Shown here: positions 1 to 64,000 of the stretch, in pieces | Layout of the letters: the number at the start of each line of letters is the position of its first letter | How positions within the stretch are numbered: the stretch's first letter is position 1 | Assembly (NCBI GenBank): GCA_015075745.1 | Contig: JABTTW010000002.1 | Location: 944,453 to 1,008,452 of the forward strand | DNA: 64,000 bases | Reading direction: 5' to 3' | DNA from: Planctomycetia bacterium | GTDB taxonomy: Bacteria > Planctomycetota > Phycisphaerae > UBA1845 > UTPLA1 | Notes under the pieces: generated by a model | Seen by the model: only the letters and a program-made list of their open reading frames with translations | Told to the model about the DNA's origin: nothing | Databases searched by the model: none | Program-made: the position numbers and the translations under genes

Positions 1-117
1 GAAGGGGTAGTAACGACGGGCCGATGCGACGGCGGCGCGCGGCGGCGCCACCGGCAGAAAGCCGGCTTCCACATCGAGTAACGCTACTGCGGCGCTTGAT
101 TGCTCGGTGCCACGCAT
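1..117 (-). CDS. 5' end of a gene cut by the left edge (possible polyprenyl-phosphate sugar transferase)
   Basis: An open frame starts at ATG 117 on the minus strand and stays open for 39 codons to the window edge. A GGGAAGAAG stretch lies just upstream of the ATG and can act as a ribosome binding site. The visible peptide begins MRGTEQSSAAVALLDVEAG and reaches an Arg-Arg-Tyr-Tyr-Pro motif at the edge. It follows wecG in the same direction, so it is probably the next gene of the exopolysaccharide operon. Sugar transferases that start repeat-unit synthesis often carry a basic, Tyr-rich stretch just before their membrane helix, and the cluster otherwise lacks such an enzyme. The functional guess rests on context only. 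Confidence 0.35.
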   Translation of the reverse strand, partial: MRGTEQSSAAVALLDVEAGFLPVAPPRAAVASARRYYPF

Positions 118-203
118 GACGGCTTCTTCCCAATCCTTCTCAACGAGGCCCGCTCAAGGCGGCGCCTCTTGACCCCCCGGCCGGACCACGCCGGCCGCCT
201 CCA

Positions 204-1016
204 TCAACTCCGCGTCAGACCGAGGCTGCCCCCCGGTGACGGACGACCGGCGCGCCGGCAAGCGCGCCAGCGCCAAGTGTGCCACACAAACAGCGGGTTC
301 CCCAGCAGATACCTCCGCCACTTCCCGGCCGGATCCACCAGCAGCCGAAAGAGCCACTCGCCGCCCAGCCGGCAAAGCCACTGCGGCGCGCGGCGCTCGA
401 TCCCCGCGAGATAGTCGAAGAGCGCCCCGACACACCATCGCACCGGAACGTCGAGCCGATCGCCATGCTCCGCCAGCCAGAACTCCTGCCTCGGACTCGA
501 TAGTCCGACGGCAAGGACATCCGGCCTCGCGGCGTTAATCCGCTCCACCACGGTGGAAGATTCGTCGTCGGAAAAGTGGCCGTGATGAACACCGGCAATC
601 TTGAGCTCGGGAATCTCAGCCTGCAGGCGCATCGCCGCGGATTGAGCGATGCCCTCCCTGCCGCCGAGCAGGAAAATACTGAGACCCATGTCGGCGCACT
701 GCCGCGCGAAACGGGGAAAGTAATCGGCGGCGGTCATCCGCTCCGGCAGGCGCTCATCGGCATAGCGACTCGCCCAGATCAGCGAGGCCCCATCGGCATA
801 GAGCACATCGCTCTCGGAAAGCACGCGATGAAAAACGACGTCGCGCATGGCCATGTTGACGGTGTGCGCGTTGGCATAGGTCGCGGTGGTTCGCTGCCGT
901 GCGCAGGCGCGATGGGCGAGCAGCTCGATGAGCCCTTGCGTCCGCAGGGGACGAAGGGGCAGGCCGAGCACGTCCACCGGCGTCGGCGGCTTAACTCGCT
1001 TCGGCGACGAATCCAC
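204..1016 (-). CDS. WecG/TagA/CpsF family glycosyltransferase
   Basis: This 270-residue protein belongs to the WecG/TagA/CpsF (GT26) family, which adds an N-acetylmannosamine-type or related sugar to a lipid-linked acceptor at the inner face of the membrane. Family landmarks are YANAHTVN near residues 47-54, the YADGASLIWAS segment at 73-83 with the conserved Asp, LLGGREG at 116-122, LSSPRQEFW at 172-180, and GALFDYLAGIERRAPQW near 197-213 followed by GGEWLFRLLVDP. Length is normal for the family. The start is a GTG that lies 26 bp inside the end of the upstream GT4 gene, which implies translational coupling. It is the second-last visible gene of the EPS cluster. The exact sugar cannot be read from the sequence. 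Confidence 0.93.
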   Translation of the reverse strand: MDSSPKRVKPPTPVDVLGLPLRPLRTQGLIELLAHRACARQRTTATYANAHTVNMAMRDVVFHRVLSESDVLYADGASLIWASRYADERLPERMTAADYFPRFARQCADMGLSIFLLGGREGIAQSAAMRLQAEIPELKIAGVHHGHFSDDESSTVVERINAARPDVLAVGLSSPRQEFWLAEHGDRLDVPVRWCVGALFDYLAGIERRAPQWLCRLGGEWLFRLLVDPAGKWRRYLLGNPLFVWHTWRWRACRRAGRPSPGGSLGLTRS

Positions 1017-2190
1017 GCGTCTTCCTCCGATCCATGATCAGCCTTCGATACAGGGCCGCGTACTGCCGGGCGACGATGTCCGCATGAAACCGGCTCGTCA
1101 TGGTTTCATGCGCGGCGTCGGCCCAGCGGCGCGCGGCCTCTCGATCGTCCAATGTTCGTGCCAGGCCCCGGGCCAGCGCGTCGGGTTGCTGCGAGGGTAC
1201 CAAAAGACCGTTGACTTCGCTGATGATCGCCTCGGGTATGCCGCCGACATCGGTGGCGACGATCGGCTTCCGCATGGCCATCGCTTCGAGGAGGACATTC
1301 GGCATGCCTTCCGACTTGGACGGCAGACAGACGACATCCGCGGCGGCGAGGGCCGGGTAGACATTCTCCACGAAGCCCGCGAGGCGAACGACATGCGACA
1401 AACCCAGGGTGTCAATCTGCTTCTGCAAGGCGGCGCGATCGTCGCCATCACCGAGCACGACAAACCGCACGTCGGAATGGGTCGCTTGCAGGCGCGCCGC
1501 GGCGTCGATGAGGGTGTCCACGCCCTTTTCGTAGCTCAGCCGGGCGATGGTCAGGACGATCGGCCCGCGGCCTTCGCCCCAGGCGGATCGCAAGGCGGCG
1601 CCCTCGCCGGAGAAATCGCCCTCGGGAGGCTCGATGCCGGTGTGGATGACGCTGACACTATCAGGCCGCATGTGGAGCCGGTCGATGCAGTCGGTGGCCA
1701 CGGCCTTTGACACGGCGATGGTGTGCGTCGGAAGTGCCGCACAGATGGCATCGAGTATCCGGTCCGAACGTCGCTTCTTTTCCCTGCGGAAGGCTCCCAT
1801 GGCGTAACACGTCGAGACAAGGACCGGAGCGGCGGCCCATCGCGCGGCCAGACCGGCGAAAAGATCGGCCCTGAGCAAATGCGTATGAACGATGTCGGCC
1901 TCGAACGACTCGATAAAGTCGCGGGCGCGGAAGATGGCGCGCGGGTCGTGCTCGCCGGCGACGTCGATGTTCTCGGTCCTGACGCCGATATCGTTGAGCT
2001 GGGCCTGGATGGGGCCGCCATCGTGGAAGCAAACGGCGGCCGACTGGAACTCGCGGGGGTCGAGGTGCCGTGCAAGCTGCACCAGCCACTTGGTATCCGT
2101 CTTCACGGCAAAGGTGGAGACGAAGTGCACCACCCGAAAGGGCCGAGTCAGCGGTCGCATGGGAAGGAAGGCGTACATGCTTCTAAGCAT
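991..2190 (-). CDS. Glycosyltransferase family 4 (GT-B fold)
   Basis: A 399-residue retaining glycosyltransferase of the GT4 family, presumably transferring a nucleotide-activated sugar to the growing EPS repeat unit on the cytoplasmic face. The N-terminal half starts with FRVVHFVSTF and contains DIVHTHLLRADLFAG. The C-terminal half has LTIARLSYEKGVDTLIDAA and the GT4 signature EGMPNVLLEAMAMRKPIVATD starting near residue 294, with the E-x7-E pair typical of the donor site. Three in-frame ATGs (residues 1, 5 and 11) are possible starts and none has a clear Shine-Dalgarno site. Its end overlaps wecG by 26 bp. A 190-bp gap separates it from the preceding gene, the longest break in the EPS run apart from the one ahead of the kinase. 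Confidence 0.92.
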   Translation of the reverse strand: MLRSMYAFLPMRPLTRPFRVVHFVSTFAVKTDTKWLVQLARHLDPREFQSAAVCFHDGGPIQAQLNDIGVRTENIDVAGEHDPRAIFRARDFIESFEADIVHTHLLRADLFAGLAARWAAAPVLVSTCYAMGAFRREKKRRSDRILDAICAALPTHTIAVSKAVATDCIDRLHMRPDSVSVIHTGIEPPEGDFSGEGAALRSAWGEGRGPIVLTIARLSYEKGVDTLIDAAARLQATHSDVRFVVLGDGDDRAALQKQIDTLGLSHVVRLAGFVENVYPALAAADVVCLPSKSEGMPNVLLEAMAMRKPIVATDVGGIPEAIISEVNGLLVPSQQPDALARGLARTLDDREAARRWADAAHETMTSRFHADIVARQYAALYRRLIMDRRKTRGFVAEAS

Positions 2191-2380
2191 CCCCTACTAC
2201 TTAGCTTACCGTCATTCTCGTCAGATTCCAAGAAAACGCGGCCATGGGCGGCGGGGTGCCCCATTGCGCGAGGAAACGATGAGAATCGCGTTTTTCCGGG
2301 ACCCGATCAGCCGTGCGGGCGCAGGATCGACCCCGTAGAAACTTTACTATTCCATTGATCGGGGAACCACCGGCGTCAGT

Positions 2381-4639
2381 TCATGCGCAAGGCATAATTT
2401 CGACGGCGCGCGCGGTGGGATATAGGTCTCGAAGTGATTGTCGGACGCGGGGCGTGGGTTTGGCGGGCAGGGATCGGATAAGGTCCGCGAATGAGCGGGC
2501 CATCTGCTCCATGCTGAAATGCGCCGTCACCTTGCGCCGGGCTGCGCCGGCGAGTCGGTCGCGGAGTTTTCGATCTGCGGATAGCTCACGCAGGGCCGCT
2601 GTCAGTGCCTCGGCATCGGCCGGTGGAATCAGCAGGCCGGTTTCACGATGGGTGAGGAACTCGGGCATGCAGCCGCTGTCGGGCCCTATGAAGGGGCAAC
2701 CTGCGACGGCCGCCTCCAGCATGGTCACACTGAAGCACTCCTGCTCGCTGCACAGGCAGGAAACATCGATGCCCGACAGCAGAGCTGGTACGTCGTCGCG
2801 CGGCCCGAGGAGGCGCAGCACTTCGGGAGCCAATCCGGATGAAGCGACGAGCGAGTGCACGGCGTCTCGATGGGGACCGTCACCGATGATGAAGAAACGC
2901 AGCGAGGGGTTTTCCGTAGATAGCGTCTTTGCGGCGGCGATGAAGACGTCGTGGCGTTTTTCACGGCGCAGGTTGGCGATGATGGCGACGGCGATCTGGT
3001 CATCGGAAAGATTCAACTCGCGGCGGGCATCGGGGCGCGACTGACCCTTTTGGAATCGATCCAGGTCAATTGCGTTTGGAATGACCGTGATTCGACCGGC
3101 GGGGACCTGCTCGTGACGAATGAGAGCGGCCCGGTGTCGCTCACCGAGTGCTATGAAGGCAACGACAAACCGGAACAGGGCTCGGTTCGATCGCTCGAAA
3201 TGATTCTGGCCCGGGAGCGGAAACCAGTGCGACCAGACGAGCATGGGCGTGCCTGTCAACTTCGCGGCGAGGGTGGACCAGAACATGCGATCGCCTCCGC
3301 TGTGGGCGGCGACGACGACATCGATTTTCTCAGTCGATATCAGGTTCCGAATACGCGGGATCACTGAGGCATCGAATTTATGCCGCAGGAAGCCGTCGAA
3401 GACGGGGACGCCTGAGTCTCTGCACTGCGCGGCGAGCGGCCCGGCGTCTTTGAGGCAGAGGACGAACGGCTGAATGTTCAGGCCCACGAGTTTTTGAACG
3501 AGGGCGATGAGCATGAGTTCCGCGCCGCCGTTTTCGAGGCGGTTGGTGACAAAGAGAACTCGGCGCGGGGGACCAGCAGAGGTGCCGCCATGTGGAATGC
3601 TCAGGGCAGGCGTACGCAGGCCGGTTACGCGAGAGTCCGATTCGATCGGTGACTGTGCAGTGGTCGCGGAGCCGACGAAAGCCTCGGCGAAACGACGGCG
3701 CGCCGCGTCCATGAGCCCTGCGAACATGCCCTTGAGCGATTGCAGGTGAAACCGCCGACCGGACCCCACCATCCAAACCGCGTGCATGGCCATGATGACC
3801 GCGAGGCTCCATCCGATCAGCAGCACATCGCCCACGCCGGGCCGGCAGGTTTTGCGGATGATGTAGAGATAATTTCGCGCGATCATGAAACCGAATCGCC
3901 GTCCGTCAAGGCGCTGACCGGGATCGCGTCGATGGGTGACGCGGGCGAACTTCGATTCGAGCAGCCAGTGGCGTGAGCCGATTCGATAACCCATTTCGCG
4001 GTCTTCGCCGAGTGCGTATTCGACAAGCTCTTCATCAAAAGGATTGGCCAGTACGACATCGCGTCGCAGTGCCATGGCCGCGCCGGAAAGCCAGCGGGCG
4101 CGCACCGCGACGTGCGGGCGGGAGAGAATCCACGGAGCGGGACGCGGCGGCTTTCCTCGCGGGACCACGCGCCACCATCCGGCCAATCGGTAGCCAAGCT
4201 GAAAAAGTCGCGCCGAGGTCGAATCAAAAAGCGGCTCGTCCACCGTCGCCGTAACGCCGGCCACGCGCGGGTCCCGAAACAGCCTGACGAGGCGTCGCAG
4301 GAAGTCGACCCTGCATGTCACGTCGTCGTCGAGGTAGACCAGGACGTCGCTTGCCGCCAGGCGCGCCGCCTGATTGCGACCCTTCGTCAAACCCCGCGCC
4401 TTACTTTTCTCACATTGGAAGTCGATGCCATGCGAGGCGGCGGCCGCAGCAATTGCAGTTCGCGTGGCCGCGGGGAGATCGCCGTCGTCGATGACGATGA
4501 GCTCGTCGGGCTTGTGCGATTGGGCCCAGATGGAATTGAGCGTTTCCAGAAGCGAGTCGGGTCTGTCTCGCGTGCAAATGATCACGGCGAGCGTGGGGTT
4601 GTCGCTCTCGGACGCGGCGAAGTGTGACTTAGTCGCCAT
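2381..4639 (-). CDS. Two-domain glycosyltransferase: GT2 fused to GT4
   Basis: A 752-residue protein carrying two complete glycosyltransferase domains. Residues about 15-240 are an inverting GT2 (GT-A) domain with AVIICTRDRPDSL at 18-30 and the metal-binding LDDD at 103-106. A hydrophobic segment at about 271-291 can anchor the protein, and a low-complexity linker spans about 318-358. Residues from about 359 form a GT4 (GT-B) domain that opens with RRVLFVTNRLENGGAE and later has the SEQECFSVTMLEAAVAGCPFIGPD donor-site segment. The start is set at ATG 4639, which overlaps the flippase stop by 11 bp. A longer frame reaches 4735 but would add 32 residues deep inside the flippase gene. Fusion of successive sugar additions is the likely reason for the architecture. 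Confidence 0.9.
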   Translation of the reverse strand: MATKSHFAASESDNPTLAVIICTRDRPDSLLETLNSIWAQSHKPDELIVIDDGDLPAATRTAIAAAAASHGIDFQCEKSKARGLTKGRNQAARLAASDVLVYLDDDVTCRVDFLRRLVRLFRDPRVAGVTATVDEPLFDSTSARLFQLGYRLAGWWRVVPRGKPPRPAPWILSRPHVAVRARWLSGAAMALRRDVVLANPFDEELVEYALGEDREMGYRIGSRHWLLESKFARVTHRRDPGQRLDGRRFGFMIARNYLYIIRKTCRPGVGDVLLIGWSLAVIMAMHAVWMVGSGRRFHLQSLKGMFAGLMDAARRRFAEAFVGSATTAQSPIESDSRVTGLRTPALSIPHGGTSAGPPRRVLFVTNRLENGGAELMLIALVQKLVGLNIQPFVLCLKDAGPLAAQCRDSGVPVFDGFLRHKFDASVIPRIRNLISTEKIDVVVAAHSGGDRMFWSTLAAKLTGTPMLVWSHWFPLPGQNHFERSNRALFRFVVAFIALGERHRAALIRHEQVPAGRITVIPNAIDLDRFQKGQSRPDARRELNLSDDQIAVAIIANLRREKRHDVFIAAAKTLSTENPSLRFFIIGDGPHRDAVHSLVASSGLAPEVLRLLGPRDDVPALLSGIDVSCLCSEQECFSVTMLEAAVAGCPFIGPDSGCMPEFLTHRETGLLIPPADAEALTAALRELSADRKLRDRLAGAARRKVTAHFSMEQMARSFADLIRSLPAKPTPRVRQSLRDLYPTARAVEIMPCA

Positions 4640-6338
4640 TCTTCCAGCCCGTGAGGCGGCGAACGGAGGGAACATGCCCGAAGGCGCCGACAAGGTAGCC
4701 AAGAACTCTGCGACGTTCCTCGGGTGAAAACACAAGACTTGTCTGCGTGACCAACAGGAGCAAGAGGACCGAGCCGGCCGCGAGGAGATAGGCGTTGAGG
4801 CCGAGGAGACCGGCGGCGGCGATGATGATGAATGTGCCGCGATCGAGCTTGCAACACTCCGCCTGAATCAGCGTGATGCAGAGAACCAGCGACGTGGCAA
4901 TGGCGAAGACGCCGCACCATGCCGCGCTGCCCAGTCCCATGCGATCGGAAAAGCCGGCGACAAACCAAGACGAGGTGTAAGGCGCGATGGATTGCCACAG
5001 CGGCATGGCCTTGACGGTGGCCAGGCCGGGCCCGGCGAGCCAGAAGGCGTAGAGCATATTCGCCGCCACGCCGATGGCCCAGGGCCAGAAAGCATGGCGC
5101 GTTTTTTCCGTGAGGTGGAAGTGAATGGGCAGAAAAGCGAGGTACGCCCCGACGAGGAAGAACAGGAGGTGCAGCGGCAGAACCGCGGCGCCGGGGGCGT
5201 AGGCGGGCTGGAACATGCGGATGATCCAGTCCTTTGAGAAGGCCAGGATCGCGCAAAAGCAGAAGAGCCCCAGGCCGGTCCCGCGAAAGGCCAATGAAAG
5301 CTGGCGCTGGGCCGCTTCGCGTCCGCGCGTCTCCCAGGTCTTGGTCACGGTGGTCATGACGACGGTGACGACGGACATCGCGCCGACGAGGATGAATTGA
5401 CCGATCTGGCGAACGGCGCTGAAGACCGCCACCGCCTCGTGTCCATTGACCTTGTTAAGAAACCACGTCGGGTAATAGACCAGGATCTGCCAGGTAATGC
5501 CGGCAAGGGTGGTCCAGATGGAGAAACGAAGCAGCTTCTTAACCAGTTGGTATTCGTGAGTCGGCTGTTCCTCAACGGTGCGATGCGACACCGCCACGAG
5601 CAGACCGGCGCCGAAGACGGTAATGGGGATCAGCAGCGAGATGCCGTAGACGCCGGTGAGGGTGAGAGCGCTGAGGTGCCGGGTGGCGATGGCGATCACG
5701 CTGGCCGCCAGAAAGATGACGCCGTGGAACATTTCCATGATCGACAGGGCCGTGAACATCCGCAGCCCCTTCATGACCGCGAGCAGATAGAAATAGATGA
5801 TGAGCAGGCCGATGACTACGGCGGACAGGCGGGTCAGTTCGGGGGCGTCGACCCGGAACTCCGCCAGCCATTTCGCGTCGGTGAACACCTGGGCGTAGAA
5901 GAACACGCCGAAGCGCTCCGAGAACGACCACAGGACGGCGATGCTCACGGTCATCGCGATGAGCAGCAGCGCGATCGATTGCTGGAGAAAGTGGCGGAGG
6001 GTGCCGCGGGCTTCATACTGGGGCACGTAGCGGGTGACGGCCTCATTAAGGCCCAGGCTGCACAGGGGCGTGAGCACGTTCAACGCCAGCAGGATCATGT
6101 TTAACAGGCCGAACTGCTGCCGACTCATCCACCATGTCAGAAGAAGTATGCGACCGAAGTTAATCAGGCGGAAGGCGACGGTCGCGGGGAGATAAAGGCC
6201 GAGAGACTGGCTCAGAGCGGTCGAGGAGAACAGCCACGTCATCAGCGGTCCCGAGGCCGCCCGCGCGCGAGGAGGCGCCGCGGTCACTGACTCCGCGACC
6301 TTTTGCGGTGTGTTCTCAACAGCGGCCTTCACGATCAC
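4629..6338 (-). CDS. Polysaccharide flippase (Wzx-type, MVF/MATE superfamily)
   Basis: A 569-residue multi-pass membrane protein with about 12-14 hydrophobic segments and the LYLPATVAFRLINFGRILL opening typical of oligosaccharide-lipid flippases. The family moves undecaprenyl-linked repeat units across the inner membrane. Length is somewhat above the usual 420-500 residues because of a hydrophilic N-terminal leader of about 35 residues and a C-terminal tail. The start is a GTG that overlaps the TGA of the polymerase gene (GTGA). A second GTG two codons later sits at better spacing from the GAGGGGGG stretch at the end of the polymerase gene and may be the true start. The next gene begins inside its stop codon region. 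Confidence 0.9.
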   Translation of the reverse strand: MIVKAAVENTPQKVAESVTAAPPRARAASGPLMTWLFSSTALSQSLGLYLPATVAFRLINFGRILLLTWWMSRQQFGLLNMILLALNVLTPLCSLGLNEAVTRYVPQYEARGTLRHFLQQSIALLLIAMTVSIAVLWSFSERFGVFFYAQVFTDAKWLAEFRVDAPELTRLSAVVIGLLIIYFYLLAVMKGLRMFTALSIMEMFHGVIFLAASVIAIATRHLSALTLTGVYGISLLIPITVFGAGLLVAVSHRTVEEQPTHEYQLVKKLLRFSIWTTLAGITWQILVYYPTWFLNKVNGHEAVAVFSAVRQIGQFILVGAMSVVTVVMTTVTKTWETRGREAAQRQLSLAFRGTGLGLFCFCAILAFSKDWIIRMFQPAYAPGAAVLPLHLLFFLVGAYLAFLPIHFHLTEKTRHAFWPWAIGVAANMLYAFWLAGPGLATVKAMPLWQSIAPYTSSWFVAGFSDRMGLGSAAWCGVFAIATSLVLCITLIQAECCKLDRGTFIIIAAAGLLGLNAYLLAAGSVLLLLLVTQTSLVFSPEERRRVLGYLVGAFGHVPSVRRLTGWKNGD

Positions 6339-7924
6339 CCCCCTCGTTGCCCCGTCCTTCCCTGGCGCAAGGCCCGATCCGGCGCGGCGCCGGGACCCGA
6401 TCGACCGATGGGCCTTGGAGGCCCGGACCGCACGCCGCCGCGCAAAGGCGTCGGAAAGCCCGGTCGGGCATAAATCGAAACCGGACCGAGCAGGATGTTC
6501 AGTGCAACAGGGATGGCACTAAGTCCGAAGAACAAGCTGTTGGCGAAGGGATTGTCGGAAGTCTCGCGGAAGGTGCCGTCGATGAAGTAGGCCATCACGA
6601 GAATCCAGTAGAGGACCAGCAAGTCCCGACTGATAAAGCCCGGTCCCTTGGGCGGCAGCTTCCTGAAGAGCTGTATGCTGAAGCGCACGATCACGATCAT
6701 CATGATTGAATAAAGGACGAGCCCGATGACGCCGGTCTCGGCGACGATGCTGAGCAGGTTGTTGTGTTCGAGGGCGGTGGTGCCGAAGGCATAGAACGGG
6801 CTGGACGGATCGCGGGCAAACGCCGGGGCATGGTCACGAAAGTGTCCGAACCCGACGCCGATCAGCGGATGCTCCTGGACGATCTCCCAGGTCATCTGGG
6901 CCAGGCCGATGCGCAGGAGGAGCGGCTCGGTGTCGGTGAGTCCGCCCTTGGCCCGGTCGTCGGAGAGGAAGTTCTCCATGTTCACGACAGCGATGATCAG
7001 CGCCGCCGCCACGAGAAGCGAGACGGAGACTGCGCGGCTGGTGCGACGTCGCGAGTACGCCGCCCAGATACCCAGGCAGAGGACGAACGACAGCCAGACC
7101 GATCTGGTCTTGGTCCAGAAGATGACGGGCAGCATGAGGGCGTTGAGGGCGTAGAGCAACCATCGGCCGCGCTCGACGTTTCGGGCCAGTACGAGATTGT
7201 TGAAGTAACAATAGACCAGGGCAAGGCCCATCGCCGCCGACATGACGAAGGGGCCGCGCACGCGTCCCCAGTGAATGCCGACGCTGGGATCGTTGATGAA
7301 CCGGGGCCAGATCAATGCGCTGATGCCGAAGCGCTCGCACCAACCGGTGAAGGTCAGATAGACGCAGATGATCGAGAAGAAGACGGCCAGACGCTTGAAA
7401 TCCCGCTCGGAGTGAAACGCGTGCAGGACAAGGCCGAACACGGCGAAGGGGAACAGGTAGCCGCCGATTAATCGATAGTGAACGGACACGACCGAGCGCG
7501 TTTCAAACCCGCTGATCATCGCCGAGAGAAAGAAGTACACGGCGACCGCGGCGATGTAGCCGCTGGCCGGCCAGGCGTGTCGCAACCGCAATCGGCCGGC
7601 CATGAACATGCCGATGAGCAGGGCAACGAGGACCACGATGCCAAGCCGGGGAATGGTCAGGGCGAAGAAGAACGGCACGGTCATGCGCCAGAACTCTTCG
7701 TGAAACACGATCAGAGTCACCATCCAGACGAGAATCGCGGTGAGCAGGTCCCCCTCGATGGTGTAGAAGACAAAAAAGGCGAGGGCCCCCAGCGTGATCC
7801 ATGTGATCAGCAAGGCATAGGCCGGCATGAGCTGATAGGAGATCAGTCCGACCACCGCCGCCGCGATGACGGTCAGCAACAATGCGGCGGGAATCGGAGA
7901 TTTCTGGGCGGTGAGGGTGGACAC
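6335..7924 (-). CDS. O-antigen ligase/polymerase family protein (Wzy-type)
   Basis: A 529-residue membrane protein with about 12 hydrophobic segments and the Wzy_C/O-antigen ligase hallmark around ALEHNNLLSIVAETGVIGLV, where the family carries a conserved PHN-x-ETG loop. In this cluster, beside Wzx, Wzz and Wza, polymerisation of flipped repeat units is more likely than ligation to lipid A. The start is GTG. After the last helix and LGPVSIYARPGF there is a tail of about 40 residues rich in Pro, Arg and Gly that looks disordered. The stop overlaps the flippase start. A 91-bp gap separates it from the kinase-like gene. Confidence 0.9.
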   Translation of the reverse strand: MSTLTAQKSPIPAALLLTVIAAAVVGLISYQLMPAYALLITWITLGALAFFVFYTIEGDLLTAILVWMVTLIVFHEEFWRMTVPFFFALTIPRLGIVVLVALLIGMFMAGRLRLRHAWPASGYIAAVAVYFFLSAMISGFETRSVVSVHYRLIGGYLFPFAVFGLVLHAFHSERDFKRLAVFFSIICVYLTFTGWCERFGISALIWPRFINDPSVGIHWGRVRGPFVMSAAMGLALVYCYFNNLVLARNVERGRWLLYALNALMLPVIFWTKTRSVWLSFVLCLGIWAAYSRRRTSRAVSVSLLVAAALIIAVVNMENFLSDDRAKGGLTDTEPLLLRIGLAQMTWEIVQEHPLIGVGFGHFRDHAPAFARDPSSPFYAFGTTALEHNNLLSIVAETGVIGLVLYSIMMIVIVRFSIQLFRKLPPKGPGFISRDLLVLYWILVMAYFIDGTFRETSDNPFANSLFFGLSAIPVALNILLGPVSIYARPGFPTPLRGGVRSGPPRPIGRSGPGAAPDRALRQGRTGQRGG

Positions 7925-8015
7925 GACTCGCTATCCTTCTTGGCCGGAACATCCGGTTCTCAGCGGCCGCGTTCTTGCGCCGCGGCGGGCCGTGTCGCCG
8001 ACGGATCCCCGACGA

Positions 8016-8936
8016 TTATGTCATCCGATAGACCAGCGACGGAATCGGATCGGTGCGCTGGTTCAGAACGAGTCCCAGGCAGCGAACACCGGCGAGGTCC
8101 AATCGCTTCTTGACGTCGGAGACGGTTTCCCGAGGCGTCCGGCCCGACTCTACCACCAGCAGCGCCCCATCGACCATCGTTCCGAGTACCTGCGGGTCCG
8201 GATGGGTGTCGGCATTGGCGACGTCGAGAATGACGTGGTCGTATTTCTCCCGGAGTCGCGTGATCAGTGCCTTGACCTGCCGACTCTTCAGCAAGCCCAG
8301 CGGTTGCTCAACCACCGGCCCGGCGGGAAGAACATGAACGGCGCCGCCGCCTTCAATGCCCAGGACCTGGATGGCCTTATCGAGCATGACTCGCCCGGCG
8401 AGCACGTCCGTCAGCCCCGGCTCGGCGGCGATGTCCAATTGATCGGCAAGGTCTGGATGGCGCAGGTTGAAATCCACAAGGGCGATCTTCAACTCGGGAT
8501 GGGCCTGTGCGCCGATGAGCGCGAGGCCTACCGCGATCTGTGTCGCACCGTCGCCGCGATGCGCGGCGGTCACAATGATGGCCTTGGGCGGGGTCTGATC
8601 GCCCGAAAAGTAAATGTTGCTCCAGAGCTGGCCCATCTCGCCTTCGGACTTCGGACGAACCCGGCAGGTCAACTGGGCCGTGGCTGCGGTGCGCGATGTC
8701 GGGCGCGTGGCGGCCGTCTCTTCGCCGGGCTTTCCGCCGTTGCGAATGCCCTCGATGGCGTCGTCGAGCTTTTCGATATCGTCCCAGCCGAGATCAACTG
8801 CCTCGTCATCCTCCTGGCGCGGAGGACTCGGCTGAGGCTGCGGCGGCGGCCATATCTGCTCGGGACGAGGCGGTCGGCCCAAGTCCTCGTCGCCGGAATT
8901 GAAATCCGGTCCCTGGTTGTGCGGCTTATCGGACAC
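8016..8936 (-). CDS. CpsD/CapB-like ATPase of EPS biosynthesis with altered Walker A
   Basis: A 306-residue MinD/BY-kinase-type ATPase domain follows a disordered N-terminus of about 90 residues rich in Pro, Asp and Glu. In EPS clusters such proteins pair with a Wzz-type partner and control chain length through tyrosine phosphorylation. Here the P-loop reads HRGDGATQ at 126-133, so the Gly-Lys-Ser/Thr of Walker A is absent. Walker A' is VDFNLRHPDL at 154-163 and Walker B is VILDVAN at 235-241. The C-terminus has a single Tyr (PSLVYRMT) instead of the usual Tyr cluster. The fold call is firm, but kinase activity is doubtful. It starts at GTG with AGGAG eight bases upstream and follows wzz after 117 bp. 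Confidence 0.87.
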   Translation of the reverse strand: MSDKPHNQGPDFNSGDEDLGRPPRPEQIWPPPQPQPSPPRQEDDEAVDLGWDDIEKLDDAIEGIRNGGKPGEETAATRPTSRTAATAQLTCRVRPKSEGEMGQLWSNIYFSGDQTPPKAIIVTAAHRGDGATQIAVGLALIGAQAHPELKIALVDFNLRHPDLADQLDIAAEPGLTDVLAGRVMLDKAIQVLGIEGGGAVHVLPAGPVVEQPLGLLKSRQVKALITRLREKYDHVILDVANADTHPDPQVLGTMVDGALLVVESGRTPRETVSDVKKRLDLAGVRCLGLVLNQRTDPIPSLVYRMT

Positions 8937-9053
8937 GAGCCACGCTCCTGTGCTTGATTCTACCCGTTTTGCGGACCGTTCTCTGAGTTTATCGGTGTCC
9001 AGACGGCCTCGGTCGCTATATTTCCGGTCATTCCTGCCTCCGGGTACTTCCTA

Positions 9054-10691
9054 TTAGATGCCAACGATCAGGCTGCGTCCCCGGCGCTTGACCGATCCGA
9101 GGACCGGCACTCCCAGGTAGCGCTCCGCGTCTCCGGTTGACCGCAACGTATGATCGAAGTGGTCGGCCAGGAAGGCGAAGGCAATGCCCAACAGCATCGA
9201 GACCGCAAAGGCGACCGCCGTGAATATCCATGTCATGGGTTGATAGGGGCGATCCGGATTCGGCGTCGTCGCTTCGTCCAGCTTGCTGATGGTGACGGCC
9301 TCCTTGGTGATCAGCTTGGCCGATTTGGCGTCGATGCGATCCTGCTGGAGCTTCTCCAGGTGCTTCTGCGCGACTTCGAAGTCGTTCTTCAGCCGGGCGT
9401 AGTCAGCCAGCTTCGCGTGAATCTCTTTCTGTTCGTCGGCGGTGCTGCGAACCAGTTCGGCGTACATCGCCTTTTGATCCGATCGGGCCTCGATGCTGGC
9501 CTTGAGGCCGTTCATGTATCCGACGACCTGCTCGAGGAGGCGTCGCTTGTTGCGGCTGACTTCCTCGCGAATGTACTGCACGTCGCGGCTGTCGTCGGTG
9601 TACTGGGCCTCGATCCTCGACTTCTTGATCTCCAGATTGGCGAGGTTTTTGGACATTTCAAGAAAGAGCAGATTCTCGCGGAAGAACTCCATCGAGACGA
9701 CGGCGACGGCGGCCGCCACCTCCTCGTCGCTCATCTGGGCCACGCCGCCGGGCTCCAGACACTTGGCGGGCAGCGCCTTGGAGAGCGCTTCGGAAACGGA
9801 ACGATCGCGGGTCAATTCGAGCTGGAGCGTCGCCTCGTTCTCCCGCATCTTGGTGAGAATGATCTGCACGCCGTGCTCGGTACCGCTCTTGAGAAGCTGC
9901 TCGAGCACGCCAATCTTGTCGGAGTTGCTGCTGACGAATTTGGTGTAGGCGTCGGTCGCCTGCTTGAGTTCTCCGGTCGTGAAACTCGCGACGACGTCAT
10001 CCATGACGCGCTCGGCCGGGGCATTGAGCATTTGCTGCAGTTGCAGGTAGCGCACGATGTACATGTCGGCCAGGATGTCGGCCGCGTAGTGGGCCTGCAT
10101 GTAGGACTTTGAGCCGGGAAGGCGATCGCCCTTGCGGTCCACTCGAAGCGAAAAGGTTTCAGTCATGGCGACCTGCTCGCCGCCGGGCGTCTGGAGCTTG
10201 ATCGAGTCGGAGAATTCCTTGAGCTTTTCCTGCTGCTGGGTCAGGACCGTTTCAACCTTGGGCGCAATCGCCTCCGACAGCCATTGGTCGATCTCGACCT
10301 GAACCGCTCGGGCGCTGCCGTTGCCCACCTTTTTGGCTTCGTTCCACTTGGCGCGCAGCTCGTACCATTTGTCGCGAAGAGGCGCGTTCTCATCGGCGGA
10401 GATGATCATGGTTCGCGCGAGGACCAGGTCGGACATGACGATCTGCTGCTGGGCCTTGACGAAGACCTCCAACGTGCGCTCGCCGGCCTGATCGGTGGTG
10501 ATGGGGTTCTTGTTCTGCGGGCGCTTGAAGATCAGGCTGATCTCGCTTCGGTAATAGGGCGGCACCACGTATTCGCAAAGGGCATAGGTACCGCCGGCGC
10601 CGATCACGACGATCATGGTCAGCAAGAACCAGTGCTGAAAGAGAATTCGAACGATTTCTCGTAGCGATCTTGTTCCGTAGGATTCGTTCAT
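9054..10691 (-). CDS. Chain-length determinant protein (Wzz/PCP family)
   Basis: A 545-residue polysaccharide co-polymerase. A transmembrane helix lies at about 17-37 (FLLTMIVVIGAGGTYAL), then a long periplasmic part with coiled-coil stretches, then a second helix near 490-512 (WIFTAVAFAVSMLLGIAFAFLADH). The cytoplasmic end carries HTLRSTGDAERYLGVPVLGSV, the segment that normally leads into the fused kinase in Wzc. Here the kinase is a separate gene downstream, so the Wzc function is split as in CapA/CapB. The family sets polymer length and bridges Wzy to the Wza channel. The start ATG is clear. The conserved Pro next to the second helix is present in the segment TTPNPDRPYQPMTWIF. Confidence 0.92.
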   Translation of the reverse strand: MNESYGTRSLREIVRILFQHWFLLTMIVVIGAGGTYALCEYVVPPYYRSEISLIFKRPQNKNPITTDQAGERTLEVFVKAQQQIVMSDLVLARTMIISADENAPLRDKWYELRAKWNEAKKVGNGSARAVQVEIDQWLSEAIAPKVETVLTQQQEKLKEFSDSIKLQTPGGEQVAMTETFSLRVDRKGDRLPGSKSYMQAHYAADILADMYIVRYLQLQQMLNAPAERVMDDVVASFTTGELKQATDAYTKFVSSNSDKIGVLEQLLKSGTEHGVQIILTKMRENEATLQLELTRDRSVSEALSKALPAKCLEPGGVAQMSDEEVAAAVAVVSMEFFRENLLFLEMSKNLANLEIKKSRIEAQYTDDSRDVQYIREEVSRNKRRLLEQVVGYMNGLKASIEARSDQKAMYAELVRSTADEQKEIHAKLADYARLKNDFEVAQKHLEKLQQDRIDAKSAKLITKEAVTISKLDEATTPNPDRPYQPMTWIFTAVAFAVSMLLGIAFAFLADHFDHTLRSTGDAERYLGVPVLGSVKRRGRSLIVGI

Positions 10692-10783
10692 GCTTGTTCT
10701 ACCGCAATTCTCCGCGTGTCATCTCGTCCACGCGCACCGATCTTGACTCTCCATTCCGAACGAACGCGCCGCCGACTATGCGA

Positions 10784-11947
10784 TCACGGACCGACCTGGG
10801 CGTTGATGCCCGGAGGACCGATCGCCCGCGTTTTGACCGTGTTCGGCGGTTCGTAGATGGAGTAACCGAAGTTCATGCCCACGACGCCACTGTACGGGAA
10901 CACCGAGCGGATGCCCCGGGTGAAGAACTGATCGATCCAGTCGTTGGCGACGGCCAGCGTCGTCGGCGGAACCCAGATGATGTCGCCGTCGGCCAGGTAG
11001 CAGTCGTAGCGCCAGTCGCTGCCCTTGGGGGACGAGCCGAATTCCGTCGGCTTGCGCGAGTGCAGCAATTCTTCGAGGTTGAACACCAGCGCCTCGGGCA
11101 CCGGCAGGTACTGTCGTCTGACGAGAAGAATCTTAGAGCGGTCGGCTCGCGGATTCGGGCCGCCCTGTCGAATGATGGCCTGGGCCAAGGTGATTGGGGC
11201 ATTCATTTCGATCAGGCCCGGAGCGAGAACTTCGCCCATGACGTAAATGCGCCGCGGCGCGAATTCGAGCGTCTGGACGGTGACTTCGATCTCCGGCAAG
11301 TCCTCTTCGTAGTATCGCGCGTCGAGCATCTTCTTGGTTTCGTGCACCGTCTTGCCCGCGACGAGACACTCGCCGACGAAGGGCAGGTCGATGGTCCCGT
11401 CCGGCTTGACCGGAACGAGACGCGACTGGCCGCGGGGCGCCGTGGTAATGGCCTTCTTCAGTTCGCTGATCTTGACGTTGGCCGCCTCGACGACGACGGT
11501 CATCTCCGGGTGCTTGATGTAGCGTGCGTAGGCCCGGCGAAGCTGTTCCTCAAGGTCTCCGGCGGTTCGACCGGCGGCCCGGACCGGCCCCAGCATGAGG
11601 CACCGGATGTTGCCGTCGCCCTGCACGGTAAGCTTCTGATTGAAGCGGTCCTGATAGGGGAACTTGATGCGAATGACGTCCTCGATCTTCAGATCGTAGG
11701 GCTTGTCGGTCACCATGTTGCGGACCTGATAGATGATTTCCAAAACGTCGCTGGGCATCAACCGGTACGGCGGGCGATCCAGCAACTGCTCGGGCAGGCC
11801 GGTGCCGCCGACGAACGGCTGATAGAGTTCCTGCTTCTCGATGGGGGCGACGTCGGGGATGTGATCGTTGGTGCGCGAGCATCCCTGCGACAAAAGCAGC
11901 CATGCCGGCGCCGAACAGACTAAGGCGTATCGAATTACTCGCGTCAT
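10784..11947 (-). CDS. Polysaccharide export outer-membrane protein (Wza-type)
   Basis: A 387-residue protein of the Wza/poly_export family, which forms the outer-membrane channel for EPS. The N-terminus is a signal sequence ending in LLLSQGC, a slightly imperfect lipobox, so a lipoprotein is likely. The poly_export domain begins at YRLMPSDVLEIIYQ near residue 62 and continues through VQGDGNIRCLMLGPVRAAGRT. At least one SLBB-like domain follows, around RRIYVMGEVLAPGLIEMNAPITLAQAIIRQGG. The gene lies 92 bp upstream of wzz and 33 bp downstream of the SPOR lipoprotein in one direction. The length is in the usual range for Wza. Confidence 0.94.
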   Translation of the reverse strand: MTRVIRYALVCSAPAWLLLSQGCSRTNDHIPDVAPIEKQELYQPFVGGTGLPEQLLDRPPYRLMPSDVLEIIYQVRNMVTDKPYDLKIEDVIRIKFPYQDRFNQKLTVQGDGNIRCLMLGPVRAAGRTAGDLEEQLRRAYARYIKHPEMTVVVEAANVKISELKKAITTAPRGQSRLVPVKPDGTIDLPFVGECLVAGKTVHETKKMLDARYYEEDLPEIEVTVQTLEFAPRRIYVMGEVLAPGLIEMNAPITLAQAIIRQGGPNPRADRSKILLVRRQYLPVPEALVFNLEELLHSRKPTEFGSSPKGSDWRYDCYLADGDIIWVPPTTLAVANDWIDQFFTRGIRSVFPYSGVVGMNFGYSIYEPPNTVKTRAIGPPGINAQVGP

Positions 11948-11980
11948 CCCTGACTCTCCGTCTCGAGCTGATTGAACTCA

Positions 11981-12742
11981 CTATGGCGCAATGACCGCGC
12001 CCGATACATGTCGACGCACGGCGCCGAGCGCCGAATCCGCAAGGACAAAGGTCGGGTACTGTCCGACCAAAACATACTGAAGCGACTGACCCAATCGGCC
12101 ACGCGGCTCGACGCGCGCGTCGAGGCCGGCTCGCTTGAGCTTGCTGGCAAGCTGGGCGGCGGCGCGTCCGTCCTGATAGGCGCCGCACTGGATTGAAAAA
12201 TAATCGCCGCGCCATTCGTACATGCGCTTGGCATGCTCGGCCAGATCGCTCGATGGATATCGCTGCAGAATGATGCCGAACTGCCGGCGCGCCTCGTCCC
12301 AGCGACCGAGTCGCTGAAGGCAGACGCCGTAGCGAAATCGCACCAGGTCGGCCGGCGGCTTTTCCGGCAGACCCTTCATCGCGTCGCTGAAGTACGCCAC
12401 GGCGGACGAATCGTCACCGGACTCAAAACAAAGGGTGCCGGCCATCGCGCTGGCCTTGGCCTTCAGCTCCTTGTCCTGAGCGAGCTGGATGCACTGGGTG
12501 GCGTCACGCTTGGCGGCCGCCTTGTTCGACGTCTCCGCGTTGATCTTCGATCTGAGGTAGTACGCCTCCGCGGCCCCGGTGAACATCGAGTAATGCGTCA
12601 GGACGTCGTCGAGCTTCGTCCGGGCCGAGGCGATGTCGCGCTTGAGGTAATCATTGCGCGCCTCGGCGACCTGCAGCGCCGCCGGAGCGGGCAACTCAGC
12701 ACAGCCGCCGATCAGCACCAGCGCCGCGGCGCGGATCAACAT
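11981..12742 (-). CDS. TPR-repeat lipoprotein with C-terminal SPOR domain
   Basis: The preferred start is the ATG at 12742, giving 253 residues that begin MLIRAAALVLIGGC, a classical lipoprotein signal. A longer frame to 12793 adds 17 residues with no signal logic. Residues about 20-160 contain TPR-like helical repeats (AAEAYYLRSKINAETSNKAA, DLVRFRYGVCLQRLGRWDEA). The last 70 residues match a SPOR fold: YFSIQCGAY-DGRAAAQLASKLK, then YVLVGQYPTFVLADSAL. SPOR domains bind septal or glycan-stripped peptidoglycan. As the first gene of the EPS run it could tether the export machinery to the wall or locate it at the division site. That role is inference; the domains are clearly visible. Confidence 0.85.
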   Translation of the reverse strand: MLIRAAALVLIGGCAELPAPAALQVAEARNDYLKRDIASARTKLDDVLTHYSMFTGAAEAYYLRSKINAETSNKAAAKRDATQCIQLAQDKELKAKASAMAGTLCFESGDDSSAVAYFSDAMKGLPEKPPADLVRFRYGVCLQRLGRWDEARRQFGIILQRYPSSDLAEHAKRMYEWRGDYFSIQCGAYQDGRAAAQLASKLKRAGLDARVEPRGRLGQSLQYVLVGQYPTFVLADSALGAVRRHVSGAVIAP

Positions 12743-13187
12743 CTTGCGCACGGTTGATTGCGATTGACAGAAGATGGATGGCAATCGATTCACGGATCAG
12801 TCGCTCTCGTTCTTTCCGTTGCGCACTGCCGACAACTCTGCGGCGCGCTCCCCTGCCGCTCTGTTCGCGGACCCGGACGGAGCGCTTCATGCCTGATGCG
12901 CAGCCAATGAAGAACTTATCGGAGGGGCATCGCGGCGGGTTAACTCAAAAGGGACCGCGAAAAACTGCCCGCAATCGCGCAAGAGTCGCGCTTTTATCGT
13001 GTCATCAGTCTGGCAGCTTATGCCAGGAGTGATGACCGCCGCGCTCGCGGGACAAAGCCAGGCAGGCGCACAGTAGCGCCAGCGGCCATCCAGCTGCTCC
13101 CGCGCATCCCGGCGGGCGCCGCCGCGCGTCTCTCAACCCCCGAGACAGGGGCCGACAACACGCAAAACCTGCCGACCTTTCTCCAAA
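12743..13187. other. Intergenic region between divergent EPS operon and lptD-like gene
   Basis: This stretch separates the leftward EPS operon from the rightward LptD-like gene. I see no convincing gene: the short open frames on both strands lack start sites with ribosome binding sequences and have no recognisable motif. It should hold the EPS operon promoter, but no clear -35/-10 pair was found on the minus strand. The last part before the lptD-like gene is annotated separately as a promoter. Confidence 0.5.
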
Positions 13188-13215
13188 TTGACAGCCCCCC
13201 CCTCAGACCTATAAT
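13188..13215 (+). promoter_or_regulatory. Consensus sigma-70 promoter of the lptD-like gene
   Basis: A perfect TTGACA (13188-13193) and a perfect TATAAT (13210-13215) are separated by 16 bp. Transcription would start near 13222, about 55 bases ahead of the ATG. Both hexamers matching fully is rare in such GC-rich DNA and suggests strong constitutive expression by the housekeeping sigma factor. Confidence 0.85.
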
Positions 13216-13276
13216 CGCCGCTGCGCTGGAATGACGGCCTGCGCCGCACATTGTCGCTGCCCTCGAGCTGTCCTGG

Positions 13277-16200
13277 ATGCGAATGGATTCGAACAGCCGC
13301 ATTACGAGAAATCTGCGACGGATCGCGGCACTCTCCCTGCTGGCATCCGTTTCCCGTCCGGCTGTCGCCCAGTCGCCATTTCTCGTCGACGAATCCGCGG
13401 TTCAGAGCCTCCTGCCTCCCGGCATCAGCGACTTCAATCTCGAACTCTACGGCAAACTTGCCTATACCTGGACGCAGGGTGACGGTGTTCAGGTGGTTCA
13501 GATCGAGGGCGATTTCCTCGGCAAGATGGGGCCCCACAGGCTTTCATCCAGAGATGCCGTACTGTGGTTCCGCCACGGCAAGTGGCAGGACAAGGGCTAT
13601 CTCGAAATCGAAGTATTCCTCTGGCAGGACGCGGAGGTCGTGCAACCCGCCGGGACCGTTGAATCCGGCCCGGCCCTGATGGTCACCTTGCGCACTTTCG
13701 GCAAGCTGGTCCTGAACGCCGACGGTCACGCCTCCGAATCGGCCGAGGACACGGAACTCTATCGAGAGGCCCTCAAGGCCCGTCGACTCGTGACGCTCTC
13801 ACCGACTCCCCGGGCTGAAGAGGCAAGCGAGCCGGTCGTCATCTCCCCCAGCGCCGAGCAACTGCGGCAACTAACGGTTCAAAAGCCGGCTAAGCTCGTC
13901 CAGTTCTCGGTCAGCCGCATTGACGGCACGATTGAGTACGAAACCGTCGACGAGGAATCCGTCGTCATTGCACGCAATGATGTGCTCGTGACGCAGGGCT
14001 CGCCCTCCGACAGCGGCGAGTACATGGAACTCCGCGCTGATGCCGCCGTCCTCTACCTTAATTCCGATCAGCTCGGCTCAGGGCTGCCCGGGGTATTAGG
14101 CACCGACGATGAAAAGAAGAATCGTCAGATCAAGCCGACCGACGAAGCGCCCGATGGGGGCGCACCGAAGCTCAAGGATGACTCCGGCGGCGACAAGTCC
14201 GACACCGGCTCGGCCGGTCAATGGGTCAATGCCGTTTATCTGGAAGGCGACGTCGTCCTGACCCGCGGACTTCGGATGATCCGCGCTCCCCGGCTTTACT
14301 ACGACTTTCAGAACGAACAGGCGCTCATTCTCGACGCCGTGACGCGCGCCGCCGAGCCTTCGCGCGGCATTCCCATTTACGTCCGGGCCGACGAGATTCG
14401 ACAACTGTCCTCGACGCAGTACGAGGCGAACAAGGCGCAGATCACCACCAGCGAGTTTCACACGCCCCACGTCGCCATCGGCGCGGACAAGGTCGTTCTG
14501 ACGGACCGAACGCCGCGCAATGCGGCCGGCGACATCGTCGGCATCGAGGCGGGCACCTATAAGGCCTATCACACGACGCTGAATCTGGAGGGCCTGCCCA
14601 TCGCGTACTGGCCGTTTTCGCGCGGCGATTTCTCCCGAGATCGCATGGCGTTTCGCAGCGCCAAGACCGGCTATAACGGCGACTTCGGCGCCACCTTCGA
14701 GACCCGGTGGTATCTGTTCAATCTGCTCGGCCTCGAGACACCCGAGGGCTATGACGCCACCTACAAGCTCGACTACTTCACCGATCGCGGTCCCGCGACC
14801 GGCATCGACATGGACTACGAGCGCGACGATTACTACGGCCTGCTGCGATCGTATTACATCAACGACAGCGGCAAGGACGACTTCGGCGGCCAGCGCGGCA
14901 GCATCACCCCCGATCACGACAACCGCGGCCGATTCACCTGGCGGCACCGGCAATATCTCCCCAAGGACTGGGAGCTGACGCTGGAGGCCTCCTACCTCAG
15001 CGACGATCAGTACATGGAGTCGTACGAGCGAAACGAGTTCGAAAACGGCAAGGATCAGGAAACGCTCGTCTATCTATTGAAGCGACAGGACAACTGGCAA
15101 TTCTCGACGCTGACCAATTACCGGCTGAACGAATTTCAGACGCAGACCGAGCACATTCCCGACAACGTCTTCAGCCTTATCGGCGAGCCGCTCGGCGATT
15201 TCGCCACGGCCTACAGCGAGTCGCGCATCGGCATTGTTCGCTATCGCGGCGACGAGCGGCGATGGCTCAACGGCAAAAACCGGTACGACAACACCGGTTC
15301 GACCGGCTCAGTCCTGCGCGGCGACACGCGCCAGGAGTTGCAGTTCCCCCTGCCCGACCTGGGCCCGATGAAGTTCACGCCCTACATCGCCGGCCGGGCC
15401 GGCGCCTACGACGACGGCCCCAGCGGCCGGGGTAGAGACAACTCCAGCGGCGGCTTCGGCCGTGTCTTCGGCTCCTACGGTGTGCGCGGCAACATGATGC
15501 TCAGCAAAGTGGATGACTCCCTTGAGTCGGAGATTCTCGATCTGCATCGCCTCCGCCACGTCATCAAGCCCGATCTGGCCCTGTGGAACGCCCATGCCAA
15601 TCGCAACCCGGACCAAATGACGCCGTTTGATTCCGGCGTCGAAGACATCGACGACTTCGGCGGCGGCACCGTGGGAGTTCGGCAGAAGTTTCAGACGCAG
15701 CGCGGCGGTCCCGGCAAGTGGCGAACGGTGGATTGGATCGTCTTCGACGTCGAGGCCGGGTTCTTCTCCAGCAAGGAAAAGAGCAAGCCGGTCAACAACT
15801 TCGCCTATGGCCGCAACGGACGCGAGATTCACGCATACGACCCGGCGGTCCGATCGAATCGCAGCCACGGCGACTACATCGCCAGCCGCCCCGAGGACAG
15901 CATCTCCTCCAACTTCCTCGCGACGAACTTCCAGTATCGCATCAGCGACAGCACCGTGGTCGTCCAGGACAACATCTTCGACGTGAACCGAGGCAACGCG
16001 GGAACCAGCAACCTGACCCTGGCCGTCGAGCGGCAGCCGCGCCTGTCATACTTCGTCGGCTGGCGATACATCCACGACATCGAGAGTAATCTGCTCGCGC
16101 TGGGCGGCAACTACAAGCTCAGCGAGAAGCACACCGTCGCCATCCGCGAACTCTACGATATTGACGTCGGCCGCAACTACTCCACCCAGCTTGTGTACAT

Positions 16201-16366
16201 CCGTCGCTGGCCGCGATGGTACACCGCCGTCTCGCTCGACGTTGACCGGGGGCTTGAAGATGTCGGGATTAATTTCAGCGTCTGGCCCGAAGGGGCGCCG
16301 CAGCTCGGCGTCGGCTCGAAGCGCTACACCGGCCTCGCCGATTCCGTCGGTCTGCAACTGCGATAG
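13277..16366 (+). CDS. LptD/OstA-family LPS-assembly outer-membrane protein
   Basis: A 1029-residue exported protein. The signal peptide is RRIAALSLLASVSRPAVA with cleavage before Gln. The first 250 residues and the segment around WVNAVYLEGDVVLTRGLRMIRAPRLYYDFQNEQALILDAV are OstA/LptA-like beta-jellyroll sequence. From about residue 430 (NLEGLPIAYWPFSRGD) to the end the pattern of alternating strands and aromatic ends fits a beta-barrel, including the LptD-like RNTRGRFTWRHR-type turns and a C-terminal aromatic/hydrophobic strand. LptD inserts LPS into the outer leaflet. The protein is longer than the usual 750-800 residues, with a charged insert near 270-300 (DEKKNRQIKPTDEAP...). Kdo transferase and lpxI in this window fit an LPS role. 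ATG 13283 is an alternative start. Confidence 0.82.
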   Translation: MRMDSNSRITRNLRRIAALSLLASVSRPAVAQSPFLVDESAVQSLLPPGISDFNLELYGKLAYTWTQGDGVQVVQIEGDFLGKMGPHRLSSRDAVLWFRHGKWQDKGYLEIEVFLWQDAEVVQPAGTVESGPALMVTLRTFGKLVLNADGHASESAEDTELYREALKARRLVTLSPTPRAEEASEPVVISPSAEQLRQLTVQKPAKLVQFSVSRIDGTIEYETVDEESVVIARNDVLVTQGSPSDSGEYMELRADAAVLYLNSDQLGSGLPGVLGTDDEKKNRQIKPTDEAPDGGAPKLKDDSGGDKSDTGSAGQWVNAVYLEGDVVLTRGLRMIRAPRLYYDFQNEQALILDAVTRAAEPSRGIPIYVRADEIRQLSSTQYEANKAQITTSEFHTPHVAIGADKVVLTDRTPRNAAGDIVGIEAGTYKAYHTTLNLEGLPIAYWPFSRGDFSRDRMAFRSAKTGYNGDFGATFETRWYLFNLLGLETPEGYDATYKLDYFTDRGPATGIDMDYERDDYYGLLRSYYINDSGKDDFGGQRGSITPDHDNRGRFTWRHRQYLPKDWELTLEASYLSDDQYMESYERNEFENGKDQETLVYLLKRQDNWQFSTLTNYRLNEFQTQTEHIPDNVFSLIGEPLGDFATAYSESRIGIVRYRGDERRWLNGKNRYDNTGSTGSVLRGDTRQELQFPLPDLGPMKFTPYIAGRAGAYDDGPSGRGRDNSSGGFGRVFGSYGVRGNMMLSKVDDSLESEILDLHRLRHVIKPDLALWNAHANRNPDQMTPFDSGVEDIDDFGGGTVGVRQKFQTQRGGPGKWRTVDWIVFDVEAGFFSSKEKSKPVNNFAYGRNGREIHAYDPAVRSNRSHGDYIASRPEDSISSNFLATNFQYRISDSTVVVQDNIFDVNRGNAGTSNLTLAVERQPRLSYFVGWRYIHDIESNLLALGGNYKLSEKHTVAIRELYDIDVGRNYSTQLVYIRRWPRWYTAVSLDVDRGLEDVGINFSVWPEGAPQLGVGSKRYTGLADSVGLQLR

Positions 16367-16374
16367 ATCCTGAC

Positions 16375-16412
16375 GTCGGCGCCCCGCCGACCAGGCCCGC
16401 CCACCATCGGGC
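16375..16412. terminator. Hairpins between convergent genes
   Basis: GTCGGCG (16375-16381) and CGCCGAC (16385-16391) form a 7-bp stem with a 3-base loop. A second stem pairs GCCCG (16395-16399) with CGGGC (16408-16412). They lie in the 48-bp gap between the stops of the convergent lptD-like and diguanylate cyclase genes. No T-tract follows on either strand, so termination activity is only possible. Confidence 0.4.
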
Positions 16413-16414
16413 TA

Positions 16415-17548
16415 TCAGCCTTCACACGTAACCGTAACGTCCGGCTCGCAGCAAGTGTACGAATCCATGCCCGTTTCACCCCACACCACGAGCCGATCGC
16501 GCCCCAATCGCTTTGCTTCGTACAGCGCCTCGTCCGCATGCTTGACGACGTCCTGCCACTCTGACGGCGAAGGGCCCGACGCCATCCCGATGCTCACCGT
16601 CACATACGGCGCGATGGGGCTGTCCAGATGGGCGAGTTTGAGCGAATGAATCTCCGCGCGCTTGTGTAACAGGATGTTTCGCGCGTCCTCCGCCTGAATA
16701 TTGGGAAGCAACAGCAGGAATTCCTCCCCTCCGTATCGCCCGATGGAGTCATAGGCCCGCATGTTCTGTTCGAGACACTGGGCAATCTGTCGCAGCACGG
16801 CGTCCCCCACCAGGTGGCCTTCAGCATCGTTGAGCCGCTTGAAGAAATCGACGTCGACCATGGCGACGCACGTCGTCTGGCCCAGTCGGATGGCCGCGTC
16901 GTGCTGCACTTCCACGGCGCGCATGATCGCCGCATGATTCAGAAGGCCGGTGAGCGAGTCCAGCCGGTTTCGCTGCAGCAGACGATGATTCTGCTCGATG
17001 ATCGCCTGCGTCGTGCGCTTTTCTTTGAGCAAATGCTTGGCGGCCTGCTTCCGCACTTCGCCCGCCACCTCGGCATCCTGATAGAGCTTCCGGAATCTTG
17101 CCTTGGTCAGGTCGCCCTCCACGACATAACCGTCGGCGCCGGCCTGCATGATCTCTGCGGCGGAATAGGGATCGCGTCGTGTGTTGATGACGATGATGGG
17201 CGGCGACTCCGACAAAGCGCGCATCTCGCGAATCAGCTCCGCGGCCCGCGGAGTGTCGCACTCGTCGGTCAGATGAATCAATAGAACGGAACAATTCGGG
17301 CTGCTGGGATTCTGTGACTTCCATGCTGTCGGATTCGTGAACTTTGCGGCAACACCGCAGACATGCGACAACACGCGACGCAGCGAGTCCTGTTTTGAAA
17401 AGTCCTTGCAAAGGGCGATGACCGGGATCGGGCCCAACTCAGTTGCCGGCGATTCCACTCCTCTGAAGCCCGGCCATGGAGCCGACGTCACGGCGGGGTC
17501 GTCTCTTCGAAGTACACGGGGTTCTCTCGATCTGGTTGTGCCGCGCAT
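16415..17548 (-). CDS. Diguanylate cyclase (GGDEF) with degenerate receiver domain
   Basis: A 377-residue protein starting at ATG 17548, which has GAGGG six bases upstream; a TTG at 17572 is less likely. Residues about 42-160 have a receiver-like fold, but the phosphoacceptor position after strand 3 reads VLLIHLT rather than an Asp, and the usual switch Lys is Glu in GYVVEGDLT. The GGDEF domain spans about 195-365, with the catalytic GGEEF at 273-277 and an RAYD inhibitory site five residues before it. It should make cyclic di-GMP and be product-inhibited. The likely outputs are EPS production or attachment, given the neighbouring EPS operon, but no direct link is visible. The gene stands alone. 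Confidence 0.9.
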   Translation of the reverse strand: MRGTTRSREPRVLRRDDPAVTSAPWPGFRGVESPATELGPIPVIALCKDFSKQDSLRRVLSHVCGVAAKFTNPTAWKSQNPSSPNCSVLLIHLTDECDTPRAAELIREMRALSESPPIIVINTRRDPYSAAEIMQAGADGYVVEGDLTKARFRKLYQDAEVAGEVRKQAAKHLLKEKRTTQAIIEQNHRLLQRNRLDSLTGLLNHAAIMRAVEVQHDAAIRLGQTTCVAMVDVDFFKRLNDAEGHLVGDAVLRQIAQCLEQNMRAYDSIGRYGGEEFLLLLPNIQAEDARNILLHKRAEIHSLKLAHLDSPIAPYVTVSIGMASGPSPSEWQDVVKHADEALYEAKRLGRDRLVVWGETGMDSYTCCEPDVTVTCEG

Positions 17549-17804
17549 GTGATACCCTCGGAGGCTTGTCAAAAAAAACCTGACCCCGACGGTCTACCGG
17601 CCTACGCTCGAAAAAACATTCACATTGCCGGAGGGGCAATGGCCCGACAAGGCATCATCGGCCATCCGTGACGACATCGTTAGAAGCGAAGATAAGGGAC
17701 CTTGCCAGAGCGGGAAGAGCCAACAAAATCAGGGCAATCCCACGTCCTCCGCCGAACTTTAGATTGACACTTTCGGGCGTGCGCATTCGGGCTTATCGGA
17801 TGAG

Positions 17805-17829
17805 CGAGTGTGCTTTCGAGCGAAAGTCA
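17805..17829 (-). terminator. Hairpin at the end of gpmA
   Basis: Directly behind the gpmA stop codon, CTTTCG and CGAAAG pair (17810-17823) and the flanking GTG/CAC extend the stem with a one-base bulge. There is no T-tract. It may slow or stop transcription; confidence is low. Confidence 0.35.
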
Positions 17830-18573
17830 CTTGACCTTTCCCTGCGCCGCGACGGCCCCCATTTTCTGCGCGATCTCCGCCGGGTCGCCCAGATACTCGT
17901 GACGGACTGTCCGTAGTGAATCGTCCAATTCAAATACCAGCGGCACGCCGGTCGGGATGTTTAACTCGACGATTTCCTTCTCCGGGACGTTATCGAGAAA
18001 CTTGACCAGCGCCCGAAGGCTGTTGCCGTGCGCGACGATAAGCACCTGCTTGCCGGATCGGATGACAGGCGTGATGGCGTCATGCCAGTATGGAAGGAAA
18101 CGCTCCACCGTACACTTCAGACTCTCGGTCCTGGGGAGGATTCGAGCATCAATGTCGGCATATCGCGGGTCGCGCCCGGGAAATCGTTCGTCGCTTTCCT
18201 CCATCGCCGGCGGCGGAATGTCGTAGCTGCGCCGCCAGATCTGCACCTGCTCCTCGCCGTGCTTCGCGGCCGTCTCCGCCTTGTTCAAGCCCTGGAGCGC
18301 TCCATAGTGCCGCTCGTTGAGCCGCCAACTCCGATGGACGGGTATCCACATCCGATCCATCTCTTCCATCGACAACCACAGCGTCCGGATGGCCCTTATT
18401 AGGACGGACGTGAATGCCACTTCGGGCGCGAACCCTGCGGCTTTCAGCGTCCGGCCCGCTTCACGCGCCTCGCTGACACCCCTTTCGGAAAGATCGACGT
18501 CGGTCCAGCCGGTGAAGCGGTTCTGCTTGTTCCAGTCGCTCTCGCCGTGCCGAAGAAGTATGACCTTGTGCAT
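17827..18573 (-). CDS. gpmA: 2,3-bisphosphoglycerate-dependent phosphoglycerate mutase
   Basis: A 248-residue cofactor-dependent phosphoglycerate mutase that interconverts 3- and 2-phosphoglycerate in glycolysis and gluconeogenesis. The catalytic loop [10 protein letters not shown] (residues 6-15) carries the phospho-accepting His. Other family marks are [42 protein letters not shown] and [17 protein letters not shown] with the second catalytic His. Length matches the family. The ATG has GGAGGG five bases upstream, which fixes the start. It seems to be a single-gene unit between the cyclase and the peptidase. Confidence 0.96.
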
Positions 18574-18683
18574 GACAGCCCTCCATTCATTGCATGTTGC
18601 GTTGTGCCGGTGCGCCCGGTTGTTTTGGCGGCCGGAAGAATATCACCTCGAGCGACGCCCTCCGTTCCGATCTGATTCATCCA

Positions 18684-20930
18684 TCATGCCGGCGGCGCCG
18701 CGACGGGCGGCGGTCGAAGATGAGTCAGAAAGAACGTAATAATCCGCTCGTACAGTCGAATCGACACGTTCGGGTCGGGCACCATGTGCGTAAACCCGGG
18801 CAGCGCCAGGAGATCATAGTATTTGCCGGCCTTGAACAGGGCCTCCGCCATTTTCAGCGTGTGAGCGAAATAGACATTGTCATCCGTCGTGCCGTGCACC
18901 AGCATCAGCGGACGCGAAAGCTCGGCCGCATAGGTGAGCACGCTGCACTTCCTGTAGCCATCGGGGTTATCCTGAGGCAGTCCCATGTATCGCTCGGTGT
19001 AGTGAGTGTCGTAGTCTTCCCAGTCGATGACCGGTGCGCCGGCCACCGCCGCCTTGAACACGTCCGGCCGTCGACACGCCGCCATCGCCGCGAAGTAGCC
19101 GCCGAACGACCACCCGTAAATCCCCACGCGGTTCATGTCCATTTCGCCATACCTCGCGCCCAGGGCCTTGAGTCCGGCGACCTGGTCGTCGAGCGGAATG
19201 TCGATCAAATTAAGGGCCGTCGCCCGCTCCCATTCCCGTCCGCGGCGCGGTGTACCGCGCCCGTCGATTGATACGACGATGAAACCTTGATCGGCGATCC
19301 ACTGCTGACGCAGATAGGCCCGCGACGACGCCGTCACCACCGGATGACCCGGCCCGCCATAGACATAGTCGATTACCGGATACTTGACTGAGCGATTGAA
19401 ATCCCTCGGGCGAATGACGGCGGCGTGATAGGTTCGCCCGCCCGCGTTGACCGTCGTCACTTCAACATTTGCATCGAACGGCGGATACTCCGCGACCGAA
19501 GGCACCTCGCGTTGCGGTCGCCCGTCGCGCGCTCGAACCATCGTCGTGTAAGACCCGTCGGGCAGAGAAGCCTTGTCCACCCAGACCTGTCCGGCCTCGC
19601 AGAAGACACCGTCGTGCACACCGGCGCCCTGCGTGAGCACGACGAGCTCGCCGTTTCTCAGCGAGAGGCGATAGAGATTTGTTTCCGTCGGGTTGTGACC
19701 ACCGGCGAGGACGATCTCTCCGGACTTTGGATTCACATGAACGACGCCGTAGAGGCGGTCGTCTCCGAGGGTGTAGGTCTTCTGCACAGCGCCGTCCTCG
19801 CCGCGATGCTCGAGCTGCCACTCTCCGCTGCGCTCGCTTGTCCAAAGGAACGACTTGCCGCCGTCGACCCACCGAGGCATGTCGGGATCGATGTTGACCC
19901 ATGCCGGGTCGGTCTCGCGCAACAACTCGGTGGTCGCACCCGTCGCGTGATCGACGCGATAGAGCACGCACTCGCGCTGGTTGCGATCCTGCACATAGAC
20001 CGTCAGAGGTGCGTCCTTGCCCCAGTGGACCGCCGCCATGTAGGGATACTTCTCGTGATCCCAGTCCACCCATTTCGGTTCGCCGCCGGTCACCGAGACG
20101 ACGCCCAGGCGAACCTTGGCGTTCTCCCGCCCGGCTCGCGGATAACGGAATGACTGCGGAGGCAGCCCTGGATCTCGAGCATCGGCGATGTAGAGATTCT
20201 CGACATCTCGCTGATCGCACTCTTCAAAGGCCAGCCACTGGCCGTCACCGCTCCACCAATAGCCCGTCCGCCGATACATCTCCTCCTGCGCCACGAATTC
20301 CGCATCGCCGTGTGAGACGTCCGCCGTGCCGCCGGTCGTGACGGCCGTTTCATCGAGGGTGCTCAGATCCGTCACGTACAGATCGTGATTGCGAACAGCG
20401 GAAACGTAGCGCCCGTCGGGCGAGAGGCGCGCATCGATCGCGGGGCCGGCCGGGTTGTCGCGCAGGGTCGTGAACTCGCCAGTCTGCCGGTTGATCACGT
20501 AAAGGCGACCGCTCAGGCCGGTCAGAATTTTTTCGCCGTCGTCCGACAGGCTGAACCAGGTGAAGCCGCGTCCGATTTCCCGCTTCCGCTCGCGGCGCGC
20601 CTTTTCTTCAACGGTAAGCTGCTCCTCGCTGCCCGATAGCAGGTCGGCTGCGCGAACCAGTCCGCGTACCTCACCGGACGTCGTGTTCATCTCATAGAGA
20701 TTGCGAACGACGTCCCGAGGACCGCTTCGCAGAAACAGGACGGCATCGCCTTTGGGCGTCAGCGCCAGTCCGGTCGGCTGCCCCGCCGAAAAGCCGTAGG
20801 TCTCCGAGTAATCACGCAGAAAACTGGTGTCCATGAGGCGACTCGTCGTTGGTTGGTGGACAGGACGCCCACACCCGGGAACGGACATACTGAGCCCGAC
20901 CGCCACTGCACCGAGGAAATATGTCCGCAT
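18684..20930 (-). CDS. Dipeptidyl-peptidase IV-like S9 family peptidase, lipoprotein
   Basis: A 748-residue serine peptidase of family S9. The N-terminal signal ends in SMSVPGC, so a lipoprotein is likely. Residues about 60-480 form the beta-propeller, including the S9B mark FVAQEEMYRRTGYWWSGDGQWLAFEE with its Glu pair for N-terminal amine binding. The alpha/beta-hydrolase domain has GWSFGGYFAA at 606 (Ser 608), DTHYTERYMGLPQDN, HGTTDDNVYFAHT (Asp 683 or 684) and GFTHMVPD (His 715). It should release X-Pro or X-Ala dipeptides from peptides outside the cytoplasm. The gene is 110 bp downstream of gpmA and likely a separate unit. Confidence 0.93.
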   Translation of the reverse strand: MRTYFLGAVAVGLSMSVPGCGRPVHQPTTSRLMDTSFLRDYSETYGFSAGQPTGLALTPKGDAVLFLRSGPRDVVRNLYEMNTTSGEVRGLVRAADLLSGSEEQLTVEEKARRERKREIGRGFTWFSLSDDGEKILTGLSGRLYVINRQTGEFTTLRDNPAGPAIDARLSPDGRYVSAVRNHDLYVTDLSTLDETAVTTGGTADVSHGDAEFVAQEEMYRRTGYWWSGDGQWLAFEECDQRDVENLYIADARDPGLPPQSFRYPRAGRENAKVRLGVVSVTGGEPKWVDWDHEKYPYMAAVHWGKDAPLTVYVQDRNQRECVLYRVDHATGATTELLRETDPAWVNIDPDMPRWVDGGKSFLWTSERSGEWQLEHRGEDGAVQKTYTLGDDRLYGVVHVNPKSGEIVLAGGHNPTETNLYRLSLRNGELVVLTQGAGVHDGVFCEAGQVWVDKASLPDGSYTTMVRARDGRPQREVPSVAEYPPFDANVEVTTVNAGGRTYHAAVIRPRDFNRSVKYPVIDYVYGGPGHPVVTASSRAYLRQQWIADQGFIVVSIDGRGTPRRGREWERATALNLIDIPLDDQVAGLKALGARYGEMDMNRVGIYGWSFGGYFAAMAACRRPDVFKAAVAGAPVIDWEDYDTHYTERYMGLPQDNPDGYRKCSVLTYAAELSRPLMLVHGTTDDNVYFAHTLKMAEALFKAGKYYDLLALPGFTHMVPDPNVSIRLYERIITFFLTHLRPPPVAAPPA

Positions 20931-21089
20931 GGATCAACGCCCTTCGAAATCACCGGTCAGATTGATACCCGTACCGATCGGCAGGCCCATACTGACCACA
21001 AGGTTGCCGCATCTTACGGTCTGAACCGGGTCGAGTCCTTATAAGAAGTGATTGGCGGATCGGTCGGGCGACGGTCGGCTAATACGACT

Positions 21090-21341
21090 TCAACGAACCA
21101 GAAGACCGGGGCGACCGATTTCGATGAAATCGGTGGATGTGGAGCTGGGGGCAAAGCTCGATGATCCCCCGCTGATAACCGGCTCGCCGCCACCACCCAG
21201 CCCGGGTGCGGGGAGTAGAAACGGTTGGAAATCGAGCGTGTCCGAGGCGGACTGGACACAGGTTCCAATCCCGAAAAGACAACCCGTCCCCAATGCGAAC
21301 ACCAGTCGGCGAACCTTTGTTGAAAAGCGGCGAAGAATCAT
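21090..21341 (-). CDS. Small exported protein of unknown function
   Basis: An 83-residue protein starting at ATG 21341, fixed by GGAGG five bases upstream. The longer frame to 21434 lacks this support. The N-terminus is RRFSTKVRRLVFALGTGCLFGIGTC, a basic stretch followed by a hydrophobic signal region with two Cys. The mature part is rich in Gly, Ser and Pro (PAPGLGGGGEP, SSSFAPSSTS) and has no recognised domain. It is probably exported. The gene lies alone between the peptidase and the divergent SEC-C gene. No function can be assigned. Confidence 0.65.
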   Translation of the reverse strand: MILRRFSTKVRRLVFALGTGCLFGIGTCVQSASDTLDFQPFLLPAPGLGGGGEPVISGGSSSFAPSSTSTDFIEIGRPGLLVR

Positions 21342-21645
21342 GCTGCCTCCACTCGACTCGAACAGGACGGACTCCAGACCCGATTGGGCGACCGCCCGCT
21401 CTTTGACTGCGCCGGTAGGGTGATATCCGCCCAATGGAGGTGTGTCAATGAGTATCTATAAACTTATAAAAATAAATAAGTTACAAACGTCGCTAAGGCG
21501 CAGAAAAGCGACTCTTCCCCGACCTGGAAGGTCCGGTAAGTAATATCCGCGCCAAACTTGCCTACTCTCGATCAACCGCCTTACACTGTCGCTCGCGCGC
21601 GGATGAAGTGAGATTTCATCGCCGCCGCGCAGTGGAGGAAGAACA
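21342..21645. other. Intergenic region with AT-rich island and hairpins
   Basis: The region separates divergent genes. Positions 21452-21486 are strongly AT-rich and hold a perfect 7-bp inverted repeat, AACTTAT (21461-21467) with ATAAGTT (21476-21482). Next, GTCGCT (21489-21494) pairs with AGCGAC (21507-21512), and GACCT/AGGTC form a short hairpin near 21520-21532. These could be a promoter or operator and a structured leader for the rightward SEC-C gene. No gene is seen. Confidence 0.5.
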
Positions 21646-21864
21646 TTGGGAAAAGGCGGCCCGGACAATTTTGAGCGTCACTTCGAACGACGAAAAGAAG
21701 CCAAGGATCGCCAAAAGGCCGGACTCCCCGGCGAGGATGATGCGCCGCTTCCGCCCCCTGTAGAGCCCATCAAGGGCGGTGCGGAAGGGCCGGGACGCAA
21801 TGATCCCTGCCCCTGCGGCAGTGGAAAAAAGTACAAGCAGTGCTGCCTCAAAAAGGACAAGTGA
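21646..21864 (+). CDS. SEC-C motif protein
   Basis: A 72-residue protein. It starts at TTG 21646 with GGAGGAAG seven bases upstream, a strong ribosome binding site that decides the start. The C-terminus carries the complete SEC-C zinc-binding motif [18 protein letters not shown] (about residues 50-67), as found at the end of SecA. The N-terminal part is charged and acidic/proline-rich with no domain. Free-standing SEC-C proteins are common and their partners are often unknown; ribosome or SecA-related roles have been proposed for some. It precedes kdtA by 61 bp on the same strand and may be co-transcribed. Confidence 0.85.
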
Positions 21865-21925
21865 TTCCCCTGGCGGCCTGATTGACCGATTGCCGTCAGT
21901 CCCCGCGTCCTTATCATCCCTGCAA

Positions 21926-23221
21926 ATGCCGGCTTTACTTCTCGATCTGCTCTACGTCTTCGCCGGCCTGGTCTATCTCCCCTTTCTTTGCTACCAGATG
22001 TTCATCCTGGGCAAGAACCGCCGCGGATGGGCCGAGCGGTTTGGCGCAGGCCCGACGCCGTCGGGTCACGGCGCTCGAATCTGGATTCACGCCGTCTCGC
22101 TGGGCGAGGTCAATGCCACGCGCAGCCTCGTCGATGAAATCAAGCGCCGCCGGCCGGATTGCGAGGTGGTCATTTCGGCGACGACCGACACCGGCTATGC
22201 CGCGGCCCGCCGGATGTATCCCGACCTGGTCGTCTTTCGATATCCACTCGACTTCTCATGGGTCGTGCGCCGGGTCTTAAGTCGCATTCGACCGACGGCC
22301 ATCATTCTCCTGGAACTGGAAGTCTGGCCGAATCTCATCGAGATCGCCGCGCAGCGCGGGGTCGCGGTCTGCATCGCCAATGGCCGCGTGACTGAAGCCA
22401 AGTCGATGCGCCGCTTCCGCAAGCCCGTCATTCGCGGCATCGCCCGGAAAATGTTCTCCCGCATTGCCTGGACCGCTGCGCAAGATGAGACCTACGCGAA
22501 GCGATTCATCGAACTCGGTGTTCAAAGCAACCGGGTCCACGTCGTCGGCAATCTCAAATTCGACACCGCCGATCTCTGCGAGACAATTCCTGGGGCCGAC
22601 GTCCTTGCTGACGCGATGGCCATCGACCGCAACCGGCCGCTCATCGTCGCGGGCTCCACCGGTCCCGGTGAAGAGGAGATGATCCTCAACGCTTACAAAG
22701 TTCTTCGAGACAAGCGGCCCGAGCTGCAACTGGCCGTCATCCCGCGAAAGCCGGAGCGATTCGACGAAGTGGCGCGCCTGATCGAGTCCGCCGGGTTCAC
22801 ATGCCGACGCCGCAGCCAATCGCCGGACGGAAACCCGTCGAAGCCCCTCGATAACCGCCCCACCGTGTTTCTCGGCGACACAATGGGCGAGCTGCGCAAA
22901 TTCTATAACCTCGCCTCCGTCGTCTTCGTCGGGCGCACGCTGGTCCCGCTCGGAGGGTCAGACCTGATCGAGGTCGCCGCGCTGGCCCGGCCGATGTGCT
23001 ACGGCCCATTTATCGAGAACTTTGCCGACGCCGACGCCCAACTGAGACAGGCCGACGGTGCACTGCTCGTTGAAAGGCCCGACGACCTTGCCCCCGCGCT
23101 CAGTCGCCTGCTCGATGACCCTGACATGGCCACCGCCATGGGCCGCAGGGCACAGGCTGTCGTAGCCTCCAACAAAGGGGCGACCCAAAAAACGATCGAC
23201 TTGCTCATGCAAAGTCTTTGA
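21926..23221 (+). CDS. kdtA: 3-deoxy-D-manno-octulosonic acid (Kdo) transferase
   Basis: A 431-residue membrane-anchored glycosyltransferase (GT30) that transfers Kdo from CMP-Kdo to the lipid A precursor. The chosen ATG 21926 puts the conserved N-terminal anchor (LLLDLLYVFAGLVYLPFLCYQMF) at the very start; an open frame reaches back to 21779 but overlaps the SEC-C gene. Family marks are RRGWAERFG, IWIHAVSLGEVNATRSLVDEI, the acceptor-side Glu in the GEV segment, LELEVWPNLIEIA, GNLKFD, AGSTGPGEEEMIL, VIPRKPERFDEVARLIE and FVGRTLVPLGGSDLIEVAALARP. It shows that the organism makes a Kdo-containing LPS. It ends 79 bp before the asparaginase start. Confidence 0.95.
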   Translation: MPALLLDLLYVFAGLVYLPFLCYQMFILGKNRRGWAERFGAGPTPSGHGARIWIHAVSLGEVNATRSLVDEIKRRRPDCEVVISATTDTGYAAARRMYPDLVVFRYPLDFSWVVRRVLSRIRPTAIILLELEVWPNLIEIAAQRGVAVCIANGRVTEAKSMRRFRKPVIRGIARKMFSRIAWTAAQDETYAKRFIELGVQSNRVHVVGNLKFDTADLCETIPGADVLADAMAIDRNRPLIVAGSTGPGEEEMILNAYKVLRDKRPELQLAVIPRKPERFDEVARLIESAGFTCRRRSQSPDGNPSKPLDNRPTVFLGDTMGELRKFYNLASVVFVGRTLVPLGGSDLIEVAALARPMCYGPFIENFADADAQLRQADGALLVERPDDLAPALSRLLDDPDMATAMGRRAQAVVASNKGATQKTIDLLMQSL

Positions 23222-23300
23222 GACGATGCACCTCAAAAAGGCGGGATCAATTCGCGCCAAGTCCGTACAATGGCCCGCGAAACGAAATGCGGAGAGGCCG

Positions 23301-24377
23301 ATGACCATTCACGAGAGCGATCTATCAAGGCGAAAGTTCATTCAGGCGACCGCGGCGACCGTCGCGGCCGGCGCGTTTCAATCGGCCGTCCCGGTCGCAT
23401 CCGCCGACCCTCCCGCAGCGCAAGGCAAGGACGGCGCACGACCCGTTGTCATCTCCAGCGCCAACGGTGTGAGCGCCATCAACCGCGCCATGGAGATGCT
23501 CAAGGCCCGAGCGGACGTTCTCGACGCCGTCATTGCAGCCGTCAACATCGTCGAGGACGACCCCGAGGACACCTCGGTCGGCCTCGGCGGACTGCCCAAC
23601 GAAGACGGCATCGTCGAACTCGACGCCTCGGTCATGCACGGCCCCACCCACAAGGCCGGCGCGGTGGCCGCACTCCGGAACATTCGCAATCCTTCCTGCG
23701 TCGCCCGCCTCGTGATGCAGCGAACCGACCATGTGCTGCTGGTCGGCGAGGGCGCGCTGCGCTTTGCACGGGCTCACGGTTTCAAGGAGGAGAATCTGCT
23801 GACCGAGAAGGCCCGACAGAAGTGGCTCAAATGGAAGGAGTCGCTGTCCAAAACGGACGACTGGCTGGAATCCGATGAGAGCGGGGCCGGGCCACAATCT
23901 CGTGCGGCCGAACCCATCAAGCGCACCTGGGGAACGATCAACTGCTGCGCCGTCGATGCCCGCGGTGACATTGCCGGCGTCACGACCACGAGCGGACTGG
24001 CATTCAAGATTCCCGGCCGCGTCGGCGACTCACCCATCATTGGAGCGGGTCTGTATGTCGATAACGCCGTCGGGGCCGCGGGCTCCACCGGTCGCGGAGA
24101 AGCAAACCTACAAAACTGCTCGTCATTCGCCATTGTCGAGTTCATGAGAAACGGCAAGTCGCCGACCGATGCCTGCTTGGAAGTGCTGAAGCGAATCTCC
24201 GACCGAACCGAGCCGAGGCTCCGCCGCTCCGACGGCAAGCCCGATTTCGGCCTGAGCTTTTATGCGGTCGCCAAGGACGGTCGCTACGGATCGGCATGCA
24301 TGTCCAAAGGCAGCCGGTTCGCCGTGCATGACGGCACAACTTCGCGCGTTTTAGACAGTGCCTATCTCTACGAGTGA
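23301..24377 (+). CDS. Tat-exported N4-(beta-N-acetylglucosaminyl)-L-asparaginase
   Basis: A 358-residue Ntn-hydrolase of the glycosylasparaginase (asparaginase 2) family, which cleaves the GlcNAc-Asn bond left after glycoprotein breakdown. The start ATG 23301 has GGAGAGG upstream. The N-terminus SRRKFIQATAATVAAGAF is a twin-arginine signal, so the folded enzyme is exported. Residues about 65-115 hold DVLDAVIAAVNIVEDDPEDTSVGLGGLPNEDG. The autocatalytic cleavage site is in RTWGTINCCAVD with Thr 212 as nucleophile, followed by DIAGVTTTSGLAFKIPGRVGDSPIIGAGLY and GAAGSTGRGE. Both the alpha and beta parts are complete. It likely serves degradation of external glycoproteins. Confidence 0.93.
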   Translation: MTIHESDLSRRKFIQATAATVAAGAFQSAVPVASADPPAAQGKDGARPVVISSANGVSAINRAMEMLKARADVLDAVIAAVNIVEDDPEDTSVGLGGLPNEDGIVELDASVMHGPTHKAGAVAALRNIRNPSCVARLVMQRTDHVLLVGEGALRFARAHGFKEENLLTEKARQKWLKWKESLSKTDDWLESDESGAGPQSRAAEPIKRTWGTINCCAVDARGDIAGVTTTSGLAFKIPGRVGDSPIIGAGLYVDNAVGAAGSTGRGEANLQNCSSFAIVEFMRNGKSPTDACLEVLKRISDRTEPRLRRSDGKPDFGLSFYAVAKDGRYGSACMSKGSRFAVHDGTTSRVLDSAYLYE

Positions 24378-24488
24378 ATTCGGCGGGCGGGGGAACGGGT
24401 AACCTGACTTCCTCTTCCGACATCCAATGACGACAGAGGCGTGTGCCGCGCCCTGGAGTCATCGATCGTGTCAGCCGCCGCCGCAACC

Positions 24489-25358
24489 ATGCAAATCCCC
24501 GCCACCGAATCATCCTCCGCCGAACCCCTGCGCCTTGTATGCTCCGAGGTCTGGGGCGGGAATCGTCCGATCCATCGCGCCGTCGAATTGCCGGGCATCC
24601 AGGGAATCCTCTTCTCTCAACCATGTGAAGGCGGTCGCGGCGGTGACGTGCACTATATGTCCGTCTGCGGCGCCGGCATTCTGTCGCGGATGTGCCTGGC
24701 CGACGTCGTAGGGCATGGTGAGGCCGTCGCGGCGATCAGCGATCAGATGCACGCCCACATGCGCCGCTCGATGAACACACCGGACCAGCGGCGCGTGCTC
24801 GGCGATCTGAACACCAGGCTGGAGCAACTCGGCTTCAAGGCAATGACCACCGCCGCCGCGCTTACCTATTACACCCCCACGCGAAACCTCGCCGTCAGTT
24901 ACGCCGGCCATCCACCGGGCTGGATCTTCAGCAAGGCGGATCGCCGATGGACGCGGCTCGAACTCGACCCGCTTCCTGAGACGGCGCATCCGCTGACCAA
25001 CGGGCCATTGGCCATCGAGCCGCAGGTACCGTTCACGCGCAAGTCGTTCAAGATGCAGATCGGCAATCGGATGGTCCTCGTCACGGACGGCGTGCTGGAG
25101 GCGCCGGACGCCTCGGGCGAACTCTTCGGCGACGATCGAATGCAGAAGGTGCTCGACGAAAACCGCGGCGGTGATTGCGCCATGATTAGCGAGGCGATCT
25201 TGTCGGCGCTGGCCGAGCATCGCGGCGATTCGCGGCTGGACCACGACGACGTGACCTTCCTCGTCGCCGAGATCGTGCCAGGCCCGAGCGGTCCTGCCTT
25301 CTGGAACGCCGTGAAGAATCTCATAACGCGGCCGCGCGGCAACAGTGACGCCGCTTAA
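24489..25358 (+). CDS. PP2C/SpoIIE-type protein serine phosphatase
   Basis: A single-domain SpoIIE-like phosphatase of about 289 residues from ATG 24489. GTG 24468 (with GGAG nine bases upstream) and GTG 24441 are other possible starts. Metal-binding and catalytic marks are EGGRGGDVHYMSVCG, ADVVGHGEAVAAISDQM, LTYYTPTRNLAVSYAGHPPGWIF, MVLVTDGVLEAPDASGELFG and HDDVTFLVAEI. Such enzymes usually reverse phosphorylation of anti-anti-sigma factors in partner-switching pathways. No kinase or STAS partner is encoded nearby, so its target is unknown. There is no sensor domain in the protein. It stands 111 bp behind the asparaginase. Confidence 0.9.
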   Translation: MQIPATESSSAEPLRLVCSEVWGGNRPIHRAVELPGIQGILFSQPCEGGRGGDVHYMSVCGAGILSRMCLADVVGHGEAVAAISDQMHAHMRRSMNTPDQRRVLGDLNTRLEQLGFKAMTTAAALTYYTPTRNLAVSYAGHPPGWIFSKADRRWTRLELDPLPETAHPLTNGPLAIEPQVPFTRKSFKMQIGNRMVLVTDGVLEAPDASGELFGDDRMQKVLDENRGGDCAMISEAILSALAEHRGDSRLDHDDVTFLVAEIVPGPSGPAFWNAVKNLITRPRGNSDAA

Positions 25359-25411
25359 CGCAATCGTGACGACACCATCGCGCGAGGCGCCCACGGCGCA
25401 CGGTGGTTCCA

Positions 25412-25885
25412 CTACTTCTTCATTCGCTTGATGAACTGAATCTGACCGGTGTGATAGATGTCGTGCAGGGCGACGCCGCGAATCATGAAGGCGTTGTCCA
25501 GCTTGCTTCCGCCGGGCCGGGCCGCCAGCTCCTTCTCCGAGAGACCTGCGACGACCTCGACCAGCTCACGGTGCGTCCGCTCCAGCAGCGCGACCGCCTC
25601 GCGCCAACGCTTCTCACTCGCATCCTTCGGCACGGGAAACCAGTTGCTGCCAGTCAGCGGAAAGGAGCCCCGCTTCTCGCCGGTAATGCGGCGTCGAACG
25701 ATGTATTTCCAATACGCCGCGTGGAGAACGTGTTCCCAGATGCTCTTGCGCCCCTTGCCCGGCGACCACGCCGCCTTTCTGGCCAAGACGCCGCGGAGCG
25801 ATCCTCTCAAGTTTGTGCCGTGCCACGACTTCCTGACAAAGGCCTCGTCCAGCAGAATGACGAGCGGGCACGGCGCTTTCGTTCG
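25412..25885 (-). CDS. DinB-family putative metal-dependent hydrolase
   Basis: A 157-residue four-helix protein of the DinB/YfiT superfamily. The ATG at 25885 has GGAGG ten bases upstream; an upstream start at 25933 would overlap the rhomboid gene by 23 bp. The metal-binding histidines are visible in IWEHVLHAAYWKYIV and in GVALHDIYHTGQIQFIKRM at the C-terminus. The family binds divalent metal and many members transfer bacillithiol or similar thiols, though most have no assigned reaction. It is convergent with the phosphatase gene and follows the rhomboid gene closely on the minus strand. Confidence 0.85.
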   Translation of the reverse strand, partial: RTKAPCPLVILLDEAFVRKSWHGTNLRGSLRGVLARKAAWSPGKGRKSIWEHVLHAAYWKYIVRRRITGEKRGSFPLTGSNWFPVPKDASEKRWREAVALLERTHRELVEVVAGLSEKELAARPGGSKLDNAFMIRGVALHDIYHTGQIQFIKRMKK

Positions 25886-25910
25886 CATCGCAGGCACACC
25901 TCCACGCCGT

Positions 25911-26741
25911 CTACAGCACAAAGTCCGCGTCATTTTCGTCGATCACTCGCCTCAGCGCGGGACTCGGCGGCGGCTTCTTGGGGAATACAAAGATCATCGC
26001 GACGCCTGCCGCAAAGCCGCCGATGTGAGCCCAATACGCGACACCGTCGGATTGGCCGAACGACGCGGGATAAAGATTCTGAACGACAATGTAGATCCCC
26101 AGAAACATCCACGCTGGCAGCCTCACGGTGAACCAATACCATCCGAGTGGCACGACCGCGAGAATTCGCACGTGCCAATACAAGACAATGTATGCCCCCA
26201 TGACGCCGCTGATCGCGCCGCTGGCGCCGACGAGCGGCATCCAGCTTCCCTCAAAAAAGGTATGAGCCAGATTACCGACAAGGCCCGTACCGAGGTAGAA
26301 AAATAAGAACAATGCCGGACCCAGGCGATGTTCAATGTTGTTCCCGAATATCCACAGATAAAGCATGTTGCCCAGCAGGTGCATCCAGCCGCCGTGCAGG
26401 AACATGCAGGTGAAGATGCTGATCCACACGGGAATCGCAGTGGCGGCTTCCACGGGAATCCGGCTGCGAACAACAATCGGTCGACCGAACAGGTCGTATT
26501 GAGGGCGACCGTATCGATCTGTCGCCTGTACCACCGGCGCGTTCCCCGGCAACTCTGCCTTAAACTCCTCGGGCGTATGCACGAGCTTGGCCGGCACGTA
26601 TCCGTACTTCCAGACAAACGCCTCGTCGTCCGGCGCGGGGAGCGATGCCTGAAACAGGAAGACCAACAGGTTCACCACGATCAGACCGATCGTGAGGTGA
26701 GGCGTGCCGTGGGAAGGGTTTTCGTCGCGAATGGGAATCAT
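25911..26741 (-). CDS. Rhomboid-family intramembrane serine protease
   Basis: A 276-residue membrane protein with six or seven helices. The catalytic Ser lies in GASGAISGVMGAY (Ser 174) and the catalytic His in YWAHIGGFAAG (His 239). The FLHGGWMHLLGNMLYLWIFGNNIE segment (about 115-137) is the rhomboid HxxxxHxxxN helix that forms the oxyanion pocket. Rhomboids cut helical membrane proteins near the outer face. A hydrophilic loop of about 55 residues follows the first helix. The C-terminal tail is KKPPPSPALRRVIDENDADFVL, charged and cytosolic. The substrate is unknown. The gene lies 45 bp from moaB. Confidence 0.95.
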   Translation of the reverse strand: MIPIRDENPSHGTPHLTIGLIVVNLLVFLFQASLPAPDDEAFVWKYGYVPAKLVHTPEEFKAELPGNAPVVQATDRYGRPQYDLFGRPIVVRSRIPVEAATAIPVWISIFTCMFLHGGWMHLLGNMLYLWIFGNNIEHRLGPALFLFFYLGTGLVGNLAHTFFEGSWMPLVGASGAISGVMGAYIVLYWHVRILAVVPLGWYWFTVRLPAWMFLGIYIVVQNLYPASFGQSDGVAYWAHIGGFAAGVAMIFVFPKKPPPSPALRRVIDENDADFVL

Positions 26742-26786
26742 GCATTCAACATCGGCAGTCGGCCAAATGACGGCCTACGCGCCCAC

Positions 26787-27281
26787 TTAAGAACCCGGAT
26801 GCGGCGCCGCATGGCATTGACCGCCGCCCTGTATTGCCTTCATGAGGTGCTTTATTGCGGGGCCGACAAGGTCCAGGCACTCGCGAACGCCGCGCGGACT
26901 GCCGGGCAGCATGACCACAAGGCACTGACCGATGACGCCGGCGCCGCCGCGGGAAATAATGGACATCGGCGTCTTCTCAAAACTTCCAATTCTCATGATC
27001 TCGCCGAATCCCGGGAGGGTCTTGTCGAAGAGCGGCGTGAGGGCATCCGGCGTCACGTCGCGCGGTCCGGCCCCCGTGCCTCCGGAAGTCACGATCAGCG
27101 GAAACACGCCGGCCAGTGATTTCACCAGTGATTGTATTTCGCCCGCTTCGTCCGGAACGAGCACCAGATGTGATGCGTCGAAGCCGAGCTCGCCCAGCGC
27201 GGCCTGCGCGGCGGGTCCGCTTTCGTCGGCTGCCCGACCGGCGGATCGCGTGTCTGAGATGGTGATGACCGCGGCTTTCAC
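26787..27281 (-). CDS. moaB: Molybdenum cofactor biosynthesis protein MoaB/Mog family
   Basis: A 164-residue molybdopterin-binding protein (MoCF_biosynth). Marks are AAVITISDTRSAGRAADESGPAA at the N-terminus, VTSGGTGAGPRDVTPDALTPLFDKTLPGFGEIMR in the middle, and LVVMLPGSPRGVRECLDLVGPAIKHLM at the end. The family adenylates molybdopterin before metal insertion. The start is GTG with no clear ribosome binding site. It sits 36 bp downstream of phoR in the same direction, which may be accidental. The xanthine-dehydrogenase-like enzyme at 57.6-61.4 kb would need this cofactor. Confidence 0.92.
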   Translation of the reverse strand: MKAAVITISDTRSAGRAADESGPAAQAALGELGFDASHLVLVPDEAGEIQSLVKSLAGVFPLIVTSGGTGAGPRDVTPDALTPLFDKTLPGFGEIMRIGSFEKTPMSIISRGGAGVIGQCLVVMLPGSPRGVRECLDLVGPAIKHLMKAIQGGGQCHAAPHPGS

Positions 27282-27317
27282 GATGGGATGTTAACGACGA
27301 GCGCGGGACGCGGCAAA

Positions 27318-29147
27318 TTATGACCCGCCGGAATCGCGAGCATCAATCTCCGCGCCGACGGAATTCTCCGCGAACGCGGGAATCTGAAAACTCACGACCG
27401 TGCCCTCGCCCACTTTGCTGCGAATGGCGACCTTGCCCTGCATGGCATTGACGGCATGCTTCACGATGGCCAGCCCCAGGCCGGTGCCGCCCTGATTCAT
27501 GCCGCGCGACCTGTCGACCTGATAAAATCGCTCGAAGACGCGGTCGATATCTTCCATCGGGATGCCGCAGCCGTCGTCCTCCACCTCGAAAACCGCGAAC
27601 TTGTCCTCGCGCCGGCAACTGAGCTTGATGCGCCCGCCCTCCGGGATGAACTTGACCGCGTTATCGATGAGATTCTTGAGAATCAGCTCCAGCCATCGCT
27701 GATCAGTGTGGATCGGCCCGACGTCGGACTTCATGGTGAAGGTCGCTTGCTTCGCGCTCAGAACTTGACCGAAGGTGGCCCGCAGGCCGGCATAGACTTC
27801 TTCAAGGTCGAAAGTGGAATAATTCAGTTCAATATTGACGGACTCCACCTTGCTGAGATTCATCAGATCGTCGGTCAGGGCTTGCAGGCGCATCAGGTTT
27901 CGATCAATCATGGCCATGAAACGCGCCTGTGCGTTCGCGTCAAGGCCCGGCTCTCTCAGCGTGTCCACTGCGGCGCGAATCGCCGCCACCGGCGTTCGCA
28001 GTTCGTGTGAAGCGTTGGCGACGAAGTCGGATTTCATCGCGACCGACTTGGCGATGGCGGTGATGTCGCGCAGACACATCAACCAGGCGATGGGCGTTTC
28101 AGTGTCGACGACGTGAATGATCAACGCGTCGACGGTTCGCGCGACGCCGTTGGAAGTGAGAATGATCTCGCGACGAACCTCTTTTGAACCGGACGAGGTT
28201 GTCTCCTCCCACAATCGGCGAAGCCCGCGATCGGGAATCTGCTCAACAATGGGCCCGCCGACCAGCGAATGGGCAATGCCGAGAATCCGGATCGCCGCCG
28301 GATTGACCAACAGCACAATCCCCTCTTGATTCACCGCGATGACGCCTTCTTCCAGCGTGCCGATCGTGATGGCCAGATCGCGCCGCTGCTGATGCGCTTC
28401 CTGGATTCTGTCGGACAGATTTCGCCGCATTCGATCCAGCGCCGCGGCGACCTGGCGAATCTCGTCGTCGCCCTCGACCTCCAGCCTCGTGGCCAGATCG
28501 CCGCGACCGAGCCGATTGGCCCACGCACCGACGCGTTGAATCGGGGCGGCGAGGCCTCGAGACATGAACCACGCGATCATCAGCGCCAGGGGCAGGGCCA
28601 CGCAGAGCCCCGCTGCGATAAGCTGCCAGATGACCCGCTCCCGCCGTGCCAGATCCTCAAACGGCGCCGCAATGCGGACGATGGCCACCGTCGCGCCGTC
28701 AATGATCAACGGCGCCGCGACATAGACAAAGGAATGACCGACCGACGCGCTGAGTCGCCGGTTGACGCCGATTCGTCCCTGCAACGCCTCGATCACCTCG
28801 GGGCGGTCAGAGTGATTCGCCATGGACTTCGCCGGTGCGTCTGAGTCAGCGATGACGTCACCGTCAGGCAGAATCACGGTTGTCCGAAGGCCCGTGTCAT
28901 TCTTGATTTGCAGACAACCCTCCTGCAGCGAGGCCGAAGATTCGGACCAGCTTCCGGCCACCACTCGGGTCGCGAGGTGGGCACTGTTGCGAAGCTGCTC
29001 GACGTTGTAGTCGCTCAGCCAGTGCTGCATGATCTGCCAGGCAAACGCGGCCACCAGCAGCATTCCGATGCACATCATCAAGCCGAGGCGCGTGAAGACG
29101 CGCTTGAAAAAGTTGCCCTGGCCCGTACTCAAGTCATCGTGAAGCAT
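27318..29147 (-). CDS. phoR: PhoR-like sensor histidine kinase
   Basis: A 609-residue membrane sensor kinase. Helices at about 18-40 and 173-195 flank a periplasmic sensor of about 130 residues. A HAMP domain spans about 196-248, a PAS domain about 258-365, and HisKA begins at 374 with His 381 in NASHELRTPVAAIR. The HATPase has NLIDNAVKFIPEGG (N box), DDGCGIPMEDIDRVFERFYQVDR (G1/F boxes) and GGTGLGLAIVKHAV (G2). It pairs with the phoB gene 114 bp upstream and lies beside PiT transporters, so phosphate-starvation signalling is the natural call. Unlike enterobacterial PhoR it has a sizeable periplasmic domain, as in Bacillus. Confidence 0.9.
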   Translation of the reverse strand: MLHDDLSTGQGNFFKRVFTRLGLMMCIGMLLVAAFAWQIMQHWLSDYNVEQLRNSAHLATRVVAGSWSESSASLQEGCLQIKNDTGLRTTVILPDGDVIADSDAPAKSMANHSDRPEVIEALQGRIGVNRRLSASVGHSFVYVAAPLIIDGATVAIVRIAAPFEDLARRERVIWQLIAAGLCVALPLALMIAWFMSRGLAAPIQRVGAWANRLGRGDLATRLEVEGDDEIRQVAAALDRMRRNLSDRIQEAHQQRRDLAITIGTLEEGVIAVNQEGIVLLVNPAAIRILGIAHSLVGGPIVEQIPDRGLRRLWEETTSSGSKEVRREIILTSNGVARTVDALIIHVVDTETPIAWLMCLRDITAIAKSVAMKSDFVANASHELRTPVAAIRAAVDTLREPGLDANAQARFMAMIDRNLMRLQALTDDLMNLSKVESVNIELNYSTFDLEEVYAGLRATFGQVLSAKQATFTMKSDVGPIHTDQRWLELILKNLIDNAVKFIPEGGRIKLSCRREDKFAVFEVEDDGCGIPMEDIDRVFERFYQVDRSRGMNQGGTGLGLAIVKHAVNAMQGKVAIRSKVGEGTVVSFQIPAFAENSVGAEIDARDSGGS

Positions 29148-29261
29148 CTGTTACCGCGCGATTCTACGGGGATCAGCGCCGCAATGTCGCTGCCTGATGA
29201 ATGATAACCGACTCAGATTAACACAATGAATGGAAGCGACGGCACGCGCACGACGACGGAA

Positions 29262-29975
<714 letters not shown>

Positions 29976-30040
29976 CGGGAGAGACCCTCGAAGCTGGTAC
30001 AAAAGGAATGGGTGGTCGTTTCGCCTGCATCGACAGCTCA

Positions 30041-30046
30041 ATTATA
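30041..30046 (-). promoter_or_regulatory. Possible -10 element ahead of phoB
   Basis: A perfect TATAAT on the minus strand, 66 bp ahead of the phoB ATG. No good -35 hexamer stands at 16-18 bp. The Pho-box-like site lies a further 114 bp upstream, too far for the usual geometry, so a second promoter nearer the box is also possible. Confidence 0.4.
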
Positions 30047-30159
30047 GTGCGGGGGCTGATTGAATACACGCCTGAATGATAATGGGTGAAACACTTTCCG
30101 ACGCCGACGACTTGCGTTGATCCCGCTAAGCGTTCATTCGCAAACTGACAACGAACAAC

Positions 30160-30189
30160 CCTTACGCTGCGTTAACACAATCTTAACCG
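30160..30189. promoter_or_regulatory. Pho-box-like site upstream of phoB
   Basis: Three 8-bp units recur with an 11-bp period: CCTTACGC (30160-30167), GTTAACAC (30171-30178) and CTTAACCG (30182-30189). The last two are close to the cyanobacterial Pho box (CTTAACCT repeats with 3-bp spacers). The site lies between the PiT gene end and phoB. It aligns without gaps to a second site at 32726-32755 with 19 of 30 bases identical. Confidence 0.65.
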
Positions 30190-30242
30190 TCCGCGATCGC
30201 CAACCATTTTTCGGTTCGCCCACGCCGACCGCTGCGAAGCAT

Positions 30243-31889
30243 TCACTCTTCCTCCAGCGAATACTCTTCGGGATGCATTCGCTCACGCGCCTCCAGACGA
30301 ACGCGATGCTCCTGCGCATCTGATCGACGTTTGACGTGACCGCGAATAAACAGGTTCACGATGATGCAGGTCGCCATCCCGATGACACCCAGATAGAACA
30401 CCACCAAACTCACGAGTCCTGCGGCAATCATGGCGATCAAGGCTGCCGCAAACCAGCAGAACACGACCCAGATGGACCGTCCAAGCTTGAGTGCGGCATC
30501 ACCACGAACAAAAATACGATCGGCGGCCCCCGTCGCGATGACCGCCGCGAAAGCGACATAGGTCGTCGAAACTGGCATGCCCAGCGCCGAAGCAGTAGCG
30601 ATGACGCTCGCGGAAACACACACGATCACGCACGCCCGGAGCGGATCGTAGTGCAGAGTCTTGCCGCGAACGTTCTTGGTCTCAATCGGCGCCAGCGACG
30701 GCATGACCTCACCGCCCCGGCCGCGAGCCAGAATCCGACGCGCGATGGTGATGCACCAGTTCGGAGCCCATAGTTTCACGTGATGGCCGGCACTGCCCAT
30801 GCGTACCTCGGCGCGCGTCACCCGCTGGGCATGATCCGTCATCATTCCCATGACCAACAGAACGCCAGACCCGAAGAGCGCCCACCACGGGATGTTCGCC
30901 CGGGAGATGTCCTCGATCGGCTGATTCTGGTAAACGCCTGAGACCACCTTGAGCGCGGCCAGGCCCGGCGCCGCACAGTTGGCGAGGTCGTTCTGCCCGA
31001 ACGAAAACGCCATGCCGAGCATGCCCAGGACCGTTAAGACGGGAAACAACAGCTCGGCCGCCCGACGACGATAGATGATCAGCGTCAAGTGGATCAGGAT
31101 GCCGAACACGACCCACATCGCCAGAAGCGCAAGAATCGGACCCTCATAGGGACTCGACTTGATGACGGAGACGAGAGGCTTAATGAGAGACACGTTCTTC
31201 ATGCCCTTGATCAACATGAAGTAGGCCAGGCCCGCCATGAGTCCCCCACCGACAAGGCCGCCATAAAGAAGCAACTGCGGCAGGCTGGACCATTTGTCTC
31301 TGATCGCGGCCCTTGCAAATCGCTGGATGATGAAACCCATCACCCCGGAGAGGAAGATCGAGCAAACAATGGCCACAAGTACCTTGACGACGCCCCCCCA
31401 AGTGACGGCATGAATGGACTCCGGCGATCTGAATACGCCGAGAAACAGCGATGCCCCGAGCAACTCGAAAATCAGCGTCATCGTCGTGCTGACCGGCATG
31501 CCGAACGCGGAATAGGTATAGAGCAGAATCGTGTCAACGATATAAACAGAGGTGTAGATCGCCAGCACCTCTCTGACCCCGAAGGCCTCCGGAGAGAAGA
31601 TTCCCCGGCGGGCGGTCTCAATGACATCTGACGACAGCGTGGCCCCGAGGATGACGCCGATCGCGGCGATCCGAACGGCCATTTTCCGGCTGAGGATGCG
31701 CGAGCCGAACACGGAATTGACAATGTTGGCGGCGTCGTTGCGACCGACCTCGATCGTATCCCAAATCAGCATGCCGATCGCAAGCACCGCCGCGGCCGCC
31801 GTAAAGCTGCTAAACCCCTCCGCGGCGGCGGACTGTGCGATCACATTGAGAACGCCATGTTGCAAAGAGTCGCTTCTTTCATCGTCCAT
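30243..31889 (-). CDS. PiT-family inorganic phosphate transporter (long form)
   Basis: A 548-residue membrane permease of the PHO4/PiT family, which takes up metal-phosphate with H+ or Na+. Both halves show the PiT signature: EVGRNDAANIVNSVFGSRIL near residue 47 and SFGQNDLANCAAPGLAALKV in the second half. GMPVSTTMTLIFELLG and GMPVSTTYVAFAAVIATG are the paired repeat motifs. A hydrophilic loop between the halves (HAQRVTRAEVRMGSAG... to KNVRGKTLHYDPL) makes it longer than the second PiT in this window. It follows a DUF47 gene by 34 bp, the usual pairing. The charged C-terminus ends in EEYSLEEE. Confidence 0.94.
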   Translation of the reverse strand: MDDERSDSLQHGVLNVIAQSAAAEGFSSFTAAAAVLAIGMLIWDTIEVGRNDAANIVNSVFGSRILSRKMAVRIAAIGVILGATLSSDVIETARRGIFSPEAFGVREVLAIYTSVYIVDTILLYTYSAFGMPVSTTMTLIFELLGASLFLGVFRSPESIHAVTWGGVVKVLVAIVCSIFLSGVMGFIIQRFARAAIRDKWSSLPQLLLYGGLVGGGLMAGLAYFMLIKGMKNVSLIKPLVSVIKSSPYEGPILALLAMWVVFGILIHLTLIIYRRRAAELLFPVLTVLGMLGMAFSFGQNDLANCAAPGLAALKVVSGVYQNQPIEDISRANIPWWALFGSGVLLVMGMMTDHAQRVTRAEVRMGSAGHHVKLWAPNWCITIARRILARGRGGEVMPSLAPIETKNVRGKTLHYDPLRACVIVCVSASVIATASALGMPVSTTYVAFAAVIATGAADRIFVRGDAALKLGRSIWVVFCWFAAALIAMIAAGLVSLVVFYLGVIGMATCIIVNLFIRGHVKRRSDAQEHRVRLEARERMHPEEYSLEEE

Positions 31890-31923
31890 CTGCGGACGAT
31901 TTATCGTGCTGTAACAGTTGGCG

Positions 31924-32595
31924 CTACTGCGAGATCATGCGCCTGAGCCGATCGGCCATCTTTTCCGCGTGGTTGGCGAGCTGACCCAGCTCCAGAAACA
32001 CCCTCCACCACAGCATCAGATCCGAAGCCTTCAGCTCGTCCTCTATGGCGAACAATTCCTGACTCAGCTTGTACTGAGCCTTGTCTGCCTCCCACTCGGC
32101 AAGCTCCACCGCGCGAATCTGATCATGCAGACCCGCCGCCTGATCGGGCGTGAAGCCGCGCGCCACCAGCTCGGGAAGGCTCTCGTTCATCGCGTGATTC
32201 TTGTCGCAGACCTGCAGGATGGTTTCCACGTAATCGAACACGCGCGACTGGAGACTCGCCGGCATCTTCAGCTTCTTGATGGTCAGCAGGATCGCGATGT
32301 CTTCCACCGCGTCGGCCATGTCATCCTGAAGCTTCAAATAGCCCAGCAGATCGCCCCGATAGACCGGAAGAAAGAAACTGCGCGGGATGGCCTGCCGGAT
32401 CTCGTCCTTAATCGTGTCGGCTTCGTGCTCCAGCTTGAACACGCGCTTCACGAGTTCGTCCAACTGGTCGCCCTGCTGATCCCGGACTGCCTCCAGCATC
32501 GGACGGACCAGTGTCACGCACTCGCGCACTTTCTTGAGATGATGCAACAATGGTTCAAACGGCGAACGCTGAAACAGCTCCTCGATCAGGCCCAT
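31924..32595 (-). CDS. DUF47/TIGR00153 PhoU-like protein
   Basis: A 223-residue helical protein starting at ATG 32595, which has GGAG six bases upstream; the frame extends to 32607. It opens MGLIEELFQRSPFEPLLHHLKKV and contains the PhoU-like metal-binding pattern FKLEHEADTIKDEIRQ (E-x-x-x-D). It continues with YLKLQDDMADAVEDIAILLT. The family is nearly always encoded next to PiT transporters and is thought to regulate them. It is the first gene of the leftward PiT operon and shares its upstream region with a second, rightward DUF47 gene. Confidence 0.92.
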   Translation of the reverse strand: MGLIEELFQRSPFEPLLHHLKKVRECVTLVRPMLEAVRDQQGDQLDELVKRVFKLEHEADTIKDEIRQAIPRSFFLPVYRGDLLGYLKLQDDMADAVEDIAILLTIKKLKMPASLQSRVFDYVETILQVCDKNHAMNESLPELVARGFTPDQAAGLHDQIRAVELAEWEADKAQYKLSQELFAIEDELKASDLMLWWRVFLELGQLANHAEKMADRLRRMISQ

Positions 32596-32934
32596 GGCGA
32601 TCTCCAATCGGGACCTACCCGTCCCATTCGCGCGACGGAATTCCGCCGCGCAGCACGTCCGGCCGACGGAACTACGTTCCCGCCCACCGAAGGTTACATT
32701 CTCTTTCGATTGACGCAGTCCACAACCTAATCCAGCGCTAAGAAACTGTTAAGAGCTCGGCCGATCAGATATCTAGACTGCGGTCACCAGAAAAATTCCC
32801 AGGATGTTGCGATTTTTGCGATTGCTCCTGCGATTCAACGCTGGACAGGTGCCGCGCGCCCGGCCATGATTTCCCCTCTGCCGGTCGGATATCCGTGATG
32901 CTCCGCAGAAATGCAGGCGAGGGAGGATTGGGTT
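32596..32934. other. Divergent control region between two DUF47-PiT operons
   Basis: No gene is seen here. The region has to drive both the leftward and rightward DUF47-PiT operons. A Pho-box-like site lies near its middle. A TATCTA at 32770-32775 could be a -10 for the rightward operon. For the leftward operon no convincing -10 was found. Confidence 0.55.
32726..32755. promoter_or_regulatory. Pho-box-like site between divergent PiT operons
   Basis: Three units with an 11-bp period: CCTAATCC (32726-32733), GCTAAGAA (32737-32744) and GTTAAGAG (32748-32755). It aligns base for base to the site ahead of phoB. It is about 130 bp from the leftward start codon and 180 bp from the rightward one, so a single PhoB site could serve both operons. 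Confidence 0.62.
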
Positions 32935-33558
32935 GTGTTCAGTATTCTGCCTCGCGACACCGAGTTTTTCGACTTATTCGATCACACCGCCCGCATCGTT
33001 CATACGACGGCGAAAGCCTATGCCGAGCTCGCCTCGGACTACAGGAACCGGGAAAAGCACATCGCGGAAATCCGTAAACTCGAACACGACGGTGACGACG
33101 CGGTCCATGCAGCCCTGGGCAAACTCGACACGTCCTTCATCACCCCATTCGACCGTGAGGACATTCACGCCCTCCTTTCGCGCATGGATGATGTCATTGA
33201 CGAGATCGACGCCGCCGCAAAACGCTTTACGCTCTATTCGATTCCCGAACCGACTCCCTGGATGGAAAAGCAAACCGGAATTCTCGTACGCGCTACGCTG
33301 CTCGTCGCCGAAGCCGTCAAGGGTCTCCGCGACCTGCGCCGACCGGGAGACTTGCAGAAAAAGCTCGTCGAAATCCACCAACTGGAGAACGACGGAGACG
33401 ATCTCAACCACGCCGCCGTCGCCGAACTCTATGCCACGGCAAAGGACCCGATCCTCGTCATGAAATGGAAGGAAGTCTACGACTTTACCGAGCGAGCCAT
33501 AGACCGCTGCGAGGACATCGCTGACACGATCGAGGGCATCATCCTCAAGAACGCCTGA
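32935..33558 (+). CDS. DUF47 PhoU-like protein (rightward copy)
   Basis: A 207-residue protein. The GTG at 32935 is chosen because GGAGG lies eight bases upstream and because the family begins M-F-x-hydrophobic-L-P-[KR]; an ATG at 32911 adds eight residues without support. Visible marks are FSILPRDTEFFDLFDHTARIV, IRKLEHDGDDAVHAALGKLDTSFITPFDREDIHALLSRMDDVIDEIDAA, and QLENDGDDLNHAAVAELY. The two E-x-D-G-D-D patterns are the PhoU-like metal sites. It is distantly related to the leftward DUF47 protein, not a recent copy. The PiT gene starts 10 bp after its stop. Confidence 0.94.
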   Translation: MFSILPRDTEFFDLFDHTARIVHTTAKAYAELASDYRNREKHIAEIRKLEHDGDDAVHAALGKLDTSFITPFDREDIHALLSRMDDVIDEIDAAAKRFTLYSIPEPTPWMEKQTGILVRATLLVAEAVKGLRDLRRPGDLQKKLVEIHQLENDGDDLNHAAVAELYATAKDPILVMKWKEVYDFTERAIDRCEDIADTIEGIILKNA

Positions 33559-33568
33559 GGACCCTCGC

Positions 33569-34585
33569 ATGATCACCTACATCGTTATCATCGTAGCGAT
33601 CGCCCTCATTTTCGACTTCGCCAACGGATTCAACGATGCCGCCAACTCGGTGGCCACCATCGTCGCAACTCGGGTGCTCACGCCGCGCCTTGCCGTTCTC
33701 TGGGCCGCCTTTTTCAATTTCATCGCCGCCTTCTTCTTCGAGACCCATGTCGCCGCGACCATCAGCAAGGGAATCGTCGATCAGGCCATCGTCGATCCAC
33801 ACCTGATCCTCGCCGTCTTGCTTTCCGCCATCACCTGGACGGTCCTCTGCACTTATCGCGGCCTGCCCATCAGCGTCTCCCACTCGCTGATCGGTTCCAT
33901 GATCGGCGCGGGCATGGTCAAAGCGGGAATCGGCTGTCTCAAGTGGTCAAAGATCGGCGAGATCTCCGTTTACATCGTCATTGCACCCTTGGCCGGCTTG
34001 GTCCTGGGCTGGATACTGATGGTGGCCACGATTTGGGTTTGCAGGAATAAAACGCCCCGCGGCGTCGATAGCTGGTTTCGGCGGCTGCAACTCGTTTCCG
34101 CCGGCGCATTCAGCCTCAGCCACGGTCTTAATGATGCCCAGAAAACCATGGGAATCATCATGCTTCTCCTGCTCAGTAACCCGGCCCTTGCCAAGTATGC
34201 GACCATCGATGGCGCAAATACCGGACACCCTCGCTGGTGGATCATCCTGAGTTGCCACTTCGCCATTGCCCTCGGCACCTATCTGGGCGGATGGAAGGTC
34301 GTCCACACACTGGGGCATCGCGTCACAAAGCTTCAGCCCGTCGGAGGATTTTGCGCCGAGACCGGCGGCGGCGTCACCATCATCGGGCTCTCGGCCCTTG
34401 GGATTCCCCTCAGCACCACACACACCATCACCGGCGCGATCTTCGGCGTCGGCCTCACGCGGCGACTTTCCGCGGTGCGGTGGTCGGTCGGCGGAAAGAT
34501 CATCACGGCCTGGGTGCTTACCCTGCCCGCCGCGGCGGCAATGGCCGGCGCGATCTTCTGGATCATCTCTAAGTTGGTCTATTGA
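33569..34585 (+). CDS. pit: PiT-family inorganic phosphate transporter (short form)
   Basis: A 338-residue phosphate permease with about 9-10 helices. The first PiT signature is DFANGFNDAANSVATIVATRVLTPRLAVLWAAFFNFIAAF. The second is SLSHGLNDAQKTMGIIMLLLL, and GIPLSTTHTITGAIFGVGLTRR is the conserved C-terminal loop. It lacks the long central loop of the other PiT in this window. The ATG has GAGGA seven bases upstream. Having two different PiT forms suggests different affinity, direction or regulation. Confidence 0.95.
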   Translation: MITYIVIIVAIALIFDFANGFNDAANSVATIVATRVLTPRLAVLWAAFFNFIAAFFFETHVAATISKGIVDQAIVDPHLILAVLLSAITWTVLCTYRGLPISVSHSLIGSMIGAGMVKAGIGCLKWSKIGEISVYIVIAPLAGLVLGWILMVATIWVCRNKTPRGVDSWFRRLQLVSAGAFSLSHGLNDAQKTMGIIMLLLLSNPALAKYATIDGANTGHPRWWIILSCHFAIALGTYLGGWKVVHTLGHRVTKLQPVGGFCAETGGGVTIIGLSALGIPLSTTHTITGAIFGVGLTRRLSAVRWSVGGKIITAWVLTLPAAAAMAGAIFWIISKLVY

Positions 34586-34590
34586 TTTCC

Positions 34591-34607
34591 GCACGGAATG
34601 ACCGTGC
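34591..34607. terminator. Hairpin between convergent pit and PGI-like genes
   Basis: GCACGG (34591-34596) and CCGTGC (34602-34607) form a perfect 6-bp stem with a 5-base loop, five bases after the pit stop codon. There is no T-tract, so termination is uncertain. Confidence 0.35.
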
Positions 34608-34676
34608 CCGATCGACCCGACCGCGCGGCCCATCCCCCTGATGACTGCCCAAACATCCGGCAGTGCATGACGCGCT

Positions 34677-36269
34677 TCAGGCAAGCATGGACTCTGCCCC
34701 ATCCGCATCCGACAACCAGGAGGAAGCTCGCGTCCGCACCGCCTTCACTTCCGGATTCGACCCTGGATCGACGCCGATCAATCGGGAGTACACCAGCGTC
34801 GTATCCGCCCATAGCTGCCCGAGCCAGGCCGACGCCGCGAGATTGATCTCATCAACCGTGATCAGAATCGTGGGCATCTTCTCGCTGCATCGCTTGACAT
34901 TCGCCAGGCAGAGAATCCGATCCACGGCTCCGGCCGTAAGGCCCGCGTGCTCGGGATTGATCGCATCGGCGGACGCCTCCAGCAGCTTGTGCGTCGGCCC
35001 GCCGCCCTTTTTTCGCGTCGCAAGAATAAAGATCGCCAGCTTGTGTTCGCTCGTGCCCAGGATGGCTTCGAGATTCATGTGCGAATCTCTCGGCAGGCCA
35101 AGATACCTCGACATCGTGATGTCGTTGCCGTCCCGGTTGACGCCCTCGTTCCAATACTGGCAAAACTCGTCCGCCGAAAATCGCAGCAAGTTATCGTTCG
35201 TGCCGAGGTAGATGTGATTGACGCCCCGGCGAAGCTGCTGAATCCGAATGTAACGCGCCAGCACCACCGGCAGCGACTGAGTCTCGGTCAGTGCCATGGC
35301 CTCGCACGCCGACTGAATGACCCGCCAATAGCCGCGCACATCCAGCCCCGCCGCGTGCATCGGCGCCATGAGAATCGGCGTCTTGTTTCGTCCGTATCGC
35401 CCGGAGACTTCACTCGGCAGCTCGAGCACCAAATTGCCGTCGCGTTCGCCCAGCGCCTTGAGCGGCCCGCTGTTGGCGAAGACGACGCGCTTCGCCGAGC
35501 GCGGCGTCAACTCGTGAAGCTTCACCGTCTCTTCCGTGATGCCGCTTCGTGAGAATTCCAAAAACAGCGAATTCTCCAGATTCGCCTCAGGCGGCAGCGA
35601 GTCGATCTCCTTCGGCGAATTCGCCAACAACCACGTCACCTTTCGATCGAGCCGCTGATGCGCGAGGGCGGAGACGAAATAGTTGAATTGCTCGTTCGCG
35701 CCGATGCCGCTGTTGATGATGAATCGTGGACCGAACGGGCCGAAGTGTTTCGCGATATAAGCGTCCATCTTCACCGCGTCGCCGGCCAGAATCTTCTCCG
35801 CGTAGGCCAGCGGCTGATGTCGATACAGCACGCCAAGCGAGTCCTCCGCTGCCCCCGGCAGAAACGCGTCGAGCGGCTTCTGGACCGCGTCCAGGACGCC
35901 CTGCGGCGCCATGACCGGCTCATCGAATCCCGGTCCGAAGGCTCGCGCAACGATATTTCCGTCAGCCAGAGCGATGGACCGCCTCGATGACAGCGCCGCG
36001 GCCTTGACCTCGTCGCCACCCGCGGCGCTGCCGGCCTGCAACCTTGCGAGGACGCCGCCGAACCCGTGCGATTCAAGCAGGCTCCTGGCCTGCGAATCAG
36101 TCACGCGCCACGCCTCGGCGAAATTGTCGATGAGTTTCTGCGGCTGGATCGCGCCGGCCAGCGCGTCTTCAATGCGCTTCACGCTGATGGCGGCCGTGCC
36201 TGATTGCTGACCGGCAGCCTCCGACGCCGCGGCAAGTCGATCCGAAACTCGATTCCTGCCATCCGCCAT
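34677..36269 (-). CDS. Glucose-6-phosphate isomerase-like SIS-domain protein (divergent)
   Basis: A 530-residue protein whose central and C-terminal parts resemble phosphoglucose isomerase: INSGIGANEQFNYFVSALAH, FLEFSRSGITEETVKLHELT (the STT-type phosphate loop region) and EVSGRYGRNKTPILMAPMHAAGLD, which lines up with PGI signature 1. The second PGI signature (QxGVE..K) is not intact; the matching place reads YSRLIGVDPGSNPEVKAVR. The first 100 residues have no clear match. It may still isomerise glucose-6-phosphate or act on another sugar phosphate, for example in aldose-ketose or aldose-2-epimer chemistry. It lies 27 bp behind a GT2 gene in one direction, which hints at a polysaccharide-linked role. 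Confidence 0.65.
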   Translation of the reverse strand: MADGRNRVSDRLAAASEAAGQQSGTAAISVKRIEDALAGAIQPQKLIDNFAEAWRVTDSQARSLLESHGFGGVLARLQAGSAAGGDEVKAAALSSRRSIALADGNIVARAFGPGFDEPVMAPQGVLDAVQKPLDAFLPGAAEDSLGVLYRHQPLAYAEKILAGDAVKMDAYIAKHFGPFGPRFIINSGIGANEQFNYFVSALAHQRLDRKVTWLLANSPKEIDSLPPEANLENSLFLEFSRSGITEETVKLHELTPRSAKRVVFANSGPLKALGERDGNLVLELPSEVSGRYGRNKTPILMAPMHAAGLDVRGYWRVIQSACEAMALTETQSLPVVLARYIRIQQLRRGVNHIYLGTNDNLLRFSADEFCQYWNEGVNRDGNDITMSRYLGLPRDSHMNLEAILGTSEHKLAIFILATRKKGGGPTHKLLEASADAINPEHAGLTAGAVDRILCLANVKRCSEKMPTILITVDEINLAASAWLGQLWADTTLVYSRLIGVDPGSNPEVKAVRTRASSWLSDADGAESMLA

Positions 36270-36296
36270 TTCGTCGCTCCATAATCAATAAAGGCG

Positions 36297-37277
36297 TCAC
36301 GCATCCTGCTCGTACCGCTCGCCGTGCTGCGCTGCGGTGGGCTCGCCGCGTCGGCGCCTGCGCAGCAGGGAATCGAGTTCGAGAAATCGAAAATTAATCA
36401 GTTGCACCGTCACCCCGATGCTGGCCGCCACCAGGCTCATCGCAAACATCGCCGCCGACAGAATCACGCATGTCATCCGATAGCCCGAGTCCGGCGACCA
36501 GTCTCGCCAGTAGGCCGTTGCGCCGAGCCCGCATCCAACGATAAACAGCAAAATCGCCATCCCGCCGAAAAACGTCAGCGGCTTGTACGATCGGAACAGG
36601 CTCAGAATCTTGAAAATGACGCGCAGCCCGTCATGAAAGGTGTTCAACTTCGAGGCACTTCCCTCGGGCCGAACGCCATAACGGATCGGCACCTCTCGGA
36701 TCACCCACTTGTGATACAGGCACTGCACCGTCATCTCCGTCTCGATATCGAATCCGTAGGCACAGACCGGCAGATTCTCGGCGATCTCGCGATTAAATGC
36801 CCGATACCCGCTCATAATGTCCGTAAGGCGTGCGCCGAAGATGAGGTTGACCATCGTGCGCACCAGCCGATTCCCGAGTACGTGAAACCGGCGGTAGGCC
36901 GCCTGCGTGTCTTTTGCCTCCCGCCGCCCCACCACCATGTCTGCCTCGCCGCGCATCACCGGCACGAGCAACTCGCGCACCTGTTCGGCCGGATAGGTGT
37001 CGTCACCGTCGGTCATCACGTAATAATCCGCGACCACCTTTTCAAACATCGCCGCGACCACGTGCCCCTTGCCCTGCTTCTTTTCGTGGATGACCACCGC
37101 CCCGGCTGCCCGCGCAAGCTCGGCGGTCCCGTCGGTGCTGTTGTTGTCGAAGACGTAAACAACGGCCTCGGGCAACTCGCGGCGAAAGTCTTTGACGACT
37201 TTCTCAACGGTCGCCGCTTCGTTGTAGCAGGGGACGAGGACTGCAAGTCGTGGACTTTGGTCTGCCGATTGGCTCAT
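36297..37277 (-). CDS. Glycosyltransferase family 2, DPM1/polyprenyl-phosphate type, membrane-bound
   Basis: A 326-residue protein. The GT2 domain spans about 10-235 with VLVPCYNEAATVEKVVKDF, VYVFDNNSTDGTAELARAAG, and the metal-binding TDGDDTYPAEQVREL. The segment DIMSGYRAFNREIAENLPVCAYGFDIETEMTVQCLYHKWVIREVPIRYG is typical of dolichol-phosphate mannose synthase relatives. Two helices near the C-terminus (TFFGGMAILLFIVGCGLGATAYW and VILSAAMFAMSLVAASIGVTVQLINF) anchor it. It should load a sugar onto a polyprenyl phosphate or carry out lipid-linked glycosylation. The ATG has GAGGA upstream. The PGI-like gene follows directly. Confidence 0.92.
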   Translation of the reverse strand: MSQSADQSPRLAVLVPCYNEAATVEKVVKDFRRELPEAVVYVFDNNSTDGTAELARAAGAVVIHEKKQGKGHVVAAMFEKVVADYYVMTDGDDTYPAEQVRELLVPVMRGEADMVVGRREAKDTQAAYRRFHVLGNRLVRTMVNLIFGARLTDIMSGYRAFNREIAENLPVCAYGFDIETEMTVQCLYHKWVIREVPIRYGVRPEGSASKLNTFHDGLRVIFKILSLFRSYKPLTFFGGMAILLFIVGCGLGATAYWRDWSPDSGYRMTCVILSAAMFAMSLVAASIGVTVQLINFRFLELDSLLRRRRRGEPTAAQHGERYEQDA

Positions 37278-37403
37278 GCATGATCCTCAGGCGCGTGCAT
37301 CCGCGCACCGCGGACGTGTCGCCACAAATGCTAGCTTCGATGTCGCCGGACGATCTGTCAACGAATGGGCGTGTGAGGAGGCAGTAACGTGGAATTTCGC
37401 TGA

Positions 37404-37452
37404 GTAAAAACGCAAGGCCGAGTTGACATTCCGGTAAACGTCAACCCGGCCT
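37404..37452 (-). terminator. Intrinsic terminator of the sigma factor/dockerin-tail operon
   Basis: Arms 37415-37427 and 37440-37452 pair over 13 bases with one mismatch around a 12-base loop. On the minus strand the stem is followed by TTGCGTTTTTACTC, a usable T-tract. It lies 26 bp behind the stop of the dockerin-tailed protein and isolates that operon from the GT2 gene. Confidence 0.82.
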
Positions 37453-37478
37453 CACATTGCAAGAAAAATACGGAGCCT

Positions 37479-37937
37479 CTAGCTCCCCAGCAGACATCGC
37501 TGGAGTTCTTCCGCTTGCAGTAGCGGATCTCCATCAATGTCCTGAATGCGGTTCACGAGGGCCTGAATGTCCAGCCCGTCGATCACCCCGTCGCCGTTGA
37601 AGTCGCAATCCGCCGCCTTGGGTGCTGTCGTCACAACACCGGCGTCGGCGAAAAGCTGAGGCGTTTCGGGCTGGATCACGGCCAAGCCGTCTTGGGCCAT
37701 CTCGTGTCCCGCGCGTGTTCCAAAGAGGCTGGGTCCCACAAACACGACCGCCACCGCGGCTGCTGCCGCAAGAGGAGCCGCCACTCGAACCCAGCGAAGC
37801 CCGGCCGCCGGGCGGACTTCCGCCTGACGCTCTGACTTCATCCAGGGACGACCCGCCGGGCAATCCTGAAGGGCGCCATCACGATGGGCCTCTCCCAGGG
37901 TCTCCAGCAAGCCTTCGAGTGAAATTAGGGACTTCAT
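37479..37937 (-). CDS. Membrane protein with extracytoplasmic dockerin-like repeat, partner of ECF sigma factor
   Basis: A 152-residue protein from ATG 37937, supported by GAGG six bases upstream. The first 45 residues are soluble and charged. A single transmembrane helix follows (RVAAPLAAAAAVAVVFVGPSLF). The outer part ends with DCDFNGDGVIDGLDIQALVNRI, a dockerin type I/EF-hand calcium loop, and a second less perfect D-x-D-G-D loop (QDIDGDPLLQAEELQRCLLG). It begins 15 bp after the sigma factor gene, the position of an anti-sigma factor. No HxxxCxxC zinc anti-sigma motif is present. A regulatory role is inferred from position and topology only. Confidence 0.75.
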   Translation of the reverse strand: MKSLISLEGLLETLGEAHRDGALQDCPAGRPWMKSERQAEVRPAAGLRWVRVAAPLAAAAAVAVVFVGPSLFGTRAGHEMAQDGLAVIQPETPQLFADAGVVTTAPKAADCDFNGDGVIDGLDIQALVNRIQDIDGDPLLQAEELQRCLLGS

Positions 37938-37952
37938 GACAAACCTCACCCT

Positions 37953-38549
37953 CTATTGACCCTCGGCCCCCCCTTGCGCAGGAAAAATCCGGGAAATCTC
38001 AATATTCTTTTTTCCCAGGCACCGGCGCAGGGCATCCATGACCCCGGGCAGCCGAGTCTCCCGAAGCGTCGATTCCGGCACCCCCAAAGCCGCCGATATC
38101 TCCCGTAATGTCTTGTTATCAAAGAACCTAAGGCGCACGAGCCGCGCCTCGTCCGGGGGCAATTTGCCAATGCAGTCGTTCAATCCGGCCAGCGTTTCGG
38201 CTTCGTCAGCCAACTGGGCCGGCGTCACCATGTCCAGCCGGGTATCCCCCGCGGACTCCTCGGTGCCCCCCAGCGTCAGGGGCGACTTGCGGCACTGCTC
38301 CCGATAAACGTTTTGAACGATCCCCGCCATCCAGTGGAGAAACGGCTTGGCCGGGTCGTAGCTCGTCCGCTTTTGGAAGGCCCGATACCACGCCTCGTTG
38401 ACGATCTCATCCAGCCAGTCCGGCCGATGCGATATGCGCCAGGCCGCAAGCCGTACCCGCCCGGCGAACACTTTGTAGACCTCTTCAAAGGCGGCCTCTT
38501 CACCGCCGCTGACGGCCTGCTGAAGCCTTTCTTCCTGGGGATCGCGCAT
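37953..38549 (-). CDS. ECF-type RNA polymerase sigma factor
   Basis: A 198-residue sigma-70 family protein of the extracytoplasmic-function group, starting at ATG 38549 (a TTG one codon earlier is possible). Region 2 runs through FEEVYKVFAGRVRLAAWRISHRPDWLDEIVNEAWYRAFQ and KPFLHWMAGIVQNVYREQCRK. Region 4 has LPPDEARLVRLRFFDNKTLREISAALGVPESTLRE as the helix-turn-helix that reads the -35 element. No extra C-terminal domain is present. It is co-transcribed with the dockerin-tailed membrane protein. Target promoters are not known. A TATGAT at 38636-38641 on the minus strand could be part of its own promoter. Confidence 0.92.
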   Translation of the reverse strand: MRDPQEERLQQAVSGGEEAAFEEVYKVFAGRVRLAAWRISHRPDWLDEIVNEAWYRAFQKRTSYDPAKPFLHWMAGIVQNVYREQCRKSPLTLGGTEESAGDTRLDMVTPAQLADEAETLAGLNDCIGKLPPDEARLVRLRFFDNKTLREISAALGVPESTLRETRLPGVMDALRRCLGKKNIEISRIFPAQGGAEGQ

Positions 38550-38867
38550 CAACTGCCACCCGTGGGGCTGGTCGCCTCGCCAAGCGGCCTCGCCGATTCA
38601 TCCGGCCGCGACTCCCTCTGAGCCCACAAGTCTGCATCATAGCCGATTGAACGTCGCTAAGAATCATTCATCCGGCCCAGGGAGGTTTGCTTCGCGGGAC
38701 GAGCGGCTTCCCCTCTCCGGCAGAGCCGCTACACTGCCGACCCTGAACGGTTGAGTGTTAAGTCGAACGGGCGAGTCGCATGGTGCGCGGTTGGATTCGC
38801 CGGGACACCGCGTGTCCGTGCTTGATTCTGATCGTTCGAACAATTGCGCATTCCACACGAGGCATCG
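38550..38867. other. Intergenic region between divergent sigma factor and pntAA
   Basis: Apart from the possible TATGAT noted for the sigma factor, I see no gene, RNA or clear repeat. The promoter of the transhydrogenase operon must lie here but no convincing -35/-10 pair was found on the plus strand. Confidence 0.5.
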
Positions 38868-40001
38868 ATGAAGCTTGCGATTCCAAAGGCGACTCTCGAG
38901 GGTGAAGCAAGAGTTTCCCTCATTCCAGAAACCTGCATGCGAATCAAGAAGTTAGGGCTCGATACGCTGATCGAAAGCGGCGCCGGGACCCAGGCCGGCT
39001 TTCTCGATTCGGAATACGAAGCAGTCGGCGTCCGGACATGCGGTTCCGCCGATGAGTTGTTCGGCGAAGCGGATATTTTCGTCTCCGTCCACCCGCCGAC
39101 CGAAGCCGACCTTTCCAGATTACGATCCGGCTCCACCCTGTTCTCAATACTCAACCCGCTCATCCGGCACGATCTCGTTCGCAAGCTGGCCGAGGGCGGG
39201 ATCACCTCGCTTGCCATGGACCTGATGCCCCGCATCAGCCGCGCCCAGAAGATGGACGTCTTAAGTTCGCAAAGCACCATCTCCGGCTACAAGGCCGTCC
39301 TGCTCGCCGCCGTGGAATTGAAAAAGATGTTCCCCATGATGATGACCGCCGCCGGAACCTTGGCGCCGGCAAAAGTACTCGTGATGGGCGCCGGCGTGGC
39401 GGGACTTCAGGCCATCGCCACCGCACGCCGCCTTGGCGCGGTCGTCGAGGCCTTCGACGTGCGCCCCGCCGTCAAAGAACAGGTCCACAGCCTTGGCGCC
39501 AAATTCGTCGAGGTCGAAGCGCAGGCGGAGGATGCCGAGGACAAGGGCGGCTACGCCAGGGAAATGTCCGACGCCTACAAGCAGAAGCAAAAGGAAGTCA
39601 TCGCCCAGCATGTGAAAGATGCGGATATCGCCATCTCCACCGCTCTTATTCCAGGCAAGCCGGCGCCGGTCCTGATCACGGCGGAAATGGTCCACGCCAT
39701 GCGACCCGGCTCGGTCATCATCGACCTCGCTGCCGAGGCCGGGGGCAATTGTGAACTCACCAAGGCCGGCGTGCGCGTCGATGCCAACGGCGTACTGATT
39801 CTCGGCCCGACCAATCTGCCCGCGACCGTCCCCTTTCATGCGAGCCAGATGTACTCAAGAAACGTCGGCGCGTTTCTCCAGGACCTCGTGAAGGACGGAA
39901 AGCTCATCCTGAGCATGGACGATGAATGCGTGGCGGGTACGCTGGTCACACAGGGCGGACAAATCGTTCACCCGCGCGTCCGCGATGCCATGGGCAGCTA
40001 G
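38868..40001 (+). CDS. pntAA: NAD(P)+ transhydrogenase (Re/Si-specific) alpha subunit, part 1
   Basis: A 377-residue soluble dI subunit that binds NAD(H). The start ATG 38868 has GAGG upstream; the frame extends to 38844 without support. Family marks are MKLAIPKATLEGEARVSLIPETCMRIKKLG, MDLMPRISRAQKMDVLSSQSTISGYKAVL (the dI RQD loop region), VLVMGAGVAGLQAIATARRLGAVVEAFDVRPAVKEQVHSLGAKF (NAD fold and dinucleotide loop), ALIPGKPAPVLITAEMV and GSVIIDLAAEAGGNCELTK. With pntAB and pntB it forms the proton-pumping enzyme that makes NADPH from NADH. The alpha chain is split into two genes, as in Rhodospirillum. Confidence 0.95.
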   Translation: MKLAIPKATLEGEARVSLIPETCMRIKKLGLDTLIESGAGTQAGFLDSEYEAVGVRTCGSADELFGEADIFVSVHPPTEADLSRLRSGSTLFSILNPLIRHDLVRKLAEGGITSLAMDLMPRISRAQKMDVLSSQSTISGYKAVLLAAVELKKMFPMMMTAAGTLAPAKVLVMGAGVAGLQAIATARRLGAVVEAFDVRPAVKEQVHSLGAKFVEVEAQAEDAEDKGGYAREMSDAYKQKQKEVIAQHVKDADIAISTALIPGKPAPVLITAEMVHAMRPGSVIIDLAAEAGGNCELTKAGVRVDANGVLILGPTNLPATVPFHASQMYSRNVGAFLQDLVKDGKLILSMDDECVAGTLVTQGGQIVHPRVRDAMGS

Positions 40002-40028
40002 GAGCTGCGGGATACAGGAGTCACCGAC

Positions 40029-40310
40029 ATGGAAATGTTCGTCATCGGTATCACGGTCTTCACGCTGGCGACCTTCGTCGGCTTTGAAGTCATTACCAAG
40101 GTCCCGCCGACCCTGCACACGCCACTGATGTCCGGCTCCAACGCCATTTCGGGCATCACCATCATCGGCGCCATCTTCGCAGCGGGCTTGAAGCTCAATT
40201 TATGGACATCCGCCTTCGGCGTCATCGCCATCTCATTCGCCATGATCAACGTCGTCGGCGGTTTCTTGGTCACCCACCGCATGTTGGGCATGTTTAAGAG
40301 GAAAGGCTGA
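40029..40310 (+). CDS. pntAB: NAD(P)+ transhydrogenase alpha subunit, part 2 (membrane)
   Basis: A 93-residue membrane protein with three helices: MFVIGITVFTLATFVGFEVI, SGITIIGAIFAAGLKL and FGVIAISFAMINVVGGFLVTHRMLGMF. The segment KVPPTLHTPLMSGSNAISGI is diagnostic for this subunit, and the C-terminal FLVTHRMLGMFK motif is complete. The ATG has AGGAG eight bases upstream. It forms part of the proton channel (dII). The gene lies between pntAA and pntB with short gaps on both sides. Confidence 0.96.
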   Translation: MEMFVIGITVFTLATFVGFEVITKVPPTLHTPLMSGSNAISGITIIGAIFAAGLKLNLWTSAFGVIAISFAMINVVGGFLVTHRMLGMFKRKG

Positions 40311-40313
40311 TCC

Positions 40314-41762
40314 TTGTCTTCCGCACTTAAGAACCCCGCCGTCACGAACCTGATTTACCTCTTCGCGTCGATTCTTTTCATCGTCGCGCTCAAGAGGCTC
40401 AGCCACCCCCGCACCGCCCTGCGCGGCAACCTGGTCGGTGCATTCGGGATGCTGCTGGCGATCGTCATCACCGTGCTCATCAGCATCGATCGGCCCGACA
40501 TCTCCGGCGCAGGATACTGGCTCATCGGCGTGGGCATCGCCGTCGGCACGCTCGTCGGCGCTCTCTTCGCCATTCGCGTGCCGATGACCGGCATGCCACA
40601 AATGGTCGGGCTCCTCAACGGCTTCGGCGGCGGCGCGTCCCTGCTGGTCGCCGGCGCCGAACTCATCGCCAAGATGGGTGAAATGAGTCAGCCGGAGTTC
40701 CAGTTCGACGAGTCCCTGCGATTCTTCATCGGCTCGACCATGGTCGCCGGCATCATCGGCGCCGTCACCTTCTCCGGCAGCCTCGTTGCCGCCGGAAAGC
40801 TCCAGGAGCTTAAATGGGTGCCCAGCGGTAACGTCATCCCCGGCCAGCAAGTGGTCAACGCGCTGCTGTTTATTCTCATCATCGCCGGCGCCGTCTGGGG
40901 TACCTATGACCCCTCGAAACTGTGGGTCTTCTGGCCGATCGTCGTTGTCGCCTCCGTCCTCGGCGTTCTTGTCACAACGCCGATCGGCGGCGCTGACATG
41001 CCCGTCGTCATCTGTCTGTTGAACTCCTACTCCGGCATGGCCGCCGCCGCGACGGGCTTCGTCCTCGGCAACAACGGCCTCATCATCGCCGGCTCGCTCG
41101 TCGGCTCCTCCGGCATCATCCTTTCCCAGATCATGTGCAAGGCGATGAACCGATCGCTCGCCAACGTTCTCTTCGGCAAGCTCGCCCCCTCCGAGGGCTC
41201 CGCCTCCGCCGACGACGTCTACGCCGGCAAGGTCAAGTCGACCTCGGCCGAGGAAATCGCCATGCTCTTCGACACCGCACGCCGTGTCGTCATCGTCCCG
41301 GGCTACGGCATGGCCGTCTCCCAGGCACAACACGCCGTGCGCGACTTGGCGAACGTCCTCGAGGCCAAGGGCATTGAGGTCGAGTTCGGCATTCACCCCG
41401 TCGCCGGAAGAATGCCCGGCCACATGAACGTCCTTCTCGCCGAGGCCAACATCCCCTACGAAAAAGTCAGGGAGATGGACGACATCAACTCGACCTTCGA
41501 GCAGACCGACGTCGTCCTCGTCATCGGCGCCAACGACGTGGTCAATCCCCTCGCCCGTACCGATCCCAAGTCCCCCATCGCCGGAATGCCGATCCTCGAC
41601 GTCGACAAGGCCCGGACGGTCATCATCATGAAACGCAGCCTCAGCCCCGGCTTCGCCGGCATCCCGAATCCGCTTTTTGCCGCTGACAACGCCCTCATGT
41701 ACTTCGGCGACGGCAAGAAGGCGGTGCTGGACCTGGTGGCAGCGATCAAAGCAGCCGGTTAA
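40314..41762 (+). CDS. pntB: NAD(P)+ transhydrogenase beta subunit
   Basis: A 482-residue subunit with about eight or nine helices in the first 270 residues (dII) and the NADP(H)-binding dIII domain in the last 180. The start is TTG 40314, three bases after the pntAB stop, with AAAGG upstream. dII marks include MPQMVGLLNGFGGGASLLVAGAE and ADMPVVICLLNSYSGMAAAATGFVLGNNGLIIAGSLVGSSG. dIII marks are VIVPGYGMAVSQAQHAVRDLANVLEAKG, FGIHPVAGRMPGHMNVLLAEANIPYE, VVLVIGANDVVNP and AGMPILDVDKARTVIIMKRSLSPGFAGI. The operon ends here. Confidence 0.97.
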   Translation: MSSALKNPAVTNLIYLFASILFIVALKRLSHPRTALRGNLVGAFGMLLAIVITVLISIDRPDISGAGYWLIGVGIAVGTLVGALFAIRVPMTGMPQMVGLLNGFGGGASLLVAGAELIAKMGEMSQPEFQFDESLRFFIGSTMVAGIIGAVTFSGSLVAAGKLQELKWVPSGNVIPGQQVVNALLFILIIAGAVWGTYDPSKLWVFWPIVVVASVLGVLVTTPIGGADMPVVICLLNSYSGMAAAATGFVLGNNGLIIAGSLVGSSGIILSQIMCKAMNRSLANVLFGKLAPSEGSASADDVYAGKVKSTSAEEIAMLFDTARRVVIVPGYGMAVSQAQHAVRDLANVLEAKGIEVEFGIHPVAGRMPGHMNVLLAEANIPYEKVREMDDINSTFEQTDVVLVIGANDVVNPLARTDPKSPIAGMPILDVDKARTVIIMKRSLSPGFAGIPNPLFAADNALMYFGDGKKAVLDLVAAIKAAG

Positions 41763-41844
41763 CTGAAGCGCGGTTTTGCCCGCGTCCCCATCGCGGAATC
41801 CGTCCTTCTGCAGGCGATTTTCATTTCACGCTATGATCTCCCCG

Positions 41845-42789
41845 ATGAAACGCGTCGCTTACCTCTGGGATGCCGTCAGCCTCGAACACGACACCGGTGC
41901 GCACGTGGAGTGCATCGCCCGCGCCGAGCGCCTGCAGCCCGACCGAATCTCCGCCATCATCCCCGGTCTGACAGCCGCCCCGGTTCAAGACCGAGACACT
42001 GCACAATGGATCATGCAGGTCCATTCTCAAACCTACCACGATTGGGTCCGCATCTCCTGCGAAGAGGGCAAAAATCTTCTCGACCAGGGCGACACTTACG
42101 TCTGCGAACGAAGCTACGCCGCCGCCCTCGGCTCCATAAACGCGGCCCTGACCGCGGCCGACCTCGTCATCGGCGGCAAGGCCGACGCCGCATTCTGCGC
42201 TATGAGGCCCCCGGGCCATCATGCCCTTCCCGAGACGGCAATGGGTTTCTGCCTCTTCGCGAACATCTCCATTCTCGCGAAGTACCTCCAGCAGCATCAC
42301 AAGCTTGGCAAGATCGCCATCGTCGATTGGGACGTGCATCACGGCAACGGAACCCAGGCGATTTTCTACGACGACCCCAGCGTCCTTTTCATCTCCCTCC
42401 ACCAAAGCCCCCTCTGGCCCGGCACAGGCATGGAATCGGAGCGCGGCAGAGGTGACGGCCGTGGCTTCACAAAGAACATTCCGTTTCGCCCGGCAACCTC
42501 CGAGGCCGACTTTCTCGCCCGATTCGACGCGGAGGTCCTTCCCGCACTCAGGCAGTTCAAGCCCGAGATCCTCCTGATCTCCGCTGGTTTCGACGCCCAC
42601 CGAGATGATCCCATCGCCGACCTGCGACTGACGGAGCAAGGCTACGCCACGATGACCCGTCGCCTCAACGAAGTCGCGGCCGAGTCCTGCGGCGGTCGCA
42701 TCATCAGTCTCCTCGAAGGCGGCTACAACCTCGACGCCCTCGCGGCATCCGTGGCCGCGCACGTTCGCGCCTTGGGCGAGGATGCATGA
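41845..42789 (+). CDS. Histone-deacetylase-family (AcuC/class II-like) deacetylase
   Basis: A 314-residue zinc amidohydrolase of the arginase/deacetylase fold. ATG 41845 is preferred because MKRVAYLWDAVSLEHDTG matches the family start; ATG 41833 is also possible. Active-site marks are the His pair in RPPGHHALPETAMGFCLFAN, the zinc ligands in VDWDVHHGNGTQAIFYDD, and SAGFDAHRDDPIADLRLTEQGY with the third zinc Asp. LLEGGYNLDALAASV closes the site. Bacterial members remove acetyl groups from proteins such as acetyl-CoA synthetase, from polyamines or from other small amines. Its stop overlaps the nfo start (ATGA). Confidence 0.93.
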   Translation: MKRVAYLWDAVSLEHDTGAHVECIARAERLQPDRISAIIPGLTAAPVQDRDTAQWIMQVHSQTYHDWVRISCEEGKNLLDQGDTYVCERSYAAALGSINAALTAADLVIGGKADAAFCAMRPPGHHALPETAMGFCLFANISILAKYLQQHHKLGKIAIVDWDVHHGNGTQAIFYDDPSVLFISLHQSPLWPGTGMESERGRGDGRGFTKNIPFRPATSEADFLARFDAEVLPALRQFKPEILLISAGFDAHRDDPIADLRLTEQGYATMTRRLNEVAAESCGGRIISLLEGGYNLDALAASVAAHVRALGEDA

Positions 42790-43664
42790 AGCCGTCGAAA
42801 GTCGCTCAGAAGTTCGGCGCCCATCTCTCCGTCGCCGGCGGTCTGCACCTCGCCTTCGACGAGGCCGAGCAAATCGGCTGCGACTGCCTGCAAATCTTCG
42901 TCAAGAACCAGCGTCAGTGGGTCGCCAGGCCGATCACCGACGAACAGGCCAGACTCTTCAAAGACGCCCAGCGCAAGTCCGGCGTTTCACCGGTCGTCGC
43001 CCACGCCAGCTACCTCTTGAATCTCGCCTCGCCCGAAAAGGCCAATCGCGACAAGAGCCGCGACGCCCTCATCGACGAGCTGCATCGCTGCGAAGCCCTC
43101 GGCATTGAAGACCTCATCATCCACCCCGGCGCCCACATGGGTTCAGGCATCGAGGCCGGCATTGCCGCCATCGCCGATTCCCTCGACCAGGTCCACGCCG
43201 CGACCGCCGGCTTCACCTGCCGCGTCCTGCTCGAATCCACCGCAGGACAGGGCACCACCATCGGCCACGAGATTTGCCAGCTCGGCGAGATCATCAAGCA
43301 AGTCCGCCAATCCGAACGCCTCGGCGTTTGCATCGACACCTGCCACGTCTTTGCCGCCGGATACGACATCCGCGACCGCGACGACTACGAGCGCCTCCTC
43401 GACGAAATCAAACGCCATGTCGACATCGATCGCGTGAAGTGCATTCACACCAACGATTCAAAAGGCGACTGCGGCAGCCGCCTGGATCGCCACGAGCACA
43501 TCACAAAAGGGAAAATCGGCAAGTCGGGATTCGCCAACATCCTCAATGATCCCCGGCTGGCACACGTGCCCCGCATCCTCGAGACCCCAAAGGGAACCGA
43601 CGGCCGCGGAGTGAATCTCGACCGCGTGAACATCAATCGCATGAAGAAACTCATCAGGCCGTGA
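42786..43664 (+). CDS. nfo: Deoxyribonuclease IV (AP endonuclease)
   Basis: A 292-residue AP-endonuclease family 2 enzyme that cuts 5' to abasic sites in base-excision repair. It has the TIM-barrel pattern with three zinc ions: FGAHLSVAGGLHLAFDEAEQIGCDCLQIFVKNQRQW, VVAHASYLLNLASPEKANRDKSRDALIDELHRCEALGI, LIIHPGAHMGSGIEAGI, LLESTAGQGTTIG, CIDTCHVFAAGYDIRD, IHTNDSKGDCGSRLDRHEHITKGKIG and the closing LETPKGTDGR. All metal ligands (His, Glu, Asp) are in place. The ATGA overlap with the deacetylase gene means the two are translated together. Confidence 0.97.
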   Translation: MKPSKVAQKFGAHLSVAGGLHLAFDEAEQIGCDCLQIFVKNQRQWVARPITDEQARLFKDAQRKSGVSPVVAHASYLLNLASPEKANRDKSRDALIDELHRCEALGIEDLIIHPGAHMGSGIEAGIAAIADSLDQVHAATAGFTCRVLLESTAGQGTTIGHEICQLGEIIKQVRQSERLGVCIDTCHVFAAGYDIRDRDDYERLLDEIKRHVDIDRVKCIHTNDSKGDCGSRLDRHEHITKGKIGKSGFANILNDPRLAHVPRILETPKGTDGRGVNLDRVNINRMKKLIRP

Positions 43665-43688
43665 TGGGCCTGTAGTGGTCCGGCGATC

Positions 43689-45680
43689 TCACATCCGCGG
43701 TCGAAAGCCAAGCAGACGCAGCCCGTTCGCAACCACAATCAGCGTGCTCCCCTCATGCCCGACGACCCCGAGCGGCAGCGCAAGCCCGTAAGCCATCGCC
43801 GCGACGCCGAGTACGCCAATGACCCCGATGGCGAATACGACGTTCTGCCGCATGATCCGTGCGGCGCGCCGGCTCAGTGCAATGGCGTACGGCACTTTCA
43901 AGAGATCATCCGACATGAAAACCAGATCCGCCGTCTCCAGCGCAACGTCGGACCCGGCGGCCCCCATCGCCGAACCCACGTGCGCCGCCGCCAGCGCCGG
44001 CGCATCATTCACGCCGTCCCCCACCATCAGCACCGGTCCGTACTCCCGACGCAGTCGGCCGAGCACTTCGACCTTCTCCTCGGGAAGCAGCCCGGCATCG
44101 AATTGATCCACGCCCACAACTTCGGCGATTCGCTTGGCCGCTCCCGGATTGTCCCCGGTCAGCATCGCCACATACCGGATTCCCAGCTTGCGCAGTTGAT
44201 CGACCGCCTTCGCCGCCTCCGGGCGAATCGAATCCGCGACCGCGATCAATCCCAGCCAACCGCCCCACCCCTCATGCTGCCCCAATCCGCCCTCGCGCGC
44301 CACTTCACGATGAACCAGTAATACCGTCTTGCCTTCCGCCTCCAGCGACTTCATGAGACGTGACAAGTCATCCGGGATGGCCTCACCGTGCTCCCGGTAC
44401 AATCGCTCGCCGCCGATCCACACCAGAAACCCATTCGCACGCGCATACACCCCGCGACCCGGCAGCGTTCGGAAGTCGCGTAATTCGGGCAGCCCCAGGC
44501 CTCTTTGGCGCGCCGCCGCAAGTACCGCCTTCGCAATGTGGTGCTCCGAGCGTGATTCCAGCGCCGCCGCCGTCGCCAGCAAATCTGACTCGCTCAGCCC
44601 GGACGGCGCCGAAGGCGACACGATAATATCCGTCACGCTCAACACCCCGCGCGTCAGCGTCCCGGTCTTGTCGAAGGCCACGACGCAAACCTGCGCGAGC
44701 CGCTCCAGATGCGCCCCGCCCTTGAACAGCACGCCCTTTCTCGCGCCATTGGCGATCGCCGAGAGCAGCGCGGCCGGCGTCGCGATAATCAGCGCGCACG
44801 GCGAAGCCACCACCAGCAACACCATCGCCCGATAGAAGCTCTGCTCAAACGAAGCCCCCATCAACCACGGGACTACCGCGCAGCCGAGAGCCACCCCGAT
44901 GACACCCACGGCGTAGTACCCCTCGGCGCGCTCCAGAAATTGCTGCGACTGGGCCTTCTGACCCTGCGCCGCTTCGACAAGCTGAATCATTCGCGCAAGC
45001 GTCGAGTCGGTCACGGCCTTCACGACCGCGACCTCCAGCGAACCCGTCCCGTTCAGCGTCCCCGCGAACACCGGATCGCCGGGCGACTTCTCCACCGGCA
45101 TCGACTCCCCCGTCACCGATGCCTGATCGAGTTCCGATTGTCCATCAACCACCACGCCGTCCGTCGCGACCATCTCGCCGGGGCGGATGCGAATCCGATC
45201 GCCCGGCTTCAATCGCTCGACGGCGACGCGCTCTTCCCGGCCGTCACGAATCAAGGTCGCTTCCGCTGGTCGCAGCTTCACCAGGCTGGATATCGCGCTG
45301 CGCGACCGCTCCATGGCATAGCTCTGAAGTGTGTTTGACAGGGAAAAGAGGAACAGCAGCGTGATCCCCTCAGTCCAGTGATCGATCGCCGCCGCCCCGA
45401 TCGCCGCCGCGATCATCAGGAAGTTAATATCCAGACGACGGTCGCGCATCGACCGGATCGCGTCGACAACCCCGTACCAGCCGCCCGCGGCGAATGCCGC
45501 AACATGAATCGCCAGCATCGCCTGAACCGACCAACGACCGCTGTCGCCGTAAAGGCTGAACAAGAGCAGCCCGAAGGTCAGCCCCGTTAGGCCGACTTCG
45601 ACATGTCGCCGCTGCAGACGCCCGGCGGTTGCTGGTGGAGACGAAGTTCTGGCGTTCGCTGCGGCCGAAATACTGGTCAT
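43689..45680 (-). CDS. P1B-type heavy-metal-translocating ATPase (Zn/Cd/Co class)
   Basis: A 663-residue P-type ATPase from ATG 45680 (GTG 45704 is possible). It has no N-terminal metal-binding domain. The transmembrane metal motif is SPCAL in VVASPCALIIATPAALLSAIANGARKGVLFKGG. The phosphorylation site is FDKTGTLTRGV, the actuator has VTGESMPVEKSPGD, and the hinge is MVGDGVNDAPALAAAHVGSAMG. The nucleotide-domain motif, usually SEHP, reads SRSEHHIAKAVL. The SPC motif suggests Zn2+, Cd2+, Co2+ or Cu+ export; the nearest well-known class is ZntA/CadA. It converges on nfo with a 24-bp gap and seems to be monocistronic. Confidence 0.92.
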   Translation of the reverse strand: MTSISAAANARTSSPPATAGRLQRRHVEVGLTGLTFGLLLFSLYGDSGRWSVQAMLAIHVAAFAAGGWYGVVDAIRSMRDRRLDINFLMIAAAIGAAAIDHWTEGITLLFLFSLSNTLQSYAMERSRSAISSLVKLRPAEATLIRDGREERVAVERLKPGDRIRIRPGEMVATDGVVVDGQSELDQASVTGESMPVEKSPGDPVFAGTLNGTGSLEVAVVKAVTDSTLARMIQLVEAAQGQKAQSQQFLERAEGYYAVGVIGVALGCAVVPWLMGASFEQSFYRAMVLLVVASPCALIIATPAALLSAIANGARKGVLFKGGAHLERLAQVCVVAFDKTGTLTRGVLSVTDIIVSPSAPSGLSESDLLATAAALESRSEHHIAKAVLAAARQRGLGLPELRDFRTLPGRGVYARANGFLVWIGGERLYREHGEAIPDDLSRLMKSLEAEGKTVLLVHREVAREGGLGQHEGWGGWLGLIAVADSIRPEAAKAVDQLRKLGIRYVAMLTGDNPGAAKRIAEVVGVDQFDAGLLPEEKVEVLGRLRREYGPVLMVGDGVNDAPALAAAHVGSAMGAAGSDVALETADLVFMSDDLLKVPYAIALSRRAARIMRQNVVFAIGVIGVLGVAAMAYGLALPLGVVGHEGSTLIVVANGLRLLGFRPRM

Positions 45681-45880
45681 GGTGAATTCTGCATCTACTT
45701 TCACGGTATCTTATCGCACGTCAAAGAACATGACATTCACTTTCCGTGCCGGGGGCGATAAGTAGGGGATCATAGACGTATATCAATCGCCGGACCGGGC
45801 GATGCGCGGTCGCTGAGACTGAGTCTCATTTCGGCCAGATGCACTGGACAGAGTCCCACGAGTGCCTTCATGATGGCACC

Positions 45881-46477
45881 CTACTGATCGGACAATCGAC
45901 GTGCCCCGGCAAAAGGCGATCGACCGGGAACGCCGTATGGAAAAATCGCCGGATCGTGCCCGACGACCCCCTCGTCCGGCCGAAAGACCTTCGCGTAGTA
46001 CGCATCTAACGAACAAGTGAAGTCGTCGACCCTGATTCCCATATACGACCCGTCCTTTATTTCTTCAATCACCGACGCGAGATAGCCCCGGCTGCTCTCC
46101 CGCAGGCGCTCGACGCCATCCGCCTGCCCGAGTCGCAGTTTCAGATGACAGGCCGTAACCTGGATCAATCCCTGCAAGTACCGATGCGGCAGGCTGCCGC
46201 GACTCACCTTGTGCCACAATCCTTCCCACGCCTCATGCGCCTCCCACCAATACGCATGATTGTGAAGGTCCCACCCGTACAGATACGCCTCGCACTTTTC
46301 CCAGCCCTCCGCGGATTCCCACTCCACCGCGGGCTCCTGCGTCCCCGGCGGTAGATAGCTGTGTCCCTGTGGGCTCGCCGTCGGGTGCGGATCACGTCCG
46401 GGCAAAAAGCGGTACGGCGGAAACGCAGTCACGGAGAGTCGTGTGTTTCGGAATTGTGTCAGTTCAGCGTCGTTCAT
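45881..46477 (-). CDS. DUF309 family protein
   Basis: A 198-residue protein. The ATG has GGAG four bases upstream. The DUF309 domain lies at about 55-125, with YLYGWDLHNHAYWWEAHEAWEGLWH, then LPHRYLQGLIQVTACHLKLRLGQADGVERL. The family is helical, carries conserved His and Glu residues that may bind metal, and has no assigned reaction. The N-terminal 50 residues and the C-terminal 60 residues show no known domain. It is divergent from lpxI with a 142-bp intergenic region. Confidence 0.88.
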   Translation of the reverse strand: MNDAELTQFRNTRLSVTAFPPYRFLPGRDPHPTASPQGHSYLPPGTQEPAVEWESAEGWEKCEAYLYGWDLHNHAYWWEAHEAWEGLWHKVSRGSLPHRYLQGLIQVTACHLKLRLGQADGVERLRESSRGYLASVIEEIKDGSYMGIRVDDFTCSLDAYYAKVFRPDEGVVGHDPAIFPYGVPGRSPFAGARRLSDQ

Positions 46478-46619
46478 GCGTCTCCACCGGCAAGCGACCT
46501 GCTCACTTGAAATCGCGTGTCATGCCATCCAACGCACGCTATCATACCCCCCGTTGGAGACCTGTGAGGTGCGAAGTGGGCAATCTCGATATGCGCCCCG
46601 GCACCCGGACGAGCAGCGG

Positions 46620-47489
46620 ATGACGACAGCGACCCATTCGATCGGTCTGATCGCCGGAGAAGGCGAATTCCCCCGCCTCGTGCTGCGCGGCGCAAAAGCC
46701 GCCGGTTATCGCGTCGTCGTGGTCGGCCTGCGCGGCAGCGTCGATGAATCCCTCCGCGATGAGGCCGATGTATTTTTCTTCGCCGGTGTCGCACGTCTGG
46801 GGCGGTGGATTCGCCTCTTTCGCCGCGAGCAATGCACCCGCGCCATCATGGCCGGCAGGGTCCGAAAAGCCCAGATGCTCGACCTCCCGAAATGGCGACA
46901 GTACTTGGCCTACTTACCCGATTGGACTAGCATCAAAGTCTGGTATTTTTCCACCACGGACCGGCGAAATGACACGCTCCTGCGTGCCGTCGCCGACGAA
47001 ATGGGACGAAGGGGCGTTGAGTTGGTTGATTCCACTTCCTACTGTCAGGATGCCATGGCCGGCACGGGACTCCTGGCCGGCCCCCGCCTTTCCGCCTCCG
47101 CCGAAGCCGACGTCGAGTTGGGCTGGCACATCGCCAAGCAAATGGGCCGTCTCGACGTTGGCCAATCCATCGCCGTCAAGGACAAGGACGTCATTGCCGT
47201 GGAAGCCATCGAGGGCACCGATGCGATGATCGCCCGCGCCGCTTCGCTGTGCAAAGCCGGCGGCTGGGTCCTGGTCAAGGTCGCCAAGCCGAATCAGGAC
47301 ATGCGATTCGACGTCCCCGCCATCGGGCCGCAAACCATTCTGTTACTTTCACAGTCGCGCGCCGCGGCCGTCGTCGTCGAAGCGGGCAAAACGCTGATCC
47401 TCAGTCGTGAAGAGACCTTCGCCCTGGCCAATCGCCATGCGATTTCCGTCGTCGGTCGCGACGCGACACATCAACGTGAGGGCAGTTGA
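46620..47489 (+). CDS. lpxI: UDP-2,3-diacylglucosamine diphosphatase, LpxI family
   Basis: A 289-residue protein of the LpxI/DUF1009 family that hydrolyses UDP-2,3-diacylglucosamine to lipid X and UMP in lipid A synthesis, replacing LpxH. The start ATG 46620 puts SIGLIAGEGEFPRLVLRGAKAAGYRVVVVGLRG at the N-terminus; an open frame to 46443 has no support. Further marks are FFFAGVARLGRWIRLFRREQCTRAIMAGRVRK, TLLRAVADEMGRRGVELVDSTSYCQD and the C-terminal EAIEGTDAMIARAASLCKAGGWVLVKVAKPNQDMRFDVPAIGPQTI with the catalytic Asp region. It is joined to an epimerase gene by a one-base stop/start overlap. Confidence 0.95.
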   Translation: MTTATHSIGLIAGEGEFPRLVLRGAKAAGYRVVVVGLRGSVDESLRDEADVFFFAGVARLGRWIRLFRREQCTRAIMAGRVRKAQMLDLPKWRQYLAYLPDWTSIKVWYFSTTDRRNDTLLRAVADEMGRRGVELVDSTSYCQDAMAGTGLLAGPRLSASAEADVELGWHIAKQMGRLDVGQSIAVKDKDVIAVEAIEGTDAMIARAASLCKAGGWVLVKVAKPNQDMRFDVPAIGPQTILLLSQSRAAAVVVEAGKTLILSREETFALANRHAISVVGRDATHQREGS

Positions 47490-48427
47490 TGGACTTTCTC
47501 GTTACCGGTGGAGCGGGCTTCATCGGCTCGCATCTGGTTCATCGCCTCGTAGAGCTGGGCCATTCCGTCCGGGTGCTCGATGACCTTTCCTCGGGCAAGC
47601 GGGAAAACCTCGTCGACGTACTTTCAAAAACCGATTGGATTCAGGGCGACATGGCCGACCCCGCCATCGCCCGACGCGCGTGCCGGGGCGTGGACGTCGT
47701 GCTTCACGAAGCCGCCGTGCCTTCCGTCCCCAAGTCCGTCGACGATCCGGCGACCAGCCACAGGTCTAACGTGGAGGGCACCTTTCAACTTCTCCTCGCG
47801 GCCCGCGACGAGAAAGTGCGCCGATTCATCTATGCCGGCAGCAGCTCGGCCTACGGTGAATCGCCGACTCTTCCCAAGGTCGAGTCCATGCCGACAGATC
47901 CGCTGAGCCCCTACGCCGTCCAGAAACTCACCGGCGAGTTTTATTGCCGCGCGTTTGCCAGGTGTTACGGCCTGCAGACGCTCACCATGCGATACTTCAA
48001 CGTGTTTGGACCGCGCCAGGATCCTCGAAGTCAATATGCGGCTGCGATTCCGGCTTTCGTGACGGCGATCCTCCAAAACCGCGCCCCCACCGTGTACGGA
48101 GACGGCGAGCAAACCCGAGACTTCACCTACATTGAGAACGTCATCCATGCGAACCTCCTCGCCGCAAAGGCCGAGCGGACGAACGGGGAGGTTGTGAACA
48201 TCGCCTGCGGCGGACGCATCTCAATCAACCAGATTATTGCAGATATCAATCGATATTTCGGAAAGAGCATCAAGCCCGACTACCTTCCCGAACGTCAGGG
48301 AGACATCAAGCATTCCGCCGCCGACATCAGCCTGGCCCGGAAGGTCATCGGATACCAACCGATCGTCTCTACCCTTGACGGTCTTAAGCGGACGATGGAT
48401 TGGTATGCAGCGAGGATTGCGATTTGA
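47489..48427 (+). CDS. NAD-dependent sugar-nucleotide epimerase/dehydratase (SDR, GalE/WbpP-like)
   Basis: A 312-residue extended short-chain dehydrogenase. The NAD-binding loop is FLVTGGAGFIGSHLVHRLVELGHSVRVLDDLSSGK, and the active site has the Ser region AGSSSAYGESP and Tyr-Lys in SPYAVQKLTGE. Later marks are LTMRYFNVFGPRQDPRSQYAAAIPAFV and YGDGEQTRDFTYIENVIHANLLAA. Substrates of close relatives are UDP-glucose, UDP-GlcNAc or UDP-glucuronate. The ATG shares one base with the lpxI stop, with GAGGG upstream, so the two are co-translated; this suggests a sugar for LPS or a surface glycan. Confidence 0.92.
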   Translation: MDFLVTGGAGFIGSHLVHRLVELGHSVRVLDDLSSGKRENLVDVLSKTDWIQGDMADPAIARRACRGVDVVLHEAAVPSVPKSVDDPATSHRSNVEGTFQLLLAARDEKVRRFIYAGSSSAYGESPTLPKVESMPTDPLSPYAVQKLTGEFYCRAFARCYGLQTLTMRYFNVFGPRQDPRSQYAAAIPAFVTAILQNRAPTVYGDGEQTRDFTYIENVIHANLLAAKAERTNGEVVNIACGGRISINQIIADINRYFGKSIKPDYLPERQGDIKHSAADISLARKVIGYQPIVSTLDGLKRTMDWYAARIAI

Positions 48428-48507
48428 CGCTTCGGCGCAGGCCATTTAGATAGTGAGCCGCCGGATGCCCGAATGCATGGATCGTATTCGAGTCGAATGA
48501 ACAAAGG

Positions 48508-51075
48508 ATGTTAAGCATGTTTCGCTTGCGCACATACACCGTCATTCCTGCACTGCCCCAGCCCCTCGCAAGGCTGCGAGACCTGGCCTACAACATCTGG
48601 TGGAGCTGGAACGCCGATGCACGCGAGCTGTTCCGCAGGCTCGATCCCGAATTGTGGGAGGACGTCGTCCACAATCCCGTCCGCTTCCTCGCTCATGTCG
48701 CCCAGCGCCGCCTCGATCAGGCCGCACAGGACAAGGCATTTCTCGCACACATGCAGCGCATCCTCGCGGCGCTCGATTCATACATGAGCCGTGAAGGTTG
48801 GTTCGCCAAAGCCCATCCCGATCTGAAAGACGCCCGCATCGCCTATTTCTCCATGGAGTTCGGACTCCACGAGTCGCTCCCCATCTATTCCGGCGGCCTC
48901 GGCATCCTCGCAGGCGACCACCTGAAGAGCGCCAGCGATCTGGGCATCCCCCTCGTCGGCGTCGGACTGCTCTATCGACAGGGCTACTTTCAGCAGCGAC
49001 TGACCGCCGATGGCTGGCAAATGGAAGAGTATCCGTCGCTCGATTTCTTCCAGATGCCCGTTCTGCCCGTCACCAACGGCGAAAATCAACCGCTGACCAT
49101 CTCGCTCCCCGTCGGCGAACGCGAAGTCCGCGCCCAAGTCTGGGTCGTCCAGGTCGGCCGGGTGCCGCTCTACCTCCTCGACACCGACGTCGCTGAAAAC
49201 GACCCGCGCGATCGAGAAATCACCGCCAGACTCTACGGCGGCGACAACGAACATCGCATCCGCCAGGAAATCGTCCTCGGCATCGGCGGCCTTCGCGCCC
49301 TCAAGATGCTCAACGTCTCTCTCGACGTCTGCCACATGAATGAGGGCCACGCCGCATTTCTCACCGTCGAGCACCTTCACAGCAAACGAGAGGAGGGCAA
49401 ACTCGATTTCGGTGAGGCCCGCGAGGCAGTTGCCTCCAGCCTCGTCTTCACCACGCATACCTCCGTCCCGGCCGGCATCGATCGCTTCGAGCGGGAGTTG
49501 ATCGATAAGTACCTGAGCCCCTACCTCCCCGCCATTGGTTTGAACTTGGAGGAGTTTCTCGCCCTCGGAAAATTGGAAGAAGCCCAGCCGGTCAAAGGTG
49601 AGTTCTGCATGGCGGTCCTCGCCCTGCGTCTGGCCGGCGGCGCCAATGGTGTCAGCGCCCTTCACGGCCATGTCTCCCGCGAGATGTGGTACAACGTCTG
49701 GCCCGGCGCCCCGCGCGACGAGGTGCCCATCACCTCGATCACCAACGGCATCCACACCAACACCTGGATCTGTCCCGAGGTCGCCGAACTGCTGGATCGT
49801 TACCTCGGACCGACCTGGACCGAGAACCCCGTTGATCACGACATCTGGAGTCGTGTCGACGAGATTCCCGATCTGGAGCTCTGGCGCGCCCACGAGCGCC
49901 GTCGCATCGCCCTCGTCTCGTTTGCTCGCAAACGTCTCCGCGAACAACTGCGCCGCCGCGGCGCACCGGCCGCCCAGATCAAGGCCGCCGAGGAAATGCT
50001 CAATCCAGATGCCCTGACCATCGGCTTCGCCCGGCGCTTTGCCCCCTACAAGCGAGGCTCGCTGCTCTTCCGAAATCCGACTCGCCTCGCGAAGATCATT
50101 GCCGGTGCCGATCGCCCCGTTCAATTCATCTTCGCCGGCAAGGCCCACCCGCGTGACGACAACGGAAAGGCCGTCATCAAGGAAATCCTCGAACAACTCG
50201 AGACCGCCGCCTTCCGCGGGAAAATCGTCTTCATCGAAAACTATGACATCGTCGTTGCCCGAATGCTCGTCCAGGGCGCCGACGTCTGGCTGAACAATCC
50301 CATCAAGCCCCGCGAGGCGTCCGGGACCAGCGGCATGAAGGTCGCACCCAACGGCGGCCTCAACCTCTCCATCCTCGATGGCTGGTGGCCCGAGGCCTAC
50401 GACGGCCACAACGGCTGGGCCATCGACGAAGGAAGAATCCAGGAAGACCCCGCCTACCGAGATCACCTCGAAGGCGAAGCGATCTACGACCTGCTCGAAA
50501 AGGAGCTGATCCCCGCATTCTACGATCGCTCCGCCGACGGACTCCCCCGCGCCTGGATTGCCCGGATCAAGGCGTCCATGCGCACGATCTGCCCCATGTT
50601 CAACACCAATCGCATGCTCGAGGAATACGCCAATCGGCTCTACGTCCCTGCGGCTCACAGGTGGCGGCATCTCTCCCGTGACAACTTCGCGGGTGCAAAG
50701 GCCCTCGCACATTGGAAGCGCTCCCTCGCCGGAGAGTGGGACTCAGTCCACGTCGAGCAGGTCGACGCAGAAAGCGATCGAGAGCTGCCCGTCGGCGCGG
50801 AAGTGCGCGTCAGGGCCCGCGTCCATCTCGGTAAGGTCCAGCCCAACGACGTCGCCGTCGAACTCTACAACGGTCGAATCGATTCCTCGGGCCAGTTGGT
50901 CGAAGGCGGCGCCGTCGAGATGACCTGCGCCGACCATCTCGAAAACGGAACATTCTGGTTCGACGGGACCATTCCCTGTCGTCGCAGCGGCAGGCACGGT
51001 TATGCCGTCCGCGTCGTCCCGCAGCACGCCGACCTCGTTCATCGTTACGATGCCGGTCTGATCGTCTGGAGCTGA
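48508..51075 (+). CDS. glgP: Alpha-glucan (glycogen) phosphorylase
   Basis: An 855-residue GT35 enzyme of the TIGR02094 type that releases glucose-1-phosphate from glycogen-like glucan. The N-terminal DUF3417 domain (RLRDLAYNIWWSWNADARELFRRLDPELWE) is present. Core marks are AYFSMEFGLHESLPIYSGGLGILAGDHLKSASDLGIPLVGVGLLYRQGYF, CHMNEGHAAFLTVE, TTHTSVPAGIDRF, ITNGIHTNTW and AGKAHPRDDNGKAVI. The PLP lysine is in REASGTSGMKVAPNGGLNLSILDGWWPEAY. The last 120 residues form a beta-rich domain. ATG 48517 (fourth residue) has better spacing from AAAGG and may be the true start. The gene is alone between the epimerase and tRNA-Asp. Confidence 0.96.
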   Translation: MLSMFRLRTYTVIPALPQPLARLRDLAYNIWWSWNADARELFRRLDPELWEDVVHNPVRFLAHVAQRRLDQAAQDKAFLAHMQRILAALDSYMSREGWFAKAHPDLKDARIAYFSMEFGLHESLPIYSGGLGILAGDHLKSASDLGIPLVGVGLLYRQGYFQQRLTADGWQMEEYPSLDFFQMPVLPVTNGENQPLTISLPVGEREVRAQVWVVQVGRVPLYLLDTDVAENDPRDREITARLYGGDNEHRIRQEIVLGIGGLRALKMLNVSLDVCHMNEGHAAFLTVEHLHSKREEGKLDFGEAREAVASSLVFTTHTSVPAGIDRFERELIDKYLSPYLPAIGLNLEEFLALGKLEEAQPVKGEFCMAVLALRLAGGANGVSALHGHVSREMWYNVWPGAPRDEVPITSITNGIHTNTWICPEVAELLDRYLGPTWTENPVDHDIWSRVDEIPDLELWRAHERRRIALVSFARKRLREQLRRRGAPAAQIKAAEEMLNPDALTIGFARRFAPYKRGSLLFRNPTRLAKIIAGADRPVQFIFAGKAHPRDDNGKAVIKEILEQLETAAFRGKIVFIENYDIVVARMLVQGADVWLNNPIKPREASGTSGMKVAPNGGLNLSILDGWWPEAYDGHNGWAIDEGRIQEDPAYRDHLEGEAIYDLLEKELIPAFYDRSADGLPRAWIARIKASMRTICPMFNTNRMLEEYANRLYVPAAHRWRHLSRDNFAGAKALAHWKRSLAGEWDSVHVEQVDAESDRELPVGAEVRVRARVHLGKVQPNDVAVELYNGRIDSSGQLVEGGAVEMTCADHLENGTFWFDGTIPCRRSGRHGYAVRVVPQHADLVHRYDAGLIVWS

Positions 51076-51131
51076 CCCGATCGGCGAATAGCACCAAGCC
51101 CGCCTATGATTCTCGGCCGCTACCGGCGATC

Positions 51132-51160
51132 TTGACACTCCGATTTACCCGCGATACGTT
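51132..51160 (+). promoter_or_regulatory. Probable promoter of tRNA-Asp
   Basis: A perfect TTGACA (51132-51137) is followed after 17 bp by TACGTT (51155-51160), which keeps the three most conserved -10 bases. Transcription would start near 51167, about 47 bases ahead of the tRNA. Confidence 0.65.
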
Positions 51161-51213
51161 GGCGGGTCTGCAATCGCGGCAACCGCCGTGGTCGCAACTC
51201 CCAGGAATAGCCT

Positions 51214-51287
<74 letters not shown>

Positions 51288-51295
51288 TTTCCATG

Positions 51296-51337
51296 AAAGA
51301 CCCTCGCGCCTTCGCGGCCGCGGGGGTCTTTACCTTT
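51296..51337 (+). terminator. Intrinsic terminator behind tRNA-Asp
   Basis: AAAGACCC (51296-51303) pairs perfectly with GGGTCTTT (51324-51331), with an inner GC-rich CGCG stem, followed by ACCTTTT. It starts nine bases after the tRNA and lies ahead of the ABC transporter start, so the tRNA is its own unit. Confidence 0.8.
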
Positions 51338-51472
51338 TCCCGGCAATTCCTCGCCGCAAACATGGGCCGCCCCATCGCCGGGGGCTCCGCGTCGCTGCGG
51401 CGTTTTTCCAGTTCCCGGGTTAACAGTTCACCTCGTTTCGATAGAATTCCCGGTTCCTCCGGACACGTATCT

Positions 51473-52348
51473 ATGACAAGCTCGTCTGACATCGTCATCT
51501 CCATCCAGAGCCTGCGAAAAACATTTCGCGGCCGCGGAACCGTTCAAACCGTCCTCGACGACGTGACCTTCGACGTCCGCCGCGGAGAAACCCTCATCAT
51601 CATGGGCGGTAGCGGCTGCGGAAAGAGCACCCTGCTCAACTGCCTCATCGGAGAATATCGCGTCGACAGCGGGTCCATCTACTATCACACCAAGGATGCC
51701 CCCGCCCCCGTAAACATCGTCGGCCTCGCCGAAGCCCCGATGAACGAAATCCGCAAGCGATTCGGCATCCTCTTCCAAAGCGGCGCCCTGTATAACTCAA
51801 TGACCCTGGCCGAAAACGTCGCCCTGCCGCTCCACGAGCACAGCGTCGTCGATCCGTCCATCATCGACATCGTCGTCACCCTCAAATTGCAGCAGGTCCA
51901 CATGCTCCCCCATCGCGACAAGCTGCCCTCTCAGCTTTCCGGCGGCCAGAAAAAACGCGCCGGCCTCGCCCGCGCCACCGTTCTCGATCCGGAGATTCTG
52001 TTCTATGATGAGCCCTCCGCGGGCCTGGACCCCGTCACCAGCGCCGCCATCGATGAACTCATCATGGACCTGTCCAAGAAGCTCAACGTCACCAGCGTCG
52101 TCGTGACCCACGAAATGGATTCCGCCTTCCGCATCGCCGACCGAATGGTCATGTTGGAGCGCGGAAAAGTCCTGAAGATCGGAGACCGCGCCGAATTCGA
52201 ACAGCTTCGCGACACGCCGTCCGACCGGCTTGCGACCCGCGAAGAGAAACTCATGAACCAGTTCCTCAACGGACACACCGAGGGTCCGTTGACCGACGCC
52301 CAGGGTCTAAGCGACTATGAAAAACTTCTGGTCGCGGGAGAGGAGTAG
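51473..52348 (+). CDS. ABC transporter ATPase, MlaF-like (lipid transport)
   Basis: A 291-residue ATP-binding subunit from ATG 51473; the open frame back to 51293 overlaps the terminator and has no domain. The Walker A is IMGGSGCGKSTLL, the signature is LSGGQKKRAGLARATVLDPEILFYDEPSAGLDPVTSAAIDELI, and the switch is VVVTHEMDSAFRIADRMVMLERG. The LFQSGALYNSMTLAENVALPLHEH stretch is typical of MlaF/Ttg2A. With the MCE protein that follows it belongs to a Mla-type system moving phospholipid between the two membranes. The permease (MlaE) is not encoded in this window. Confidence 0.93.
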   Translation: MTSSSDIVISIQSLRKTFRGRGTVQTVLDDVTFDVRRGETLIIMGGSGCGKSTLLNCLIGEYRVDSGSIYYHTKDAPAPVNIVGLAEAPMNEIRKRFGILFQSGALYNSMTLAENVALPLHEHSVVDPSIIDIVVTLKLQQVHMLPHRDKLPSQLSGGQKKRAGLARATVLDPEILFYDEPSAGLDPVTSAAIDELIMDLSKKLNVTSVVVTHEMDSAFRIADRMVMLERGKVLKIGDRAEFEQLRDTPSDRLATREEKLMNQFLNGHTEGPLTDAQGLSDYEKLLVAGEE

Positions 52349-52357
52349 ACTTCCAAC

Positions 52358-53689
52358 ATGGCTGCTGATCGCAATGCACTAAAGGTGGGGGCCGTCACGA
52401 TCGCCGTCGCGGTCGCTTTTTTCATGATTCTGATCTGGATCAGCCAGGGCGTCAGCGGCTCAATGAGTCGCATCGCCGTCCGGTTTGAGTCCTCTCCCGC
52501 CATGCCCACCCTCTCCCCCGGCTCCACCGTCCTCGTCGGCGGCCAAAAGGTCGGCAAGATCACCGCCGCCACCCTCAACCCCTACGAAGTCGAGGACATC
52601 GCCACAAAAAAGAAGGTCACCCGTTATTACGTCTGGGTCGAGGCCGACATCCGCGAAGACCTAACGCTCATGTCCGACTGCGAGGCCATCGCCGAAGGCC
52701 CGCCCCTCGGCGGAGACGGCATCCTCAAGATCAATCTCGGCGTTTCACCGCAGCCGTTCACCGGTGAATACATTGATGGCGCCCAGCCCGCCGGCTTCGC
52801 GGCCATCCTTGCCTCACTCCAGAGCGAGTTCGACGGCGCAAACCCCTCCAGCCTCCTCGGACAAATCAAGACCCAGCTCGATCCGCAGGCCGACACCTCG
52901 CTCATCGCCAAGTTCCTCAAGTCCGCCGACGACATCAATGCCATGACAACGGCACTCGGCAACCAGCTCGGCTCCGAGGAAAAGACCATGCTCCTCGGAA
53001 AGATTCACGCCATCGTTGACAACATCAATTTCATGACCGGCTCCCTTCGAACCGAAACCGACGGGGCAAACCGTCAGGCCCTGCTCGGCAAAATTCACCT
53101 CGCCATCGACTCGCTCAACGACGGGCTCGGGTCGGTCTCTCGCGTCCTCACCACCAACGAGCCGACCCTCGACAGGTCCCTGAAAAACATCGCCCACATG
53201 ACCGACAACCTCGCCGGCGAAACAGACGCATCCAGGCCCGACAGCCTGATGGCGGAGCTCAAGAAAACCGGCGTGATGATCAGCAAGACCGTGGACGACG
53301 TTCACACTATGACATCGACAACCCGCGAGATCGTCGTCATCAATCGCGAGAACATCGACCGGATGCTCGTGAACTTCAAAGAGGCCTCCGACCACATCAA
53401 AAACGGCATGAAGTACGTCCTCCGCCACCCCTGGCGACTCTTCAACGAACCCAAGCAGACCGAGATCAAGCAACTGGCGATCTTTGACGCCGCGCGAAGC
53501 TTCGCCGAGGCCGCCACCCGCATCGACGACGCATCCGCCCAATTAAGAGCCCTCGCCGAACTTCACGACGGCGCCATTCCCTCCGACGCCCCGGAGCTCG
53601 ACCGCATCAAGGCCGATCTCGACCAGAGTCGGGAAAAATATAAGAAGGCCGAAGAAGAATTGTGGCGGCAATTGAATATCAATAACTGA
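52358..53689 (+). CDS. MCE-domain (MlaD-like) substrate-binding protein
   Basis: A 443-residue protein anchored by one N-terminal helix (ALKVGAVTIAVAVAFFMILIWISQGV) with a single MCE domain at about 40-150: IAVRFESSPAMPTLSPGSTVLVGGQKVGKI and LTLMSDCEAIAEGPPLGGDGILKINLG. The remaining 290 residues are mostly helical, with repeated IH-x-I-D-N/S-x-N patterns (KIHAIVDNINFMTGSLRTETDGANRQALLGKIHLAIDSLND) that suggest a long coiled-coil needle, and a Lys/Glu-rich coiled-coil end. MCE proteins form hexameric tubes that carry lipids across the periplasm. It starts nine bases behind the ATPase. Confidence 0.93.
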   Translation: MAADRNALKVGAVTIAVAVAFFMILIWISQGVSGSMSRIAVRFESSPAMPTLSPGSTVLVGGQKVGKITAATLNPYEVEDIATKKKVTRYYVWVEADIREDLTLMSDCEAIAEGPPLGGDGILKINLGVSPQPFTGEYIDGAQPAGFAAILASLQSEFDGANPSSLLGQIKTQLDPQADTSLIAKFLKSADDINAMTTALGNQLGSEEKTMLLGKIHAIVDNINFMTGSLRTETDGANRQALLGKIHLAIDSLNDGLGSVSRVLTTNEPTLDRSLKNIAHMTDNLAGETDASRPDSLMAELKKTGVMISKTVDDVHTMTSTTREIVVINRENIDRMLVNFKEASDHIKNGMKYVLRHPWRLFNEPKQTEIKQLAIFDAARSFAEAATRIDDASAQLRALAELHDGAIPSDAPELDRIKADLDQSREKYKKAEEELWRQLNINN

Positions 53690-53696
53690 AGCTGAA

Positions 53697-54410
53697 TTAC
53701 GACCCGGGCTGGGAGGCGGGCGAGGCATCGTCCGTTACCGGCCGCGATGTCGCCGCTGATTCATCGCTGTTTGACGGCGCTTGCCGAACCGTGCGAAGCG
53801 GCTCACTAGACGGTCGACCGAACTCCTGCACCCAGAAGGGCCCGTCTGCCCCGCCGAGTTTGACCGCCAGGCCGATCTCCGTGAAGTCCGGGTCGAGAAT
53901 GTTGGCCCGATGTCCCGGCGAGGCCATCCACGCCTCCATCACTTCCTCGACGCTCAACTGCCCGGCCGCCAGGTTCTCGCCGACTTTCGTGAATGGATAA
54001 CCAAAGGCGATGGCCCGCGAATCAATCGTCGAATTGTCGAACGGGTCGCGATGCGAGAAAAATCCCCCATCGGCGAGTCGGCACGCATAAAAGTCAGAAA
54101 CCACCATCAGCGTGTCTTCGCGCTTAAGGGCGGCGAGACCCGCCTTGCGGCGCTCGGCGTTGACCGCCGCGAACAAATGCGAAAGAACCACCTCGCCAAG
54201 CGGAGGATCGCTGCAGACGTCCATTTCCAACAGACGGGCCGTCGCAGTCGCGGGATCCGACAGATTGGGGTTCTTCAGGGGCAATGCGCCCCCTTCCTGA
54301 CATGCGCCGAGGAAAAGCGGCATCAATGCGCAAACCGCCCAGCCGCTCGTCCAACGGGTAAAAATACCCCGTAGGACCGGTCGGGCGAGACTTCCGTCAG
54401 GCCTGACCAT
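53697..54410 (-). CDS. CAP/SCP-domain lipoprotein
   Basis: A 237-residue exported protein from ATG 54410, which has GGAGGAG directly upstream; the frame extends to 54461. The signal ends in MPLFLGAC, a good lipobox. The CAP domain covers about 75-210: LFAAVNAERRKAGLAALKREDTLMVVSDFYACRLADGGFFSHRDPF, then KVGENLAAGQLSVEEVMEAWMASPGHRANILDPDFTEIGLAV and the strand PFWVQEFGRP. The His and Glu residues of the CAP cavity (FFSHR, GENLA) are present. The C-terminal 40 residues are Ser/Pro-rich. Bacterial CAP proteins are extracellular and mostly without a known activity. It is convergent with the MCE gene. Confidence 0.9.
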   Translation of the reverse strand: MVRPDGSLARPVLRGIFTRWTSGWAVCALMPLFLGACQEGGALPLKNPNLSDPATATARLLEMDVCSDPPLGEVVLSHLFAAVNAERRKAGLAALKREDTLMVVSDFYACRLADGGFFSHRDPFDNSTIDSRAIAFGYPFTKVGENLAAGQLSVEEVMEAWMASPGHRANILDPDFTEIGLAVKLGGADGPFWVQEFGRPSSEPLRTVRQAPSNSDESAATSRPVTDDASPASQPGS

Positions 54411-54565
54411 ACTCCTCCCAATGAACTGAATTTCAGGCATGTACAATACCGCCCCTTTCAATCAGTTTATCCTTTCTATCGGTCGCGAACAACGAACTCT
54501 CACGCGCAAACCCCGGTTCCCATAAACTGATACGCAATAAGCGGCTACGGCCCCTAAAATCGGTC

Positions 54566-55267
54566 ATGGATTTCTCGAGCTCCAAAATCGAACCTGCCTC
54601 ACCTCAGTCGCCCGGCCTCAAAGACGACCCTCCGGCAGCCCGTCGCCTGCGGATGGTGGACCAGCAAATCATGACCCGTGGGATCAAAGATGCCCGCGTC
54701 CTCGACGTCATGCGCTGCCTCCCGCGTGAGAACTTCGTGCCGGCTGATCGCGCCAACGATGCATACGACGACCGCGCCATGCCGGTTGGCCTCGGTCAGA
54801 CGATTTCTCAACCCTACATCGTCGCCTACATGACCGAAGCCCTTGGCATCGAGCCGCACCACCGAGTTCTGGAAATCGGAACCGGCACCGGCTACCAGAC
54901 CGCCGTCCTCGCCATGCTCGCCCGTCACGTGCTCACCATCGAAAGATTGCCGGAGCTCTCCGAGCTCGCCGCCGCCCGTCTGGCCGAACTCAAGCTGACC
55001 AACGTCGCTTTCAAAGTCGCCGACGGGACCGTTGGCTGGCCCGATGAAGCGCCATTCGATCGGATCATCGTCACCGCCGCCGCGCCGGGAATCATATCCG
55101 CCCTCGTCGATCAACTCGCGGATGGCGGCAGGCTGCTCGCCCCCATCGGCGATGAGCCGCAGCAACGACTCACTCTAATCGAAAAAGTAAAGGGAAGATT
55201 GATCGAGCGGCCGCTCATCGGCGTCCGATTCGTTCGCCTCATCGGCCAGGCCGCTTACGACGAATAA
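54566..55267 (+). CDS. pcm: Protein-L-isoaspartate O-methyltransferase
   Basis: A 233-residue repair methyltransferase that methylates isoaspartyl residues in aged proteins using S-adenosylmethionine. Marks are RMVDQQIMTRGIKDARVLDVMRCLPRENFVPADRANDAYDDRAMPVGLGQTISQPYIVAYMTEAL, the SAM-binding loop VLEIGTGTGYQTAVLAML, and the acidic loop IERLPELSELA. The C-terminal part has FDRIIVTAAAPGIISALVDQLADGGRLLAPIG. Its N-terminus carries about 30 extra Ser/Pro-rich residues, with no signal peptide. It is divergent from the CAP gene and convergent with ftsY. Confidence 0.95.
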   Translation: MDFSSSKIEPASPQSPGLKDDPPAARRLRMVDQQIMTRGIKDARVLDVMRCLPRENFVPADRANDAYDDRAMPVGLGQTISQPYIVAYMTEALGIEPHHRVLEIGTGTGYQTAVLAMLARHVLTIERLPELSELAAARLAELKLTNVAFKVADGTVGWPDEAPFDRIIVTAAAPGIISALVDQLADGGRLLAPIGDEPQQRLTLIEKVKGRLIERPLIGVRFVRLIGQAAYDE

Positions 55268-55324
55268 AAAATCCGCGACAGAGTTATTTCCCCGAAAGGA
55301 TTCGTGAAAGAAATGGACCGGCGC

Positions 55325-56239
55325 CTACTCTGAAAAAAGCGCCTCGACGAATGTATTGGGATCGAACGGCTCGATGTCGTCGATCTGCTCGCCCAGCCCC
55401 ACGAACTTCACCGGCACCTTCAGTTGATCGCGGATGCCCACCACGATGCCGCCCTTCGCCGAGCCGTCCAGCTTCGCCAGGAAGATCCCCGTGACCTTGA
55501 CGTGCTCGCTGAAGCTGCGCGCTTGATTCACCGCGTTCTGCCCGATCGTCGCGTCGAGCACCAGCAAAACCTCATGCGGTGAGCCCGGAATTTTCTTTTC
55601 TACCACCTTTTGGATCTTGGAAAGCTCCCGCATCAGGTTGTCCTGCGTGTGAAGTCGTCCCGCCGTATCGAGCAGCAGAATGTCCGCTTTCCGCGCGATC
55701 GCCGCCTCGCATGCGTCGTAGGCCACCGCCCCCGGGTCGGCGTCCTGCCCGTGCTTGATGATGTCCACCCCGCACCGTTCGGCCCACTCGGTCAATTGCA
55801 GCACCGCCGCGGCCCGAAACGTGTCACACGCCCCGAGAATGACCTTTTTCCCCTGTTGCTTCAGGTAATTCGCCAGCTTCGCAACGCTCGTCGTCTTGCC
55901 CGAGCCGTTGATGCCCGCGACAAGAATCACCGTCGGACCGCTCGCCGCCTTCGCCAGCGCACGCACGTCCTCCGGCCACTTCTCAATGATGTGCTGCTTC
56001 AGATAGGCGATGATGTCCTGGGACTCGGCGATCTCCCCGCGCTTCCACGCCCCACGCACCGCCCCGATCAACTTCTCCGCCGTCGCCGGACCGAAGTCGT
56101 CCTGAATCATCGTGTCGTGGACCTGCTCCAGCAGGCTTTCGTCAATCTTGCGGCCAAAGGGCAGCACCGACTGAAAGCTGCGGACAACCTTGTCGCGCGT
56201 CTTCGTCAGGGCCTTCTTGAAGCGATCGAATAATCCCAT
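55325..56239 (-). CDS. ftsY: Signal recognition particle receptor FtsY
   Basis: A 304-residue GTPase that docks SRP-bound ribosomes at the membrane. ATG 56239 gives MGLFDRFKKALTKTRDK, the membrane-binding amphipathic start; the frame reaches 56257. The long acidic A domain of enterobacterial FtsY is missing, leaving only the NG domain. G motifs are GINGSGKTTSVAKLANYLKQQGKKVILGACDTFRAAAVLQLTEWAERCG, DTAGRLHTQDNLMRELSKI, KLDGSAKGGIVVGIRDQLKVPVKFVGLGEQIDDIEPFDPNTFV. It begins seven bases behind the nusB stop, so the two are co-expressed. Confidence 0.97.
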   Translation of the reverse strand: MGLFDRFKKALTKTRDKVVRSFQSVLPFGRKIDESLLEQVHDTMIQDDFGPATAEKLIGAVRGAWKRGEIAESQDIIAYLKQHIIEKWPEDVRALAKAASGPTVILVAGINGSGKTTSVAKLANYLKQQGKKVILGACDTFRAAAVLQLTEWAERCGVDIIKHGQDADPGAVAYDACEAAIARKADILLLDTAGRLHTQDNLMRELSKIQKVVEKKIPGSPHEVLLVLDATIGQNAVNQARSFSEHVKVTGIFLAKLDGSAKGGIVVGIRDQLKVPVKFVGLGEQIDDIEPFDPNTFVEALFSE

Positions 56240-56246
56240 GTAACTC

Positions 56247-56708
56247 TCAGCCCTCAACCGGCGGCGCGGGCTCTTTCGCGGCGGTGCTGTCTCCCCCGCC
56301 GCCCGATGCCGCCTGCTTTCTCAGCGCATCGAGCACGCCGTTCACAAACGCCGGCGAATCCGCCGTCCCGAAAATCTTCGCGATCTCCACCGCCTCATTG
56401 ATGGCCACCGCGGTCGGCACCTCCGGCCGCGCGCGAAGCTCGCAGAGCCCCACGCGCAAGACGTTGCGATCGACCGCCGACATCCGCGTCGTCGCCCAAT
56501 GCTCCGCAACCGCCTGGATGGCAGCGTCGAACGCCTCCCGGTCTTTCCATATCTCGTGAACCAGCCCCCGCGCATACTTCTGCGTGCTCTCCGGCGGAGA
56601 CTCATCCGCGAAGAATGAGTCGAGCTGCGCAAGCGAGTCATCGCCGAGCACGTCGAGTTGACAAAGCGCCTGCATGGCGAGGATTCGCGCCTGATGACGA
56701 TCTTTCAT
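56247..56708 (-). CDS. nusB: Transcription antitermination factor NusB
   Basis: A 153-residue helical protein from ATG 56708; an upstream start at 56744 is less likely. It opens KDRHQARILAMQALCQLDVLG and continues with YARGLVHEIWKDREAFDAAIQAVAEHWATTRMSAVDRNVLRVGLCELRARPEVPTAVAINEAVEIAKIFGTADSPAFVNGVLDALRKQ, the complete NusB core. The last 20 residues are a Gly/Ala/Pro-rich tail not needed for the fold. NusB binds BoxA RNA with NusE during rRNA transcription. It lies 44 bp behind ribH and 7 bp ahead of ftsY; ribH-nusB is a common bacterial pair. Confidence 0.96.
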   Translation of the reverse strand: MKDRHQARILAMQALCQLDVLGDDSLAQLDSFFADESPPESTQKYARGLVHEIWKDREAFDAAIQAVAEHWATTRMSAVDRNVLRVGLCELRARPEVPTAVAINEAVEIAKIFGTADSPAFVNGVLDALRKQAASGGGGDSTAAKEPAPPVEG

Positions 56709-56752
56709 GGTGGCATCATTACAGCGGGCCCGACGAATCCGCAAGCTGCGGC

Positions 56753-57256
56753 CTATCGTCCCGGCTTTTCGGTGGGTCGGTGCGCTCGAAGAAGCATGAC
56801 CATCTCAATAGCGGCAAGCGCCGCGTCCTCCCCCTTGTTCCCGTGATCCCCACCCGCACGTGCGACAGCCTGCTCAACCGTATCCGTCGTCAGCACGCCG
56901 AAACCAATCGGCACGTTCGTTTGCAGACTAACCTGCGCTAGGCCCCGTGCCGACTCGCCGCCGACGTGGATGTGGTGCGTCGTCTCGCCGCGAACCACAC
57001 AGCCCAGCGCGACCAGCGCATCGTACCGGCCGGTCCGCGCAAGAGCCTGCGCCGCCAGCGGCAACTCCCACGCCCCCGGCACCCACACCTCCGTCACATC
57101 CGACGCGCGAACACCGTGCTTCAGCAGCGCATCGCGCGCCCCGGACAAAAGGCGCGACGTAATGTTGTCGTTGAACCGGCTGACGATAATCGCCACCCGA
57201 AGCCCCGAACCGTCGAGCTTCTCGCCCTGCCTGGATGGTGTGCCGCTTTGCGCCAT
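56753..57256 (-). CDS. ribH: 6,7-dimethyl-8-ribityllumazine synthase
   Basis: A 167-residue enzyme of riboflavin synthesis that condenses 5-amino-6-ribitylaminouracil with dihydroxybutanone phosphate. ATG 57256 is preferred over the open frame to 57310. Marks are VAIIVSRFNDNITSRLLSGARDALLKHGV, VWVPGAWELPLAAQALARTGRYDALVALGCVVRGETTHHIHV with the catalytic His, VPIGFGVLTTDTVEQAVARAG and NKGEDAALAAIEMV. The full set of active-site residues is present, so this is a functional capsid-type or pentameric lumazine synthase. It is the first gene of the ribH-nusB-ftsY unit. Confidence 0.97.
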   Translation of the reverse strand: MAQSGTPSRQGEKLDGSGLRVAIIVSRFNDNITSRLLSGARDALLKHGVRASDVTEVWVPGAWELPLAAQALARTGRYDALVALGCVVRGETTHHIHVGGESARGLAQVSLQTNVPIGFGVLTTDTVEQAVARAGGDHGNKGEDAALAAIEMVMLLRAHRPTEKPGR

Positions 57257-57648
57257 GATCCGTGCCCAAAGAATAGCCGCGATCGCGCCGCCCGACCACG
57301 TCAGCTCCAATACTCTGCGTTCAGGTATGAATCATGGCCAATGGAAGTATCGATTTTGAGCCCCGACAGGGGCGCCAGATCGTAGCCGCGGGCGTGAGCC
57401 CGTGGAGAAAGAAAGCCGAAATCTCAAAGCCCCGAATGGGGCGACAGAGCGTTGCCGGACGAAGAAATCTCACGATGAACCAATATCCAAAACGCAACAT
57501 CTAGGTCTGCTCTCACCCAACGCCGCCGCGCCGATCCATCAATGCCCGAACGTTGTGACGGGCCCCCGGCAAAGTTAAGATGGCTGAAAGAAAATATCAG
57601 ATGGAGACTTGCCCGATTCCGGTCGCCCTCTTCGATTAAAGTGCTTGG
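57257..57648. other. Intergenic region between ribH and the molybdenum hydroxylase genes
   Basis: No gene is seen. The central part is a palindromic repeat element annotated separately. Both divergent transcription units must start from here, but no clear -35/-10 pair was found. Confidence 0.5.
57358..57450. repeat. REP-like palindromic intergenic repeat
   Basis: Two copies of a 21-base unit lie 69 bp apart: GCCCCGACAGGGGCG plus CCAGAT at 57360-57380, and GCCCCGAATGGGGCG plus ACAGAG at 57429-57449. Each unit is a hairpin with a GCCCC/GGGGC stem. Between them CCGCGGGC (57386-57393) and GCCCGTGG (57398-57405) form an 8-bp stem with one mismatch around GTGA. The layout (short GC hairpins with conserved flanks, intergenic) resembles REP/BIME elements. 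Only one location is visible in this window. Confidence 0.6.
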
Positions 57649-58461
57649 ATGTTCCACCAGCCCCGAAATCTCGATGAAGCCCTCGCCATTCGGGCAAACC
57701 TCGGTGCCGACGTCACCCCCATCGCCGGCGGGACCGACATCGTCGTGGCACTCAATCGCCAGGCCAAACCCCCCCGCCACTTCCTCGACCTCACCCACGT
57801 GGCCGATGGCTCAACCGTCCGCCGCGACAACGGCCAGTGGTTTCTCGCCGGAGGCGCGACCTTTACCCAACTCGGCAAGCTGCCCATAAAGGCACTCGCC
57901 CAGGCCGCCATGACCGTCGGCGGACCCGCCATTCGCAACGCCGGAACCATCGCCGGCAACCTCGGCACCGCCTCCCCCGCCGGCGACGGTTGCGTCGCCC
58001 TGATGGCGATGGATGCCCAGATCGAGCTGTCCCACGCAACCCGCGGCAAACGTTCGCTCCCCATCCACGACTACTTCACCGGCTTCCGCAAGACCGCTCT
58101 CCTCGCCGACGAACTCATCACCGCCGTCCGTTTCGACGCCGACTGGAAAACAGCCTGGTACAAAATCGGCAAGCGCGGCTCCATCAACATCAGCATCGTC
58201 TGCTGCGCCATCGGCATGAATCCGCGCGGCGAAGTTCGCATCGCCTTCGGCTGCGTCGCCCCCACCGTCATCCGCACCCGACAGGCCGAGGCCATCATCG
58301 CAAAGGACGGACTCACCGATGCCGCCATCGAGGCCGCCGCCCAGTCCGCCATGAAGGAAGTCGCCCCAATCGACGACCATCGCTCGTCGGCGACCTATCG
58401 CCGCGCCATGTGCGGCGTGCTGACCCGCAGATTGCTCCGCGACCTGCGCCAAGGGAATTGA
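57649..58461 (+). CDS. Molybdenum hydroxylase FAD-binding subunit (XdhB/CoxM family)
   Basis: A 270-residue medium subunit. The FAD motifs are DVTPIAGGTDIVVALNRQ near residue 25 and GGPAIRNAGTIAGNLGTASPAGDGCVALMAMDAQIEL near residue 87. The C-terminal CO_deh_flav_C domain starts at about 165 (GSINISIVCCAIGMN) and runs to the end. It passes electrons from the iron-sulfur subunit to NAD+ or another acceptor. It is the first of three genes in the order FAD, 2Fe-2S, molybdopterin. No ribosome binding site precedes the ATG. Confidence 0.93.
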   Translation: MFHQPRNLDEALAIRANLGADVTPIAGGTDIVVALNRQAKPPRHFLDLTHVADGSTVRRDNGQWFLAGGATFTQLGKLPIKALAQAAMTVGGPAIRNAGTIAGNLGTASPAGDGCVALMAMDAQIELSHATRGKRSLPIHDYFTGFRKTALLADELITAVRFDADWKTAWYKIGKRGSINISIVCCAIGMNPRGEVRIAFGCVAPTVIRTRQAEAIIAKDGLTDAAIEAAAQSAMKEVAPIDDHRSSATYRRAMCGVLTRRLLRDLRQGN

Positions 58462-58504
58462 GTTTTTCTCATTTAGCCGCGTCGCTTGCGACGCGCACGA
58501 CAAA

Positions 58505-58990
58505 ATGACCCAGACCAACGACACAACGTGGCGACTCCGATGCACCGTCAACGGCGATCCCGTTGACGCCGACGTCGCACAAGACGAAACCCTCCTCTTC
58601 TTCCTCCGCGACCGCCTCGGCCTCACCGGCGCCAAGGGCTCCTGCCTCGAGGGCGAGTGCGGCTCCTGCACCGTCATCGTCGACGACAAGCCGATCAACA
58701 GTTGCCTCGTCCTCTGCCCGCAGATGCAGAATCGCAACATCGAAACCATCGAAGGCCTCGCCCACGGCGACAAGCTGCACGTCCTTCAGGAAAAGTTCCT
58801 CGCCTCCGGCGCCGCCCAGTGCGGCTACTGCACCCCCGGCCTCATCATGTCCGCCAAGGCCCTGCTCGAAGCCAATCCAAATCCGTCGGAACAGGAGTTC
58901 TTCGAAGGCATGGAAGGAAACATCTGCCGCTGCACCGGCTACGCGGCCATCTGCGAGGCAATCAAATCCGCCGCCCGGGAATGGAAATGA
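58505..58990 (+). CDS. Molybdenum hydroxylase [2Fe-2S] subunit (XdhC/CoxS-type small subunit)
   Basis: A 161-residue small subunit with two [2Fe-2S] clusters. The plant-type cluster uses CLEGECGSCTVIVDDKPINSCLVLC (about residues 48-72). The second cluster uses CGYCTPGLIMSAKALL and NICRCTGYAAICEAI (about 110-155). The fold N-terminus reads LRCTVNGDPVDADVAQDETLLFFLRDRLGLTGAKGSC. All eight cysteines are present. It starts 43 bp behind the FAD subunit and ends in an ATGA overlap with the large subunit. Confidence 0.96.
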   Translation: MTQTNDTTWRLRCTVNGDPVDADVAQDETLLFFLRDRLGLTGAKGSCLEGECGSCTVIVDDKPINSCLVLCPQMQNRNIETIEGLAHGDKLHVLQEKFLASGAAQCGYCTPGLIMSAKALLEANPNPSEQEFFEGMEGNICRCTGYAAICEAIKSAAREWK

Positions 58991-61401
58991 AAACCTCACC
59001 CGCACAACCAACCGGGATCGTCGCCCCAACGAAGTCCAATCCGCTCGTCGATCCCTCCACCACGCCGTACAAGGAAGCCCCCCACGGCCCTGTCGGCCGC
59101 AGCGAGCGCCGCATCGACGGCACCGAAAAAGTCCTCGGCACCTGCCTCTACGGCGCCGATCTCTTCTTCAATCGCGCCGACTACTTCGCACGCGTCGTCC
59201 GCTCCGAGAAGGCCCACGCCCGTATCATCAAAATCGATACCGCCGCCGCGTCAAAGTCCCCCGGCGTCGTCGCCGTCTACACCGCCAAGGACATGCCCGG
59301 CACAAACCGCCAGGGCCTCATCCACCGCGATCACCCCGTCCTCGCCGAAGACAAAGTGCTCTATCGCGGTGACGCCGTCGCCATCGTCCTTGCAGAAAAT
59401 GAGCACGCCGCCAACCGCGGCATAGAAGCCGTCAAGGTCGATTACGAAGACCTCCCCGTCGTCGCCGACTTCGACGACGCCCTCGCCGAAGACGCCCCCC
59501 GCCTGCATCCCAACGGCAACATCATGGGCGGCAAGCGCATCCGAAAAGGTGACACAGATGCGGCACTATCCGCCGGCGATGTCATCATCAGCGAGACTTT
59601 CCTCACCCAGACCGTCGATCACGCCTTCCTCGATATCGAGGCCGGCATCGCCCAATGGGATGGACGCCTCCTCACCATCCAGGTCTCCGGCCAATGGGCC
59701 CACGAAGAACGCCGCCTCATTGCCCTCGCCCTCGGCCTGCCCATGGAAGCCGTCCGCATCATCACCCCCGCGACCGGCGGCGCATTCGGCGGCCGCGAAG
59801 ACCTCTCCATCCAGGTCTACCTCGGCGTCTGCGCCCTCAAGCACCCCGGCAAGACCATCGCCATGCGCTACAGCCGCGAAGAGTCCATGCGTGCCCGCCA
59901 CAAGCGCCACGCCATGCGAATCCACTACACCGTCAGCGCAAAGAAAGACGGCACCCTCACCGCCGCCAAGATCACGATCTACTCCGACGAAGGCGCCTAC
60001 GCCTCAACCGGCCCCGCCGTCCTTCGCAAATCCGCCAGCCACGCCACCGGCCCGCTCCGCATCCCAAATGTCTACGTCGACGTCTACGGCGTCTTCACCA
60101 ACAACAACCCCACCGGTGCCATGCGCGGCTTCGGCGCCTGCCAGATGGCCATCGCCTACAACGGCATGATGGACCGCCTCGCCGCCCGCCTCGGCATCGA
60201 CCGCATCGAACTCTGGAAAAAGAACCTCATCCTCGCCGGCGATTCCGTCACCACCGGCCAGGTCATTCCCGTCGCCACCGCCGTCGAGTGCGTCGACGCG
60301 GCCCTCCACCAGTTCCAATCGAAAAAACATCACGACCGCCCCCTCGCCCCCCACGAAAAACGCGGCTGGGGCCTTTCCGTCATCTGCTTCGGCCTCGGCT
60401 ACGGCGACGGTTTCCCCGATGCCAGCCGCGCCACAGTAAAGTTCAACGCCGCCGGCCGAGTCGAGGTCTACACCGGCGCCGTCGAATACGGCCAAGGCCT
60501 CCTCAACATGGCGGCGCAAATCACCGCCGAAGAACTCGGCGTCCCCTTCTCACAAGTCGACGTAATCTGGGCAGACACCGGCCGCACACAGGAATCCGGC
60601 TCCTCCTCCGCCACGCGGCAAACCTACTTCACCGGAAACGCCGTCAAGATCGCCGCCAGCGAGCTCCGTGAACAGGTCCTCGACATCGCCGGCAAGCTGC
60701 TCAACGTCCACCCGCACGAACTCGACCTCCACGATGGCAAAGCCGTCGGCCGCTTCGACCCCGCCCTCGTCGCCCCCATCGCCCAGATCGTCGCCGAAGG
60801 TCGCAAGCGAGAATATCCCCTGGAGGCAAACGGAATCTTCAAGCCGCGCACCGTCTGCGAAGACTATGAAACAGGCCAGTCCCCCCGCTCATTCATCACT
60901 TATCTCTTCGGCTCTCACATCGCCCAGGTCGTCGTGGACACAGAGACCGGCGAAACCCGCGTCGAGCGATTCATCGTCTGCCACGACGTCGGCAAGGCTA
61001 TCAACCCCCAAAGCGTCGCCGGCCAGATGATCGGCGGCGCCACTCAGGGCATCGGCATGGCCCTCATGGAAGAGGTCATCATGGAGAACGGCGTGATGAA
61101 GAATCCCAACTTCACCGACTACATCCTCCCCACCTTCCGCGACGTCCCCACCATCGAAACGGTCATTCTGGAAACCGACGATCCCGGTGGCCCCTTCGGC
61201 GCGCGCGGCATCGGCGAGCCCCCGCTCATCGCCGCCACCCCCGCCGTCCTCTCAGCCATCGCCAACGCCATCGGCGTCAGCCCCCACACCACGCCCTGCA
61301 CCCCCCAGCGCGTATGGGAACTCCTCCACCCCGATCAGGCCGCGGTCCCCTACGAAGCGAGACTCTCCACCGCCCCGCCCCACGTGCGTTTGTCACATTG
61401 A
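58987..61401 (+). CDS. Molybdenum hydroxylase large, molybdopterin-binding subunit (xanthine dehydrogenase family)
   Basis: An 804-residue large subunit from ATG 58987, which overlaps the small-subunit TGA (ATGA); the frame is open much further upstream but only as a shadow of the small subunit. The first domain has GRSERRIDGTEKVLGTCLYGADLFF and VLYRGDAVAIVLAENEHAA. Cofactor-site marks are ITPATGGAFGGREDLSIQVYLGVCALK, NPTGAMRGFGACQMAIAYNGMMDRLA, ESGSSSATRQTYFTGNAVKIAA and the catalytic Glu in GARGIGEPPLIAATPAVLSAIANAIG. The CO-dehydrogenase-specific AYRCSFR loop is absent, so a purine or aldehyde/heterocycle substrate is more likely. The exact substrate is not determined. Confidence 0.95.
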   Translation: MKTSPAQPTGIVAPTKSNPLVDPSTTPYKEAPHGPVGRSERRIDGTEKVLGTCLYGADLFFNRADYFARVVRSEKAHARIIKIDTAAASKSPGVVAVYTAKDMPGTNRQGLIHRDHPVLAEDKVLYRGDAVAIVLAENEHAANRGIEAVKVDYEDLPVVADFDDALAEDAPRLHPNGNIMGGKRIRKGDTDAALSAGDVIISETFLTQTVDHAFLDIEAGIAQWDGRLLTIQVSGQWAHEERRLIALALGLPMEAVRIITPATGGAFGGREDLSIQVYLGVCALKHPGKTIAMRYSREESMRARHKRHAMRIHYTVSAKKDGTLTAAKITIYSDEGAYASTGPAVLRKSASHATGPLRIPNVYVDVYGVFTNNNPTGAMRGFGACQMAIAYNGMMDRLAARLGIDRIELWKKNLILAGDSVTTGQVIPVATAVECVDAALHQFQSKKHHDRPLAPHEKRGWGLSVICFGLGYGDGFPDASRATVKFNAAGRVEVYTGAVEYGQGLLNMAAQITAEELGVPFSQVDVIWADTGRTQESGSSSATRQTYFTGNAVKIAASELREQVLDIAGKLLNVHPHELDLHDGKAVGRFDPALVAPIAQIVAEGRKREYPLEANGIFKPRTVCEDYETGQSPRSFITYLFGSHIAQVVVDTETGETRVERFIVCHDVGKAINPQSVAGQMIGGATQGIGMALMEEVIMENGVMKNPNFTDYILPTFRDVPTIETVILETDDPGGPFGARGIGEPPLIAATPAVLSAIANAIGVSPHTTPCTPQRVWELLHPDQAAVPYEARLSTAPPHVRLSH

Positions 61402-61547
61402 ATTTAAGCGAGCAAGCTGAGCGCAAGCCGAGCACAGCCGCCATCATCGGCCATGGGCATGCGATGCCGCTTGCCCTGCGCCGATGCGCGCGGACAGACC
61501 GCTGGACCTATCGTGAATTCGAAGGACGAAGAGGAAACTGCCTGGGG

Positions 61548-61808
61548 CTACGCTGGCAAGCTATGAAGAATCTCAAACGCCGCCTGCACCACCGGCTGCG
61601 ACGTCGTACTCGCATCGCCCAGCGACAGGAAGAAGGCGTTAATCACCGCCGACGCCAAAGTCGTCAGCGAGGTGGACAAACCCGTCAGCACGGAGTCGCG
61701 CACCTCTGCATCGCAGCCGCCCAGATTGAACTGCAACGCCATTCCGCCGACCAGCAGCGGCATCAGAATCTTCGATTTCACCAGGCGGGTTGCTAACGAT
61801 CGCTTCAT
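61548..61808 (-). CDS. Small lipoprotein of unknown function
   Basis: An 86-residue protein starting at ATG 61808, fixed by GGAG six bases upstream; a longer frame to 61823 is less likely. The N-terminus is a basic segment, then a hydrophobic run (ILMPLLVGGMALQFNLGGC) ending in a lipobox-like LGGC. The mature part is hydrophobic and Ser/Thr-rich (LTGLSTSLTTLASAVINAFFLSLGDASTTSQPVVQAAFEIL) and could form an amphipathic or membrane-active helix. No domain is recognised. It is convergent with the molybdenum hydroxylase operon and followed upstream by alr on the same strand. Confidence 0.7.
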   Translation of the reverse strand: MKRSLATRLVKSKILMPLLVGGMALQFNLGGCDAEVRDSVLTGLSTSLTTLASAVINAFFLSLGDASTTSQPVVQAAFEILHSLPA

Positions 61809-61998
61809 GATGATCTCCTTCACTTAAGCCCGCCGGCGAGGAAGACGCCGCACTTGCTACGCCTAATAACAATCGGACTCATCTGGCGGTGAACTCCACC
61901 GCGAGCCCCTTTCAGCCCCGATTGCGGGGTACCGGCTGGGATTCGGCGGAGGTTCCCCCCGAAATCCTCTTACGCATCGGACCAAAACGGGTTGCGGA

Positions 61999-63171
61999 TT
62001 AGCTTCTCGCCGCCAGCGGCCGATATCCCGCGCAGCTTTTGCCGACGCGCAGCCGATCGATCCGCCGCCCCAGAAGGCACGTCACCTCATACGAGATCGT
62101 CCCCAGCCGTCGCGCCACCTCATCCACCCCATTCGGACGGTCATTGTCGTTATCCAGCAAAACCACCTCGTCCCCAACCCCCACCCCGGAAAGCTCCGTC
62201 AAATCCAACGCCAGTTGATCCATGCTCACGCGACCGACAACCGGCGCATCGCCCCATTCCGTGCCCACGATCATGTTGTTCGACAGCATCCGCGGGAACC
62301 CGTCCGAGTACCCCGCCGGAATGATCCCCAGCCGCGTCGGTCGATTCGTCACAAAGGTCCGTCCATACCCCACGCCGTGCCCCTTCGGCAGTTCCTTCAC
62401 CGCCGTCAGGTGCGTCACCACCCGAAGAATCGGTCGAAGGTCAACCTGACCCCGCATGTGACGCGACGGATAATAACCGTAAAGCGCCAGCCCCGGCCGA
62501 ACCATGTCCAGATGCGCATCTGGCAGTGCAATCGTCGCGGCACTGTTGGCCAGGTGACGGATGACACCCGGCGGAAGCGCCGCCCCCACCTCGTCGAGAA
62601 ACCGTCGAAACACCCCGACCTGCCGCTCCGCGACGCTCACCTCCTCAAAATCGGCCGTTGCAAAGTGCGAATAAACGCCGGTCAGCCGTAGCTGCGGCGT
62701 GCGTAGAATATCGCGCACAACCCCCGCGGCATCCTCGGCCAGCACCCCCATCCGCCCCATGCCTGTATCCACTTTGACATGCACGTCGATCGGCGCGCTC
62801 AAACGCTGCCGCGATAGGTACTCGACCACCGCCCCATCCGCGATCGTGATACTCAGCCGATGATCCTCAATCACCCCCAGGCGCTCGCCACGCTCCGCCG
62901 CGTCCGCCACGCCCAGCACATTCCCCAGAACCAGGATCGGCCGGTCCCAGCCGAGGTCCCGCAGCTCCACCGCTTCAAACAACGTCGCCACCGCCGCCAT
63001 GTCCGCCCCGGCCTCATACAGAACCGGCGCGACCATCGCCATCGAGTGCCCGTACGCATCCGCCTTCAGCGGCGCGCACAGTTTCACCCCCGGCCGACAA
63101 CATGACTTCAACGCGTGATAGTTGTGGAGCAGATCGTCTGTGTTGATTTGAGCGAGTAGATCGGAGCGCAT
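61999..63171 (-). CDS. alr: Alanine racemase
   Basis: A 390-residue PLP enzyme that makes D-alanine for peptidoglycan. ATG 63171 gives MRSDLLAQINTDDLLHNYHALK; the open frame extends 67 residues upstream with no homology pattern. The PLP lysine is in LCAPLKADAYGHS. Other marks are VHVKVDTGMGRMGVL, GVYSHFATADFEE, IRHLANSAATIALPDAHLDMVRPGLALYGYYP, the catalytic Tyr in GHGVGYGRTFVTNRPTRLGIIPAGYSDGFPR, and GRVSMDQLALDLT. The complete set of residues indicates an active enzyme. It is divergent from rplA. Its presence argues for a peptidoglycan wall. Confidence 0.96.
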   Translation of the reverse strand: MRSDLLAQINTDDLLHNYHALKSCCRPGVKLCAPLKADAYGHSMAMVAPVLYEAGADMAAVATLFEAVELRDLGWDRPILVLGNVLGVADAAERGERLGVIEDHRLSITIADGAVVEYLSRQRLSAPIDVHVKVDTGMGRMGVLAEDAAGVVRDILRTPQLRLTGVYSHFATADFEEVSVAERQVGVFRRFLDEVGAALPPGVIRHLANSAATIALPDAHLDMVRPGLALYGYYPSRHMRGQVDLRPILRVVTHLTAVKELPKGHGVGYGRTFVTNRPTRLGIIPAGYSDGFPRMLSNNMIVGTEWGDAPVVGRVSMDQLALDLTELSGVGVGDEVVLLDNDNDRPNGVDEVARRLGTISYEVTCLLGRRIDRLRVGKSCAGYRPLAARS

Positions 63172-63395
63172 CGCATCCCTGCCTTCGTCCGCATGATAAA
63201 CATCGACTTCCCGCCCGACAAAGTTTCGCGGCCTTGCTCCTCCCCGTACGTCCGGCGTTGCCGACGGTTTCCCCTTCTCCGATGTGGGCCTGCGAAGCCC
63301 GGGCGCCCCGCCGGACCGACCCCCTCCCCGCAAATTGCGATTATCCCCTGTCATTTCACGGCTTATGTCCATCCACGTCCGACCCCGCGCACACC

Positions 63396-63424
63396 TTGAA
63401 GAGCGTCGGCAAATGCCCTACACT
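63396..63424 (+). promoter_or_regulatory. Probable promoter of rplA
   Basis: TTGAAG (63396-63401) and TACACT (63419-63424) are separated by exactly 17 bp, each matching four of six consensus bases. Transcription would start near 63431, leaving a leader of about 110 bases before rplA. Confidence 0.6.
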
Positions 63425-63491
63425 GCTGGGCTCGATTTCAGGCGGCATGCGTTGCCCCTCGCGACCTGTCCGCCGACCAAACGTCGCCCGA

Positions 63492-63511
63492 CCACGAGCC
63501 GCTGATCGTGG
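63492..63511 (+). promoter_or_regulatory. Hairpin in the rplA leader
   Basis: CCACGA (63492-63497) pairs perfectly with TCGTGG (63506-63511) around an 8-base loop, 32 bases ahead of the start codon. L1 represses its own operon by binding a leader stem in many bacteria, so this is a candidate site, but the L1-binding motif itself was not identified. Confidence 0.35.
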
Positions 63512-63543
63512 CAGACCGAAAGGTCGTTAACAGAGGATTGCAC

Positions 63544-64000
63544 ATGTCAGAAAAAGAAGAAGCCGTTCCCGGCGTCGAAGCCGCCGCCGAATCGACTCCC
63601 CCGAAGAAGAAGGCCAAGGCCAAAAGCAAGGACCCGGCCAAGGCACAAGCTGCCCCAGAAGGCGGCGACTCCGGACAGCGCAAGAAGCGCGGTCGCCCGA
63701 TGCGCGGCCTCTCCAAGCGCCACGCCCAGAATCTCAAGCTCGTCGAGAAGGACAAGAAGCATCCCCTTCCCGATGCCCTCAAGTTGCTCAAGCAACTGAC
63801 CAAGGGAACGAAATTCGACCAGACCGTCAACATCGTCATGCACCTCGGCATCGATCCCAAGAACGCCGAGCAGATGATTCGCGGCGCAGTTTCCCTGCCG
63901 CGCGGCATCGGCAAGAAGAAGCGCGTCATCGCCTTTGTCGACGGCAACGAGGCCGACGAAGCCAAGGCTGCCGGCGCCGTTGAAGTCGGTGTCGACGAGC
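63544..64000 (+). CDS. rplA: Ribosomal protein L1, 3' end cut by window edge
   Basis: The visible 152 residues start at ATG 63544 with GAGGA upstream. The first 65 residues are an extension rich in Lys, Ala, Glu and Pro (for example PPKKKAKAKSKDPAKAQ) and containing KKRGRPMRG, an AT-hook-like motif. The L1 core begins with RGLSKRHAQNLKLVEKDKKHPLPDALKLLKQL and goes on with FDQTVNIVMHLGIDPKNAEQMIRGAVSLPRGIGKKKRVIAFV, the standard rRNA-binding domain I. L1 forms the mobile stalk at the ribosomal E site. rplK, which usually stands directly upstream, is not here. Confidence 0.96.
   Translation, partial: MSEKEEAVPGVEAAAESTPPKKKAKAKSKDPAKAQAAPEGGDSGQRKKRGRPMRGLSKRHAQNLKLVEKDKKHPLPDALKLLKQLTKGTKFDQTVNIVMHLGIDPKNAEQMIRGAVSLPRGIGKKKRVIAFVDGNEADEAKAAGAVEVGVDE

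Follow-up and report, generated by a model that had tools for sequence, protein, structure and literature searches.

Bacterial PHO boxes are composed of at least two direct repeats of 11 nt upstream of Pho genes, the repeated unit being TTAACA in Bacillus subtilis. A review lists CTGTCAT as the unit of Escherichia coli and GTTCACC as that of Streptomyces coelicolor (PMC4415409). In cyanobacteria, the SphR box contains at least three tandem CTTAACCT repeats separated by 3-bp linkers (PMC1906773). In Sinorhizobium meliloti, the orfA-pit operon is described as repressed upon Pi starvation, with its PHO box placed immediately ahead of the putative start of translation (PMC3131613). Within the PVC superphylum, the PhoB regulon of Waddlia chondrophila was characterized by ChIP-Seq and includes many hypothetical-protein targets; the same 2016 study called it “very interesting” to define the PhoB regulons of other members of the superphylum (PMC4989314). 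No report of a planctomycete Pho box was found in the open-access PMC literature.

In this work, two tandem-repeat sites were studied in a 64,000-nucleotide stretch of planctomycete DNA (the window). On the minus strand, read from right to left, it contains the genes d47a, pitL, phoB and a phoR-like kinase gene, and the operon d47b-pitS is divergent from d47a. The relevant features are as follows.

27318..29147, minus strand: phoR-like sensor kinase, 609 aa, with HAMP, PAS, HisKA and HATPase domains
29262..29975, minus strand: phoB, OmpR/PhoB-type response regulator, 237 aa, top NCBIfam match PhoB
30041..30046, minus strand: TATAAT, probable -10 element of phoB, 71 bp before the phoB start
30160..30189, plus strand: site 1, predicted three-unit Pho box CCTTAC / GTTAAC / CTTAAC with an 11-bp period; the CTTAAC reading is on the plus strand
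30243..31889, minus strand: pitL, PiT-type phosphate transporter, 548 aa (PF01384, 4e-42)
31924..32607, minus strand: d47a, DUF47 protein, 227 aa (PF01865 PhoU_div, 1e-44)
32697..32702, minus strand: AGAATG, weak -10-like element 17 bp past the -35-like element; TATGTC at this place in G001 and G002
32720..32725, minus strand: TTGTGG, -35-like element starting 11 bp past the site 2 dimer
32726..32755, minus strand: site 2, predicted three-unit Pho box CTTAAC / CTTAGC / ATTAGG; the CTTAAC reading is on the minus strand
32911..33558, plus strand: d47b, DUF47 protein, 215 aa (PF01865, 1e-26)
33569..34585, plus strand: pitS, PiT-type phosphate transporter, 338 aa (PF01384, 7e-93)

A second layout of this module is seen in another genome (G034, locus L043), where the DUF47-PiT operon and a phoB-phoR pair point away from each other.

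The letters of site 1 (CCTTACGCTGCGTTAACACAATCTTAACCG) and site 2 (CCTAATCCAGCGCTAAGAAACTGTTAAGAG) were re-read and realigned, and the ungapped identity of 19 of 30 positions proposed in the initial annotation is correct. The middle and right units, GTTAAC and CTTAAC in site 1 and GCTAAG and GTTAAG in site 2, all fit [CG][TC]TAA[CG], whereas the left units (CCTTAC and CCTAAT, respectively) are degenerate. Both sites thus show direct repeats of at least two units with an 11-bp period, and by their letters they are very probably new instances of the known Pho-box type. As evidence taken alone, however, the identity between the two sites carries no weight. At the GC content of the window, the probability of at least 19 matches in 30 is 2.4e-5 per pair, so that approximately 50,000 such pairs are expected by chance in the window and approximately 1.2 when a stretch of roughly 170 bp is compared with one of roughly 300 bp; significance drawn from this identity was rejected for that reason, and the same number is what speaks for regarding the sites as chance AT-rich repeats in intergenic DNA. 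The pattern SYTAASN5STTAAS with at most one mismatch has five matches in the window, all at sites 1 and 2, against 0.55 expected, and none of 100 shuffled windows reached five; of its strict form, YTAASN5STTAAS, the 5.01-Mb genome has three separate occurrences, and sites 1 and 2 account for two of these. These counts are circular because the pattern was derived from the two sites, a circularity that does not affect the tests in other genomes.

For the latter, the pattern SYTAASN5SYTAAS was scored in the 400 nt upstream of genes across the order, with expectations obtained from dinucleotide shuffles. A match at all 12 positions preceded 9 of the 50 phoB orthologues, where 0.02 were expected, and 25 of them had at least 11 matches (1.2 expected). 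The set comprises 50 of 51 entries; the remaining one, G034, showed no clear box. Outside the genus, the respective counts are 7 and 22 of 47. For the pstS genes (30 of 46 entries), 12 of 12 positions were found in 10 cases and at least 11 in 19. When the spacing was varied from 0 to 16 bp, peaks appeared only at 5 and 16 bp, corresponding to one and two 11-bp periods. For complete and at-least-11 matches, these amounted to 9 and 25 (spacing 5) and 4 and 19 (spacing 16) of the 50 phoB genes, and to 10 and 19 (spacing 5) and 1 and 8 (spacing 16) of the 30 pstS genes. When the columns of the unit were put into 60 random orders and compared with the real one (61 orders in all), SYTAAS was the best, with 41/77 genes against a median of 4, and most of the runners-up were register-shifted versions of this word. 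The unit and period put forward in the initial annotation are therefore upheld by independent data from other genomes, and perfect boxes in front of 9/50 phoB orthologues against 0.02 expected, together with enrichment at spacings 5 and 16 only, leave chance AT-rich repeats a very remote explanation. An identical 17-mer, CTTAGCGCAATCTTAAC, precedes pstS in six genomes of three genera (L222, L223, L224, L228, L240 and L241); its identity extends to the spacer bases, which suggests that the spacer is of importance.

The genome-first search gave a consistent picture. In 100 genomes of the order, CTTARCN5CTTAAC was found as an exact copy at 47 places, spread over 35 genomes, and 21 of these places adjoin phosphate genes: pstS (10), phoB (6), VTC (2), pstB (1), PiT (1) and a PafA-like phosphatase (1). 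The pstB gene passes its NCBIfam cut-off, and the phosphatase has PafA as its best match at a score below the cut-off. The reference sequences for the VTC, DUF4956, PafA and porin labels were taken from box loci, and four pstS references also lie there, so these counts include self-matches; the gene-first tests of phoB and pstS are free of this problem. The reversed pattern is commoner than the forward one, being present in 73/100 genomes. Thirty of its places were compared, by tblastn alone and without Pfam; pst, PiT, VTC and PafA are neighbors at none of them, and 2 of the 30 have weak matches to kinase or regulator paralogues. The random spread of matches that would have spoken against the initial annotation was thus not observed, since the exact copies cluster at phosphate genes, and its suggestion of a lineage regulon motif is supported in the order.

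Near relatives retain the sites as well. Upstream of phoB, the box is kept as G[TC]TAAG N5 GTT[TA]A in two genomes of the same genus (G001 and G002) and one of the same family (G005). Upstream of d47a, the box reads CTTAATGATATCTTAAC in G001, a weaker CTTCATGATATCTTAGC in G002 and GTTAACAAAACCTTAAT in G008, while in G007 and G015 GTTAACGCGTTCTTAAC precedes pitL, in front of which no d47a match was found. Loss upstream of orthologues, which the initial annotation had named as decisive against its proposal, is hence not what is seen. Across the 19 DUF47-PiT upstream regions, window included, complete boxes are found in 3 and at least 11 matches in 5, most regions outside the family having no clear box; this set omits L037, L045 and L026, which are truncated where their contigs end, and L028, L030 and L031, whose matches are weak or partial.

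Judging from what can be read directly in the sequences, namely the repeats with their period, the conservation of the sites and the link of the box to phosphate genes throughout the order, it is very probable that both sites are Pho boxes and predicted binding sites of PhoB. Points that weigh against this reading are the lack of a clear box before most DUF47-PiT operons outside the family, the 26 of 47 exact places at which no classical phosphate gene was recognized, the orientation of site 1 and its distance from the phoB -10, the VTC boxes that read away from their genes, the weak -10 of d47a, and the scores of the regulator and the kinase below their curated cut-offs. Binding by a different OmpR-family regulator was considered with regard to the response regulator encoded in the window: its score against PhoB (TIGR02154) is 238 bits, below the curated cut-off of 296, and many OmpR-family regulators bind tandem repeats of a similar period. 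PhoB is still its best-ranked NCBIfam family, and the top match of the neighboring kinase is PnpS (311 bits, below the cut-off of 400). Against another regulator, the same box marks pstS, pstB and phoB throughout the order, and phoB orthologues adjoin pstS in the genomes of several relatives; we regard this alternative as improbable. In the mechanism that we favor, phosphorylated PhoB from the adjacent gene would bind the tandem 11-bp repeats (CTTAAC, with the variants CTTAGC and GTTAAC) head to tail.

The initial annotation likened the sites to the cyanobacterial type of box, a likeness that holds in part. The CTTAAC core, the 11-bp period, the two to three units and the position upstream of pst genes and phosphatases are common to the boxes of this order and the SphR box. 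The final CT that completes the 8-mer CTTAACCT, however, is not conserved: in 34 forward boxes T never follows the second core directly (C does so in 32%), and it takes the position after that in only 15%. Furthermore, CTTAGC is a frequent first unit here, and the phylum is a different one. Among pstS upstream regions sampled throughout the phylum (30 rows taken as loci), the strict pattern reached 12/12 in none and at least 11 in 4, most other spacings giving 0-3 and spacing 16 also 4. By contrast, TTMAC with an 11-bp period reached at least 9 of 10 positions in 12/30 regions versus 1-6 at other spacings, as in CTTCACGGCCCCTTCAC. Because the strict form is scarcely enriched in the phylum and the 11-bp TTMAC repeat is, CTTAAC is the form of this order, and across the phylum the unit drifts while keeping to the layout of the general 11-bp Pho box. 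The idea of a special link to cyanobacteria was rejected, given the missing CT and the drift of the unit to CTTCAC-like words elsewhere in the phylum. The boxes resemble the general bacterial PHO box in their direct 11-nt repeats upstream of Pho genes and differ from it in the unit, which is CTTAAC or CTTAGC in the order and CTTCAC-like in the rest of the phylum. The likeness to W. chondrophila is that of a PhoB regulon in the PVC superphylum.

With respect to placement, the CTTAAC reading faces the gene itself in nearly all well-scored pstS boxes and in most phoB boxes of the order. Site 2 lies between the divergent DUF47-PiT operons, as the initial annotation stated, and faces the leftward one; site 1 is indeed upstream of phoB but reads away from it. 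The -35-like TTG begins at +11 after the dimer in the window and in G001, G002, G007 and G015 (five of the six loci shown), and at +10 in G008. The -10-like element of d47a-pitL follows the dimer by about 33-34 bp; it is weak in the window, and G001 and G002 show a clear one. This geometry fits promoter activation at d47a-pitL, since site 2, one turn upstream of the conserved -35/-10 of the DUF47-PiT operon, would be in an activator-like position. When -10 elements were surveyed for the 34 forward boxes, the highest counts, at offsets 10, 18 and 32, came to just 4-6 genes, against a maximum of 4 in 300 shuffles; these peaks were dropped as too thin.

The geometry does not fit activation at phoB. 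TATAAT stands 53-101 bp ahead of the phoB start in 7/9 clade loci, and in the window it is separated from site 1 by 124 bp, so that any control that site 1 exerts on phoB would act from a distance. The box faces away from phoB in all nine loci closest to our phoB (L157-L165). An explanation is offered by G003, G009, G010 and G014, where phoB and d47b diverge from either side of the box; given this equivalent box between divergent phoB and DUF47-PiT in related genera, an effect of site 1 on phoB is less certain. Site 1 looks like an old box shared by phoB and DUF47-PiT that would have been kept after d47a-pitL came to lie in between, a history suggested by these arrangements, and it may now serve in distant autoregulation of phoB.

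The direction of control was also weighed. The orfA gene of S. meliloti is presumably a DUF47 gene. Like orfA-pit, the present locus is a PiT operon with a PHO box, and by this precedent of repression on Pi starvation (PMC3131613), PhoB could bind the same boxes and repress the DUF47-PiT operons in phosphate shortage. Here, unlike the S. meliloti box near the start codon, site 2 is located one turn upstream of the conserved -35, neither over nor after the promoter, and no high-affinity Pst that could stand in for a repressed PiT was found in the genome. We consider repression unlikely. Activation of DUF47-PiT by PhoB is the likelier course: bound at site 2, adjacent to the conserved -35 element of d47a-pitL, PhoB would activate the operon when phosphate is short.

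The canonical Pho system with PstSCAB and PhoU was not found in this genome. In a genome 97% complete, no PstS (PF12849), no PhoU (PF01895) and no PstB above its cut-off were found. Among the 17 family genomes, this one included, PstS was not found in 15 and PhoU not in 15, PstB passes the cut-off only in G004, and 14 yielded none of the three. PhoB-like regulators at E <= 1e-50 are present in 16/17. Pst is considered the most conserved member of the Pho regulon (PMC4415409). The family thus appears to keep the phosphate-starvation switch after loss of the usual transporter and brake protein, a combination of PhoR-PhoB without Pst and PhoU for which no report was found in the open-access PMC literature. 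Since PhoR-PhoB and the boxes are retained with no detectable PstS, PstB or PhoU, PhoB here probably controls PiT-DUF47 instead of Pst, and PiT-DUF47 would be the main PhoB-controlled phosphate uptake.

In this genome, CTTARCN5CTTAAC with one mismatch allowed is found at nine places; pst genes are not among them because pst is not detectable there. The sole exact copy (C1:3018995-3019011; L207 1501-1517) is upstream of a gene for a VTC-domain, polyphosphate-polymerase-like protein (PF09359, 2.5e-29), behind which lies a DUF4956-like gene. In the VTC set (14 of 15 entries, a second G030 fragment being left out), complete boxes were found in this genome, G001 and G011, and none in G008, the fourth family member with VTC; outside the family, 0/10 VTC genes reach 12/12 and 2/10 reach 11. 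The box reads away from the gene in this genome and in G001, and matches both ways in G011. The VTC gene is a probable further regulon member by its conserved box, and no report of VTC genes in a bacterial Pho regulon was found in the open-access PMC literature. A box with a single mismatch, CTTAGCGACGCCTTCAC, is found at C1:1510897-1510913 (L208 1501-1517). The gene downstream of it resembles thioredoxin-type arsenate reductases, its NCBIfam score of 123 bits staying below the cut-off, and points to a possible arsenate-phosphate link.

With the Pst-PhoU partners missing, PiT and DUF47, the latter named PhoU_div in Pfam, may have taken over their roles. A more far-reaching and less likely proposal is that this family lost Pst and PhoU, that PiT took on uptake and the PhoU-like DUF47 protein the restraint of PhoR, and that the resulting self-contained, box-wired phoR-phoB-DUF47-PiT module also drives the VTC-type polyphosphate polymerase. 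A family with PhoR-PhoB and no detectable Pst and PhoU is a natural setting in which to ask whether phosphate signalling can run through DUF47-PiT.

What is described here is a cis-motif, tested at the sequence level, of the phosphate regulon in one order of Planctomycetota, and with it PhoB targets become predictable in the order from sequence. The remaining 26 of the 47 exact places include one that adjoins an OprB porin gene and 25 that adjoin other or unresolved genes. The porin gene (OprB family, PF04966, 3e-46) follows the exact box in G012 (L115 1501-1517) by 71 bp. In G040 and G043, exact boxes are found 65 and 33 bp, respectively, before short lipoprotein-like genes (L110 1040-1435 and L235 955-1467, both on the minus strand), which are alike by eye, match no Pfam family and are candidate Pho targets.
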